A stretch of 64,000 nt of DNA from Ulota crispa (taxonomy: Eukaryota > Streptophyta > Bryopsida > Orthotrichales > Orthotrichaceae). The notes beneath the pieces were generated by a model. It saw only the letters and a list, made by a program, of their open reading frames with translations. It did not search any database and had not been told where the DNA came from. Below, in pieces: positions 1 to 64,000 of the stretch. The stretch covers positions 1,550,001 to 1,614,000 of the forward strand of contig OY987250.1 in NCBI GenBank assembly GCA_963920765.1, given 5' to 3'. A program made the position numbers and the translations under genes. Every line of letters starts with the position of its first letter. The first letter of the stretch is position 1.

Positions 1-379
1 AAAAGGGCAATTCCACCAAACATTGCAAATTTCATTTCTGTGAAAGATAATCTAAAAAATTGAAATACAACATCCTCTAGTTCAAAAATATCAAGACATA
101 ACATCATTCACTAATATAGATGGGGTGTCTTTGGTGAATAATGTGGCCAAAAAAAGTGTTAAATATTTTGTCTCAAAGCATTTACTAAGATCATCTTGTC
201 TTGCTCAATGATATTGGGAAGGTAACTAGCTTTATAATATTACCAACCCCAAAGATTCAACCTTTTAGCCCTTCAAACTAAACAATATTACAAACCCCAA
301 AGCTACCCCTTCACAGATGTTGCAATAAAATATCTATATAATAGAATACAATTTACTGGCAATCCTTTTACTGTGATTC

Positions 380-770
380 TTTTATTGCGTGGGTAAATAA
401 ACCTACATGCATAAAAACTTGCATAGGTCAAAATTTGCGTAGGTCAAACCTTGCATGAAAAAAAAGTATGGGTAAAAGAGTGTATGTGTAAAAAAATACG
501 TGGATTAATAATGAAAATTGTAACAAAATTGTGTGGGTAAAAAACAAAACATGTGAAAGAATTGTGTGGGTAAAAAAATTGTGTGGGCAAAAAGTAAATA
601 TTTTTTTTTTTGCGTGACAAGACATTGGCAATCCTTTTATTGCGTGGGTAAAATACTATGTGGGTATAAAACAGAAACTGCTTCACTGCAAGGGAATGTT
701 TTGTAAACAAAAACTAATATTTTATTGGCATGGGTAAAGTTCATAATTGGATTACGTGAATAAAAAGTAA
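380..770. repeat. Low-complexity iterated repeat (GTGTGGGTAAAA type)
   Basis: Loose iteration of GTGTGGGTAAAA / GCGTGGGTAAA units. A near-identical block (TGGCAATCCTTTTA followed by TTGCGTGGGTAAA) occurs near 357-395 and again near 625-655. The open frames here on the minus strand are runs of Phe, Thr and His codons made by the repeat and are not a gene. The rest of 1-1376 is AT-rich with nothing else I recognise. Confidence 0.6.
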
Positions 771-1371
771 AAAATATACATATTGCAAGGGAAATGTTTT
801 GCGTAATTGGGCTTGAATTAATTTTGTGTCCCGTTGGACCGATGGGTGCCTATACTAGTAAAATATATAAAAATTCAAATCCAAGCTCTTACGTGGTGTT
901 ACTAGGTTTCATTCAACCATTGCGGGTGGCGCGTGGAGGCAACTCCCGCGTCATAAGCACTGGGCAAAAGGCGTTTTGTTGGGCAACTCAAGTGAGGCAA
1001 ATCGCTCAGGGGAAAGGAGGGAGAAGGTCGTGAAGATGGCCTCGTTATCCACACTAGAGGTCTCAACAGAGATGAATAGGGGGACGAAGATTTACTTATA
1101 ATCTTTGATGCAAAACCTCCCAAGGCTAGACAATCCTAAAAAAAAATGACACTTTTATCCCAAAGTCGATCATAAATAAGGGGATAATCCATTACCACTT
1201 CAAAATCCAATGAAAAAAGAATTACTTTTGGATGTTGTTTCATCCCCATATTTCATCCAAAATAGCAAATGATCCATCACAACACAACCACCTTTTCGTC
1301 ACCAATTTATGATCTTTTATTTTTTGCAAAAGAATATACATTTGTTCAAAGACATAGAAAAAGATAAGTTA

Positions 1372-1510
1372 GAAAGAAGAATTTGGGGTTAGTTCAGGGG
1401 TAGAAAAAGAAAAAGTTAGAAAAAAGAACTCTGGCGTTATTATTTTAGGGGTAGAAAAAGAAAAGTTAAAAGAAAAAGGATTTGGGGGCTTATTATATAA
1501 GGGGTAAAAA
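1372..1510. repeat. Short tandem duplication in the PHAX promoter
   Basis: The motif AGGGGTAGAAAAAGAAAA is repeated (near 1397 and 1447), each copy followed by AGTTA-type purine-rich DNA and preceded by a TTTGGGG/TTATTAT spacer, so a unit of about 50-65 bp is present twice with a third degenerate start at about 1499. It lies 150-300 bp upstream of the PHAX coding start, in the presumed promoter. Confidence 0.5.
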
Positions 1511-1543
1511 CGGTCAAGTCAGGGACGCAAGTTACACAATCCG

Positions 1544-1552
1544 TTAGGGTTT
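1544..1552 (+). promoter_or_regulatory. Telo-box in PHAX 5' region
   Basis: TTAGGGTTT is the reverse complement of the plant telo-box AAACCCTAA, a motif common just upstream of plant housekeeping, translation and RNA-processing genes. It lies about 125 bp before the preferred ATG. A second, less perfect element (ACTAGGGTTTT) is close to the ATG. Function is inferred from position only. Confidence 0.5.
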
Positions 1553-1676
1553 CAGACTTTTTTTTCAAATCCCTTGAGCTTTTGTTTCTCACTTGCCTCG
1601 GGAAGGGGGGTCTTGCGAAGCTCGATTTCCACAAGGGCAGTGCAAAACTAGGGTTTTGAAGAAGAGGCCTTGGACG

Positions 1677-2747
1677 ATGGTCGTGGATGCTCTCCACGAC
1701 GATTTCGACTCCGATGTCGAGGATGACGACGAGGACAAGGGAGACGACAATGGAGAATTACAGTCAGGGTTCAAGGCTATGGACATTACAGGATCACACA
1801 ACTCGGAAGAAGAAACTCTCAACCCCGGTGGCGAGGCATCTCTCGCGGACGCAACCCTATCTCGGATCCAAGACTTGGACTCCGGGAAGAGCAGTCTGAA
1901 GAAGAAAAAGAAGAAGAAGAAGAAGAAGAAGCAGAAGCGGAAGGGCGAGTGGAACCAGGGGAACGAGGGAGATGCAGCACCGAACCGACGCAGACAGCCT
2001 GAGAGCGTTGAGCAGTTTGTGGTGCACACCTGCAGACGCATCGGCGAAACGAAGTATCCCTTGTTCCGGGAGGCCGTGGACAGGATTGGCATCGACGCCG
2101 TGAAGGCGCTTTTGGATCAAGTCGACGCGGTTGAAAACTGTGGAGGTCAAATGACAGCTGACGGACTTCGTCGCCGTTCTGCAGGCGGGGTGTTGTGGAT
2201 CTTGCTTCGAGATCACGTCGGTCCTGAATTGTACAAGGAAATCATGAAAGACGGGAACCGGAAACACATCGAGCAGCAGAAGGCGAAGTTGAAAGAGAGG
2301 GAGAACGAGAGAGGGAACGAGAGAGGGCACGGGAAACGGCAACATGACGAACGAGATGATGAGCGGCAGAGTGGAAAGCGACGTAGAACCAGTATGGACG
2401 TCGACGATCCTCATGCGCGATCAGTTTCTCGAGAGAGACTACTGCGGAGAACGAGCTTGAGAGACGAAGTTGACAATGTGCGTGCACCTGCTGCGTTGCA
2501 GAATGCGTGGATTCAAGGGCTCAAGCGGCATGGCGCGTTAAACCCTAAACCCTTGGAGGAGAAAGCTTCGAACCCTAATCCTAATCCTAACCCTAAAGGC
2601 ATCCACAGACCTGTTTCCGAACGGGTCAGGATGACTGTGAGCTACGGCGACCTTGAAATTGCCACTGGAGCTGAAGAGGAAGGTTTTAAGGGTCTTTTGT
2701 CTCAAGAGGTTGAGGAGATGAAGGAGGAAGGAGAAATCGCTGATTAA
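1677..2747 (+). CDS. PHAX: PHAX-like phosphorylated adaptor of snRNA export
   Basis: Predicted 356-residue nuclear protein. Residues about 113-195 form the PHAX RNA-binding (RNA_GG_bind) domain, recognisable from VENCGGQMTADGLRRRSAGG followed by VLWILL. In animals the same domain carries the invariant RRR-x-PGG core and contacts capped snRNA for CRM1-dependent export; the plant role is inferred by homology. The N-terminus is acidic (DSDVEDDDED), then comes a pure lysine run (residues 75-85) that could serve as a nuclear localisation signal. An Arg/Glu-rich charged stretch and two KR-rich clusters follow the domain, and the acidic C-terminus ends EEGEIAD. The frame has no intron. I prefer the ATG at 1677 because MVVDALHDDF begins the acidic region; an in-frame ATG at 1593 would add 28 unconserved-looking residues. 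Neighbour 4937-10566 is convergent. Confidence 0.85.
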   Translation: MVVDALHDDFDSDVEDDDEDKGDDNGELQSGFKAMDITGSHNSEEETLNPGGEASLADATLSRIQDLDSGKSSLKKKKKKKKKKKQKRKGEWNQGNEGDAAPNRRRQPESVEQFVVHTCRRIGETKYPLFREAVDRIGIDAVKALLDQVDAVENCGGQMTADGLRRRSAGGVLWILLRDHVGPELYKEIMKDGNRKHIEQQKAKLKERENERGNERGHGKRQHDERDDERQSGKRRRTSMDVDDPHARSVSRERLLRRTSLRDEVDNVRAPAALQNAWIQGLKRHGALNPKPLEEKASNPNPNPNPKGIHRPVSERVRMTVSYGDLEIATGAEEEGFKGLLSQEVEEMKEEGEIAD

Positions 2748-4936
2748 CTTCACTTCACTTAAAACTCGTGGCTTGACTTGGAATGGAATGGAAAAACTTG
2801 ACATTTCTCCTTTAAAACTTTGGAGGAGTATGTGCCCTATTGCACATTTCTTCAGATACTTTTTTGATCATTTTTCGTAGATCAATGGACACTGGAGTAT
2901 GTTTACGGATTCGGAGCAGCTGCGGAAATAGCTACTAGTATTGTCGGCTGGAGAGGCATCGTCTCGATTTTGGAGAAACTCTGTGAGAGGAGAAATCGGT
3001 CCTGCTCATGATGTAACTTGAAGGTGAGCGTTTGTGATGTAATTACTCGAGGTAGGCAATTTTATAGGACATGGTTTTTAAACTCATTGGATTTCTCATT
3101 ACAAACCTTTCTGATGAAGAGTTACTACTATGGAAGTTATTTGGTCATGGCCGAGGATGTATGGTGTTTGATGCTGCTGGTCTTTGTTTGTATTCCATAC
3201 CTGCTTTTTGCAATCAATTAGGGTATCAATGTTTCAGGAACTTTTTTCTGTCACCAAGGGTGTTGCACCTTTCTGAGCTACCTGGTTTTAATGTAAGGTA
3301 TCAAGTTAGATGGTTTCTATGTTTCTAAATTGGTGAAATGTTTGGATGAGTAGATAAAAGGGATTGAAGCTCTTGAAGATGACCACAATGGGCCTTAATT
3401 GTTCCAACCAAAAAGGCACGAGCCGTGAACGTTAACAACAGCTGAAACAGGACTGTTGTCTGTAAGCACCTGAACTCTTTTGTACTGGTTTACTCTTACG
3501 CGTCACACATGTTGTTGCGAACTCTGCAGTACTGCCTTTGCAATAAGCATTAGCTTTTCGTATTAAAACCTTGGAACACTTGACCGCTGATGTGTCCAAT
3601 GCCATCCACTTCGGTTGGTGCTTGTCAGGAGGCTGGAATCGAGCAGCAACTTTAGATTTGCTACAATTTGAAGACGTTCAGATTCATTGGCTACAGAGAG
3701 TTCAGATATCACAGTGCAATTAGCTATGGTTGGAATTAATTTGGCAGGTCTGGTCGAAGCTTCTGCTGTTGCTGTTAACGGGTATATTCTTCTTACGAAA
3801 GGCAGCTTATTCTTTGAAGAACTGGACCTTGTTGGAGTCCCAAACACGTCTATTATCGTTAAAACTAGTTAGAGGACTACTCCAAAGACGAAAGTCTTTG
3901 GGAAGCAAATAGAAATGGACTCTATTGTCAAAAGAAAAGTATTGTGGCTTTGCAGCCTCGCAATGCTCAGCGATTCATCTCCTCGTTCATCAAGAATCAG
4001 GATGTTCGTGTGCTTTGATCCTTTGACATCCTTCTTTAACGCGCATCTTCTTACATCTTGAGGTAAGAAAACTGAAGGAAGCCCCCTGAATGAGCGAGAG
4101 AATCAACTCCGCCTGCAAAGAGTTGGTGTGCTTGAAGAGTTTTTGTTCAAATAGTTTGTTCATTCAAGGTCCAATATCAATTACTTCAAAGTTCGTTTGT
4201 TCAAGGTGCAAGTTTCTATATTGGTCACTTCATCAAAGAAAGTTTCAGACAATTTCCAAAATTACATCTAGTTGGTCATGGTCAAGTGCAAAATTAGGAG
4301 TTCTGAGAGTTGATAATGATCACTTCAAAGAGTGTTTGTTCAGGATCCAATGTTAATCACCTTCGTCGCTCCCTTTTAATATTTATACTTGTAAGCAAGA
4401 AGCATGTTGTTGCAAACCATTCTCAGGGGCAGGGCATTGATTGGACCCAAGTTATCCAAATCACCGAGTGCAATTTTCTCACACATTCACAAACCCAAAG
4501 ATATATATCCACAAACACAAACATAAAGATATCAACACAGATTTTAACACACCCACGAAACAACTTCAAAAAAAGTAACGCTACTGTATAAAAATTTCAA
4601 TTTTCAATGCATACGTTTGTATGCTAAGCTATGGTACAATCATCTAACCTCGGCCAGCAAACTACCCTTCCATAGCAGCTCCCGAGTCATGTGAAGTCTC
4701 TGCAGAGAAACCCAACCCTCAAACCCTAAAGCCTAATCCTAACCCTAACCCTAATTTCCAAAATACCTCTACATTCTACACTGCTTCGCATGGGTCAGCA
4801 TGAAGGTGGCCTCCGACTCTAAACAACTAAAAAGGAAACAAAACCAAATCTGGAGATCCCGGTATTAAATCCCATCTAAAACCTCAAACTAAGAGTTATA
4901 TGAACTGTAAAAAAAATGGTTCAAAATTGGCGGTCA
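2748..4936. other. Convergent intergenic region between PHAX and the 7TM gene
   Basis: This holds both 3' ends. From 4712 to 4755 there is a telomere-like stretch (CCCTAAA/CCTAATCCTAACCCTAA). From 4145 to 4370 a loose repeat of TTTGTTCAAGGTCCAAT / ACTTCAAAG units occurs. The short open frames at 3018-3328 and 3563-3912 match no family I know, occur on both strands and lack a convincing start context, so I treat them as chance frames or untranslated DNA. Confidence 0.5.
4712..4755. repeat. Short interstitial telomere-like repeat
   Basis: Degenerate CCCTAAA / CCCTAA units in a row (AACCCTCAAACCCTAAAG and CCTAACCCTAACCCTAAT). This is the Arabidopsis-type plant telomere unit in short, imperfect form. 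It is about 180 bp beyond the stop codon of the minus-strand gene, in its 3' untranslated or flanking DNA. Confidence 0.6.
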
Positions 4937-7900
4937 TCACTTGGAGTATGGAGAGTAGTGTACAGAGGCTGCAGGGAAGGTTTTGCTGGAGTTAGACCTG
5001 GAATGCAAAGGTCGAGGAGCAACGTCGCAACAGGAGCTCTCAAATGGGAGAAATGAGTAAGGTTTCAACCCCCCCGCCTTGACGACGTCCACGATGGTTA
5101 TGTCCTCTTCGATTGAACCCCAGTGGCAAAACTCAGACATGCGAGGCTTGGCTTCGGTGTCTGTTGCTTTTGCTGTTGCTGTAACAGCTTTTGTTGTTGT
5201 TGCTGCTTTTGTTGGTGTTGTTGTTGTTAATGCTGAGGAGGAGAGCTCGCCGGGAGGTCGGAGGCGGAGTTGGAGTTGGAGAGATTCGTCGGGCGAGGAG
5301 GACGATGGGTCTGGCCAGGGTTGGTGGAAGTTGGCTGACAGTTTGAATAAGTTGCTGGGGATTGGTTCGTTGTTGATGTTGTTGTTGTTGGTGTTGTCCA
5401 CGTCGGATACTCCGGGGTTCTGGACTATGACTAGCATGGGTTTGTTCCGGTCTCCTGTTCTTGAAATTGGAGTTGGCTGCGTGTACAGGCCAATGAAACA
5501 GTCAGATTCTAGGGATAACAAATTCCACTTTTGATAATAAAATCAATTTTTGATGCTTGCGATTGGAGGTAGATCTTATACAGAATCAACATGTTTCTTC
5601 TTTTTCAAGTCTCCATGTGACTTATGATGGTAAATGACTAAGCCAACGCTCATATTTGAATTCATGACACCACCTCGTTAGTGCGGCTTTTGGTTCAACT
5701 ATGTAAACCTCATAGAATCAGATAATAAATTCCATCCTTGGTGCCTTGTTAAGAAACTTTGTGAAGGAAGAATTGGGTACATCCCAAGACTACCTTAGTG
5801 CCTTTGTTAAGAAGCAGATCCTATAACAAACCCACATGTTCCTTCTTTACAAAATTTTCAAGTCTCCATGTGACAACAAGATCATTTGATTTGACTATGA
5901 TTGGGTGTATTATAATGATAAACACGTTCCCAACACTTTAGATACCACCTCTTGGTCAGGGCATTTTTTTCTGGCGACACCGACTTTTTTAGCCCAGTCA
6001 AAGGTTGTCCCTCCAAATTTTGATGACCCTAATTGGGCTAAAAAAGTTGATGTCGCCGAAAACAAATGCCTTGTTCTTGGTGTGACAAAGCACACTAACA
6101 TCATGTTCAATAAATTGGGAAAACACCAAGTTTCAAGGATGGAAGTTCAATGTATATGTGTACGTGTTCTAAAAATGATTCAGGTTGATTTATGGTTGCA
6201 GTAGTTTCCTTTTTTTTCACTTGTGTATTTTTTTATGTCCTCTTTCTAAGCTTCGCCTTTTGGCTACCACGTGCATCAAAATGCATTAGTACTTTTCTCT
6301 TTTATGAGTCATAAGTCCCAAAATCTAGATATTGTTCTGATTCATTGAATAGGGCAGGCTAAATGATGAACTACAAAACCCTTTTTCCCAGTAAACTTAG
6401 ACTCTTTTCATAGACAATGATGGGCAGGTAGGATGAGGAAACATATACGTGGTTTAGCCTTAAATTCATATCTTTTTAATTAGGACTAGTGCTGTAAGTG
6501 GAGGCATTCAAAAAGGAATGGGTAAAGTGCAACCCCTTTGCACAGAAAATTCTTTGAGAGCTCACCACTCCAATGTGCCATTCCTTGTAATCCAACTTGT
6601 TGAATTGCCTCTCATTCATTTCCTGCAATAAATCCAAGCCCCGTTTATATACAATATTAGGCCAAAGTATCAATTCTTGAAGTAGTGTACATTCTCATTA
6701 GCATGCGTCATGAATGTTAACAACAAGGACAGTTCAGAGAGGTGCAATCTATGGATCTTGCAATCTATGAAGAAAAGTGCTAAAAGATGGACACAAACTC
6801 TAGAAGAAACTATTGTTAAAATAATATAAAAAAGATACAAGAAAAAGATGATATTTGAGAATGAAAAAACGGGCTTGGTTCTTCAAAAGAGCTCACCACA
6901 CTGTAAATTGGGGCCAAGGTTCGCTGTCCAGAGGAATTTGAGGTTGGCATGACATTAAAAAAAGGAGTTTGTTCTCTGGATCTGAAGGTCCACCTGTCAT
7001 AATACACGCATTTGAACACGTCATTCGCTACGTTTACATTAATTTACTTCAGTAGTATGGCTCTTACACAAACAAGATCACAACAATCCTTTCAGATTTG
7101 GATAAACAAAAGTAGTACTCACAATAAAGTAGACAATTTCAGGGACTTTTGAACATTGTCAAAAAAAGAAGACGTCCTTGTGATATACGAGGAATATGGG
7201 GTAAGATTTCATGGAGAATGTTTTTTTCATTCGAAAATCTGAGTAAAATTAGGTTAATCTCACTTGGAGGAGAAGTCTTAAAATCATAAGAAAGGGGAAT
7301 GCTATATTGTGAACACGGATCCGTGAGCCTGGATTTTTTGTCAAAATATTTAATTTCACCTATAACCGTGTATGTAGGGCCTTATAATTGAGCATTTTAA
7401 ACTTTTATCTATTGAATAACTTGCCATTTTCTAAATTTCTTTGTTGATTTTAAGCTCAAAATTGGTTCCTTGACTGTGGCTCATCGTTTTAAGCTTACAA
7501 AATACCATTGTACTTATAAGAAAGGCCTTACCCAATGAAGAAGAAGATGGTGACCTCAGTAATCTCTCGCACTAGCAAGCGCACCCAATACTCATTCACC
7601 ACGCTCTCTGCTTGAGCGTGCATCTGCTTTAACCCAAATAAACAAGGATTTGTTGGTAAGCTTTTGAGTAGCATACTAAAATATATTGTACGGCAAGTAA
7701 AGCATGACGTGGAGACAAATATTGGCAAATTATCTTAAACAAATATCTAGTAACGGATTCTGTGTATATTTAGTGCAGAGAAATCCATATATACTCGCTT
7801 GCTTAGAGTACCCAACTTCAAGACAAATCAACAAGACTCCACGTACGAGAATTTCAGCGACCACCATCGCCAACATCGCTCCTTGAAACTTTCTGCACAG

Positions 7901-10566
7901 ATGGTTCACAAAAAATCACTAAATACCAGCATCAACAATTAGTCCTCACAGTAGAAGCCGAATGTAAGGAAGAGGCTATTATTTTGCCAAGCAATTTAAC
8001 CAGGGGTGTGGATTTGGGGAATTTGTTTATAAATGTGGTGGAGAGAGAGTCAAACCTTCAAAAACAAGAGCCTTTGATCCAAAAAAACTCATATTTTTAC
8101 GAAGGGATTTTCATGTGTGGGGAGTTTAGCATTGCAAAATGTATAGCAAGCATTCAGGAAGCATGACTAGTCACCAACCTTGTGGCAAGTGTGAAAAACA
8201 AAAAGGTGCGGTGGGTTGAGAGAAGGGGCAATTAATTACCTGAACATGGTGTACTTGGTGTGAACGGCGTTCTGCATCATGTGAACGCCCTCTGCTTGTA
8301 TTTGCTGCAGCTGCTCCCTTAGCAATGACAAGTTACGCGCAATGTGTGCCATAATCACATACAGAAGCACCGCATAAATGAATATTATGAGAACCTGCAC
8401 AAAAAAGCACACAAAGAGCAATCTCAGGCTAAATGTCTATTGCCTTGACATGGAAACAAGGGAAAATTTGATGGATATCTATTGCCTTTGCATAAAAAAC
8501 GAGTGAAAATTTGATGGATACCCCTGAAGTTTGCACTATTTGTAAAGATGCCCCTGGTTGGTTTTTCAGAAATTGCACAAATACTCTCAAACCATAACTT
8601 TCAAGCCTTTGTTCGGTTGTGCATGCCACTTCCTTCTCCCTTTGTACACACCACTTCCTTCTTTCCCTTCCCATTCTGTTGCACTTCCTGCTTCAACGTT
8701 GTTCATGAAGGAAGTATAGTGGTGTGCACAATAGAACAAATGCTTGAACGTTATGGTCCGAGGTATTTGTGCAACTTCTGAAAGACCTGTACAAATATTG
8801 CAAACTTTAAGGGTATCCATCAATTTTCTCCTAAAAAAATGAGAGTTTTCTGTGATTGCTGCTTCAGTAGTGATGTACAACCACCCACTTTTCTTTTCAT
8901 AGGTATTGTAGGCAAAGAATCTCTCTCAAAAACCGCACTTCTACACATGTCAAAAACCAAGAGCATGTGTATAAATATTGCAAACTTTAGGCATCCATCA
9001 AGTTTTCCTGGGGGTTTTCTATGATCTCTTCATTAGTGATATAAAACCACCCACTTTTCATAGGAATTGCAGCCAAAGAATCTCTCTCAAAAACCGCACT
9101 TCTACACATGTCAAAATGCACAAAAACCATGCAGAAATGTGATAAAGTGTAGGTGCAAAAAGAGCAACCTTGGGCTGAATGTCTACTGCCTTTGCATAAA
9201 AACAATGAGGGGTTTTCTATGATCTCTTCAATAGTTATATACAACCACCCACTATTCACGATATTGTAGAGGCAAAGAACCTCTCTCAAAAACCGCACTT
9301 CTACATATGTCAAAATGCACAAAAATGTGATAAAAAATGTGATAGAAATGTGCTAAAAGTGTGATAGAAATGTGATGAGAAGGGGAGGGGGGTAGGGGAG
9401 GGCTTACAGCAAATTGAGGGACAGCAGCCTTGTAGCCAGTGAGAGTCAAGTACAAGAGCGAGGTGAGGCCAGCAACGCTGCGTCTCTCGGTCAACGAGAG
9501 CTGCTCATGCATGATGCAATATCCATACGAGATCAACAAGAAGGTCACGAAGCACGCCGTCTCAAAAAAGATGCGCGACACAAACACCCCAAACGCTACC
9601 CAAAATGAACACGTCTTCAAGTGCAAGCAACAGTACCTGCCACCACCACATCACACCACCCCCCATCCATGCCCAACATCTCTCAAACACCACACACACA
9701 CAAAACCACACATAACACCACTGTCACCACACACAAAACCAACGAACAAACACAAAACCATCCAAAACCAGTGCACAAAACACAAAACCAGACACACAAT
9801 ATTCATTAATTTGTGAAAAAGCCTTTCCGATGCAAAATTGGTTTTGGGATACTGAATTTTGCATTTGTGAGAATATTTTGGTGATTTAAAGTGATTTTTT
9901 TTTAATCCTCCAAGATATTTCATTATTGATGTAAGGTCTTGAAGAAATCATCATAAATATCACTCTAAATAACCAAAAACCTCTTTAAAAACATAAAATC
10001 CAAAAGTCCCAAAATTACATTTTTTCCCAAATTAACAAATATTGCACTAAGTGCACAAAAGACAAAACCAATGCACAAAACCATCCCAAACCAGTGCACA
10101 AAACACGCAGTAGCTGGTGGCAAAGGCAAGGGCAGTAGCAGAGACGGGGGGCAAGACCTTCGTACCAGAAGACGAAAGAAAGGCCCATAACCAAGCTCTT
10201 CATCGCAGGAATGACAGTTAACACCCACTGCAAATTGCTCGTCTGCCATGGACACAACAATCACAACCAATGCCATGCTTTTTTATTAAAAAAATCCTTA
10301 CTTTTCAAACGAGCTGGAGAGAATTGACCTGCAAAAGGTTTTGTGTAAGAGGAGGAGGAGGACGAGGAGTGTAGTACCTGCCATCGCCGCTTGGACCAAG
10401 TATTAGCAGTCCACACAACCACCAGGAGCATCCACAGCATTGCGAGCCCAAAGAAAAGGTCCGGCAACGGACGATACGTGTGGTCCCAGTCATCCCCAGC
10501 GAGACTGGAGTAGCGCGAGGGTGGAACGCTGTTAATATTCACTTGCGCGACAGCAATGGTGTCCAT
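4937..10566 (-). CDS. Multi-pass membrane protein, plant candidate 7TM (GPCR-like) type; nine exons
   Basis: Coding exons read on the minus strand: 10566-10378, 10242-10166, 9636-9408, 8394-8240, 7892-7847, 7623-7532, 6993-6897, 6622-6566, 5476-4937. Every junction has GT-AG and agreeing phase; the sum is 1482 nt, 493 residues. The N-terminus is short (about 36 residues, RPLPDLFFGL before TM1). Hydrophobic segments fall near 37-55, 70-92, 97-129 (possibly two), 141-158, 166-184, 221-232 and 249-265. The helix-to-helix region holds SLTERRSVAGL and LSLLREQLQQIQAEGVHMMQ followed by NAVHTKYTMF. After the last helix WTFRSREQ leads into a cytosolic tail with EWHIGV joined to PTPISRTGDRNKPMLVIVQN. 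Residues about 330-430 are Asn/Ser/Thr/Ala-rich and low complexity. The pattern fits plant proteins listed as candidate GPCRs (Arabidopsis CAND1 type, from memory); the ligand and function are unknown. An in-frame ATG at 10590 would add eight residues. Introns carry several MITEs. Confidence 0.72.
7286..7525. mobile_element. 220-bp MITE with 10-bp target duplication beside a splice donor
   Basis: Element 7296-7515 is flanked by a perfect direct repeat ATAAGAAAGG (7286-7295 and 7516-7525). Its ends are imperfect inverted repeats: GAATGCTATATTGTGAAC on the left, and on the right the reverse complement reads CAATGGTATTTTGTAAGC. A 9-10 bp duplication suggests a Mutator-like origin. A related copy is at 43001-43233. 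The right-hand duplication abuts the GTAAGG donor (7531-7526 on the minus strand) of exon six of the membrane-protein gene. Confidence 0.75.
8498..8832. mobile_element. MITE, ATACCCCTGAAGTTTGC family, in intron 3 of the 7TM gene
   Basis: The left arm starts AAAATTTGATGGATACCCC and the right arm ends GGGTATCCATCAATTTTCTC, so the element is palindromic over long arms. The centre reads GTTGTTCATGAAGGAAGTAT. Related copies are at 44318-44640, 44868-45193 and, split by an insertion, 22906-25458. A duplicated left end (8453-8497) suggests a local tandem event. Confidence 0.7.
8845..9330. repeat. Three diverged tandem copies of a ~115-bp unit in an intron
   Basis: Each copy contains CAACCACCCACTTTTC-like DNA, then GGCAAAGAATCTCTCTCAA and ACCGCACTTCTACACATGTC. 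Copies start near 8875, 9040 and 9240. Between the second and third lies GAGCAACCTTGGGCTGAATG, which resembles DNA just upstream of exon four (near 8415-8445), so intron-edge DNA was copied as well. All of it is inside the intron between exons three and four of the 7TM gene. Confidence 0.6.
9637..10120. repeat. CA-rich intron with internally repeated segment
   Basis: The intron between exons two and three (9637-10165) is rich in CACAAAACCA. A ~50-bp block (AACCATCCAAAACCAGTGCA then CAAAACAC) near 9758-9783 recurs near 10077-10107. The open frames here are repeat-derived. Confidence 0.5.
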
Positions 10567-10980
10567 TGCCACAACACGGTATAATCTCACACGCTACAAC
10601 AACAACAACACACGGCGACGTCCATTGTGGCCAGAATTCTTCACCATCCCCATCGCCATCTCCATCGCTTGTTATTGTTGTTGTCGTCGTCGTCGTGGCG
10701 GTCTAAATTCTGAATTCTCTCGAGGAATGGTGCCCCATAACGGTGTGTGTCGCTGTGTGCGCTTTCCAAACGATAAGAACCCCTCTGGCGACGCACGTCA
10801 CCCACCGTTACGACGACGACGGCGACGACGGCGACGACGACGAGGACGATGACGACGATGGCGACGATGATAGGGGTACGTAAGTGTGAAGGGGCTCCGG
10901 GTTACACGACGGCGATGATGGCGCAGGCGAGATCATCATCGAAACGGTGATAGCCCAATCCTTATGATCAAAACACACAA
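10567..10980. promoter_or_regulatory. Probable promoter of the 7TM gene with a CGA/GAC trinucleotide tract
   Basis: This is the region directly upstream of the minus-strand ATG. It is GC-richer than the surroundings and contains CAACAACAACAACAC near 10593 and a long (CGA/GAC)n microsatellite at about 10808-10870. No clear TATA box was found. The plus-strand frame across it is made of Arg codons from the microsatellite and is not a gene. Confidence 0.45.
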
Positions 10981-11299
10981 AGCGTGGTCGTCGTCATGGT
11001 GGAGATTGCAAGCGTCAAAACCTACTCTTCACGAAGAATTCTATACCATCCAATTCTACAGCATCCAATTTTGATCTTTTTGTGTTTCAAACTACGCCAG
11101 ACTTTTCGTCACCGTTGTCACTTCGGTCTGGTTTCACAAAAACCTGCAAGTACCCCCTCCGCTCAAACCCCCCCTTTTCTTATCCAATTCCCCCACCTCC
11201 AAATCCTCAAAAATCCTCAAACAATATCTCGCACTCACTCGCCGGATTTTGTTGCAACTGTCGAGCCTGGTGTCGCAGCAACAGCAACTAACTGACTGA

Positions 11300-12120
11300 A
11301 CTACCGAAATCCGTCACGGTGACCAGAAAGAAACCAAATCCGGACAAATCGAAGTTACAAAAGCTCGTGCAGGATGGTGAAAACAATCAGTTCACGACAG
11401 ATCGATCTCCTGAAACTGTCGTCGCAACCACGGAATTCCAGTGTACGAAGGACCTGATGATGCAAGTCATAAATGATGATTCCTGTGAGGTTGACGTCGG
11501 TGATAAATCCAAGCCTCTCAAGTCGCAATCCGTCCAGCTTCGCTGATTGACGCAAGCAGGCTAGCTAGCAGGTACATCTCTTGCTGCTATGATCAATCGC
11601 TTACAGAATCGCAAATGAAAATGGGAGAGAGTAAAATTCCGACCATAAATATCCCAGTAAACACTTTTCTCCTGTCACAGGCATTTCCGATTCTCTGCCA
11701 AACTTGGAACCGTGCTTTCGTGTCCTTCTCTGTTGCTATACGCTCTCGGGTCGGCACTTATTGAGCGTAAATTTAGCAACAATCATTCAGACTTTCAGAG
11801 TAGGGCGAGTGCGTTTGTTGTCGCTTTTGGATCCGGTATTCCTTTATGGTCAACTACGTCGGTGCGAACTGCGATGGGTGCACTGGTGCGTGTTTGCTTC
11901 GGATTTGCTGTTGACGTTTCGCGCAATCCTCCGGTAGATATAAGGCGATGATGAGCCTGGCGTTGCCGGCGGTCGCGAGCCGTCGCGGGCGTCGCGAGTC
12001 TGGTTGCGGAGAAAAAGGAAAAGGAAGAGGTCTTGGACTTGGACCTGTTGTTGCCTCGTGAAAAGCAAAACTCCTCGGGTGTTCAAGCCACACCAAACGA
12101 CCAAAGTCACCAACGCTAAC
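11300..12120 (+). other. Possible transcribed region divergent from the 7TM gene, unresolved
   Basis: Base composition is gene-like, and there are several short plus-strand open frames: 11319-11546 (ends QSVQLR), 11712-11951, and a further one starting at 11946 (MMSLALPAVASRRGRRESGC). A plausible donor (AGCAG/GTACATC, near 11570) and acceptor (CCTGTCACAG, near 11680) exist, but I could not build a coherent protein and recognise no family. It may be 5' exons of a gene or a transcribed leader. Confidence 0.25.
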
Positions 12121-12149
12121 GGCGGTTAACTTTCCAACAACTTCCAAAA

Positions 12150-12560
12150 ATTGTTCCAACAATCTAATTGTTCCAATACTTGTTCCAATACTTGTTCCAA
12201 AAATCTAAATGTTCCAAAAATTGAATTGTTCCAAAAATTGAATTGTTCCAAAAATTGAATTGTTCCAAAATTTGAATTGTTCCAAAATTTGAATCGTTTC
12301 AACAATTAAATTGTTCCGAAAATTGTCCAAAAATATAGCTGTTCCAAAAATAGATTCCAAAAACATAATTCTCCTCCAAAGATACATTTTCACAAAAATG
12401 GGATTGTTCCAAACATTGTTCCAAAAATCTAATTGCTCCAAAAATTGGATTGTTCCAAAAATCGTCCAAAAATATGGCCGTTCCAAAAATTGATTCCAAT
12501 AATGTAATTCTCTTCCAAATACACATTTTCCCCAAAAATGAGAGCATTCCAAAGTTGTAG
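12150..12560. repeat. 17-bp TTCCAAAAATTGAATTG tandem array with a higher-order duplication
   Basis: From about 12150 to 12300 the unit TTCCAAAAATTGAATTG repeats with small changes. Then a block of about 140 bp (GTCCAAAAATATAGCTGTTC onwards) at about 12318-12410 recurs at about 12465-12555, with ATTCTCCTCCAAAGATACAT and ATTCTCTTCCAAATACACAT as matched parts. The minus-strand frames (FWNN/FLEQ repeats) are artefacts of the array. Confidence 0.75.
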
Positions 12561-12694
12561 GAGATTTCTTTTTTCTTTGTACTGATACTTCTTATCAAAT
12601 TTTCTTAAGGTTCTTTTTAAGTGAATTCAATCGATGTTTCAAATTTGATTGAAATAAAAGTAATTATTTATGACCATTTGAACATTTAGAGATT

Positions 12695-13660
12695 TAATCT
12701 TAACCCTAAGGGATTGAATTTTGTTTTTATGGCAACAAAGCAATTTTGGGCAGCTCACTACACCTGGAGTTTTCATTTCTTTTTTGTGAAATTTTTACAC
12801 ATGATGTGTCCCAAGAATAACTTTAAGGTCTAGTACTTTTCATAATTTTTGACTACAAGAGTCAAAAGTTATTGCATGATATGTAGTTTTCTTTGAACTT
12901 TGGGCAACCCGAGTAGCTATTAAAAATTTATTTTCTTAAGAAATAGAAATTTGAAACTAGTTTTCTGGATTTACGTGTGTGTTGAATGCTTTGAATCATT
13001 CCATTTTGTTTAATGAGATGAGAGTTATGAAGAGTTTTAGTTTGCATGCAGTATTGGAATTTCTCCTCTAACAAAACTTGAAGTCTTGTATTTAAAGAAA
13101 TTTTTCGATATTTTGGAAAAATAAGTAAAATCATAAGATGTATTTTGTTTGTTACAACATTACAATCGTTGGAAATGACATTTTTCATTTCAATAATTAA
13201 ATTCTTAACAATTTCGTGTTTTGAATTGTTCTCTACTTCATTTTACTTACTATTTCTTTCCCATGTGTTGTACAATTCCAAATGATTTGAAAACTTTGAA
13301 GATAGTATCCAACTTGCACTAAAGAATGAATCCAAAGAGTTACAACCATTTTAGAAAACAACTCATACAAATATGACCTTGTGAGATGCAGCTGCCTAGG
13401 TTTTTGCAAGGGGACAAAAAATGACTTTTTGTCAATTTAAACTCAAATATCTTATAATCTACAAGGTGAATTTTCTTGAATTTGTGTTTACATCTTTTGA
13501 AAATAGTGTGCTACAAGATCTTACGGTTACATAGGTTCAAAAATATGTTTTTTCCTAAAATTTGGTACTTGTGCTAGAAATGTCAATTTTGTATTGGTTT
13601 TAGTAAAAAACTAGTCAAAAACCTTTAGTGGTTAAAGCTAGTTTAAAAAAATTTGTAATG
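12695..13660. mobile_element. Diverged partial copy of the fold-back family
   Basis: It starts with TTAACCCTAAGGG, then carries GAATCATTCCATTTTG, GAGATGAGAGTTATGAAGAG and CCCATGTGTTGTACAATTCC, all of which match parts of the arms of the large inverted repeats at 16269-16989 and 19418-21240. No matching second end was found, so the right boundary is a guess. Confidence 0.45.
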
Positions 13661-14189
13661 GTATGTTTAAGAAGCATCAGTTTTTAATTTTTGGTGTCAT
13701 ATAATAGCTATCAAAACTAAGGTGGATGTAGATTTAAGATTTTGAGCTGGTGTGTATCTTCTCCACAAGAACCCACGAGTTTGACTTGAATTTTTTTTTA
13801 CCATTATATTGTAGATTTTTGTCCTCCCATGTTCCTCAATTATACCTTTATTGAATCTTCTTTGCCTTTTTGATTGCATGGTGTGGGTGGATCTTCTCCA
13901 AACAAATTCACAACTCTAGTTTGGTGGATTTTCAACCACTATCTTGTCCTCCCGTGTTCCTCAACTATACCTTTCTTGGATCTCCTTTGCCTCATTGATT
14001 GCATGGTGTTGGTGAGTCTTTTCCAAAAGGAATTCACAAGTGTGGTTTGATGAATTTTCAACCCCTACACAAATCATAGATCCTTGTCCTCTCATGTTCC
14101 TCAACTATACAATCTTGGATCTTTGTTGCCTCATTGATTGCATGATGCCAGTGCAAATCTTCTCCAAATGAATTCACAAGTTTGATTTT

Positions 14190-14476
14190 GACAAATTTTC
14201 AACTACAAGTTGTCCCACACTAATTTCTCATCCTTTTACACTATTTAAATGTTCACTATTGCTATAGTAATTTTCACCAAAAATTATTGCAACAATTTTT
14301 TTTTAAGGACTTGGCAACAACAATGAAGCTGCAAAATTTCAAACTAGCTGCGTCCAAGTTGTAAACCATGTGAAATCCAAGTACTTATAGAATAGTGGTC
14401 AATTGCGTCCTGAGGTAACTTACCAAGTGAAAGCAACCCAATTGTCAAGACAACCTAAATGCAATAGTCAATGTAC
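14190..14476. mobile_element. Repeat related to the 22-kb duplicated element
   Basis: It starts with GTTGTCCCACACTAATTTCT and ends with AAGACAACCTAAATGCAATA. Read in reverse complement it matches the repeated segments at 21965-22690 (TTGCCTTCACAATTAGGTT, GATTTCACATGATTTGC). Its termini suggest a mobile element whose ends carry GTTGYCCCACACTAATTTCT. Boundaries are approximate. Confidence 0.45.
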
Positions 14477-15081
14477 TAAGGTAGTGTGCTCATAAACCGC
14501 TCGCACATTTTGAACCGTCCATGTAGCCTGTAGTGTAATGGTGCAGTGGGTGGTTCTTAAATTGGCCTCTTACAGTCATTGAATGCATGGAAGAAAAGGT
14601 GTTTTTAATTGCAAGAGCCAATCATTCTCTTTGCTTTTCCAAATCTCTTCACAACTCATTAGAAGAAAAACAATGATAAACAACTCCACAAATCACAACG
14701 ACTAGGTCACCAAAACTGCCTTGCAACTACACAAACAACTGCACAACAATTGCACGACTAGATTGTAGTTGTGCAAATGTTGTGAAGTTGTTGTGCACTT
14801 GTAAGACAGTTCTGGCGACCTAGTCGTTTATCCTTGTTTTTTTTCTAGTGACTTGCAAGTGAACGGTTCTTGAAAGGTCTAGGGTCATAAATAGGGACTT
14901 ATGACACATACAGTTTGAAAATTCATAAGTAATTCAAAAATGCTTCAACAAATATGAAACTACTTGTGTTACATTCCCATCTGTTTCTCTCTCTCAAAAA
15001 TGAACTGAAAATCCCCCATCCACGAAAACCATGAAAAAGGGATGAGCCCTTAGATGGTCGGTTTATGAGCACACTACCTTA
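14477..15081. mobile_element. 601-bp TIR element with TA target duplication and a hairpin core
   Basis: Element 14479-15079 is flanked by TA on each side. Its ends are near-perfect inverted repeats: AGGTAGTGTGCTCATAAACC on the left and GGTTTATGAGCACACTACCT on the right. The TA duplication points to a Tc1/mariner-like family. The core holds a second palindrome: 14699-14763 (ACGACTAGGTCACC) pairs with 14764-14827 (GGCGACCTAGTCGT). No transposase frame; non-autonomous. Confidence 0.8.
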
Positions 15082-15354
15082 CATCAAACCATAGATTCTT
15101 GTCCTCCCGTGTTCCTCAATGAAATATTTCTTTCTTTGATCTCCTTCGCCTCATTGATTGCATTGTGTTGGTGGATCTTCTCCACTTCACAAGTTTGGTT
15201 GGATGGATTTTCAACTACTATACATAACCATAGATTCTTGTCCTCCCATGTTCCTCAATTAGATATTTCTTGGATTCCCTTTGCTTCATTGATTGCATGG
15301 TACTGGTGAGTCTTCTCCAATTCACAAGTTTGGATTATTGAGTTTTCAACCAAC

Positions 15355-15560
15355 ATGGGGAAAGTCCTATTGACATGGTACGGGGATGGAGGAAACACTC
15401 GTCCTTGGGAGCGCAACAAGCGTGGACTGATTAGCAAAAGTTGCGTGGGTCCATGGCTCGCTCTCGCTGGCCTCGTGACCCGCTTCCCAGAGCGGCAGGC
15501 ATGCCGGGTCGGGCTGGGCCGGGCCGAGGCTGGGCTGGGTCAATGCTAGCGGTTGCGCCT
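15355..15560. other. Isolated GC-rich island in AT-rich DNA
   Basis: About 200 bp with strongly raised GC content, ending in GGGCTGGGCCGGGCCGAGGC. It directly follows the satellite-like array and is followed by AT-rich DNA at 15600. A 64-residue plus-strand frame crosses it but matches nothing I know. It could be a fragment of a retroelement or other inserted DNA. Confidence 0.4.
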
Positions 15561-15659
15561 ACCACAAAATCACGGAATCTAACCTACACTGAAATACTGA
15601 ATCAGTATTGCGTTTAGGTTCCCCCACACTAATTAATTTCTCAACATTCTCCCGTATAT

Positions 15660-16085
15660 AATTATATAGGGAAATATTAAAGCGACATCCTAAATTGCTA
15701 ACGAGACTCCCTCTCTAAGCATGAATTTTGATAATTTAGTGCTATTTTTAATTTATTAAATGGTCCATCATTCATTCAATCACAACATCATTATCTCCTT
15801 GAAAGAAAACATGACAAATAGAAAAAAAAAACTAAAATATTATTGCACCAATATTATTTTTTGATATATTTTTGCTTTAAGTGACTCAAAAGTCCTATAT
15901 TTTTAGTTTGAAATTTAAGCACACCTATTTTTTTTAGTATAGCCTTAGAATGATAAAGATGAAATATATCTTTTGATCCAAATAAAAAATTTAGCAAAAT
16001 CAGCATTAAAAATCAAATTTTCATGCTCAGAGGGGGTGTCCCGTTAGCAATTTAGGGTGTTGCTGTAGCGATTCCCAATTATACA
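15660..16085. mobile_element. 408-bp MULE-like MITE with 9-bp target duplication
   Basis: Element 15669-16076 has inverted repeats of about 60 bp: left CATCCTAAATTGCTAACGAG, and the reverse complement of the right end contains CACCCTAAATTGCTAACGGG. Both ends are GGGAA. The flanks are AATTATATA and AATTATACA (one mismatch). The 9-bp duplication with long TIRs fits a non-autonomous Mutator-like element. The interior is AT-rich and non-coding. Confidence 0.75.
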
Positions 16086-16268
16086 GTGCTGCTACAGAAA
16101 TTTTCATCAGTAATTTTTGCAATTAATTCAATTTTCAATGAGTTGAAAAATTTCTAAGCAAGTAGTTACTTGACATTATACACTTCAAATTAGTTGAAGT
16201 TTTAAGTTAGGCGTAACGGACTAGTACAAAAATGAGTTTGGAAGGGGGAATTTAAAGAATCTTTGGTC

Positions 16269-16989
16269 TTAACCCCTAAATGCCCAAGTGACCCCTTGGA
16301 GGCCAAATGGGGTTTTGGGCCTTACAACTAAACTATTTTGTGTGATTTTTTGAAACTTTTATGGAAGATGGGGAATTCAAAGATTTGCGTGGGGCATCTA
16401 ATTTTTCCTTCATTCCAACATTTATTGGAGAAATTAGAAATGAATTTATGGAAAATAAAGGAGGACAAGCAGCCCAAAACTTCTTCAAAATTTTCATTTT
16501 TTAAAAATGAAAATATAAAATAGGTTCTTTAGACTTATATATACGTGGGGTGGTTTTGAATCATTCAATTTTGATAAGTGAGATGAAAGTTATGAGAAGT
16601 TTTAGATTGTGGGTAGGTCTAGTTTCTCTTAGACCTACCTGCAAACTAAAACTTCTAATAACTTTCATCTCATCTATCAAAATTGAATGATTCAAAACCA
16701 CCCCACGTATATATAAGTCTAAAGAACCTATTTCATATTTTCATTTTCTAAAAATGAAAAATTTGAAGAAGTTTTTGGGCTGCCTGCCCTCCTTTATTTT
16801 CCATAAATTCATTTCTAATTTCTTCAATAAATGTTGGAATGAAGGAAAAATTAGATGCCCCACGCAAATCTTTGAATTCCCCATCTTCCATAAAAGTTTC
16901 AAAAAATCACACAAAGTAGTTTAGCTGTAAGGCCCAAAACCCCACTTGGCTCTCAAGGGGCCACTTGGGTCTTTAGGGTTGAGGGGATA
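16269..16989. mobile_element. Fold-back element, ~355-bp arms, ~8-nt loop
   Basis: The left arm (about 16269-16621) and right arm (about 16630-16989) are near-identical in reverse complement over their full length, with the loop around TTTCTC at 16623-16628. The ends read TTAACCCCTAAATGCCC and, on the right, the reverse complement of GGGTCTTTAGGGTTGAGGGG. A transcript would fold into a very long double-stranded RNA. Weaker pairing (ACTAGT, GGTCTT) continues outwards to about 16217 and 17030. No coding frame of note. Confidence 0.85.
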
Positions 16990-17029
16990 AAACTAGTGAT
17001 CAAGGATACCAAAAGTCATTTCTGTGATT

Positions 17030-18008
17030 AGCTCAAGTATCTCAATATAATACTAAATGTGCTCAAAGTTCAAATTTAAATATTTGCATGTTTTGAAGCT
17101 ATATAAATAATTCAATTCCCATGTATTCTTGCTAAATTTAGCCACATTTGAGAACTTTGCCAGTGACCACTAAGAAAAATCTAGTGTATTCTTGTAAGAA
17201 GGGGAGAATTACTAGGGAGGCTTTGAAAAACTCTTCGAGTGTTATTGAAAAGTGAGATTAGGAAAGATTAAAAATATTCATAAAAAAAGGAGTCAACAAA
17301 ATTTAGATTTCAAAACAAGTATAATCTTTCTTTTGCAAATATCGTGTTTTCTTACTTCTAGAGACTTTTTATGAAGAAACTTCAATGTAATACTTACAAA
17401 AACAAAGAATTTGCTTTTTTCGAAATAAAAATCTCATATTGTATTTTTCATGCAAAAGCCCTTTAAAAAGAAATTATGCTAATTGTTTATACAGTTGTTT
17501 CTAAATTTGGACCAACCTCGATGTAAGTGTGGAGCATAATCATGCAAAGTTGCAAACCAGTGTCAGAGCCTGAGTGAGCACTTGAGGACAAAGACTCAAT
17601 TCACAACTATGGCTCAATCTGTTGAAATTTTTACCAAAGTTGAACAATTAGCTTTTACAAAAATCAAACAAATAAAATAACAAATAAATAAAAGATAAAT
17701 ATCAAAATGTTAAAATGGAATTTTTAGTGCATTTTAGTAGTGTTTTGAACTACTTGAGCTAATTCTAAAAATCACATTTCTTATTAGGAGAACGGATTTT
17801 GAATACAAAGTTAGTTGGTTAGAGTGGTAAAGAAACAAGTTGAGGTTTAAAAGCACCTACAAATAACCAGTCAAATTTTCTAAAGAATATAATTTTAGTA
17901 TACTTTGGTATGTATAGGAAATATCTAGCACATGCACAAAGGAAAATTGATTGTGTATCAAAACTACATGTTACAATAGACTTTTTTTTTTAAACAATAT
18001 TGTCTTAA
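17030..18008. other. AT-rich intergenic DNA
   Basis: I see no gene, tandem repeat or clear element ends here. Confidence 0.4.
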
Positions 18009-18508
18009 CTAATATCCTCTCTAAAAGCATCTCCACTTGTTTTGTGAACAAAGGCTTGCAAAGGCATTTTGTGGGTTGCTTGTATTTTGGGCCGCATTTT
18101 GAGCTCCACCTATCTTGCTTCAAATTTTGCGTTTTCACATAGACAATATTCCGCTTACATTGCTTGGTATTTTGCTTGTGTTTGCTGTGGTTTTTTTCAT
18201 CATGTCATCATTTAATTTGTTTTTCTTATTGATTGCTATTTTAGAAGGTTGCAAGGAGGGTGCCTTTTGCACATTGCAAAGAGGGGTTGCTTTTGCCAAC
18301 CTCTCTTCACATGTTTTCTTGCCAACCTTGGTTATATTTTACACTAGGTAAGTAACTCAAAAATTTATCCAAAAACAGCATGAGCGTGGAGGGCAAGATG
18401 AGTGAAAAACTCATTTGCAGCTGCGGTCCACAAATTTTCCAGCAACACTTTCCTACTAGTTTTGCAGCTTTGCCAAAAGGTGTAGTGGAGATGCTTTGAG
18501 CTAATATC
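18009..18508. mobile_element. 484-bp hAT-like MITE with 8-bp target duplication
   Basis: Element 18017-18500 is flanked by perfect CTAATATC copies (18009-18016 and 18501-18508). The inner ends carry AAAGCATCTCCACTTG on the left and, in reverse complement, AAAGCATCTCCACTAC on the right. An 8-bp duplication and AGCATCTCCA-type ends fit plant hAT-related MITEs. The plus frame 17951-18351 crosses its boundary and is not a gene. Confidence 0.75.
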
Positions 18509-19049
18509 AAATGCCAATCCTATTGCAAGCCCCATACATAATTTAATAAACCTTTGTAGCCTAATACAAATAGCCATGCACCCAGGTGCTATCTATTCCC
18601 AACCATTACTCTCAAACTTACTCCTAATTGCACCTTCACTATGTAAGCTAATAACAACATTAAACTAATACGGACCACCTAGTTCAACCATATTAATTAA
18701 CACAAGTTCTACTATAGAAATGTGTTTAAAAATGTGTTTAAAAGAATATCATTTAGAAAGTGGAGAATGCCTTGCTCACGTATCTTGTTTGCATTGAATT
18801 CCAACTATGTGGATTATTTTATCAGTTCATATTCATTTTCTACATTATGTTACTTCTTTATTCTTGGGGTGGAAAAGACAATTTCCCATTGTGAAGCATA
18901 CTTTTTTTGGGTTTGTCAAAACTAATTTACCTACATTTCATTCTAGTTCACACATGAGAGGGAAGAAATTTTGGAGTTTCTATTATGTACCTAAGTTGTA
19001 ATGTCCTTTAGGGTTGATTTTTTTTCTTTTGTTCATGTATGATTGTAGA

Positions 19050-19165
19050 AATGCCAATGATTAGTCACAGTACCAAACATATGCCACCTATCAGTCACAT
19101 ATCAAACAAACCAATGACTAGTCACGTATCAAACACAAGCAAATGAGCAGTCACATTCTTGCTCT
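19050..19165. repeat. ~29-bp tandem repeat (ATGACTAGTCACGTATCAAACA)
   Basis: Four degenerate units: CAATGATTAGTCACAGTACC, CACCTATCAGTCACATATC, CAATGACTAGTCACGTATC and AAATGAGCAGTCACATTC. Intergenic; 18509-19417 otherwise shows nothing I can support. Confidence 0.6.
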
Positions 19166-19417
19166 AGTTTCTTAATGTGAATGGTCCTCGGAATGGTCCA
19201 AATCAAAACTACTAAAAGGTGAACATTGGTTGAGCCATGTCAGCTCATTGGCAAGTGTACTATAGTTGATGTTATCGTCATAACATTTCATTCAAAAATA
19301 TGAACTTAAGCTACTTTTGAATGTCAAAGGTGGCTCACACTAAGTCCCACAGTTTCCGTCTATACAAGTCCCACCTTACTGTGAGACCTCACCTTTGTTG
19401 AGTTAAATATTAATGGA

Positions 19418-21240
19418 TTAACCCCATCGAGGGCTAAGTGGGGTTTTGGGCATGTAGTTACAGCTAAACTATTTGTGTGATGTTTTGAAACTTTTTTGAA
19501 GGTAGGGAAGTTAAAGATTTGTGAGGGCATCTAATTCGTTCTTCATTTCAACATTTATTGAAGAAGTTATGCATGAATTTCTGAAAAACAAGGGAGGGTG
19601 AGCAATCTGGAAGCCAAAAAACTTTTTAAAAATTTGTATTTTTTAAAAAGAAATTTAAATTTATTTTTTTAGATTTATATATATGTGGGAAGTTTTGAAT
19701 TATTCAATTTTGATCAATGAGTGAGAAGTTTTAGTTTGCAGGTAGGTATGGAACTTCCAAACCTCCATTCCTTTTGTCCCTTATAAAATTTGGTGCTATA
19801 ACAATTTTCTTGGCTTTTTTTTCCCAAGTTGTAATAGATTAAGATTTCTTGGTTTTTATGTATTGGATTAAAATAATTCATATTTCTCAATTTTACATAA
19901 ATCCTCCAATTTTGCCTACTGTATATGCAAATTCCATGGCCTTACGGCATTGCCAAATTTTACAAAGTATGATTCACACCTCCAATTCATTTGAAAATTC
20001 TCCCACACTTACCTAACTTGGTTTTCTACATGGAAAAAATAAACCTCAACTTTGCGTAGAGCAATTTTTTTGATATAGGAAAGGTCAAAGGCTTCTGAAA
20101 ATTTTGGGCAATTTTTGCACTTTAGATGTCAATATCTCACTCCTCTACATTTGGAATGAGCTAATTCTTTTTTCACAAGTACCTCCTATAGTCTAGAATA
20201 AGATCCTATGGTTGGATTTCCAAAAACAAACTTTTTTCCTACTTTTCTATTCATTCCCCCAAAAGTGGCAGTTTTTAGCAACTTTCATAGAAAAAAAAGG
20301 CTTGGGCCTTTAGGGGTTTACCCCTAATGGACCAAGCTGTTTTTTTTGTGAAAAACACACAAAACTGCCACTTTTGAGGAAGCAAGTACAATGGTAAGGA
20401 AAAATGTTTTTTACAAGAATTCAACTGTAAAATTTTACAATAGACTACAAGAAGTACACGTGGTAAAAAAAACAGCTCAGTCTACACAAAAATGAATGAG
20501 ATATTTACATCTAAATTGGAGAAAAAAGTTTCTTTTGCTGCTCTCTAGAAATTTCAGAAGCCTTTGACCACTCTTAGAGCAAAAAAATTACTCTACACAA
20601 AGCTAAGGTTTAATTTTCCCATGTAGGAGACCAAATTAGGTATGTGTGGGAGAAATTTCAAATCAATTGGAACTATACAACACATGGGAAAAAATAGTAA
20701 GTAAAAAGAACTAGAGAACAAGTCATAACACTAAACTGTTAAGAATTTCATTATTAAAACAAAAAATTAAAAACCCAGCGGTTATAATGTTGTGATAAAC
20801 ATTCTACATCATGTGGTTTTGTTTTTTTTTCCAAAATAATGGAAATTGAGTAAAATAAAGGACTTCAAAGTTTATTTTAGAGTAGAGAATCTAGAACTGC
20901 TCGTAAACAAAAACTCCTCATAACTTTCATTTTATTGATCAAAATTGAATGATTCAAAGCTCCCCACGTCTATATAAGTCTAAAGAACCTATTTCAGATT
21001 TTTATTTGAAAAAAATGGAGATTTTAAAGAAGTGTTTGGCTACCCGGGAAGTAGCATTTTCTAGATTTTCATGCATAATTTCTTCAATAAATGTCAAAAT
21101 GAAGAAAAAATTACATGCCCACATAGATCTTTGAATTCCTCACCTTCAATAAAAGTTTTAGAAAATCACGCAAAGAGCCATAGGTACATGCCCAAAATCT
21201 CATTTGTCCCCCAAATAGACAATGGTCTTTTAGGGGTTAA
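19418..21240. mobile_element. 1.8-kb giant inverted repeat (fold-back family)
   Basis: The ends are TTAACCCC (19418) and GGGGTTAA (21240). The outer arms match each other and the 16.3-kb hairpin (AACATTTATTGAAGAAGTTA left; ATAATTTCTTCAATAAATGT right). Inner arms also pair, for example near 20005-20065 (CTAACTTGGTTTTCTACATG) with 20590-20640, and CAAAGGCTTCTGAAATTT with AAATTTCAGAAGCCTTTG. The centre is TTAGGGGTTTACCCCTAA at about 20310. The arms are more diverged than in the 16.3-kb copy, so this copy is older. No protein-coding frame is visible. Confidence 0.75.
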
Positions 21241-21964
21241 ATGCTAGGCTGGGCATCGCGACTAGCCTAGCTACAGCAAATTCTACAGTGATTCCAGTGT
21301 ATCATTGGTGTGGCAAGTACCCAGCTTTTCCAAAATTCAACAATACATGCTGACCTCATGAAAATTGCAAGAAGGGCAGCATGGGACCTAACATTGTGGC
21401 TCTAAATCTCATCACAATTTTGGTTACCCAAAAATATGAGAATATTTTGTGAGGTTGTTTTTTACCTTCCTTGATAGACCATGTGTTTATGATCACTTTT
21501 AAAAAAAATCAAGTAATAAACTATTTTTTTTTGTCTTGCAAAATGTTTTTTCATGGCTAGCGCACGTAAAACGTTCACCTTGGCATTTAAGGGTTAAGGA
21601 CAAAAATAATTACTAAAGTAAGCCATGAATATTTTATGCAAATTTTTTTGGTGGAACTTGGTCTAAAAGTTGAGTTTAACAAAGTAGTTGACCTATAATT
21701 TGAGCAAAGTCCCACTTGTTTTGACGCCACAGCTTCCAAAATATTGCCACGTACGCAAAATGCAATGAATATGAACATGGGACTTAAGATATCGTGTGAA
21801 ATGCCAAGTCTCAACTTTTGACACTACACAATTTAAATTTTCAAATTTTAGTGGGTGTGGGACATAGTGTGATCAAGCCCTTAATTTACATGCATAGTGT
21901 TACAAAACAAAGTTGAACATTTTAGTTTTCTCTATTATGCATCCAAGTAGTAGATAATGCAACT
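21241..21964. other. AT-rich intergenic DNA
   Basis: A short GC-containing stretch follows the fold-back element (GGCATCGCGACTAGCCTAGC near 21254). No gene is supported; the minus frame 21587-21814 has no family match. Confidence 0.35.
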
Positions 21965-22690
21965 TCAAGTTGTTCCTTCAACATTTCACACTAATTTAGA
22001 TAGTCACTAATAGTGAAAAACAATAACAATTTTGAATATTTGTTATGTGTAGATCAATTAAAACTTACACCAAATACTGCATTTAAGTTGCCTTCACAAT
22101 TAGGTTGTGTTACCCTAAAAAGTTACTTTATGACTCATCAATTGGCCACTTGGAGGCGTATGCAACTCTCTAGATATTATGATTTCACATGATTTGCAAC
22201 CTCAAGGTCACTAATTTGTTTTCCTGCAACTTTGTTGTTGTTGCCATGCCCTTTACATATTTTTTCTTACAATAATTATTGACAAAAATGACTGAAAATT
22301 CAGTAGATATTTAAACCTTGTAAAATGTTGAAATTTTATTGTGGTGCAACGTAAATGTAATATTCAAAGCAGTTAGTATTTGTTTTTTGTATTTGTTATG
22401 TACACTAAATGCATTTAGGTGGTTTTAACAATTAGGTTACCTTACCTTGGAAAGTTACCTTTTGACTCAAGGTTTGGCCACTTGAAGGGACATTTAATTA
22501 TTTAAATATTAAGATTTCACATGATATACAACTTAGACATAGTTGATTTACTTTTCTACAACTTTGTTATTGTTGTCAAGTTTTTAAAAATTGCTTATTG
22601 CAATTATTGATGAAAATTACTTTAGTACCAACAAATATTTATTCAGTGGAGCATGTCGAGAAATTAGTGTGGGGCAACCTAAATGCACTG
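21965..22690. repeat. ~330-bp tandem duplication, mobile-element-like
   Basis: Two copies share CACAATTAGGTT/AACAATTAGGTT, AAAGTTAC..TTTTGACTCA, GATTTCACATGATTTGCAAC / GATTTCACATGATATACAAC and CAACTTTGTTGTTGTTG. The block ends near 22683 with AATTAGTGTGGGGCAACC, the reverse complement of the end seen at 14212. Related sequence lies at 14190-14476. Confidence 0.55.
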
Positions 22691-23077
22691 TTTAGTGTAC
22701 CTATAGTAGGTTAGGCAACCGAACGGGGCTGAATATAGAACATGCTGTAAGGACACGTGGACTTAATTGGGGAGTGAGTCCATAGGAGGGCATTATTTGT
22801 TTGGCAGTGGCAACGAAATTATTGTGGGCTTACGTGTCAGTCAGTGGTGTTAGTCTCCCCACCCATGGACCCAATCGGCTTCCTCCTTGCACTCAACGTT
22901 TGAAACAAGGGAAATTATTATGATACCCTTGAAGTTTGTCATATTTGTACAGATGTGCAGAAATTGCACAAATATCCTTGGATCATAATTCAGACGTTTG
23001 TTTTATTGTGCAAATTACTTCTTTCTCCCTTGGGTGCATTACGTTTCATTTTTGTTTGATTGTACTTCTTGCTTTAA

Positions 23078-25308
23078 CCCTTAAACAACCACAAGGCACC
23101 ACCTGCTGTAGAGTAGTTTATAATTGCTCACGGCACCAAGGCGGTGACTTAGGGTGTTCGATCTGAAATCAAATTGGGTCAATGAGCAAGTTATCTTTTG
23201 GCGCTCCAATTGCAGCTGTTTTGAGTCAAATCCATCAAAAGGTTGGAGAAATCACAAATCTGTTGAGGCTCATACGGAGAGGGCGGGTCACTCGACGGAG
23301 AGTCGGTTTTTGACTTTGGGTCTTGCCACGATGCCTACCAGGTTGGATTTTTGCAATCAGAATTGGCGAGGAACCTCGATTTCTGTGAAGGATAGCGTTT
23401 TCAGAAGGTTGAGGGTGAGAGAACGTGGATATGGTGCCTGCACAAGTCATGAATTCTTGCCAGGCTTACCTTTGAAATAGAGGATCTCAAACGTCGGCTA
23501 GTAGGTTGCTACGACTCCAACGTATTAGCGCGTTTACACAAGTTACAATACCACCTGATTTGGCAGATAGAGCGGTTTGAGGGTCAACGTAGATGGTAAC
23601 TGCATGAAAATCCACATCAACAAAAATGCTTGCCTGCATAACATTGTTAACCTTCACTGGGGGTACCCTTTTATTCCCCACAATATGAGAATCCTAGCGA
23701 ATGACATGAGTTGGCTCTCGCCCTCACCAATTGGCTCTCACGATCTTTAACTAAACTCTCCCGCAAGTATCCGAAGGAGAATATCCTTCCACTTGCTGGG
23801 GGGAGGAATACAGCCGGTTAACAATGTTATGTGATTCACGAGTTTTGGGTACCGCTTGGGTATTGGAGAGTTCTGGCAATTAATTTTTGTAAAAGGTTCT
23901 CAGCAGGGCTTGCAATGGCAACATGGATTGTGGGGAATGGATCGCTGTTTCTGCTCACAATACCTGCTTCAACTCAATTTCATGAAGTTCCATCCAACAG
24001 ATGAGTGGACAGCCGGCGTCATTGGAGGGCTTGGCGATTTGTGTGACTTCCCTCCAGCATTCTGTAACGATATCTTACAAGTTCCCAACAAGATCCAAAT
24101 GTTGCTGGTTTGTTTGATGTGACGTGTCACATTCCTCTTATCCAAACGTGGGGGAGATCGTCGAGAGAATTTTCTGCAATTCTGCTGACTACTAATGTCT
24201 TACAAACCTTACGGCTCCCCTTTCCAGTCAAGAACGTGTTCTTAGCAAAATGGGCAATGAAGTTCTGCGTGTTCTTAGCAAAATGGGCAATGAAGTTCTG
24301 CGTGTTCTTAGCAAAATGGGCAATGAAGTTCTGTGTGTTTTTAGGGGGGGGGGGGGGGGGGTGATTCGACGTGCCACTTGATTTGCTACCATGGCAATAT
24401 ACTCGTAAAATAACTGTCGAAGTTTCCCATGCAATGCTCGTGCGTAGCTGCTAAGGGTCGGTTTACACTTGCAGTTCAATACACTGCTTCGGAAAGGGGT
24501 CATACGGTCTAAGTCGCGGTTGTTTCTGCTCCATGGATTCGTACACGCAGCGCCTTGTTTTCAATATCTTACTGTCCACCGCAACTTCAACTGGTTTGTT
24601 CTACCTTCTACAACGTTCACATAATTTTGTAAAGCAAGATCTTCGAGGGCAGCGAGATACCTCACCTAAGACGCGGAAGTCAGGACATGCGGATCGCCAT
24701 GTTGATCTCAATGACGCGCTAATTTCTAGCCGGCAGGTCCAAGTTCCTGAAGGCCAACATGGAAACTGCCATGGACCAGAACTGATCTTGCTATCGTCGT
24801 GCGAGCAGTGACGTTCCGTTCACACAACCGGTGTAGTTTAGCATTCCCTTTGCGTATGCAAAGTAAGCACCGCATGTCCCTCGAGATTCAACCGGCTATT
24901 CTCCCTCGATACTTGCGGCTGTGATCCTGGGATCGACATTACGAGCACAGCCGCTCCACACTCTCTTCAAGCAACTCACACCAAGAAACCACAAATGTTC
25001 TCCCGCCAGAAAACTGCTCAAACGATGCCAGGAGGGAGCCTCTACGGCCACGTAGAAACCATCGCACCCGACTCTCTTCCGGGTCGTAAAACCGCAAACA
25101 AAATACGTACACCGTATTCCAACACATGTATAAACGATTCTGAAACCCTGTAGAACAATCACATTCAACCTCAAATGATCTCATTTTGTAGGGAAGACTG
25201 CAAATACGAAATCCTCCGAAGCCCAGCCTCAACCGACCAAGGAAACACCTCTGAATACGGAAAAAACACCGTGTATTGGCCAGAAACGCATGTTGTGTCG
25301 TTTAAGGC
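23078..25308. mobile_element. 2.23-kb nested TIR insert with gene-like cargo, TAA target duplication
   Basis: It is flanked by TAA on both sides (23075-23077 and 25309-25311). The short inverted ends are CCCTTAAAC and GTTTAAGGC. A TAA duplication fits PIF/Harbinger-like transposition. The interior is richer in GC than its flanks and holds several open frames (23154-23480, 23856-24122 and 24533-24811 on plus; 24896-25232 in two minus frames), none recognisable as a transposase or a known protein. It also contains the 33-bp triplication at 24235 and an 18-G run. It could be a Pack-type element with captured host DNA, or a decayed transposon. Confidence 0.65.
24235..24333. repeat. Perfect 33-bp triplication
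   Basis: Three identical 33-bp copies begin CGTGTTCTTAGCAAAATGGG at 24235, 24268 and 24301. They lie inside the nested insert. Because 33 is divisible by three, all frames stay open through the block. A run of 18 G residues follows at 24344-24361. Confidence 0.9.
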
Positions 25309-25458
25309 TAACATTGGTCATGAAGGAAGTAGCATGCATATAACAAAACAAATGCTTGAAAATTATGGCCCAAAGATATTTGTGCAATTTCTGAAAAATC
25401 AAGGATATCTATACAAATATGGCAAATTTCAAGGGTATTTATAAATTTTTCCCTTGAA

Positions 25459-26895
25459 ACAAAGAATTTAGTTTTTCCTTGTCTTTTCCAGTTGTTTTCC
25501 AATTTTCCATTGTGCACTGACTTATTCTTGTGTGTGTAAGTGGCATTATTTTACAAATATTACACTATTAGTAATATATTTAAAACATAGTAAATTTAAA
25601 TATTTATTATCCTACACATTTATGTAGAAAGAAAATCTTCATGAACTTGAAACCCTCTACACTACAATTTGTCATATGAAATTTGTACTCTTTCAATAAG
25701 TTTGTTGCAGGATTAATATAGGGAATTACTAAACCCACCACACTTTTTTTGTTAAGTCTACCACATTGTGTCTTATGGAGTAGCTCTATAAAAGAAAAAG
25801 GTAGAGAATTTAGTATTTATTGGATGACAGTATTTTGCGAGCGTAAAACAATGCCATGAGTAGTGAGTCAAGATTTTGAGAGTGGTAACCAATTTTGAGC
25901 TCAAAATCAATGGAAGAACTAAAAAAATAACAGGTTTTTTGAAATATGGAAGTTTAAAATGCACAATTATAGGGCCTTAGGTACACGGTTATAAGTGAAA
26001 TTTAATGTTCTAACAAAAAAAATCTAGACTCATGTCTAACTAATCCCCGCTCTTAGTGTAGCATTTTCTGGTTATTTAATAATCGAGCACTTGATTTTTT
26101 ATTAGAAGGAATTCTACTTTCTAATATATAGCTCTTTGATGACTTCTCAACTAGTAGAAACTATTAAGTGCTTTTTTGCAAGGTTAGAATTAAAGATAAC
26201 CTAGTGCATGTTTGTGCAGAGATAGAAAAACAATACGGAGTTATCAAATTGGTCAAAATCAAGGGTCTACTGTTTATTTTGAACTTGTTTATGTAAGGCA
26301 GCTTGAAATTTTGGCATTCAAAGAGCAAATGTGACATATGAACACGGCTCATAGATATATTGTCGTTGGAAGTTTACTTCATTATAGATTTACTTATGGC
26401 TAATATATATATTTTTGAACTTTTAAAGGGTTTCTTAATTCTAAGAACTAAAGACAAGCAATTGGGATTTTTTTGGTTTGTTTTTGGTTCATACAAGATT
26501 AACGATTGCAATTTGTGATTGTTTACAAAATGAATAAAAATCTTTGTAAAGGATTAAAACCTTCGATTTCAAATGAGGTGTTCAAACATATACATTTGTT
26601 GTTACATCTTTAGCCATTTGGATTTAAATGCATTAAAAAAGAAAAAGAAAAAGAAAAAAAGTAGTTGATGTTGTAAAACGTTCTCATTAGGGCGTTTTCT
26701 TTGGAATGGCCAATTTTGTTGTTGTCCGTATTTTGTTTGGTAATAAATAGAGGGACCAGCTCACATTGGTTCATTACAAAAAAACAATCCAACTTGACAC
26801 CTCTAGAGTGATTAAATGTGTTCAAATTGACAAAGAGAACGTCCAAATTGACCAAAAATATCCAAATTGACATTGTTCTCTTTTAGTATAGTTTA
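25459..26895. other. AT-rich intergenic DNA with element remnants
   Basis: Near 25890-26030 there is DNA related in reverse complement to the MITEs at 7296 and 43001 (AATGCACAATTATAGGGCC, GTACACGGTTATAAGTGAAA). Near 26800-26885 a short run of AAATTGAC units (GTCCAAATTGACC) resembles the subterminal repeats of the small CACTA-type element at 56826. The A-rich microsatellite (AAAAAG)n lies at 26636-26660. Confidence 0.4.
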
Positions 26896-26999
26896 AATAT
26901 GTCAAAACTATTGCCAACTAGCTCCCTTTATTTAGCCAAAAAAATCCCTTAGTTGTCATGGATCATATCTTGGTTGCTTGAGTGAATGACCTCTCATGT

Positions 27000-28560
27000 T
27001 TTTTTCAATAAGGGTCAATTCCAACCGATATATATATTTTTCAACGTCAAAAACTATAAGGGTCCCTTCACACCTGCAAAATGATGTTATAACCAAACAC
27101 CAGTGTTAGTCAAAATCACCTCTTTCATTCACATAGCACTACTAGATTTAGAGTTTATTCAACTTCCAACTCTGAGTGTGATTTCTAGCAACGGGGTTAG
27201 TAACTAACCTCTTCACACTACAAACAAATTGTTGGTGCAATTGAACTTAAGTTTCCTGCAATCAGTTTAGGATTTGATTGAGCTCTACGTGTTAAGACAA
27301 GGTGCATCATGCGGAACAGAAGTTTTCATCCATAGCAACAGAGCTCATCCACCTCATCGACTCTCGGCCAAGGATACTGCCAAGGGCTGTTTTTTGGAGG
27401 GGAAGCTTGCATTTAGTGGCTATGGCGGTAGAAGAGAATTTTTCTCGCCTCACAATTAAGCTGCATGTGTGGAGGTACCTAGAGCATGGTTGGCAGCTAT
27501 TGTGCAGCAAGCAAGCTCTGCTTCAATCCTCACCGCTAACTTCATGTAGCTCTGGTTGTTCCTGTACAAGCAAGCTCTTTCAATGCTAGTGGGGAACTTG
27601 CATGAAGCTTGTATTGCCTGATTGATGAACACCTGGCTATGCGCCTAGGCCGTAGTGCCATCACGCATGCAATTTCCAAAGCTGCTCCAGATGGTGTTCA
27701 ATTTTAGGGTTTGAATTTGTGTCTTTGCTTGAGTGGGTCAATTGCAACATATCCGTGTGGCAAGCATTGCGGCAAGCCTTTGTAGTAGTCGCCATGGACT
27801 CGATGTTTTGATGAGTATCCTCAAAGTCATTGCTTGAGCAAGTTGAGAATCAGTTTCATTGCTTCAGCAAGCCTTAGAAGGGCGCTGCTTTTATTTTTGC
27901 ATCCTTTTCCTTATTTAGGGTTGCATCTTATTATTTGAGGTTGTCATCTCCCGCTATTTTCTTTTTAGCAGAGCTTGGGTGCAATTGTGAGGGTGTTGGA
28001 TATTGCTTGATTTGAGTGAAAATAAGAGTGTGTGAAAACTCATCAATAGTTCTTTCTTTGTTCTATGCAAATCTTTCCGTACTAAGAACTCAATTGACAA
28101 TTGAGAGATCAACTAAAATGCAATTTAATAAACTCAACTCAATTCTTACTTTCAATGTCTTCTGAATTTGTAGAAATTGTAGCTGTAAAAGCATCACAAA
28201 GGTGGTGGTCCTTCCTCCCGCCCTTATTGCCATGATTGTACTCTCAAGGATTGCAATAAGGAAGACACAATTACCAGGAGAATTGTTGCAAAAACAAGCA
28301 AGATCAAGCTCCCAAAATCACGCACAAGAGAGAAAGGATTGAGAAAACTACCACCTATGCAGGAAAGAAAAAGGCGGGCGAGAAAACTACCACCTACGTA
28401 GGAAAGAAAAAAGCGAGCAAACGGCAGCTTTGGTTACCAGCGCCAATTTTTCTTTTAAATTTAGGAAAAGTCAAGATATTACATCTGAAATCTATGAATT
28501 GTCAAACCGTGCTTATATTTGTAACATTCTAGAAATAACATTTAAATACTATGTACAAAG
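27000..28560. other. Gene-like composition but no supported gene
   Basis: From 27270 to 27900 GC content rises and short frames appear on both strands (27274-27589), without family match, start context or spliceable extension. At 28343-28420 a ~39-bp unit (GAGAAAACTACCACCTATGC onwards) is duplicated. This may be a decayed gene or retroelement fragment. Confidence 0.3.
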
Positions 28561-29656
28561 TAGGTTTGGGAGTGTTATGTAACAAGCTCGGTGACGTGGT
28601 GTGAACGTAGAAATAATATTTGTATGTTGATATGGACTTAACACCATTCCATGTCTTAGGTGTGAAGGGACCCTAAGTGTATCTTGTGTTGCTAGTGCTC
28701 TTATGTATTCACTCAAATAAATATAAAACATAAATTCCAAATTTGAGCAACTAGATAATTTATTAAAGAAAAACAGCTGATTAGTGAAACAGTAATTGAA
28801 GTATAAAAGAAACGGAAACTCCCAAACCCTACTTCGACCATCACCAAGAAATGCGAGCATTTTTCCTTTTTCAATTTTTTTCAAATTTGTTTTTCTCAAG
28901 GCATGGACAAAAGCGGTATGTTGCGCCTTGACGTTTGCGCCTACTTTCAACATGGAGAGCCACGTTGGTCGATCAAAAGCCATGTTGCACAATGAAGGTA
29001 AAACTTTATAGTTTGTTTTTTACTTTTTTTTGGTCAAAAACCCTGAAATGGAACATTAAACTTTAAACATGTCTGCCATGTTGTTTGGACTGCCCATTTG
29101 CTTGTTCTATTCATTGACCAAATCTTGCCCAATATAACAACCATGATGCCATGATCCTACCACCTAATTTTGGCACAATTTAGGCCGCATGGCTTAAATC
29201 CAAAATCTATACCAAACCTAGTTTGTGAATTGGATTTGAATATCTACAAAGATACATCACTGGGCTTGATGAATATCGCTGTTTTAACAAAATTCACATC
29301 TTTATCTAACTGACTGATAAAAAAATTATATAAACAAATAAAACTCTACACTAGTGTAGCAGAAATTCAAGCTTTACAGCAACAAAATCAACTCTACAAG
29401 GTCACCCATATATAAAAACTGGCTTGTAAAAGGTAAACACTCCTTGTTCATTTCGAAAAACACGTGATTATTCATCCAACTTTATACGTACAACATCATC
29501 AATATTATTCTTTAGTTTTTGTAGTTTTTCTTTTTTTTTTTGCAACATTTGTTGCAACTCAAACACAAAGCCCGAGTCTATAACAATGAAATAAGCTACA
29601 CTCCATACTAAAAATATAGTAGGAATTAATAAACTAAAAAGTAGTGTATCTAAAAC
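28561..29656. other. AT-rich intergenic DNA
   Basis: The open frame 28549-28992 (minus) has no recognisable domain. I see no element ends I can defend. Confidence 0.3.
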
Positions 29657-29762
29657 AATAAGCAGCTATATTACAAGAAGCTTTGTCATGTAATACTATG
29701 ACATAAACAAAACAAGCAGCTATGTTACAAGAGGCTTTATCATGTAATAATATGACATGAAC
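29657..29762. repeat. ~53-bp tandem duplication
   Basis: AAGCAGCTATATTACAAGAA .. GTCATGTAATACTATGACAT is followed by AAGCAGCTATGTTACAAGAG .. ATCATGTAATAATATGACAT. It lies about 360 bp beyond the stop codon of the minus-strand gene at 30122. Confidence 0.7.
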
Positions 29763-30121
29763 ACTACCTTCCTCTATTTATTCCTAAAAGTGACTAACTT
29801 TTCAAATAAGTCACATACTCAAACTTCCTCAAACTCCCTCACTCTCAAACTCCCTCAAAATTCCTCATTCGTACGGTACTTTCTAACAATACAAAGCCTC
29901 CTCCCTTGCAGTCCAGAGCCAATAAAGCTGCCAGATAAAACTGCACTTTCTATATAAAGACAAAGCTTATTGTAAGGAAGGCCCTGGTTATTTTGATACA
30001 AAATTAATGACTCTGCTAATACATCATGAATTAGCTGCACAAATACAAACTATGAGGATTGCAACGCCTTTACAAATGCAGCTGGAGGGCACCGGATACA
30101 TGAGAAGAAGAGAAAAGAGAA

Positions 30122-32943
30122 TTACATGAGCATATGTGAGACTGCACTTGCAGGAGCACTCTGCGTCTCAACGAGGCCCAATTCACACACGTGGCCAAGG
30201 CTTGGAGTGCTGACACCTCCTGCGAGACGGACGGTATCGCCTTCGTGCCAGGTGGCGGTTCTGTCAATGGGACGCCGGAAACTCTTGGCTACTCTTGCTC
30301 TCCATATCATTCCATCCTGCATACAACCATGGTTGTTAAGTTAGAAATACCATAAACGGTTAAAATAAGCCACTTTAGCCTGTATGGGGATTTCTTGAGA
30401 AAGTATGCTTAATATGAGGAGGAACAAGGATAAGGAAGAGTGCCAAAAAGAAAAAAGAAAATTATTCAAGAATGAATATTTTATGCAATATAAATGTGGA
30501 TGTGGGGGTTTGGACCAATTCTGGTTTCTTAAATGCACCTTAAATGGCTACCTCTAGTACCTTGTTCCAAAATAAGTTTGAACCAATCAAATACAAGGAA
30601 ATAGCATCTTCTTAGAATATTTCAAAAACTTTTTCACATGCACCTATTGTTGGTTTCAAAACAGTCTACTCCAAGTAGTGGTCAGTAATAGTTTTTGGTA
30701 TTTCTACCTTCTTTGAGCAAATTTTGAGCAAAGGAAAAGGGGCAATCTAGACCCTCAAATAAGTGGTTTGGTCTGAACTTGTGTTTTGGGATTTCCAACC
30801 TAAATAGATACAAAACAAATAACCATTTTTTGAAATCAATCATTAGTTGACTACATCAAACAAGCAAGGGTGTGTATGGTTGTTACTTTGGACAAATTTT
30901 GACCAAAGGACAAAACAAACAAGAGCAATCTAGATTGCACAAACAAGTGATTTGGTGACTTTGATCCAATCTTGTGTTTTAGGATTTCTGCCCTAAAAGG
31001 TAAAAAACAAATTACATTTTTTAAAAATAAATTATAAGTTGACTAGGTCAAACAAGCAAGAGGTCAAATGGATGCACACAACGGACAAACAAATATTTAA
31101 TCCAATGTGACAATCATGTGCAGAATGTATCCACCAAAACAAACTAAAAATTATGTTTGAGCTTGATGAGAGTACTAGAACTAGTACTGTAGCTTAGACA
31201 TTATTAATACCAACCATGGTTAGCAACAGTGGCTCAGCATAACATTTCTGCTAATGATCTCTGTGGCCATTGATCTTTTTTAGTATGGAAACTGGCTTAG
31301 CTACTATCCCTGCAATAGTTGATTGTTGTTGTGAAATTCATTTAGTACAAGACTCCATAAATCAACAAACTTTTGGCCAAATAACTTCAAGTAATTGTCC
31401 ATTTTGAATGCTAACATTTTTTTGACAAATAAATCATTCTGATTTTTTTTTGTAACTTTCATCTTAAGACCTTCTTGCTTATAGTTACAAAAGGTATCAA
31501 CTTATTAAGGGATGCTATGAATAACTCATATGGTTGATAAGTCTTTGGTGCTTTATATTGGCTTGCAATGTACCACTATGGAACATGCAAATGCAACACT
31601 TGTTTCAGCACTTTGGAGCAAATTATGAAATAACTTTCAAACTATACCAAGTCACTACACGTTGAAAAAATAGAAAATTGTTGAATCTTTAACTTTGGCA
31701 TGGATTATTTAGTTTAAGAGAAATGTTTTGGGATTCGGTTTTGGTGTTTGCTTGATGATATAAAATCTAGTGGTAATATCAATTTCATCAAATTGGTGGT
31801 TTTAATGCGTCGAATGCTGTAACATATGTCTTCACAAAGGTCTAATTTCTGTCCATAAATTAACAGCCATTTTGGGTTTAGGCCGTATGGCCTGAACCAC
31901 ACCTGAACCACACCAAATTAATGCCATATAGCATTGTTAACAAAACTGACGTTTAGTGCATAATTACGTCATTTTGATTTTGTTTTGACTCTTTTGCCCA
32001 AAGTGGCCTTTCCTAAAATCCACCTTACGTAAGATCTACGTTGATGTATTTCCCATCCCAAAAACAGATTCTTTTATAAGCTGAAATGTTTGAAGTGACG
32101 CACTATCACCATACTCAAAAAATTAGGAAAATTCCAAGTACCAAATATGAATTTTAAAAACTCAGTTCCACGATTACCCTATTACTTGAAGTCAAGTTCT
32201 ACTACCATCATTGTTCATGTTTTCACAATTCAGTCAAATGAGGATAATTTAGCTTACAAATTTTACATGTCCGCATATTCAGCAGAAATCATGCACAATG
32301 CTACATTGGTTGCCAATAGTTCCAAAATATGGATATTGTCTCAAGGAATCCCAGAGAGGTAAACCAGAGGATTGCAAAAAGCATTACGAGATCATTGCAA
32401 GGGAGCATGGTTGTCTTCTTCAACATGACAACAATTCGACAAACTTGATGTCATAAACAAACAAGAGACCCTCCATCCATCTACTAGAGTCAATTTTAAA
32501 GTTGAGTTTTAAATAAAGCACTTTCATTTTCCAATCTTGACATATTAATGTTTCATTTTATTAAAGTATCTCAATGCAATTATGCAATATACACTTATTA
32601 GATTCTACATTTTGTGTCATATTTAAAATAGATTTTCAAATAATCTCAATTGTTAAATAGGGCCTTATTAGACAAGATTGTCACTCATACTTGACACTTG
32701 TCATGTGCAATATCATACGTCAAATAGACAACACGACTACCACACCCCAAAACCTATCCAACAAGACAACTTTGCAAGGGAGAGACTAACCTTTGTGATG
32801 CTGTTCTCTGGAGGTGGGCAGCGGACTGGGTCATCTGTTTCCGCTGGCTCAGCTGGATGCTCCACAGCTTCAAAGTTCTCCAAAAGTGGCACTCCATGTA
32901 ATGCAGCGGCAGGACAGATTCTCTTCCCTCCAGTACCCTCCAC
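30122..32943 (-). CDS. Conserved plant protein of unknown function (last two exons; 5' end not found)
   Basis: Two phase-0 exons: 32943-32791 (51 codons) and 30316-30122 (64 codons plus stop), joined by a GT-AG intron of about 2.5 kb. The first starts after TGTGTAG and ends ACAAAG before GTTAGT; the second starts after TTGTATGCAG. The joined protein reads GKRICPAAALHGVPLLENFE, then AVEHPAEPAETDDPVRCPPP, then ENSITK joined to DGMIWRARVAKSFRR. The charged, helix-poor pattern (LHGVPLLENFEAVEHP, DRPV.CPxPE, DGxIWKxRV) recalls a plant-only family of small uncharacterised proteins; that is from memory and no function is known. Upstream exons should lie between 32944 and about 36000. The minus frame at 34307-34522 was considered but shows no matching donor. 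Confidence 0.6.
30317..32790. other. Intron of the unknown-function gene, with repeated segments
   Basis: Two related stretches occur, near 30730-30850 and 30870-31060, each with a TTTGAGCAAAGGAAAAGG / TTTGACCAAAGGACAAAAC part, a CAATCTAGA part, a CTTGTGTTTTGGGATTTC / CTTGTGTTTTAGGATTTC part and TTGACTA.GTCAAACAAGCAA. ATGGTTGTTACTTTGG near 30874 matches the ends of the elements at 33812 and 45834. No gene is seen in it. Confidence 0.5.
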
Positions 32944-35142
32944 CTACACATTAACTAGACTATTTAATTGTTTACATATTTGCTCCAAAATGCGTAGCTA
33001 AACACCATAATACTATATGTCACATTCAACTCAATATGAAGTATGCAAAGTCCATAAGTAATCCAAAGTCCATATGTAAACTTTGGGAAAAAACATATGC
33101 AAGTTTAAAAAAATCTCCAATGATCAAGGAAATACATAGTCCATAATTACATGATCAATCCATAGGTACTTGATTGTGTCATCCATACATTCCTTTGTGA
33201 GAAATGGAGTCAGGGCTTGGTGTGAGTACGATCGAAGCACCAAAAGGGCTCATTTGTGTCTCACTAAATTACTTTCTTCAAAACCATGTCCTGTATAGAG
33301 CGTATGTACTCGGGCACAATTTTGTTAAACAAATACAAAACAAGATCTTGTCTGTTAAGGCCTTTTCATCTCTCTACAGGTTCCAAGCTACCATTCATTC
33401 AAGACGTCAAACTAGGTAATTATGTCACTTCAAGGCTTCTCTATTTCCAGGTCTCAATTTTGAGACTCAATTTTACAAAGATTAGAGTATCTTCATTGAG
33501 ATTAGGCAGGGTAACTTCGAGCCTGGTTGTGGAAGAAGCTCAGGGAGGCCACTACATTGTAAATTTTAACACTACCTCGTATATTTTGATAATATGTGAG
33601 CTAGAAGATTCTTTCTGGGCACCTCTTTAATAGAAACTCCTTTCTGTTTATTTCCTAAGAACATTCCAAACCAATTGATCAAACTCTAGGCATGATTTAA
33701 TTATGTTTTAATTTCAAAACGTATATTGATTTGAATGGCATTATAAATTTCATGTCATTCATGTCATCTTGTTTCTTTCTTCCATTTTTTAAACAAATGC
33801 ACAAGCGACATCTCCAACTTTAGACCAACCCTAAACCGCTTGTCCATCCAGTGCAAGTGCAAATGGTCAAGGCGCAAACACAAACACAAGTGGTCTTTTA
33901 GTCAAGGCACAGGTTGAGACTTGGGAGTTGGGACACAAACACAGCCCTACATTTGCACCCTGACATCTACACCTTGATTTCAACAAGGACAACCACGTAG
34001 CCAGGTCTAGACCGCCCCCGCCCAGTCCTATCCTTTGGATTAAATTTGCCCAGAAGTAACAACCATGACCCCAAGGGGAAAAAGTTGTTTTCCTTCGGGG
34101 ACATGTTCTGTGACTCAGATCTAGAATGTTGTTGTGACAAAGTACATATTTCATCACGAGGATTCGAATTTCGAGTTCTCCAGTACACAATAATGAGTTC
34201 ACCAATGCAAGGATAACGTAAGGGTGTCAGTAAAATCTGAAAACTGCAAGAAATCCCTCGGGATATACCGGGGGAAATACGGACAAGAATGTGCAGACAA
34301 CGTGAGTCAGGAAGTACTACAGACCATCGGGTACTGATGTTTAGAGCGATGGCTGGGACCACTGTACGCAGGCTTTCTCAAAGCACCCACCATCTCTCCT
34401 CCTCCTCCTCCTGTCAGTCCAAAAGAGCAGAAAAGCTTGATCTCTGCCACAAGCACGTCGCAAATGCTTCCAAAAACTTCCAAGAAACCTTTGCTATCTT
34501 GCCTCCCTGCACCCAAATTCACATTTCATCGCTTCACAAGTTCACATGATACAGAAACAGCTTGGAAAGAAAAAAGTTAAACTAAAGTGCGCAAGACAAG
34601 CGCACCTCCTAACAACTGCAATAAGGTTCAATATCATGGGAAATACTATTGTGCATTTGTGTCTTACTCTCTCACTCACTTTGAAGCAACACTCACATAA
34701 GTCACATTAGCGTAATCTCGAGACAATTCTCTAGAGAATTGAATTGTCAATTCTCTAAAGAACAAGAAAAACTATCCGCAATTACACGTCCAAATTGACT
34801 CAATGTGTCCAAGTTGACAAACAATGTCCGAAGTGACAAGGACCAAATGACCAATTTGACACGTCCAAATTGAAAATGTTCCCTTATATATATCTGCTTA
34901 GACCTAGTTCCGCCCTGTCAATCAAACCTCAAGTAACGTACAAAACGAAACCCCAACGATGAGCTGATCGAGTTCGATCCCAACCTGCGACCTCAAAACC
35001 CTGAGCCCAGCGAAAAAACCTAACTCCACAGCAACACAGAGCTATCATCAGACACACCTTCATAACAACACCAAAAACCTAAGCCACTAGCAACATACAG
35101 TCATCTTCAACAAGAGCCATTCACAAAACACTCTTCTAATCA
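32944..35142. other. Upstream region of the unknown-function gene
   Basis: It should hold the missing 5' exons. At 33120-33180 there is DNA similar to 42005-42065 (AGTCCATAATTACATGATCA / AGTCCATAATCACATGAATA). Near 34785-34880 a run of GTCCAAATTGAC units resembles the CACTA-type subterminal repeats at 56826. Plus frame 34289-34549 and minus frame 34307-34522 overlap over low-complexity Ser codons; neither is supported. Confidence 0.35.
33812..34066. mobile_element. TIR element, ATGGTTGTTACTT family
   Basis: The left end has TTTAGACCAACCCTAAACCG. The right end has ATTTGCCCAGAAGTAACAACC, whose reverse complement matches the left end of the copy at 45834. The interior is rich in CAAACACAAACACAAG and CAAGGCGCAAA. 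Boundaries are approximate. Confidence 0.5.
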
Positions 35143-35948
35143 AGATCGACATGAAACATCTCAAGCTACTAACTACCCTTTTCTCACCTTTTCGCACATC
35201 AAACACTCTAGTTCAAACCTCCAATTCCCCACCCAAATTTTACCTGCACACATAAACAAGCAACCAGCACACGCGCTTATAATAACGGAGATCGAAATTT
35301 GCAAAGCAATGTATTACGTACAACTGTGATCAGGAGCTCGAAATTCTGTCAGACCTGCAGGATGAGACAAAAGCTCTGCCTGTCTAAAATTTTATCTCAA
35401 TTCAAGATCGACATGAAACCTTCATAAGCTACTACCCTTTCTCACCCCTTCCGGATACTAAACACTCACAAAACTAGTCTAGAAACCAAAACCTGCAATT
35501 CCTTGCCGTAATTTTAGCTGCACAAACTCAAGCAATCAAACAGTCATGCGCTTATAATCAAGATGCAAGCTTGCAACAACACTGCAAAGCAATGGATTAC
35601 AGGAGCTCGAAGTACTCTTGGACCTGCGAAAAGCTGCAGGATTAGACAAAGCTCTGACTTTCTGAAATTTTTTCTATCTCAAATCTAGATCGACATGAAA
35701 CCATCACAAGGTACTACTACCCTTTCTCACCTTCCGGATACTAAGCACTACTCACAAAACTAGTCTAGAAACCAAAACCTCCAATTCCGCACCGTAATTT
35801 TAGCTGCATAGACTCAAGCAACCAAACATGCGTTTATAACCAAGATACAAGTTTGCAACAACACTGCAAAGCAAGTGTACTGTAATACACAACGTGATCA
35901 GGAGCTTGGAGTCTCAGACCTTCTAAAAGCTGCAGGATGAGAGCGAGA
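35143..35948. repeat. Three tandem copies of a ~250-300-bp unit
   Basis: Each copy runs AAGATCGACATGAAAC, CTACTACCCTTTCTCACC, CAAAACCTCCAATTCC, TTTTAGCTGCA, CAAGCAACCAA, CGCTTATAATCAAGAT, TTTGCAACAACACTGCAAAG, GATCAGGAGCTCGAA and AAAAGCTGCAGGATGAGA. Copies start near 35143, 35404 and 35687. It may lie in the promoter or 5' transcribed part of the minus-strand gene ending at 30122. Confidence 0.8.
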
Positions 35949-36007
35949 GCTCGAGAGAGAGCTGTGATTACGATTGTTGCAGAGGTTATGTACTGCGAAG
36001 TACTGAA

Positions 36008-36271
36008 CGTCATATTAGGTAAAGTGGGCAAAAGAGCACATTTTGGGACTTGTGAAGATTTCCTGAAGGGGTGAGGTGATCACCTCAAACCGAGCTCCAG
36101 TGTTTTTTTGGGCACACGTGTGCCCATCTGAGAGGAGAAATTTGAGAGGAATTTTTTTTTAATAGTTTAGATTGAATATAATACCTTTGAATCTGCTTTA
36201 AGGTAACTTTTTGAGTTTAAGGTGGAGTACAAAATGGTACCTCCGTTTTTCCCAATCTACCTAATATGGCG
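36008..36271. mobile_element. MITE copy 1, CCATATTNNNTAAATTGGG family
   Basis: Left end CGTCATATTAGGTAAAGTGGG-like; right end CCCAATCTACCTAATATGGCG. The interior has GGTGATCACCTCAAACCGAG, ACACGTGTGCCCATCTGAGA and GTGGAGTACAAAATGGTACC. Other copies are 37496-37749 and, inverted, 61082-61338. Confidence 0.7.
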
Positions 36272-36473
36272 TTACTGGGGTATGAGGAAACATGGCTACT
36301 GTGAAGATTTGGGGGCGCTGCTTTTGTGGATTCTTTGGAGTTGCGAAGCTATGTGTCCTTTTTTTTGGGGTGATTTTTTAATGTTTTGATTAAGCTTAGC
36401 AGCGGTTTGACAAGTGATGACTACGGCCACATGGGCAGGGGAGGAGTCGCACTCGTCACGCGGGGCGGCATCG

Positions 36474-36535
36474 TGCTTCGCAGATCTCTGAGAATGGCTG
36501 ACTGTTCCGACAATAAAACACTGTCCTGCAGTGAA
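36474..36535. repeat. ~60-bp direct repeat, copy 1 (CTTCGCAGATCTCTGAGAAT)
   Basis: AGATCTCTGAGAATGGCTGA then CTGTTCC and CTGTCCTGCAG. The same block recurs at about 37170-37230 (CTTCGGAGATCTCTGAGAAT). The two are about 700 bp apart in intergenic DNA between two copies of one MITE family. Confidence 0.7.
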
Positions 36536-37169
36536 ATTATTTTGTGCTAATTATCACTTTTTGGCTACACCAATGCTAATTGTTCTAGAGTATTTTTTGA
36601 AAAAACGTAAAAGATTTAGCCAACTTTTATACATAGGTTTGGGAGTAAAGTAAGAGGCTTGTAAACTGACCATCTAAGAGTTGAAACTGAATTTTGGGGA
36701 GGTGGAACTTCTTGATATATTTTTCAGTAAATTTCCTTGAAAGACAAGAGGAATTGGCATCTAACTCAAGTTATTTTGTATTTTTCAGAACAATGTGGAA
36801 TTAGTTATGAAATTTTGAAGTGGAAAGATCATAGGGCTCTAAAATGGTGCACCTCCTCAAATGTACATCTACTGCACATTATGAAAAGACTATGAATAAG
36901 CCATGCACTGACGGAGATCATTTGGGGAGGTGAGCGGAATTAGTGCCCTAACGCAATTCAAGCCTCTTACCTTAAGAGCCCAAATCTCAAGGTTTCACTT
37001 GATGTCACCTCATCCTACTAGTGCAATATTCTAATTTCTCACAAAACCATCATGAGATTTAGGTTTGATGAAAGGTTGAAAACATCCAACTTTACATCTG
37101 ATCCTTGGTACTCAACTATATTTTGGTTACAAAAAGAAGCTAAGACCATTTCATCCAAAATATTTTCAC

Positions 37170-37230
37170 AGCTTCGGAGATCTCTGAGAATGGCTGACTG
37201 TTCCCGATAATAGAACTGTCCTGTAGCCGT
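37170..37230. repeat. ~60-bp direct repeat, copy 2
   Basis: Partner of 36474-36535; see there for the shared block. After it the two copies diverge. Confidence 0.7.
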
Positions 37231-37495
37231 GATGCATACGGTACTGGACATGATGTATGTATTAACAGTATTATTGGGGAAGGGTACGAAGTATTTCGTA
37301 TGCGTACAAATATGTATATTTTATTATACTTTGTCCTTTCAGACGAGTTAATTATGTCGTAGGGCTAACTGCCATGCTGTACTGGACTGGAATGGAGAAT
37401 TGTGGAAACGACAAAGGAATTATGGAGTCATGCATGAAAGTGTATTAGAAAACAATAAAATCAGGAAGTGGAAATTTTAGCAAAATTTTGAACAT

Positions 37496-37749
37496 CACCA
37501 TATTCAATAAATTGGGAAAAAGGGTATAATTTGGGACTTTCAAACTTGATTTCAAAAGTTTGAGGTGATCTCCTCAAATCAAGCTCAGCATTTTTTTTTG
37601 TACACGTGTCCTCACTTGAGAGGCGGGATTTGTGAGGGAAAAAATCTTAGTAACTCAAACTGAATTTGGTACCTTTGAATCTAACTTCTTGGGTTTGAGG
37701 GGGAGTACAAGTTGGGACACCTCTTTTTCCTAATTTATTGAATATGGTG
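37496..37749. mobile_element. MITE copy 2, CACCATATTCAATAAATT family
   Basis: Inverted ends: CACCATATTCAATAAATTGG on the left, and the reverse complement of the right end is CACCATATTCAATAAATTAG. About 254 bp. The interior matches copies 1 and 3 (TTGAGGTGATCTCCTCAAAT, TGTACACGTGTCCTCACTTG, GGGGGAGTACAAGTTGGGAC). Confidence 0.75.
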
Positions 37750-37759
37750 TTGAACCCTC

Positions 37760-39380
37760 CAGAAGCCTCTAAGAAATCTCAAAAAGGATCCCAAGACATG
37801 TATTTATTGCAATAAACAAATCACTAATCCCCTATTTGTGCTCACCCTTTTAGTTCAATGCAATCATGAAAATTGTATTATTGTGCCATCTCAATAGGAC
37901 AAATATGTGGGTACAATAGAACTGTAAATTCTATTTTATTCTATTTGTATACATGATTGAGTGAAGTACTTGAATAGTGACTGGTGAGTTCATTTACATA
38001 TTTTATCAATGCAATGCCTTTTTGTATTGTTTTAGATTGTGCATGTAGATAAGGTTCTTCATACAAGGACTAGTTTACCATTTTCTATTCATGATTTTTG
38101 TGATGTACAATAGGAAAGTCATACAAGGTAGAGACACTTCACACATTTTCTAATGTACGTGGCCTATGCTCAGTAAATGTTAAGAGTGTCAAATCTTAAG
38201 GGCCATGTAGAGGGTTTATAATTTTGCTTATGGCATTCATTGATTTCTTATACTCAAACATACATTTTGTTTGCCTTGGTGTATTTTATGTGTGGTTGCT
38301 TATTCTAAATGTGTATCCTCATCTTTTTTTGTGTAAAAAAACATGAAATGTAACATTGGTATATCTTTCTCCTAAAATGCTTTAACTAAAATTTGTTGGA
38401 ATTGAAACAATCGTTAAAATGTTCATAAGTTTTTTTTATAGCAAAAATGGAGATAGTGGTGATAAACATCTTGGTCTTTATAATATTTATACTTCCCAAA
38501 CTTGTATTAAGAGAGAACTGATAGGTAAGATTGAAAAGTACATGTTGGGATTCTTGGATGTTGCTTGTAGAGGGCGGAACCTTGTATTCATCAAAATGTT
38601 GGATGAAAAAAATGTTAAAGGTCTTTCTGATTTATGCAAAAAAGGTAACAAGTATACTAAATATTCATTTCCAAAGACAATGAGAAATTTTAAAATTGAA
38701 TGGAATCATCCATGCATTGCATATAACAATTTGAAAACATGTAGTCAAATTTGAATGTGACTTTTTCACAAACCCAATGTTGACCACAAAAGGTTGTTGT
38801 TCTGACGTATTTCAAGTAATTCATACTTGAATTGAAAAATAAGATTCTTGGAGATGCATTTTTTTAAAGTTGTACTTAAAATTAATAACTAAATGAAAAA
38901 TGTGTTTTTATTTTGAAAAGTCCCCTAGCAAAGTCCTTTAGCCAACTGATACATTTAAGAGTACAGAGTACTGTAAAAGTAGTGTGTTATCAATACATAC
39001 ACATGATTGCAATTATACAATAAACTCCACACCCTAAATTACCATAATTTTCTTGAGTTTCAATAATTACCACGCCTACATAAAATCTTTCTGTACACAA
39101 GGGTACCCTGTAAATTCTTATCAAAATTATTTTTCCACTTCTACAATATCTTATTTTTTCAATTTGTATAGCTCCACATATGCCGTGGCTTTGTTCTAAC
39201 TTACTCAATGATGATCTTCCAACTGATTTGCATAGAATTATTTTAAAGCCTACAATATTATCTGAAAGATAAAATAAAAATGGAAAGTGAGTCCTCCTAG
39301 ATTCTATTCAACTTCAAACTATTCAACCATTTACATGTCAAAAAGCCTTGTTACACAACACTCGTGTTATCTATGCAACA
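37760..39380. other. AT-rich intergenic DNA
   Basis: The plus frame 38419-38754 (111 residues) has no family match and sits in AT-rich sequence with no splice context. No element ends found. Confidence 0.35.
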
Positions 39381-40738
39381 TTAACCCCAAAAGGCCAAAG
39401 GGTCCATTCAACAGCCACTTGAGAACTTGGGTAGGGTCATATGGAGTTAGTTTTTATTAGATGTTCTCAAAATTGTTACACACGGTGCAAATATGTATCC
39501 TCCAAGTAGAAATATAAATTTTTCCCCAATTGAATGCTCAATTCAAAAGTCATGCTATCCAAAAGAATTTAAGCAGCTTGGGCAACCTAGGCATCTTTGG
39601 AGAATCTTATGCTAAAACTCTTATCAACTTTTGAAATATTGGCAAGTATGTAACTAAAAATACATGGTGTACAATTGTCAAATAAATAAATAAATTGAGG
39701 TCTCACATCACATTCTAATGGGAGTCAAACTTTGTTAACTACGTTTAGGCAGATTCAAGAAAAAATGTTTTCCTCTGACTTCAAGGCCTATTATCTTTCA
39801 ATCTATACACCCAAGGCTCTTGAATTTTTTTCAAACATTCCAAATGTTTCTCTAACTTTTCACCATTCAGATTTCATAAAAGATGTTCTCAGTGCACAAG
39901 AAATCATGAAAGAATGACTACTGTAGACTGAGAGCAGATTTGGCATAAAATAAATCCTCAAAAATTTGCCCAATTATTCCATAAGTTATTCTTCAAAAAT
40001 GCCCGATGTCAAACAAATCAAAAAATTGAAATGCCAAATATTATAAAAGACATTAAGCTTAACTAACAATGGAAGTTTAAGGTTGATTCCAAGAGGGCTC
40101 AATCTATTGCAAATTTTCAACCAAGGGCTAATTTTAAAAGGTGGAAGATGCTTAGAAAAAGGCTTAATTGTACTAGAAAATTTGGCTGAATACCAAATAA
40201 TAACAACTTTTTTTGAAAGTGCCCAATCTTGTTTAATTACAAAAGCAAATGCCAAATTATTTTTTTCTCAAAAAATTATTGATTCGGCACAGACATGTTG
40301 AATCTACTCTCAACCTATAGTAATGTATTGCCAATTTACTTAATCTCTTTATTCTGCATGTCAATTTAGAGGAAGTTAGATTCATAGTTTGCTCCTCAAA
40401 TTTTTCATGAGTGTACCTAACAAGATTCAAATATTAGTCGGAAAAAAACTTTAATTTGTGACGACCAAAAATTTGACTCCAAAGAGGCTCAAAGTCTACT
40501 GACCTATTTGGACAAGGACAAAATTTTTTTTTTTGTAAATTTCAAATGCTATAATCTTTCAATCTATGTGGTTATATGAGCTGAAATTTTTGCAGTCAAT
40601 ACTAAAATATTTTACTGTAACTTTGTACGGTTGAAGTTTCAAAAATAGTTTTCAAGTTAAAAGTCACATCAACATATTGAAAAAATACAAAATTTGGCAG
40701 TTTCTGGTGAAAACACCCCTTGGGCCTTTAGGGGTTAA
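39381..40738. mobile_element. Fold-back family copy 3 (TTAACCCC...GGGGTTAA), hosting a nested MITE
   Basis: The ends are TTAACCCCAAAAGGCCAAAG and CTTGGGCCTTTAGGGGTTAA, about 1.36 kb apart. Both halves carry a TATCTTTCAATCTAT / ATAATCTTTCAATCTATG segment. Without the nested 400-bp MITE it is about 0.95 kb. The arms pair only in part, so it is older than the 16.3-kb copy. Confidence 0.6.
39919..40322. mobile_element. 400-bp MITE with TA target duplication, copy 1
   Basis: Element 39921-40320, flanked by TA on both sides. Left end CTGTAGACTGAGAGCAGATT; right end AATCTACTCTCAACCTATAG. The TA duplication suggests Tc1/mariner relatives. It is near-identical to the copy at 41491-41871, with about 19 extra bases near its right end (GGCACAGACATGTTG). 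It lies inside the fold-back element 39381-40738. Confidence 0.85.
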
Positions 40739-41324
40739 AATTCTGCTAGAATTGTAAAAGCATATGAAGAATATGCAATTAAGATAATTTGCAAAAACCA
40801 AGGATTCTAGAAAATCGTCCAATGATCAATGACAATGCTGCAAATACGCAATGACCGTTCAATGAAATTTTGTATAACTACAAAACCAAACTCATGCTCT
40901 AATTTCAATTTTCTCAGCCTGATATCTGTGAAAGCTTTAATTAAAATGAAATTTTTGATAAATACTACTGTATTTTGCATTATTTTGATGGATATCCTTG
41001 ATTTTGATTTTTTTTAAAATGCAAGATACCTTTGAGAATATCAGAACTGCAAAGAGTTTAATGAATGACATGCTTGCAATCTTGGTGGTTACATCCTGAG
41101 CCATATTGTTGCCAATTTCTTTTTGTTTGTTCTAGATAGTGTTGGCATGTGCTTATTACGTTCCCAAAGTTGCATTCTTTGCACTCAAATGTGTTAAGGG
41201 TTGCTTGTTTTGTGGCAAAAAGGGAAGCCTAGCAATTGTCTGGCCATACCACATTGTGACAAGCACATGCAAAGAACTTGTTTTGTGACAAATAGGAGTA
41301 TTAGATTGGTAATTTTCCCCTTTC

Positions 41325-41405
41325 TAAAACCCTACAAGGGTATTCGGACAATTTCCACAAATCCAAGGGTAATCATTCAAACACTACAATATACAAGGGT
41401 ATTTA
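41325..41405. repeat. Iterated CAAGGGTAT motif
   Basis: Three spaced units: CTACAAGGGTATTCGGACAA, ATCCAAGGGTAATCATTCAA and ATACAAGGGTATTTACCAAA, about 30-40 bp apart. The same spacing of (C)AAGGGTAT units makes up the arms of the MITEs at 44318 and 44868 and the hairpin at 50755. Confidence 0.6.
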
Positions 41406-41488
41406 CCAAACTATTCTCAACATGAATTTGACTATCAATTACATTTACAAAATTCTTACCTTTGCGTCATACTTAACTACCTAAGGAC

Positions 41489-41873
41489 TATTGTAAGTTG
41501 AGAGCAGATTCAACATAAAATAAATCCTCAAAAATTTGCCCAATTATTCCATAAGTTATTCTTCAAAAATGCCCGATGTCAAACAAATCAAAAAATTGAA
41601 ATGACAAATATTATAAAAGACATTAAGCTTAACTAACAATGGAAGTTTAAGGTTGATTCCAAGAGGGCTCAATCTATTACAAATTTTCTACCAAGGGCTA
41701 ATTTTAGAAGGTGGAAGATGCTTCAAAAATGACCTAATTGTACTAGAAAATTTGGTTGAATACCAAATAATAACAACTTTTTCTGAAAGTGCCCACTCTT
41801 GTTTAATTACAAAAGCGGATGCCGAATTCTTTTTTTCTTAAAAAATAATTGATTCTACTCTCAACCTATAGTA
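41489..41873. mobile_element. 381-bp MITE with TA target duplication, copy 2
   Basis: Element 41491-41871 between TA dinucleotides. Left end TTGTAAGTTGAGAGCAGATT, right end AATTGATTCTACTCTCAACC then TATAG. Over its length it differs from copy 1 at only a few positions, so the pair is recent. Same orientation as copy 1, 1.57 kb away. Confidence 0.85.
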
Positions 41874-41879
41874 CCTTGA

Positions 41880-43000
41880 GTCTACAAGTAATAATACAAA
41901 AATTACTTTGATTTACAAAACATCAAAAGATATATCCAAATCAAAAAATGCATGCAAAACATCAAGAAGTATATGTAAGATATAAGAAATCTTTAAACAT
42001 TCCAAAACATAGAAAGTCCATAATCACATGAATAGTTCATAAGTACTTAAATACGTCATCTCTAGCTGTAACAAGCTCAAGCATGGTACGAATTTTTCAA
42101 GGCACCATGCATTTGATTACATTACAAGCTATCAGTGGCATGATCAACAACTCATTATATGCATCCTAACGAAAGGTGGAATGTAAAAATAAAAAAGATA
42201 TCCAAAAAATAGACCTAATATTTTATTTATTATGCAAAAATCAAATGCTTCGAAATTGGCTTTCATTTTTTGCTCTACATCCAATTATTGGAGAGAACAG
42301 ATCTTTTTGTGTCAAACTTTCCAAATAGAACTGCCACATAGGCATTTCCATGTGAACCGGGCTTGGGAGACAGTGAGAAGAAATAACTCACAATTTTTAC
42401 CCGATCTGATTTCGAAAATTCCTTGGAAACCAAAAAATGGATAGAATAATCAGTATGTGCATTTTCCATCCATAAAATCCAGCTATTATCATAATCTTTC
42501 ATCAAAATATTGCAGAAATCTAATGTTTCTTTGACAGGTGTTTTTTGCAGTTTCATCGAATTTTCACCCATGTTTTTTTTAGTGTTAAGGTAGCCAGTGT
42601 AAAATAAGGTTAGATCTTGGCAAAAATTAGCCAAAAACAGTTCCAGCTGGGACTTGCGTGTGAACCACCGCTTAACATCGATGTGATAGAAAGCCTGAAA
42701 ACAAATGCATAGTTCGATGAACTGGAAAGTCTTACACTTTCCAGTGACTGTGACAACTGCACATGGCTACATGGGCTGGCACTTGCTGAGCCAATCACAT
42801 CACAATGACACAATAAACGTACATGAAAAAACTGCCCACCAACAACGACTACTGTGAAAAAACACGACGGTCATAGTATAATTATTAAAAGCACAAATAT
42901 AGTTGAACCTTTCGGAAGAAATTTGTTCAGCTGCGCCAGGATCTTGTTTCTCAACAAAGTTGAAATGTAGATGTAAAGAAGATAAGCATTTGAATCCAAG
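41880..43000. other. Intergenic DNA 3' of the ZCCHC9-like gene
   Basis: No gene is supported. The minus frames 42275-42634 and 42610-42813 (119 and 67 residues) lie near each other and use ordinary composition but match no family I know. Confidence 0.3.
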
Positions 43001-43233
43001 GGAATGCTTTACTGCTATATCGTGAGCACGCATCCGTGAGCCATCAGCCGTGAGCCTGGATTTTTTGTCACAAATACCCAAATTCACCTATAACCGTGTC
43101 CAGAGGGCCCTATAATTGTGCATTTTAAACTTGAAAAACTTGCTGTTTTTTGAGCTCAAACTTGGTTCTCGCTCACAGAATCTTGGGTCAGCACTCATGA
43201 CTCACCGATTTAAGCTCACAAAATAGCGTTGTC
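43001..43233. mobile_element. MITE related to the one at 7296
   Basis: It shares CCGTGAGCCTGGATTTTTTG, TTCACCTATAACCGTGT and GGGCCCTATAATTGTGCATT with 7296-7515. The ends are TGCTATATCGTGAGC and, in reverse complement, CGCTATTTTGTGAGC. It lies about 80 bp beyond the stop codon of the ZCCHC9-like gene, so it may be part of the 3' transcript. Confidence 0.65.
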
Positions 43234-43310
43234 AATTTGAAACAGAAAGGAAATGATGAGAGGAGCGACAGCAGCAGCAGTGTGTATTCGAGAAAACTTA
43301 CCCTGGGTGG

Positions 43311-46300
43311 TCAGAATTTTACAACTTTAGGGTTCTGTTTCCCAGAATTCACTTTTCTCGAAAGTAACGTCCTTGCTGGGTCCTTGGTATTTGAATTTTG
43401 AATCTTGGGTGCAACAGCTGTACTTCCAGGTTCATCGTCTACTTCTCCATCACTACCGCCTAACGTGTCGGCTTTTCCATCTTCTTGAAAGTCATCTTCT
43501 AAATCATCACCGCTTTTGAATACCGTCCGTTTACCTCCCACACCTGATGATACTTGAGTTGAATCTGTTGCTGCTTGGGATAAATCACAAACACTCATGC
43601 CGTATTAGACCCACTTTGTAAAGATATGCGAGATAAACCTACCAACATCCCAGATTTGGTGACTAAATCCTAAACCCTAAACCTTAAACCTAAACCCACT
43701 ATAAACGTATGAGTTTTCTGTATTTAAGGCGAATTATTGTCCCTGAATAGGACCATCTTAATAGAGAACCAGGTTTCTCAAGAGTAACAAAACCGTTTCA
43801 GAACTTACATATTTTTAGCTTCACCCGAGCATTGCCTGCAAACTTGCCACTATTCTTTTGAGGACAATCTTTAGCAAGGTGTGTAACTGCTTCACAGATT
43901 TTACAGCAGCCTCCCTGTTCAACCACATTGACATTAGTACCTTGTGACAAAGAACCAAAACAAAAACAGTATTTCGGAATAACTCACAAAATAATCCTTT
44001 GACAAAGCGTAAGAAACAAAGAAGTGCATCAGAGAACAATCTGCCAAATAAGCATGTTCATGCAAAAAGGGTGTTTTTGAATTCAGCAAGAAGCTAACCT
44101 TCGGGTAGATGCCGTGTTTGTTCTCAGGGCAGTTCTTGCTAAGATGACCACGTTCTTTGCAAAGGAAACACTCAGCAAATGTTGAACCACCTGCAAACTC
44201 AGACCAAGATAAACGTTATGTACTTCATCAAAAAATAGTTCAGAGACCCTCACTTTCTTACCACAGCTCCTACACCAAGTAACAACCTCAGAAAACGTAC
44301 TATAGATTATAGATTAAAGGGAAAGTTTCATGAATACCCCTGAAGTTTGCAATATTTACATAGGCACCCTTGCTTTTTCAAATTACACAAATCCCCTCGG
44401 ACCAAAATTTCTAGTGTTTGTTTTGTTGTGCATGCCACTTCCCTTCTTCCTTTGTGCGCATATTGCTTCTTTTTTGTTTCATTACATTCCCTTCTACAAC
44501 ATTGGTCATGAAGGAAGTACGAGCACAACAAATAAATGCCTGAAAATTATGATCCAAGGGTATTTGTGTAATTTCTGAAAAAGCAGGTGTATTTATGTAA
44601 ATATTGCAAACTTCAAGGGTATCCATGAAACCTTTCGTAAATTAAACAAAAGGACATCTCTCCCTAACCCTCTCGTAGATGTGCTTACCATCCTTTAAAG
44701 GCTTCGGACACTTATCAAGCGAGTGTCCGAATTCGCCACAATTGTAGCATAACTTAGCATCCCTGCCTTTAAATTCTGAAGGACAATTCTTCAACGTATG
44801 ACCCCACATTCTGCAGCCAAGACACATCTGGAGACATCCATACCAGCAAGTACAATTCATTAGAAACAAGAAAAAATTTCATGGATACCCCTGAAGTTTG
44901 CCATAATTTCATAGATAACCCTGCTTTTTCAGAAATTTCATAAAAATACCTGGCCCTAAAACTTTCAAGTGTTTGTTTTAATGTGCATGCCACTTCCGTT
45001 CTTCCTTTTGTGCGCACACATAACAAGAAAGAAATAGTGTGGGCACAAAGGGAGAAGGAAGTGACATGCACAACAAAACAACCACCTAAACATTTTGGTC
45101 CAAGTGGTATTTCTGAAATTTCTGAAAAAGCAGGGGTATCTATGAAAATATTGCAAACTTCAAGGGTAGGTATCCAGGAAATTTTCCCTAGAAACAATAT
45201 ATTGTTTAGGTTTTACGTAAAAGAGCTGGACCACAAAACAGCCATTATCTCAGATCATGAGAAAGTTTGGAAAGTCCTTTACCTTATGGCGGTCTTTCTC
45301 GCTTTTAGTTGGGCAATGTTTAGCAATGTGATCCTTGGATTTGCAAAGGAAACAGCCCTCGCCAGGTTTCATTCCAGCTTGACGCAGGGGATGTTTGCTG
45401 GCACTTACAACTTTGTTCTTCTTGGCTGAACCATTACCATCACCAGACTCATTTACTCTTTTTTTGACTCCTGTTTTCGTCGCTCCTCCGTTACTGGTTT
45501 CATTCTCGCCGTTGGAGGCAGTGGGAGTGACCGTTATAACACCATCTGCATCAAGCCAATAGAAAATACAGATAGACGAAATCAAAATTTACCACTGTTA
45601 ATCTAAGTTGGGAGGGGGGGGGGGGGGGGGGGGGGGGGGTGAAGTTTCTTTCAAGTAGAGGTACCTAATTGTCCCTGAAAAGCCAAGGGGAGGAGTTCCA
45701 TTTTGAAAATCTGTTCTGGTTTTTGAATTTCCTTCTGTTGAGTTGAGCCTCTCCTCTTGTCACTAAAAAAAAGGGCAAATTTGCATGTAACTAAAATAAG
45801 GGCGTCAAAGTTTTTTTCTAGATGTGACAAATATGGTTGTTACTTTGGGCAAGTTTAGACCAAAGGACAAGACAAGCAAACAATTTCGACTGGACTAGGT
45901 GACGTGGAGGTCCATGTTAGAATCAAGGTGCAGACGTCAACGCATGGATGCAAGGATGCACACATGCCCCAACTCTAATATACTTTTATATACTCTAATA
46001 AAAACCGCCAGCTTCTGCGCCCAAGGTAGACAGTTTAGGGTTGGTCCAAAGTGACAACCATGGTGAATGTATCACCCAAGAGTTCTATCCTCCGATAGAG
46101 TTTCTAACTCTAACGCCCACTAATGCGACACACTGATGTTCTAAAGCCCTCAGACATAGAATTGAGTCAATTTTAGGTCATCTACTAACTATCGCATATA
46201 CTATCCAAATATTTCATTCTCTGATGCGTTATAACCCCTTTCCATTTGCTAACAAAAATACTTAAAATCATACAAATCTAACCTTTCAAGAAATAGTAAA

Positions 46301-46586
46301 CATGCTTAGCACAGGAAATCCTTACCTTCACTGTTACTCAAACCCTAGAATACAACGACCTCTATAAGCAAAGAATCTTCTATGCAGTCTTCCAGAGTGT
46401 CATCCATGAAACCAATACAATCTAAACACTTCGTTTGACAACCGCATTTCTGACTTACATCATCTTCTGCAAGCTCTGGTTGGAACTAAAATTCAAAAGC
46501 AAGCCAACAACAAAGACATTGAATCTTGCAATGGTCGTACCTGCAATAAGTCGTTGCTTCGCGAGTCGTTGCCGCTTGTTCCCCAT
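43311..46586 (-). CDS. ZCCHC9: ZCCHC9-like zinc-knuckle RNA-binding protein; six exons, five CCHC motifs
   Basis: Coding exons on the minus strand: 46586-46541, 45545-45283, 44827-44689, 44190-44099, 43914-43809, 43570-43311. All have GT-AG borders and phases that agree, giving about 301 residues. It starts MGNKRQRLAKQRLIA. Five C-x2-C-x4-H-x4-C knuckles sit at residues 80-93 (CFLCKSKDHIAKHC), 105-118 (CLGCRMWGHTLKNC), 130-143 (CYNCGEFGHSLDKC), 157-170 (CFLCKERGHLSKNC) and 184-197 (CKICEAVTHLAKDC). The links NCPENKHGIYPKGGCCK and the basic N-terminus are typical of the eukaryotic ZCCHC9 group, which acts in the nucleolus or nucleus on RNA and ribosome biogenesis; animal members have four knuckles. 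The C-terminal exon is acidic (DDLEDDFQED) and ends QNPKVVKF. The acceptor of exon six could also be 3 codons further on. Introns 2 and 3 each carry a MITE of one family. Confidence 0.85.
43664..43698. repeat. Telomere-like repeat in intron 5
   Basis: CTAAATCCTAAACCCTAAAC and CTTAAACCTAAACCC: about five degenerate CCTAAA units inside the intron between exons five and six of the ZCCHC9-like gene. Confidence 0.6.
44318..44640. mobile_element. MITE, ATACCCCTGAAGTTTGC family, in intron 3 of the ZCCHC9-like gene
   Basis: Left arm GGGAAAGTTTCATGAATACC; right arm GGGTATCCATGAAACCTTTC. Long inverted arms carry spaced (C)CCCTTG/CAAGGGTAT units and a centre with CATTGGTCATGAAGGAAGTA. It lies between exon four (44190) and exon three (44689). 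Confidence 0.8.
44868..45193. mobile_element. MITE, same family, in intron 2 of the ZCCHC9-like gene
   Basis: Left AAAAAATTTCATGGATACCC, right GGGTAGGTATCCAGGAAATT then TTCCCT. AGAAAC flanks both sides (about 44862-44867 and 45192-45197), a possible target duplication. Together with the 44318 copy it brackets exon three. Confidence 0.8.
45614..45639 (+). repeat. 26-G homopolymer in intron 1
   Basis: An uninterrupted run of 26 G residues in the intron between exons one and two of the ZCCHC9-like gene. On the transcribed strand of this minus-strand gene it is a C run. Assembly of such runs is often uncertain in length. Confidence 0.9.
45834..46064. mobile_element. TIR element, ATGGTTGTTACTTTGG family, in intron 1
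   Basis: Left ATGGTTGTTACTTTGGGCAA; right GGTCCAAAGTGACAACCAT, which is the inverted match. About 230 bp. A relative is at 33812-34066. It is in intron 1 of the ZCCHC9-like gene. Confidence 0.65.
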
Positions 46587-46598
46587 CGTGACGTTTAG

Positions 46599-46622
46599 AT
46601 CACGGTTTAAGGTTTAGGGTTT
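46599..46622 (-). promoter_or_regulatory. Telo-box just upstream of the ZCCHC9-like start
   Basis: On the minus strand this reads AAACCCTAAACCTTAAACCG, about 27 bp before the ATG. A second pair of telo-boxes is at 46921-46934 (AAACCCTAAACCCT on the minus strand). Such boxes are typical of plant genes for ribosome and RNA functions. Confidence 0.6.
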
Positions 46623-47048
46623 CTAATGGCTCGTATACCTCACCGATCCTCGACAATGAGTTATGAAAAAAATGAAAGAGAACAGGACGAGTTTCAACAA
46701 ATTAAGCTGTAACAGACTCAAAAATCAATCTGTAAAGGAGGTTCAATCGGTAATACAAGGCTCCTTCAATTCGACCAAGGAATGTTTCGAGAGATAATAC
46801 TCCTTCAGGCATTTAGATTCACCAGTCACTACAGCTGCAAAATCAGGGCTTGGAGGCTTCGACATGTATTGAATCTGTAGCGAGGAATTTCTCTGTCACT
46901 GTCTCTATCACTTGCTCGCTAGGGTTTAGGGTTTAACGAGTTAGGGCTCTCTCGAATGTATCCTTGCAACCTCACTCTATTGTCTGAGGTCTATACCCGG
47001 GGTGAGCGATCACGTGGCGTCACAGTACCAGAAGTTTTCGGGTTTCGC

Positions 47049-47161
47049 GATCCGGACTTCAAGATCCGGACTTCGAGACCTGGACGTCAAGATCCGGACT
47101 TCGAGATCTGGACGACGAGATCAGGGTGCTACGCAATCCGGACTTTGAGATCCGGACTTCG
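47049..47161. repeat. 14-bp GATCCGGACTTCGA tandem repeat
   Basis: Units GATCCGGACTTCAA, GATCCGGACTTCGA, GACCTGGACGTCAA, GATCCGGACTTCGA and GATCTGGACGACGA, then a degenerate spacer and two more. It is about 460 bp upstream of the ZCCHC9-like ATG. The plus frame 46956-47294 is a product of the repeat. Confidence 0.8.
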
Positions 47162-47164
47162 TTT

Positions 47165-48250
47165 TGAAGCAGTGTTTAAATTTCTGGCGAAAGACTGCTT
47201 TGTTGTCTCCTCAACATTGGAGAAAATCAGGAGGGAATGCAAAGGAGTGGAGGAATCTTGTAAAATTTTGCCAGAAATTTACACACTGTTTTGAAGTGAA
47301 GATGATGTTGGCGATGGCTTTGGTTTAAGGTAGGCACACCCATAAGCATGGAAGTAAGGGTTTTGGAGTAGGTAAAACAATTGACTAATTTTGGAAAAAA
47401 TACTATAACTTAGGAAATGGAAACCAAAAATATTGACATCAATTTCAAGGTTCCAATTGTTCACAAGGATTTTTTAAAGTCCAAAATCACTAAAATTGTA
47501 AGAACCATGATTGTGTAAGAGATGCTAAAAACAAGGATTGTTTGTTTTTAAATAGTGAGATGGGTACTCAAAACCGTCATGCAAGTCACCCACATCCATC
47601 ACTTTGTTACACATGACTATTACTTAATTACCCATTACCATTTGATTTATATTTGTTAATTTTTGACAACGTTAGGTAATGCCTATGGGGACATGACAGG
47701 GATGGGTGCGCCTACTTTAGAGCATCTCTAGCCTTCCTCATCAAATAAAAAATATTGGACCTTAGCTTGGCTAGTTTGTATATAGAGGTCCAACAGGGGC
47801 ACTCCAAGCAAATATTATTTATCAGCCTTGCTAAATTCTCTTTCCGAGCTCCAAGCTCTAGTAGGCTATGTACATGAGACTTGCGGAAGTCGTGCAACAT
47901 TGCATACGAGGGCCAAAAGCTGCAAGTTTGCTTCTTCCAACCTTTACAGTGTAAGACTTACAAATATGAGTTTGATACTCTTATTGTTTGTTTATTCTTT
48001 GTTTTTATCTACTATATAAATTTCCTAATATGAACTCAATACTAAGCAATTCTCAAAAATGCTCTTTTAACAATTTCTTGAAATTAAACTATTTTGTTAC
48101 AAATGTTCTTCTTCTCATCTCTTGTAACAAAGTAATTCTATCAACAAGGAGCAACAAGGAAAATTTGACAAAGAGAGTGAGCTAAGATTATAATTTTAGT
48201 GATATTATGGAGCTTTCTAAAGAGAGATATTGTCATTAATATTTAATGAT
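47165..48250. other. Intergenic DNA with one MITE-type end
   Basis: AGAGCATCTCTAGCC near 47721 resembles a hAT-type MITE terminus, but I found no partner end. No gene is supported. Confidence 0.35.
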
Positions 48251-48269
48251 AAAGACAAAGGAGGCGGTT

Positions 48270-48790
48270 CTCAAGTGAAAGGTGTCATGGATATAATTGA
48301 TTAATTAATATTAGAAACATAGAATCTCATAGAATCATCTAAAAAGTTCTAGAAGGTTCTAGAAGATTAGAAATTCCTAGAAAGTTCAAAGCTCCTTAAG
48401 AAATTTCCTACCTAGTAGAAGCAACTTAAGTGCCGTCCAAATCGGAGAAAACTTTTCAAGCAACCTTTAAGCTTGCCATCCAAATTGGAGAAAGCTTCTC
48501 AAACAACTTTCCAAGCTTGACGGACAAGCTTTGATCTTGAGTATATAAAAGAGTCAAGATTAAGATGTTCCTCAGTCTTGACAACTCATCTTGCCGTCCA
48601 AGTCTTTAGCCTTCAAATCTTAGCCTTGCATTGTATTGCCACCATCTAATATTCTTTTCTAGCATTAGTTTAAAATACACTTTTGAATTTTTGTCTTGAT
48701 TCTAAGTTTCATCTATTTTATTCTTGTCTCTGAGTCTGTCTTTGACAAAAAATAATTCTTTTAATTTACAAAAGAAATGAAACAAGGAGA
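48270..48790. promoter_or_regulatory. Promoter- or LTR-like block with heat-shock-type elements and TATA box
   Basis: At 48340-48395 inverted GAA/TTC units cluster (AGTTCTAGAAGGTTCTAGAAG, then TAGAAATTCCTAGAAAGTTC), the layout of heat-shock elements. About 150 bp later is GAGTATATAAAAGAG (TATA box), then a leader with CTTGCCGTCCAAGTC. Imperfect repeats GCCGTCCAAATCGGAGAAA / GCCATCCAAATTGGAGAAAG lie between. Without a second copy I cannot tell an LTR from a promoter. No clear gene follows. Confidence 0.45.
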
Positions 48791-49773
48791 TTCTCAATTT
48801 TTTTATAGATATGAGTAAGGAAAAATATTTGAAGTTTGATTAAAAGTCTCTCAAGTAATCAAATTAAGAATTTTTTTGCAAAAAAATAATTAAAGAATTT
48901 ATGAGCAATGCTCAAAAAATTTGACAGCAGACACGTGATAAGCAGAAAAAAATGAAATTCTTCTATCCAGATATAAAGACCAAACAATGATCAACTAGAA
49001 CATCATCTTCTACTTGGACCTTGTGATATGAGATAGTTTATAATATTTCTAGTAGTACTGCTATGATTCATAGGTTTTTTTTACAGTGTGGATCATAGAA
49101 TTTGATTTAAACATCATGATGTTAACATTATTAGTGATGATAATGTAGGAACTTTGCATTACGCTCCTTTTTTTCTTATAGTTACAAATTTAATTATTTT
49201 ATAGTTACTACGTACATTTGCTATTAATCAACTTTGATGTAAAGAAGCAAGCAAATAAAGATATTAAAAAAATGCTTATAAAACATGAATCTATTCCCTC
49301 AGTTTTTTTTTTTAATGAATTTTGAAGCTGCAAAAGATGAAATTGCAGATTGTAGAGAAATTTATAGAGAGCAAAACAAGAAATAGAGAGATGATTTTGA
49401 AGTACAAATTTCAAAAGACATCTTCATTTGTTGAAGTTTTAAAGCCCAAAGATTTTTACAAACACTTCTAAGTAGACAGTAGTAATTATGAGTTGTTTGA
49501 AATTGAATTTTTTTATTTGTAATTTTTTTTCAATATTATAAGAAATTTTATTTTATTTTACTTGAGTTTGATTTTAGTTGCACAAATTCCAATACAATAA
49601 ATAAAAGCTTCAAAAAAGAAGTTCAAATGCATTTGTGATTGAATTAGCATAGAAATTATAAATAAAATGTAATATAAATACAATTGCAATTATACTTCAT
49701 TATGGTTTCAAAAATTCATTGAAAAAATAATTTCCCTCTAAATCTTTCTCCTCATGTTTTGCATGTAATCTTT
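48791..49773. other. AT-rich DNA after the LTR/promoter-like block
   Basis: No gene or repeat supported; short AT-rich frames only. Confidence 0.3.
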
Positions 49774-50029
49774 CACTAGTAGAAAATTTGATAGAAAATC
49801 AACAGAATTTCAACTCTAAATTGTTAATTTTTTTTGTTGCTTTGGACATGTTAGTTTGGATACTATTTAACAAGAGTTTGTTGATTTTTAGTTGATTTTC
49901 TGCTGTTTTTTTTACCTTTTTTGTTAATACTTTGTTAAATTTTGCTTATTTTATTTTGTTCAATTTTTGTTTTTAGTTTTAAAAATAATTTAATAAAAGT
50001 TTTGTTTTTTAATATAAAATAGAAAATGG

Positions 50030-50165
50030 TCGAGGGGCAAGGCGTTGGCCATGGCCAAGCACCCGCGGTGCTAGCAAGGCAAGCAACCAGCCCACCACCT
50101 AAGTGCCAACAGAAAGGTTCAAACTCCCCACCTTGGAGGTAGCACTGGACCACCCTCCTACATCA
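50030..50165. other. GC-rich, possibly SINE-like patch
   Basis: A sharply GC-richer patch in AT-rich DNA with GGCCATGGCCAAGC, GCAAGGCAAGCAACC and AGGTTCAAACTCCCC; the last resembles a tRNA-type B box (GGTTCRANNCC). I cannot align an A box convincingly, so the SINE reading is weak. Confidence 0.3.
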
Positions 50166-50754
50166 CTTTATGCCACTAGCACACATGGATTTGCACATGT
50201 GCACAATAGAACTAAGATTTTACTTGTACATTTTGTTTACAAAGCCAATAGACTTTGGAGGCCATTTTGGCCTATTAAAAGACTTCTATACAAAAAATTT
50301 AGAACAAGAGAATGTTGGTTACTATAGTGCACTTTCACCTCCAATAATTTTTTTGGATTTTAACCTTTTAATCAAAATTTATAAGCAAATTCAAAGAAGG
50401 TGTTTAGAAATTTAAAAAATATATATATTTCCACCCTTTTCATTTTGTTTATAACTTTTGATCAAAAATCAAGAATCTCAAAAACATTATTGCAAGTGAA
50501 GGTTGGCTTCATTTTTAAATGTTTTTAGTGCTAACTTTTTTGAAAAAAAGAACCTTATTATGTTCAAATAGCCTCCATAGTTTGCTAGCTTTAAAAACAT
50601 GAGGTTGGAAAAAGGCATGGAAATAGTACCTTGCAATTATAAAATCAAAATTCTATAAACATTTGAATATTTTTGATTATTTTTTAAAGGTTCTAAATAT
50701 ATTTCATAAGATTTTATTTATTTTGTTTGATTTGGTTAATAAAAGAAATAAAAC

Positions 50755-51175
50755 TAGTAAAAATGCCCTTCAATGCTTTCAAAATATCAATTTTATACCT
50801 CAAATATTTAAGACATAATAAAAAATAGTCCTTACTTTTTGTAAGATTATCAATCATACTCCTAGTATTTTGGGAAAATATTAAAAATGCTCTTCTATTT
50901 TGAAATGTCAAACATACCCTTGTGTTCTTTGAAATGTAAAAATCACCTTTGGTTTTCTGTAAGAATGTGATTTTAAGTGTATCCTTGGTTATCATATAAC
51001 ACAAAGATATTTGATAATTTAAAATAGTTGAGGAGCATTTTTAATATTTTCCCAGTATATTAGAGGCATTGTTGATATTTTTGCAAAAAGCCAAGGGTAT
51101 TTTTTATACTTTTAATCTTTGAGGGACATATATGATTTTCTAAAAGAATTGAGGGGCATCTTTTACATTTTTTCA
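50755..51175. repeat. ~150-bp-arm hairpin made of iterated CCCTNGG...TTTTT units
   Basis: Left arm from GTAAAAATGCCCTTCAATGC to about 50910; right arm about 51020 to GAATTGAGGGGCATCTTTTA. Each arm is itself a row of about five ~30-bp units such as CATACCCTTGTGTTC and CCAAGGGTATTTTTTATAC. GGGAAAATATTAAAAATGCT in the left arm pairs with AGCATTTTTAATATTTTCCC in the right. Confidence 0.7.
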
Positions 51176-51689
51176 CAAAGAAATTTTGGTATTTAAAACA
51201 ACAAATGTTGTACATTTTATACAAAATTTTGTTGAATTAATGAATTAGGTTGTGTTCAAAAGTGTCTAGATCAACAAAAATCTGTTGATTTTCTATTGTT
51301 TTGTTGTGTCCAAAAGTGTCCAGATCAACAAAAAATTGTTGATTTTTTGTTGTTTTGGTCATGTTTTTAATAGACTTTGAAGGCTCCTAATGTTAAATTA
51401 TACCAAATTGTGAAAAATGAAGAAAAAAGCCACATTCAAAATTTTGAAAGATTCTAATTTTCTTGAAAACCTCTTTTATTTTTTAAACTTCAAAACATTT
51501 TCATGTAGTCCAAAAAGATTCTAGAAAGGTTTCACAAACAATCCAAACTATTCTAATAGTTTTTTATGAAAAAATATTTTAAAGTATTTTAATGAATTTC
51601 AAAAGATTCTAAAACAACTCTAATTGAGTCTAAGATATTCTATTTTTATGAAGATTTTGCAGTATTTTAACAAACTTCATAATTAAAGA

Positions 51690-52150
51690 GTTCAAAAAGA
51701 TTCTCAAAGATTCCAAAAGATTCTCAAAGATTCCCAAAGATTCCCAAAGATTCCCAAAGATTCCCAAAGATTCTCATAGATTCACAAATATTCTCAAAGA
51801 TTTGCAAAGATTCTCAAAGATTCTCAAAGATTATAAAAAGATTCTCAAAGATTCTCATAGATTCACAAATATTCTCAAAGATTCGCAAAGATTATTAAAG
51901 ATTCTCAAAGATTCTCAAAGATTATAAAAAGATTCTCAAAGATTCTTAAAGATTTCCAAAGATTCTCAAAAGATTCTCAAAGATTCCCAAAGACTCCCAA
52001 AGACTTCCAAAGATTCCCAAAGACTCCCAAAGACTTCCAAAGATTCCCAAAGATTCCCTAAGATTCTCATAGATTCTCAAAGATTCCATAAACATTCATA
52101 TAGATTCTCCAAAGATTCCCTAGAGATTCATCAAAGATTCTCAAAAATTC
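51690..52150. repeat. 10-bp minisatellite (AAAGATTCTC)
   Basis: About 45 units of AAAGATTCTC / AAAGATTCCC with mixed variants (TCACAAATATTC, AAAGACTCCC, ATAGATTCTC). Higher-order copying is visible: TCATAGATTCACAAATATTC occurs twice, and CCCAAAGACTCCCAAAGACT blocks recur. Non-coding. Confidence 0.85.
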
Positions 52151-52309
52151 CAAAATTTCTATTGATTTAAGATAATGATATCCAAATTAATAGAAAATAT
52201 TTAGTTTTTTACAAAATTTTGTTAAATTAGTCAATTAGAGTTGTCAAGTGCCCAAAGCAGCAAGATACTGTTGGTTTTCTATTGTTTTGGACGGAGTTTT
52301 CTACTAATG

Positions 52310-55300
52310 CTTATCCAATCACATGTAGCCTTGCAAATCCAATTCAACAGACGAATTTCTACACAAACTAGGTAACATTTCTTTATAAGCAAATTCAATA
52401 ACTGATAAATCTAAAAAGGCTGATAAATATAAATACATCATGCATGAAAGCATGATGCAAGATAATTTCAATGATACTATTATTCTTGGGCCAATTTTTT
52501 TAATCCAAAACATTAAATGCAAAATTCTTTTGTTATTAATTATCATAGTTAGGATAGTTAACCATCATTATGTATAGAAATTTTATGCTTGTGGTTAATA
52601 AGCTTCCCATCTCACTTAAAAATCCGTATAACCGTTTACATGTTATATTATAATTTATCTGCAGATTCCATTAATAGTTAGTGCAAAATTAATGAAAACA
52701 TTGCTTTTGAATCATTAAATAAATTCGGTTTTGCAATTTGAGCTGAGTTTGCAGCTAAACCTGCGTAATCTACTTATGCAAATTTCATGAAGAAACTAAT
52801 AATCAATTCTACTTGAGGATTTTTAGATATATTTTAGTTCATTGCTTATATGCACTACAAGCAAAAAATTCTCCATGTAACTTGGCTAAAAGATTTTAAA
52901 GACAAAATGAAAAATATATCTGTTATTTTAGAACATACGTCTGATCCGCGTTTACACATTTGGCATATATTCTTTAGTTGACTTGAATCAAACATTGATA
53001 TAAATGTGTCTTACCGTTTCTTTTTATTTCAAACTTGCTTAATGGTGAAGTCCAAGACATGACTTTTGTTGTAAATGATTGTAAGTACAATCATTATTGC
53101 ATTTGTAATGTGCCAATATACTGCAGTAATTTTAGTTTTCATTTGCATATCATTTTTTGTCAGATGTTTTTTGTATTATTATAATTTTTTGTTTTGACAA
53201 AACTCAAAGTATTTATTGGTTTGTGAGATTATTATCGATGGACTAATTATTACCATCACACAAATTTGGATTTCAATTTTTTTTAAAAATCACGGTAGCA
53301 TTTGTTAATAGTGTCAAAGCAACAACATGTTTACTTTTGTTCATTTATACCTAAATCTTGTGATTTTAATTCCAACAGAGATACCTTCGCTTTCTTTATG
53401 TCAACAAGACAGTAAAATAATCTTATATTGTGCAACTTTTTTTGCTGTAATATGTTCAATAGATTCACTTTTAAGGTATTTTATAGTGACTTTTAATTTG
53501 TTTTGATATCGTTCTTCCATCTTAATGATAATCTGAATTTTAAATTTCACAACTATTCACCTACCACGGAGAATTTCGCACTAATTTTCTGAAGTGTTTA
53601 CATAAGCAATCAATTTTTTTTTTCTTTCTATATAAAATCTTAGCGTTCTAATTAGATATTTCTTACTTGCAATAAAATTATATAATATAAAAACTTGAGT
53701 ATAAATTCTTATGAACTTATTACTATCATGTTTAGTAAATTCTTATTTTTATTCTAACAATTTCCCTAGTGACAAAATATCAATGTGCTTTTGAATATGC
53801 ATGAATATTTTTCTTGAAATGCACCAAATTTTTCTTGATTACTTGCAATTAAATCCTAAAAATTACGAACACATTTAAAATTTATTGTTATTCTTTTTCG
53901 AATTTGAAATTTATGCATTTAATTTGATATGCTAGAAGTGAGCAAAAATTGCTTGTTTTAGTAATTAATGATGTCAGCACGTCTCAGTATGTGACATTCG
54001 ATATTGCTGTGTTTGTATTATCGAACTGGCCTAACCTATAGTTTTGAAATTCGTTTATTTAGTTACAAAACTCTTTCAATCTTTGATTGCAGCGTGGAGC
54101 TCTGGTTCTTTGATTTTGCAGCTTTTTTTGTTTATTCAATTAAATGTTAAGAAACATTTCATCGTTTCAAATCTCACATTTTGTCATTTTAGAACAATTA
54201 TTTTGCAATATGCTAAAAAAAATTCCTTTTTTGCTGAAATATTTCTTTTGACTGCCAAACTCAAATTTTTTATTTTCAATTTTATTTTTTTAATTAACAA
54301 ACTTACTTAATTGGCTACCGAACTTATAGTTATTGAATTTGCATACTTTAAAACTGTCCTTGTTATTTCTCTACCTATTATCTCCAGATTATTTTAGTTT
54401 CCAAAATCCTTGCATAAACTCTGTTCAGAATATCGCTCATCTTTACACTATTGACTAACATTTCTTGAAATAATTCTACTATAAAAATTATAAAGAAGTT
54501 GATCAAATCACAAATATAAAAGTGAAAATTAAAGCTGAAATTTGTGGAAGACAGTAGGCCCGCGTACATAAAATAGATAAAACTTTGCTTGACATCAAAC
54601 AAGTCAGCTCGGTCTCTTACTACGGCATATGTTCAAGGGGAGTAGCAAACTTAGGAGATTTTAGAAATTAATAAATCATCACTTCATTTCTCTACTTTCT
54701 CTTTCTTCTGTTATAAAGCAGCAGGCTGTAAACGTGAGGTGAACAATTTTCGTGCTCATAATTTTTAAAACGTAAGAAACTCCATTTCTAACCTTAGATT
54801 TTAATTATTTTTTAATTAATTAATAAAGTAAAAATGACCTATTTATTTTTCCAATTTTTGAAAAGTAATTTGAAATTAAAACTTTAAGCTAAAATAATAA
54901 TAGAAGTATCTATGAGGCCTTCTTTTCAAGCTCAATCTATTTTCTTGTAAATAAATCTATCCATAGCAACAAATAACTCTTCAAGTTATAAATCAAATAC
55001 TTGAGAAGTTTTCAATGTTTCAAATTGAGTTTAGTTTTCTGCTTATTATTATTGCTTGCAAAAAAAATCAAATAATTATAGAATTTTTTAGATTGTATTT
55101 AGGCAATTTACACCTCAATTTATGTTATAAGAGTAGTGTGAAGTTCAAGTAATGTAATGCATTACAATATATTTTAAATTATTTATAGAATGAGTTTTGA
55201 TACTTTTGAAAATTTATTGAATATGTTGACTTTTTTTAAAACAAAATGAATGTGTAATTTATAAACTGTCATAACTAGAAATTAAAAAAATTGTAGTATA

Positions 55301-56825
55301 TGTACTTTATAAATTTGCATGTAGTTATAAATAAATATATATAGCAAATAGATTCAAAATTTGACTTTCAATCTTAAAATACGTAATCATAATTTGTAAT
55401 ATATTTGTAGATAAATATAAAATATTTAGTCATTATATTAATAACTTAATTGGAAACAGCTTCCATTATATTTTTTCTAGTTTTAGAAAGCTTACACATT
55501 TGCCTAACATATGTGGTGCAATTGAAGAAACACATATATCATTGGTTATATATCCAAGCAAGTTAGTAACATTAACAATTAATGATTTTCTCAGGAGTAA
55601 ACAAAATTTGCTCTATTGTACTCCAAACTGTTTGTGATTCATGTAAGATTTTTGGAACATTTGCGCCGGTCAATTGGAGAGTGTACATGATAAAAGTCAA
55701 TTTTAAATTTCAAGTTTGTACAAAAATTTAAAAAATCGTGAATTCTTCAAAAATCAATGATTTTAATATGATGTATAAAATGCAAGCCATATTTGATTGA
55801 AAATGCTGCTTATCTTATTTATACATACTTGATGAAAATTTGAAAAATTCTACATCTTATAATAATTGTGCAGTCAACAACATACTACGGTAATTTTAAC
55901 TATTTTAACAACCTTAACATTATAATTTTTTAAAACATTTATCTATTTTTACTGTCTTAAATACTTGTTCAATAACAACTCTTCCAGAATTTACATAGTT
56001 GTGGAACTTTTTTTTGACAAATCATTAAGAAACGTATGCAAAAATACATATAATCTAAATATAAAATAATGTTACAAAATTATAAATTTAATTAAAGCAC
56101 ATATATACATACATAAACTAATACCATGAACATGAATATGTGCACAGTTTTGTAAAAAAGAAAACTCTCCATTATTCAAACTCTTCTACTTTGGCTTGCA
56201 TAATGTTTCTTTCGAATTTATATGATATCATCAACAGGAATCATGTTCACAAAGGTGTTGGTAGAAACTGTCTTTTTGTCAAACTTTTGATTGGAAAAAA
56301 ACTGACAATTATTTCTTATGCAATAAAAACGGTAATTAATATTAAATTAGATTGAATTTTTCAATAGTTTTGTAATTTGCAGCAAGTGTTTAGTAAATTG
56401 CAATTAGATGCAAAGAAAAGTTTTGTATTTACAGGATTGGGTAAACAATGGTTTTGCATTGATAATAAATACTATTCAAATAAAAGCATTATGATAACAC
56501 AAATTATGGATCATGAAATTATATAGTTTTTTTACAAATATTTAATAAAGTTTATATTTAATACAAAATAAATATTATATGCAATGAAATGTCAAAATTA
56601 TTAAATTAGAAAAAAAATCATAATATTGTAAGAATAGTGTATTTAATTACTATTAGATTATTTATGCAAATTCAAATTGTGGACTTTCGGGAATAGAAAG
56701 AGATTAAGATAATTTGTTTATTCTTATGTTTAATTGAATTTAATCAATTATGGATTAGAAATGCACATTAAAACTATACATAAGCATCGTGATTGAAGGA
56801 TTATGATGTCAAATACATTTACATA
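52310..56825. other. Very AT-rich DNA without recognisable features
   Basis: About 4.5 kb, more AT-rich than the rest of the window. I find no gene, tandem array or element ends. The small frames (52319-52546, 54044-54310, 54378-54602, 56140-56355) are Phe/Ile/Lys/Asn-rich and expected by chance. Confidence 0.4.
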
Positions 56826-56979
56826 CACTACAAGAAATTGTGTCCTAATTGACATGTCCAAGTTGACTAAATGTGTTTAAAATGACAAAAAGATTGACAA
56901 ATTGGACAATTTTTGTAAATTTAGCTATGTTGATTTGGATATATTTTTGAAATTTTGGACACTTTCCCTTGTAGTGATA
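56823..56979. mobile_element. 151-bp CACTA-type MITE with 3-bp target duplication
   Basis: Element 56826-56976, flanked by ATA on both sides. Left end CACTACAAGAAATTGTGTCC; right end TTTGGACACTTTCCCTTGTAGTG (last 20 bases GGACACTTTCCCTTGTAGTG). The interior repeats GTCCAAGTTGACT-like subterminal units. The CACTA end plus a 3-bp duplication is diagnostic for the superfamily; this copy is non-autonomous. Confidence 0.85.
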
Positions 56980-57209
56980 AAACTAATTTTCTGAACATAA
57001 ATTAGATGAACTATTAATAAAATATTTTGATGTACCAAACTTTAATACAAACTTCTAATTACTCACCTTATGACATGATTCTAATTTACAAATTTTGAAC
57101 TAATAAAAACATGATATATACACACACAAAAATTAGGTACTAGGCAATTTGGAACATAAATCTAAGACAACTTAGGTTTATGAGCATTGGACAATTAAAT
57201 CTTACATTT

Positions 57210-58141
57210 TTAATCCCTAAATCCTTGGGGCCTTTATTTTGTCAAAAGATACTCAAAATTGCTATTTCTATTGCAAAGAGTAAATTCTTTTGAAAAATTG
57301 GTTTTTTTGCATACCTAATCATAGGATCTTGTACTAGACTAGTATAAGAATGTGGAAACAAAAATTTAAAAACTTTGACCACACGGATTACAAGATACTT
57401 GCATTCAAAGTGCAAAAAATAAACTTTTTTGCACCTTGTATGATTAGACTATTTGACTTTGTGAACTTTTTTAGCTTAAATTTTTTGCACCATAGAGTTT
57501 TGAGGTTTATTTTTTTAAAGTGGGAAATTGAGTTGAGAGTCTTTGGAAAAAAATCAAAACAAAAAATACTTAATTTTCACTCTTAAAAAAAACATTAGAT
57601 AGAAGAAGGTATGAGATTGAACAAAAACTTAAACTGTTAATAACCTTGCAATTGAATTGAAACTCAATAATCCCAATGGTGAGATTGTTTTAGCAAGCAA
57701 ACTTCAACCTTTCTAACAATTTTTTTTGAAAAAATGTTAAAATTGCATTCAAAAATGAAGTTTATAAGTTATTTTTTCAAGAAGATGCTTGAGTTGCCCA
57801 AAAAACAAGATTGTCCATAACTTTCTCATAACTAGTCCAAATGAAATGGATCAAAGCTTCAGATGTAGACAAAACTATAACCTATGACAAAAAAAACAAA
57901 ATTTAAAAAAATTCAAGTTTTTGTAAAAAAATTGCTGCCCAATTTGCATAAATTTTTGCTTATCTAGGCATAACTTTTGCTTTTAGGCATTGATTGGAAT
58001 AAAAATTATATTCCCCAAAAGCTAGTGTGTTTTTCTATCTTCAAAAAAAGTTTCAAAAAATCAAGACAAAAATTGAGGCTGTAGGTACCTGCCCAAAATC
58101 CCATTTGTTCTCCAAGGGGACACTCAGGGATTTAGGGGTTG
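57210..58141. mobile_element. Fold-back family copy 4
   Basis: Left end TTAATCCCTAAATCCTTGGG; right end CCAAGGGGACACTCAGGGAT then TTAGGGGTT. Inside, CTGCCCAAAATCCCATTTGT matches the right arm of the 21.2-kb copy, and TCAAAAAAAGTTTCAAAAAATC the arms of the 16.3-kb copy. The frames inside are not genes. Confidence 0.6.
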
Positions 58142-61081
58142 ATGTTCTAAATTATGCTAATATAACAAATTTGACATTATCATTTTTTAATGGGTGTCCT
58201 ATTTATCTTTTTAATACAAGCCATGAAAATTTCATTCAATTTAATTTTTGTTATTAAAAAAATAGAAAAACTTAATATCAATGAGCTCATTGTTAAAACT
58301 AAATGAATAAATTCTTTATTTAAACTAGTCTGCTTTAGAATAATGATCTTTAAAAAGTACTAATTTGTGTCATCATCAAGTTTTGGTTTTGACAAATGAC
58401 ACTTACCTTATCTTATAATCCAAAACCATCTCCAAACTTTGATATTCATATAAATATGCAAATGTAATATTTCAAAAGTTTCATTTCAATTGCAATAAGT
58501 TTCAATTTAATATTGCAAAGTAAGAAATAAACCATTTCACTAGCACCAAAGTCATACTTTGCTTGTTGTTTGGAGTTCCACTTATGTTTGATTCATTTTG
58601 TCAATTTCTTCTCAAACTCACTTTTCTAGTTTTCAAGTTGCATTTGGTTCAAATATGAAATATAGCATTTATTCATGAGTGGACAAACAAAACTTGAAAC
58701 CTTAGCATTTGACAGAGCACTTGTATGCAGGTTTAAAATGCTCCATATCAACCCCGTGTCTTCTCTCGTGCCCTTGTCTATTGGATTTGTTTTTGAGGAT
58801 TGTGGCGCTCATTCCTATATGTATGTTATTTCGCGGCTTTTCTTTCAAGAGTTTTGTTCATTTTCTAATGTGTTTGAATGTATGTGTTTGCACAGTTTAG
58901 ATTTCGTGCAGTTTTGCGGCCTCAACGAACCTTTCAAGGGTCGTTTACACAACACGGCACCTTCACCACTGGGTGGATGCATGGTCGGCTAGACCAAAAT
59001 GCGTGTTCCATTCAATTTTCAGGAATATGTTTTGATTGCATGACTTATTTCTTATAGGAAAAAGAGCTTGGAAACATCCTAAATTAGTGGATGTATTCTA
59101 TACTTGCTCATAAAAAAAAATGTAATTTATGTTTGTTAAAATTGATAATATAAAAAATAAGGGACTTTTCAATGCATATATTTGGACTGTCCCATTCATA
59201 ACATTCTATGAAAATGATAAACATAATGTATCAAGTTAGCTATAATGCGTACTTAGGGACTACGTATGTGATTTAGCATCTTTTAAGTATTTCAAAAACG
59301 AGTTATAATTTTAGAGAAGTGATATACAATAAAAGCTATGGACTTTTTAGTGCCCAAATTAAGGCTAAATGTTTAGGCAGCAATATCTTAATGATTTTTA
59401 CATTTTTTTAGTTAATTTTTTCACCTTTGCAAAAGCCATCCTAGTGGCTACATGGGCTTGGTCTTTTTTTTAATGCTCATATTTTTATAAAGGAAAACAA
59501 ACACTTTGTGATCCGTACTCGCAAAAATCTCAAAATTATGAACTTTTTATGAGGTTTTATCTGCCATTTTTGGTCCACTCGACCATGCAAATGCTCCACT
59601 CTCAATTCTCAGTCTTTGACGGCGTGTACCCATGGTGACTCAATAAGTCTGCTTAGGTCTGCACCCAGTGCAGCTGCAGACCAGATCACAAAAAAATTAC
59701 GACATGATTGCTACTGCACCCCATAATACCAGTTACAGTATATGTGGAATTCCCGCTGCTTTGGCCGCTTCCTATACTCTTTGAGGTCCGTGATGTCCGG
59801 CTGAAGATCCTCAGACACTGGAATTGCTGTTTCAAGCTTCTTTATGTGGTTCCATAGTTGCTAGAGTTGCTCGTGCTGAGGTCACTCCTGCTCATCGTCT
59901 ACCTTTCCTTTTTCTTTTCTATGAACATCTACATCACCTAGATCAAATAACTAAAAAGGATAAATGCACTCCAAACAAGAAGAAGCAATAGAAGTGCCAT
60001 CTAAGGCTCAATTTTTGATGCACCAATGTTTTAATTTTTCTCAACCTCAACGGTGCTTTCAATTCTTTCAGCTTTGTCAAGATTAAGAAATGATGATCTA
60101 TTTTATGGCATCAACAATTGGCTCTACTTCAACTTTTGTATAGTTTGAAAGTAGATTCAAACTTACACGTGAAAGCCGGTGGGAGTAACGATAGTATATG
60201 GAGCAATTTTGAGATAGTCTCATTTAAAATTGTTTTTTTTTATTACATGCCTATTTGATTACTAACCATTGACCAGTATTTTAAATGCAAAATGTAACTA
60301 CAATATATGCGCAAGGAATACAATATTCTTTTTATCAAAACTACTCATGAATTATATTCTAATGCAACGAGCTTCTTCAACCTTTGATAAAAAAAAAAAA
60401 AAAACTAAAGTTCAATTCCTTGAGCTTCATTCCAAGTAGCAATTTCTTGTTGTTTCACAGCTACTAAGTTTTTCTGTTATACTAAAAATGAGCTTTGTAT
60501 GATTGCAATTATAGATTTGAGTTTAAATGACGGTAACTGGAGTAATAATATTTGAAACAAGTTTGAAGAGATTTTGATTGTAGTTCATTTTTCTTTTTGT
60601 ATATATCTTTGATGACGGACTTTTGTGCCATCAATTTGAATGTTGGACCTACGAACAATATGTACACAAAGAATACATTTTTTCTTCAAAACCATGCAAA
60701 AATTACCTTCAAACTTATGAACTTAAATTTTGAGCGTGACATTGAAGAGCAAAAACCAACATATAATTTTGGACTTCTTATGGTGAGGTGATCTGACATA
60801 TAAGTGTATTAACAAAGCATTTACACGTGATGATTTTGAGTGCTTTTGCCTATAGTAATTACATACGTCTAATTATTGAATTTGAAGCGGATAGAAATTT
60901 GCTACACAACACATCATTATCACGCCAATTGAGAAAGTGGTCTTGTATCACCAAGATTTTTTTTGTTTTCTAAATTGCGCTATTACTCTCTATAGAAATG
61001 CCGTCATTGAGTTTTAGCAAGGGCATTGTGATTTTTCATTTGAGGAATGTACACCTATACTAAAGCATTTAAGGGTTTAGA
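58142..61081. other. AT-rich intergenic DNA
   Basis: Plus frame 58675-58992 (105 residues) overlaps a second frame and has no family match. Around 58700-58990 and 59620-59890 GC rises somewhat, but no exon structure could be built. Nothing else supported. Confidence 0.3.
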
Positions 61082-61338
61082 ATGCGTTAATTGTTAAATT
61101 GGTAAAAATAGAGGTACTATTTTGTACTCCACCTTAAACCCAAAAAGTCACTTTAAACTAGATTCAAAGATATCAGATTCAATTTGAGCCATTAAGATTT
61201 TTTCCCTTGCAAATTCCTCCTCTCAAGTGAGGACTTGTGTACCCAAAAAAAAAGCTGAGCTTGATTTCAGGAGGCCTCCTCAAACCTTCAAAAGTCCCAA
61301 AATGTAAGTTTTTTACCAATTTAACAAATAATGCGTTT
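61082..61338. mobile_element. MITE copy 3 of the 36.0/37.5-kb family, inverted
   Basis: In reverse complement it matches those copies: GTACTCCACCTTAAACCCAA, CTCTCAAGTGAGGACTTGTG and GAGGCCTCCTCAAACC. The ends are inverted repeats with TTAAATTGGTAAAAA on the left and TTTTTACCAATTTAA on the right. Confidence 0.7.
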
Positions 61339-61753
61339 TAGGGTACTGCAAAATCTTGGGAATTTTCAGATTTTTTTTTGGTAGGGTTAGCCTCTCAACA
61401 AGCTATCATGGAAAGTCAATTTTGTGAAAAAAAATATTGTAGAATATTTTATATTAAAGAATAAAGTTACAATTCTTAAGACCTTAAAAATAACTGTAGA
61501 CTAACCTTGAAATTGCTTGGATACGTTTCTATAATGGCACTAGACGATCCCAATTTCAATCTTCCCAAACCAGCTTTGCAGCTACTTGCTTGTTCAAGTA
61601 ACATTCATAGCTCCATTTGGATTCAAGAGTGTATGATGAACACCTCAAATGTACAGTACCCTTACATAATGATACATACATGCCTATTTTGTTGTTCAAA
61701 AAACTTTGCATAATACATAGTAAAATTGGGATTTTGTTGTTTTGAATCACACA

Positions 61754-62419
61754 TATTGATTCTTATGCAATCCCAACCAAGCACACCAAATTTTTATTCC
61801 TATAAATCAAAATCCCATTTTTGGTGATTTATTTTGTACAAAATTCATGGTTTTTTATGAAAATTGATTGAAAAAATTGGTGATGAGTTTTTCAGATTTG
61901 ATTGCATGGATATGTAGGAAACATCCATACACATATTTTCCCTTCTAGAAAAGAACCTCCTTAAGTAACAAAATTAAGATCAACAAAGAGTTCAATGTAG
62001 AGTGTAGTAGACCAAAATTTGTAAAGTAGATATTTCTATTTTTTTACTAGTTTTTGGCTAGTAGACATATTGTCATGTTCAAAGGTACAAATTTAGTCAT
62101 AGTATATGAACCAAACAACAAAATATGATTATCAAAAAGAAATATCTATTTTACAAATTTGGGTTCTACCACACCCCACATTGAACTCTTTGTTGATCTT
62201 AATTTTGTTACTTAAGGGAGTTCTTTTTAGAAGAGAAAATGTGCGTATGGATTTTTCCTACATATTCATGCAATCAAATCTCAAAAGTTCATCAAAAATT
62301 TGTTTTAATCAACTTTCTTGTAAAACCATGATTTTTGACAAAAAAACAATTTCCCAGAAATAGAATTTTGGTTTTTGGCAACCAAAATTGGGTATGATTG
62401 ATTGGGATTGCATGAGAAT
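61754..62419. mobile_element. Fold-back element with ~300-bp arms
   Basis: Ends: ATTCTTATGCAATCCCAACC on the left; the reverse complement of the right is ATTCTCATGCAATCCCAATC. The arms pair nearly throughout, for example AACAAAGAGTTCAATGTAGA (61983) with CACATTGAACTCTTTGTTGA (62178), and ATGGATATGTAGGAAACATC with its partner near 62250. The centre is about 62080. This is a different family from the TTAACCCC elements. The plus frame 62106-62363 is within an arm. Confidence 0.8.
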
Positions 62420-64000
62420 TAGACTCCAACAATATAAGATTGAAATACCATTTATATTTTTTGTTTATACAAACTTGTTTGGAGTGCCAAAATATGAATT
62501 ACATAATATTACTTCCCTGGTATTGTAGAATACAGCATTAGCTAGGGAGTGCTTGGATTTGGGTGTACATACCTTAATTGCTCTCGTAGTGAGAGGACAT
62601 GAACAAGTGAACAACTACTCTTATTTTTGGCTTCCATTATGAGGACTCTCTTAGAATCTATCTCATCTCACATGAACTTCACATCATATGCAAATTCATG
62701 ACATGGATTTCTGCAACAAGTCTCATGGATTCTACAGGTACACATCAGGCTTTATGTTCAACAAACTCCGGAATCAATTCCCAAACAAGGCAGTTATTTG
62801 GAGGGTAAGAGTACCTTTTCTTTATATTTTGCCGTAAATGTTTGCAGGACTATCTAAACAATTGCTCCTCAAATTTTTGTAATGCATATGTGGCAAACAT
62901 AAATATTGATAAAAATCAAGCAATACATGTAAAATTTTGTCAAAAAATTGGAATTGCAAGAAACTTCATTGAAATCCAAGAAAGCAAATAGATATGTTTA
63001 AAACTTCAAATGATAATGAATTACATATTAGGATCTTTTAAACACTATTGAAATGTAGCTATGACCAATGTCTTGTGATGAACTTGAATCTACGTTTAGC
63101 TTAACATCATGTGGTGTTTCATGCTACACTACGGGACTGAGGTTGTCCGCATGTACAAAGAGATGACAAAAGTTTGTCAATAAAGGTGTCAATTCGGACC
63201 ATCTGATTTGGTCATGTAATTGACAAATGACTGTCAACTTTTTGTTGTCTTGGCCAGTTACCCCTGTGATTTCCTGCACTCAACATTCGGTTTCTTTGAG
63301 ATTGTCTTCTGTACACGTCATCAACACTTTCCCATTATAATTTACCGTATTGGTAAGTTTTTGTTTAATCAAAGAACAGTCTATAAATACTCTCCTTCTA
63401 ACTGTATTCAATGCGGATTTTGTGGCTGCACTTGCGCAACTGTAATTTCACTTTTCACAGGATGGCCCACACAAAGGTAAAATACATTCATCCACATTCA
63501 CATGAACTATATTACTGTACAGTACTACTGTAAGTTATGGGTTTAGGGTAAGCATACTAACAACATCTATGCTTTATCATCCGAGCCACTCCATCCACTG
63601 CCCTTGTTTTCAAGCATCTCATCCATTTCAATGAAATTGACTACCATACAGTACTCTGTCAATATACTGCAAGAATTAATGATCAATCGTATGAAATTTT
63701 CCTTCCATAACTTATAAAAAGAGTTCATCTCCTTTTGGAAGCACATGACCTTTCAACGGCATCCATCTTGGACTAGGAATGAACAGCCATACAAAATCAA
63801 AACACAGTCAACTACAAATTTGTCTATTGAATTCTGGAAAATATATTGATATTACTGAGCTCTACCATGCAGGAAATATTGCTACTAACGTAACTTAACT
63901 AATTCTGTGTATCATGCTATGACACATGAAAACTACAATAACTACCACATGAAGCAATAGACTGTCACACAACTTCAAGAACATTTCTAAACCCTATTAT
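62420..64000. other. Intergenic DNA at the right edge
   Basis: The plus frame 63220-63480 and small frames nearby show no family match. A short GTCCGCATGTACAAAG .. TGTCAATTCGGACC block at 63143-63200 recalls the CACTA subterminal style. No gene supported; a gene edge beyond 64000 cannot be excluded. Confidence 0.3.

Follow-up and report, generated by a model that had tools for sequence, protein, structure and literature searches.

The window considered here is a stretch of 64,000 bases from a 274.8-Mb assembly of 157 contigs, and the genome-wide counts given below refer to that assembly. A library of elements taken from elsewhere in the genome marks six elements in this window, and its matches cover 5847 of the 64,000 bases when four weak single-hit stretches are included. 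All five places named in a preliminary description of this DNA are matched by the library, including one at 12.7 kb that had been listed with doubt. The features are as follows.

12700..13635, minus strand: TTAA MITE-like element of 936 bp, a relative of the 19.4R family in the opposite orientation (library match)
16269..16982, no strand assigned: palindromic TTAA element of 714 bp with two arms of ~350 bp (self-match, fold and genome copies)
19418..20320, minus strand: TTAA element of 903 bp, the left unit of what was reported as a 1.8-kb structure, and a 73% relative of the right unit
20317..20320, no strand assigned: TTTA, a mutated TTAA common to the two abutting units (sequence at the junction)
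20317..21240, plus strand: right unit (19.4R), a 924-bp TTAA element with solitary copies of ~925-935 bp elsewhere in the genome
39381..40738, plus strand: TTAA element of ~960 bp once its insert is subtracted; its ends are TTAACCCCAAAAGG and CCTTTAGGGGTTAA (genome copies)
39926..40320, no strand assigned: insert of ~395 bp in the 39.4-kb element (copy comparison; likeness to a small element by eye)
57210..58142, plus strand: TTAA element of 933 bp, with 39 other scored copies at 89-92% identity

The ends of all six elements resemble TTAA-CCCCTAAAGG...CCTTTAGGGG-TTAA. Sharing of TTAACCCCTAAA-type ends had been proposed previously and is borne out by their enrichment in the window, where 22 matches occur at no more than two mismatches against a shuffle mean of 10.07, a count reached by none of 100 shuffles. 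The 12.7-kb element has diverged ends (TTAACCCTAAGG and TTAACCACTAAAGG), and its positions 289-593 match positions 644-340 of the 19.4-kb right unit (E19R) at 79%. Pairwise comparison also reveals arms common to several members, in keeping with the earlier claim that conservation is not limited to the termini. The same description had seen no transposase in these members; indeed, the six elements contain no stop-to-stop frame of at least 110 aa, and translated piggyBac pieces found no match in the window or in L001-L070.

The 39.4-kb element is interrupted. In 38 of its 39 other scored copies, the sequence runs on directly at query 947/948 without the insert. The insert has inverted ends, CTGTAGACTGAGAGCAGATT and CTATAGGTTGAGAGTAGATT, apparently at a TA, and to the eye it looks like a mariner/Stowaway-like MITE.

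Several other features were observed. Inverted repeats at 44322-45168, 8507-8827 and 22958-25393 have TACCCCTGAAGTTTGCAATATTTACATAG-like sequence in common and form another repeat group. A 389-aa reading frame at 1578-2744 (plus strand) carries a PHAX RNA-binding domain (PF10258, E 1.6e-22). Elsewhere, the LEAFY SAM domain model has six matches in the genome, located at C4:16275377 and five other places: a strong one at E 1.2e-27 and five weaker ones with E values from 7.9e-9 to 1.8e-4. The closest solved structure for this domain is that of Ginkgo LFY (4ude, E 1.3e-23), and its presence marks the host as a plant.

Target site and terminal repeats

The preliminary description reported no clear target duplication and proposed that aligned flanks be used to define one. 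This alignment gave TTAA. In three families, the boundaries of the copies read flank|TTAACCCC...GGGGTTAA|flank, the flanking sequences being unrelated, and the 57.2-kb family, known from the hit table alone, has its limits at query 3-12 and 929-945. Most copies shown carry TTAA at each border. The window-type end pair can be written as TTAACCCC and TTAACCCT, and what had been called TTAACCCC ends combine the duplicated TTAA target with a terminal repeat of CCCC type. The duplication that had been overlooked is this TTAA, which sits inside the supposed ends.

To look for empty sites, the two flanks of each of 75 elements were fused across one TTAA, one of 76 elements having been dropped for too little flank. 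Twelve overlapping or duplicate loci had been removed before these and the pairing, library and end counts were made. The joined flanks gave a spanning hit for 14 of the 75 elements. For six of the 75, the genome has a gap-free empty site that contains TTAA once (L002 at 83% identity, L010 at 86%, L012 at 93%, L049 at 86%, L065 at only 72%, and L056 in 21 subjects at up to 85%), and the other eight of the 14 have no clean single-TTAA site. Two of the six, L049 and L056, had inserted into members of the 39.4 and 19.4R families. A TTAA target duplication for the window families fits these sequences, and a TA duplication within a strict TTAA would leave the same empty site. A long palindrome in the window, at 61759-62419, has arms of 77, 81 and 72 nt, and a relative of it provides the empty site of L012.

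Inverted repeats at 19.4 and 16.3 kb

The family was originally portrayed as ranging from a perfect hairpin to diverged inverted repeats of up to 1.8 kb. The hairpin at 16.3 kb stands as a near-perfect one, but the structure at 19.4 kb resolves into two units, and the members at 39.4 and 57.2 kb carry short terminal repeats rather than long ones. Neither of these last two has a long inverted repeat among the 25 of 28 window inverted-repeat pairs listed, and self-comparison detected only a 41-nt internal palindrome in the 57.2-kb member and no self-hit in the 39.4-kb member.

When 19418-21240 was compared with its own genome, 40 places were scored, comprising the window itself and 39 others. 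All 39 of these match the right part alone, starting at query 772-911 and ending at 1790-1823. Therefore, the right unit is a ~925-bp element by itself, and we rejected the interpretation of 19418-21240 as a single 1.8-kb fold-back. The left unit lies in the opposite orientation to the right unit, and the junction reads ...CCTTTAGGGG-TTTA-CCCCTAATGG..., with one mutated TTAA used by both. Thus, the 1.8-kb 'fold-back' is two ~900-bp elements, oppositely oriented, that share one TTAA-type site.

Junctions with a shared site recur across the genome, with 21 exact occurrences and 767 at no more than two mismatches (control 0). If the ~1.97 million genomic TTAA sites, a number estimated from the window, were hit at random, ~30 exact abutments would be expected, and a special compound mechanism is therefore unnecessary. 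It is very improbable that 19418-21240 is itself a mobile compound unit rather than a pair of chance neighbors. At C5:19469673-19471961, a left-type and a right-type element do follow one another in this order with 125 bp between them, and the coral CMITE-IN elements (PMC2872659) indicate that a new mobile unit can arise when an element inserts into a TTAA. However, the two halves appear as one continuous match in none of the 39 other scored places, and the exact abutments show no excess over those expected from chance targeting.

The only true hairpin among the window members is the 16.3-kb element. Its inverted self-match extends over 706 nt at 92%, its right end has decayed to GGGTTGA, and its computed RNA fold has an energy of -536.8 kcal/mol, whereas 20 shuffles average -156.9. 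Compared separately with 20317-21240, both halves align to its ~360-bp 3' end, at 77-79%, and the hairpin is an inverted duplication of this end, which is present once in 20317-21240. Just before the hairpin, at 15666-16079, lies another inverted repeat with 84-nt arms at 74%.

Copies of this palindrome were compared by using 16 distinct examples, all chosen for closeness to the window copy from 6064 first-look candidates. The arms within a copy are 0.827-0.991 identical (mean 0.899), whereas 480 comparisons between copies gave a mean of 0.844 and a maximum of 0.926. In five of the 16 copies, the within-copy identity (0.929-0.991) exceeds that maximum. Arm-to-arm conversion or repeated formation of the palindrome could explain this likeness, as could closer relatives outside the sample.

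piggyBac elements and their miniature derivatives

The genome also carries piggyBac transposases. A search with the PF13843 (DDE_Tnp_1_7) profile yielded 120 matches, all over the cut-off (best E 1.3e-73), and none in 14 control genomes. Merging four secondary matches leaves 116 piggyBac loci. Most of the listed copies hold in-frame stops. One translated copy matches Trichoplusia ni (T. ni) piggyBac (6x67, E 4.1e-20) and piggyBat (9c0f, E 5.8e-17), and the first two catalytic aspartates align with those of 6x67 (VDE and CDN). The third, which we take to lie in the VDxxDQ motif, is by eye present in L071, L074 and L075 and replaced by N in L073.

Five of the 116 loci (L071-L075) were examined, and two were traced end to end. 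L073 and L074 have a common 3' end ~1.7 kb after the domain, and their 5' ends were located from upstream stretches. The traced elements are ~5.7 kb long with TTAACCCTTTAAGGACC-type ends. One of them, element B on C8, is 5656 bp long; it starts with TTAACCCATTAAGGATC and finishes with the complement of TTGACCCTTTAAGGACC, where a window-type element abuts it. The other, element A on C4, is ~5.7 kb net, and one of its ends has an inner TTAA into which a 909-bp TTAA element has inserted. Within about 1.5-2.4 kb of the domain, no ends were found for L071, L072 and L075; TIR searches likewise located none for L071 and L072, whose elements are longer than the stretches scanned.

L073 (525-884) and L074 (219-601) have a common upstream reading frame, separated from the transposase domain, with the motif NGYI.P.PPPP..Q.FA. 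This frame suggests part of a longer, spliced protein, and the gaps between coding stretches in the examined copies likewise suggest introns.

The TTAACCCTTTAAGGACC end occurs 1665+1684 times in the genome at no more than one mismatch (control 0/2), and the 27-base sequence at the 3' end of the coding elements is present 202+219 = 421 times at no more than three mismatches (control 0/0). This 27-base sequence forms one end of elements of 409-417 and 626-632 bp. The 200 listed places pair into 17 elements: five of 409-417 bp, two of 626-632 bp, seven of 885-915 bp and three others. Three of the 116 transposase loci lie within 10 kb of one of these 200 listed piggyBac-type ends, namely element A itself, one locus whose 3' end is where it should be, and a third, which at 8.5 kb is implausibly far and was not counted.

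A 413-bp member aligns to positions 1-234 (70%) and 5545-5656 (72%) of element B, with the coding middle absent, and in element A parts of both ends are matched by a 632-bp member. All 40 scored places of the 413-bp family (from 768 candidates) are 87-100% identical, and 32 are full length. Members of this family are internally deleted piggyBac elements that multiplied.

The window families begin with CCCCT, or CCCTT in some copies, and the coding elements begin with CCCT, CCCA or CTCT. We compared 14 ends of the 19.4R type with four piggyBac-type ends, two from coding elements and two from deletion derivatives. The majority letters agree at 15 of 17 positions, and none of 100,000 shuffles was as good; when the TTAA is left out, three of 100,000 were. 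Beyond position 17, the agreement is weak (10 of 17, a level that 1399 of 100,000 shuffles reach). Internally, the window families have no homology to the examined piggyBac loci (best E 0.065). A search for a longer member bearing a transposase had been proposed; it led to the ~5.7-kb piggyBac elements with closely similar ends, but no coding element with exactly the window-family ends was found among the five loci examined.

Assignment, abundance and comparison with known systems

The window repeats are very probably non-autonomous piggyBac-type transposons (piggyBac/TTAA MITEs) residing in a plant genome. They had been regarded as a fold-back family with no known home, but TTAA together with a CCCC-type repeat fits the piggyBac/TTAA superfamily, and piggyBac elements are present in the same genome. 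As a result, a previously unplaced repeat group is assigned to a known superfamily, and TTAA targeting explains odd features such as the apparent lack of a target duplication and the 1.8-kb 'fold-backs'. Elements of this kind are already known; it is their scale in a plant and the palindromic subfamily that are notable.

A plausible route to these structures can be outlined. A piggyBac transposase encoded by another element would bind the CCCC(T)-type terminal repeats in trans, cut the elements out, and insert them at TTAA, which would be duplicated on both sides. The transposase that moves the window families by this cut-and-paste process would presumably have a slightly different end preference. 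Two opposite elements sharing one TTAA-type site would produce the long inverted repeat at 19.4 kb, and inverted duplication of one ~360-bp end would produce that at 16.3 kb.

Two other assignments were weighed. Sola3 is, like Kolobok, a superfamily that targets TTAA, and it is most improbable that the elements belong to either one and that the presence of piggyBac is a coincidence. TTAA duplications are produced by Kolobok as well (PMC9587614), and a coding partner with exactly the window ends was not found among the five examined loci. Nevertheless, the same paper gives Kolobok termini as 5'-RR...YY-3', whereas the window elements have 5'-CC...GG-3', and we rejected a Kolobok identity on these tips. 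The 15-of-17 agreement with the genome's own piggyBac ends, and the fact that those piggyBac elements generate miniature derivatives, also count against Kolobok or Sola3.

Even less probable is an identity as MITEs that favor TTAA but duplicate TA (Tc1/mariner, Stowaway-like) or TAA/TTA (Tourist-like). Insertion as T-TA-A with a TA duplication would look like a TTAA duplication both in its letters and in its empty site; moreover, the insert in the 39.4-kb element looks TA-flanked, and such elements probably exist in the genome. But the TTAA seen at both borders of most copies would demand an unusually strict target for TA insertion, and TTAA on the left and right misfits a 3-base TTA or TAA repeat unless a further base is fixed. 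The match between the ends and the genome's piggyBac elements also speaks for piggyBac/TTAA MITEs over either of these types.

The abundance of these elements is considerable. The exact 14-mer TTAACCCCTAAAGG occurs 7719+7692 = 15,411 times genome-wide compared with once for a reversed-pattern control, and a longer form of this end occurs 748+740 times (control 0). Because each element has two ends, 15,411 exact ends correspond to at least ~7,700 elements. Given that 16 of 70 non-anchor ends are exact (16 of 41 without the ends having four mismatches), a rough estimate of the total is 2-3.5x10^4 elements, from a sample of ends that is small and not random. The lengths of 76 paired elements cluster at 721-737 and 912-966 bp.

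Perhaps piggyBac is a leading DNA transposon of a land-plant lineage, with tens of thousands of MITEs, several waves of end types from diverged transposases, and hairpin arms kept alike by conversion or repeated snap-back. This broader proposal is tentative, and we consider it somewhat doubtful. Under it, MITEs would make up roughly one tenth of the genome, taking the window as typical, and hairpin RNA could arise naturally and on a large scale from the long-hairpin subfamily. The 116 transposase loci and the thousands of derived MITEs would offer material for studying the spread and silencing of piggyBac in plants.

In animals, piggyBac serves as a workhorse tool, and native plant piggyBac is thinly documented in the open-licence literature that was searched. 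Among the open-licence papers listed on plant, moss and liverwort piggyBac and on TTAA MITEs, no description of this family was found, and those listed for the terminal sequences, by title, concern other subjects. The fern Ceratopteris has 1230 piggyBac copies amounting to 122 kb, or 0.00% of the assembly (PMC6890710), and piggyBac is counted among seven angiosperm MITE superfamilies in a review (PMC10004981). The plant Tourist and Stowaway MITEs treated in that review are likewise short, gene-less and high in copy number with terminal inverted repeats, but they differ in having TAA/TTA or TA duplications rather than the TTAA that fits the window elements. Kolobok, as described in PMC9587614, resembles the window elements in its duplication and differs from them in its termini.

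Among characterized piggyBac systems, the elements of this genome share with T. ni piggyBac and piggyBat a homologous transposase domain, the TTAA target and C-rich end starts. The examined copies depart from both in their upstream reading frame and suggested introns, and the traced elements, at ~5.7 kb, are larger than T. ni piggyBac (about 2472 bp; PMC10813416). That paper gives a range of 1.23-9.51 kb for animal piggyBac elements and names CCCTT as their most conserved tip.

A close parallel is provided by the coral CMITEs (Wang et al. 2010; PMC2872659). There, piggyBac/TTAA MITEs are defined by terminal inverted repeats of 12-19 bp with a CC[C/T]T tip. Coral CMITEs and the elements reported here have in common a TTAA duplication, C-rich terminal repeats, no coding capacity and homogeneous lengths, as well as internal parts conserved between families, piggyBac in the same genome, and nested or abutting TTAA insertions. 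In contrast, the window families have a plant host, begin with CCCC rather than CC[C/T]T, and measure 714-960 bp, above the <500 bp given in that paper as usual for MITEs. They also differ in possessing a long palindromic subfamily and thousands of exact ends.
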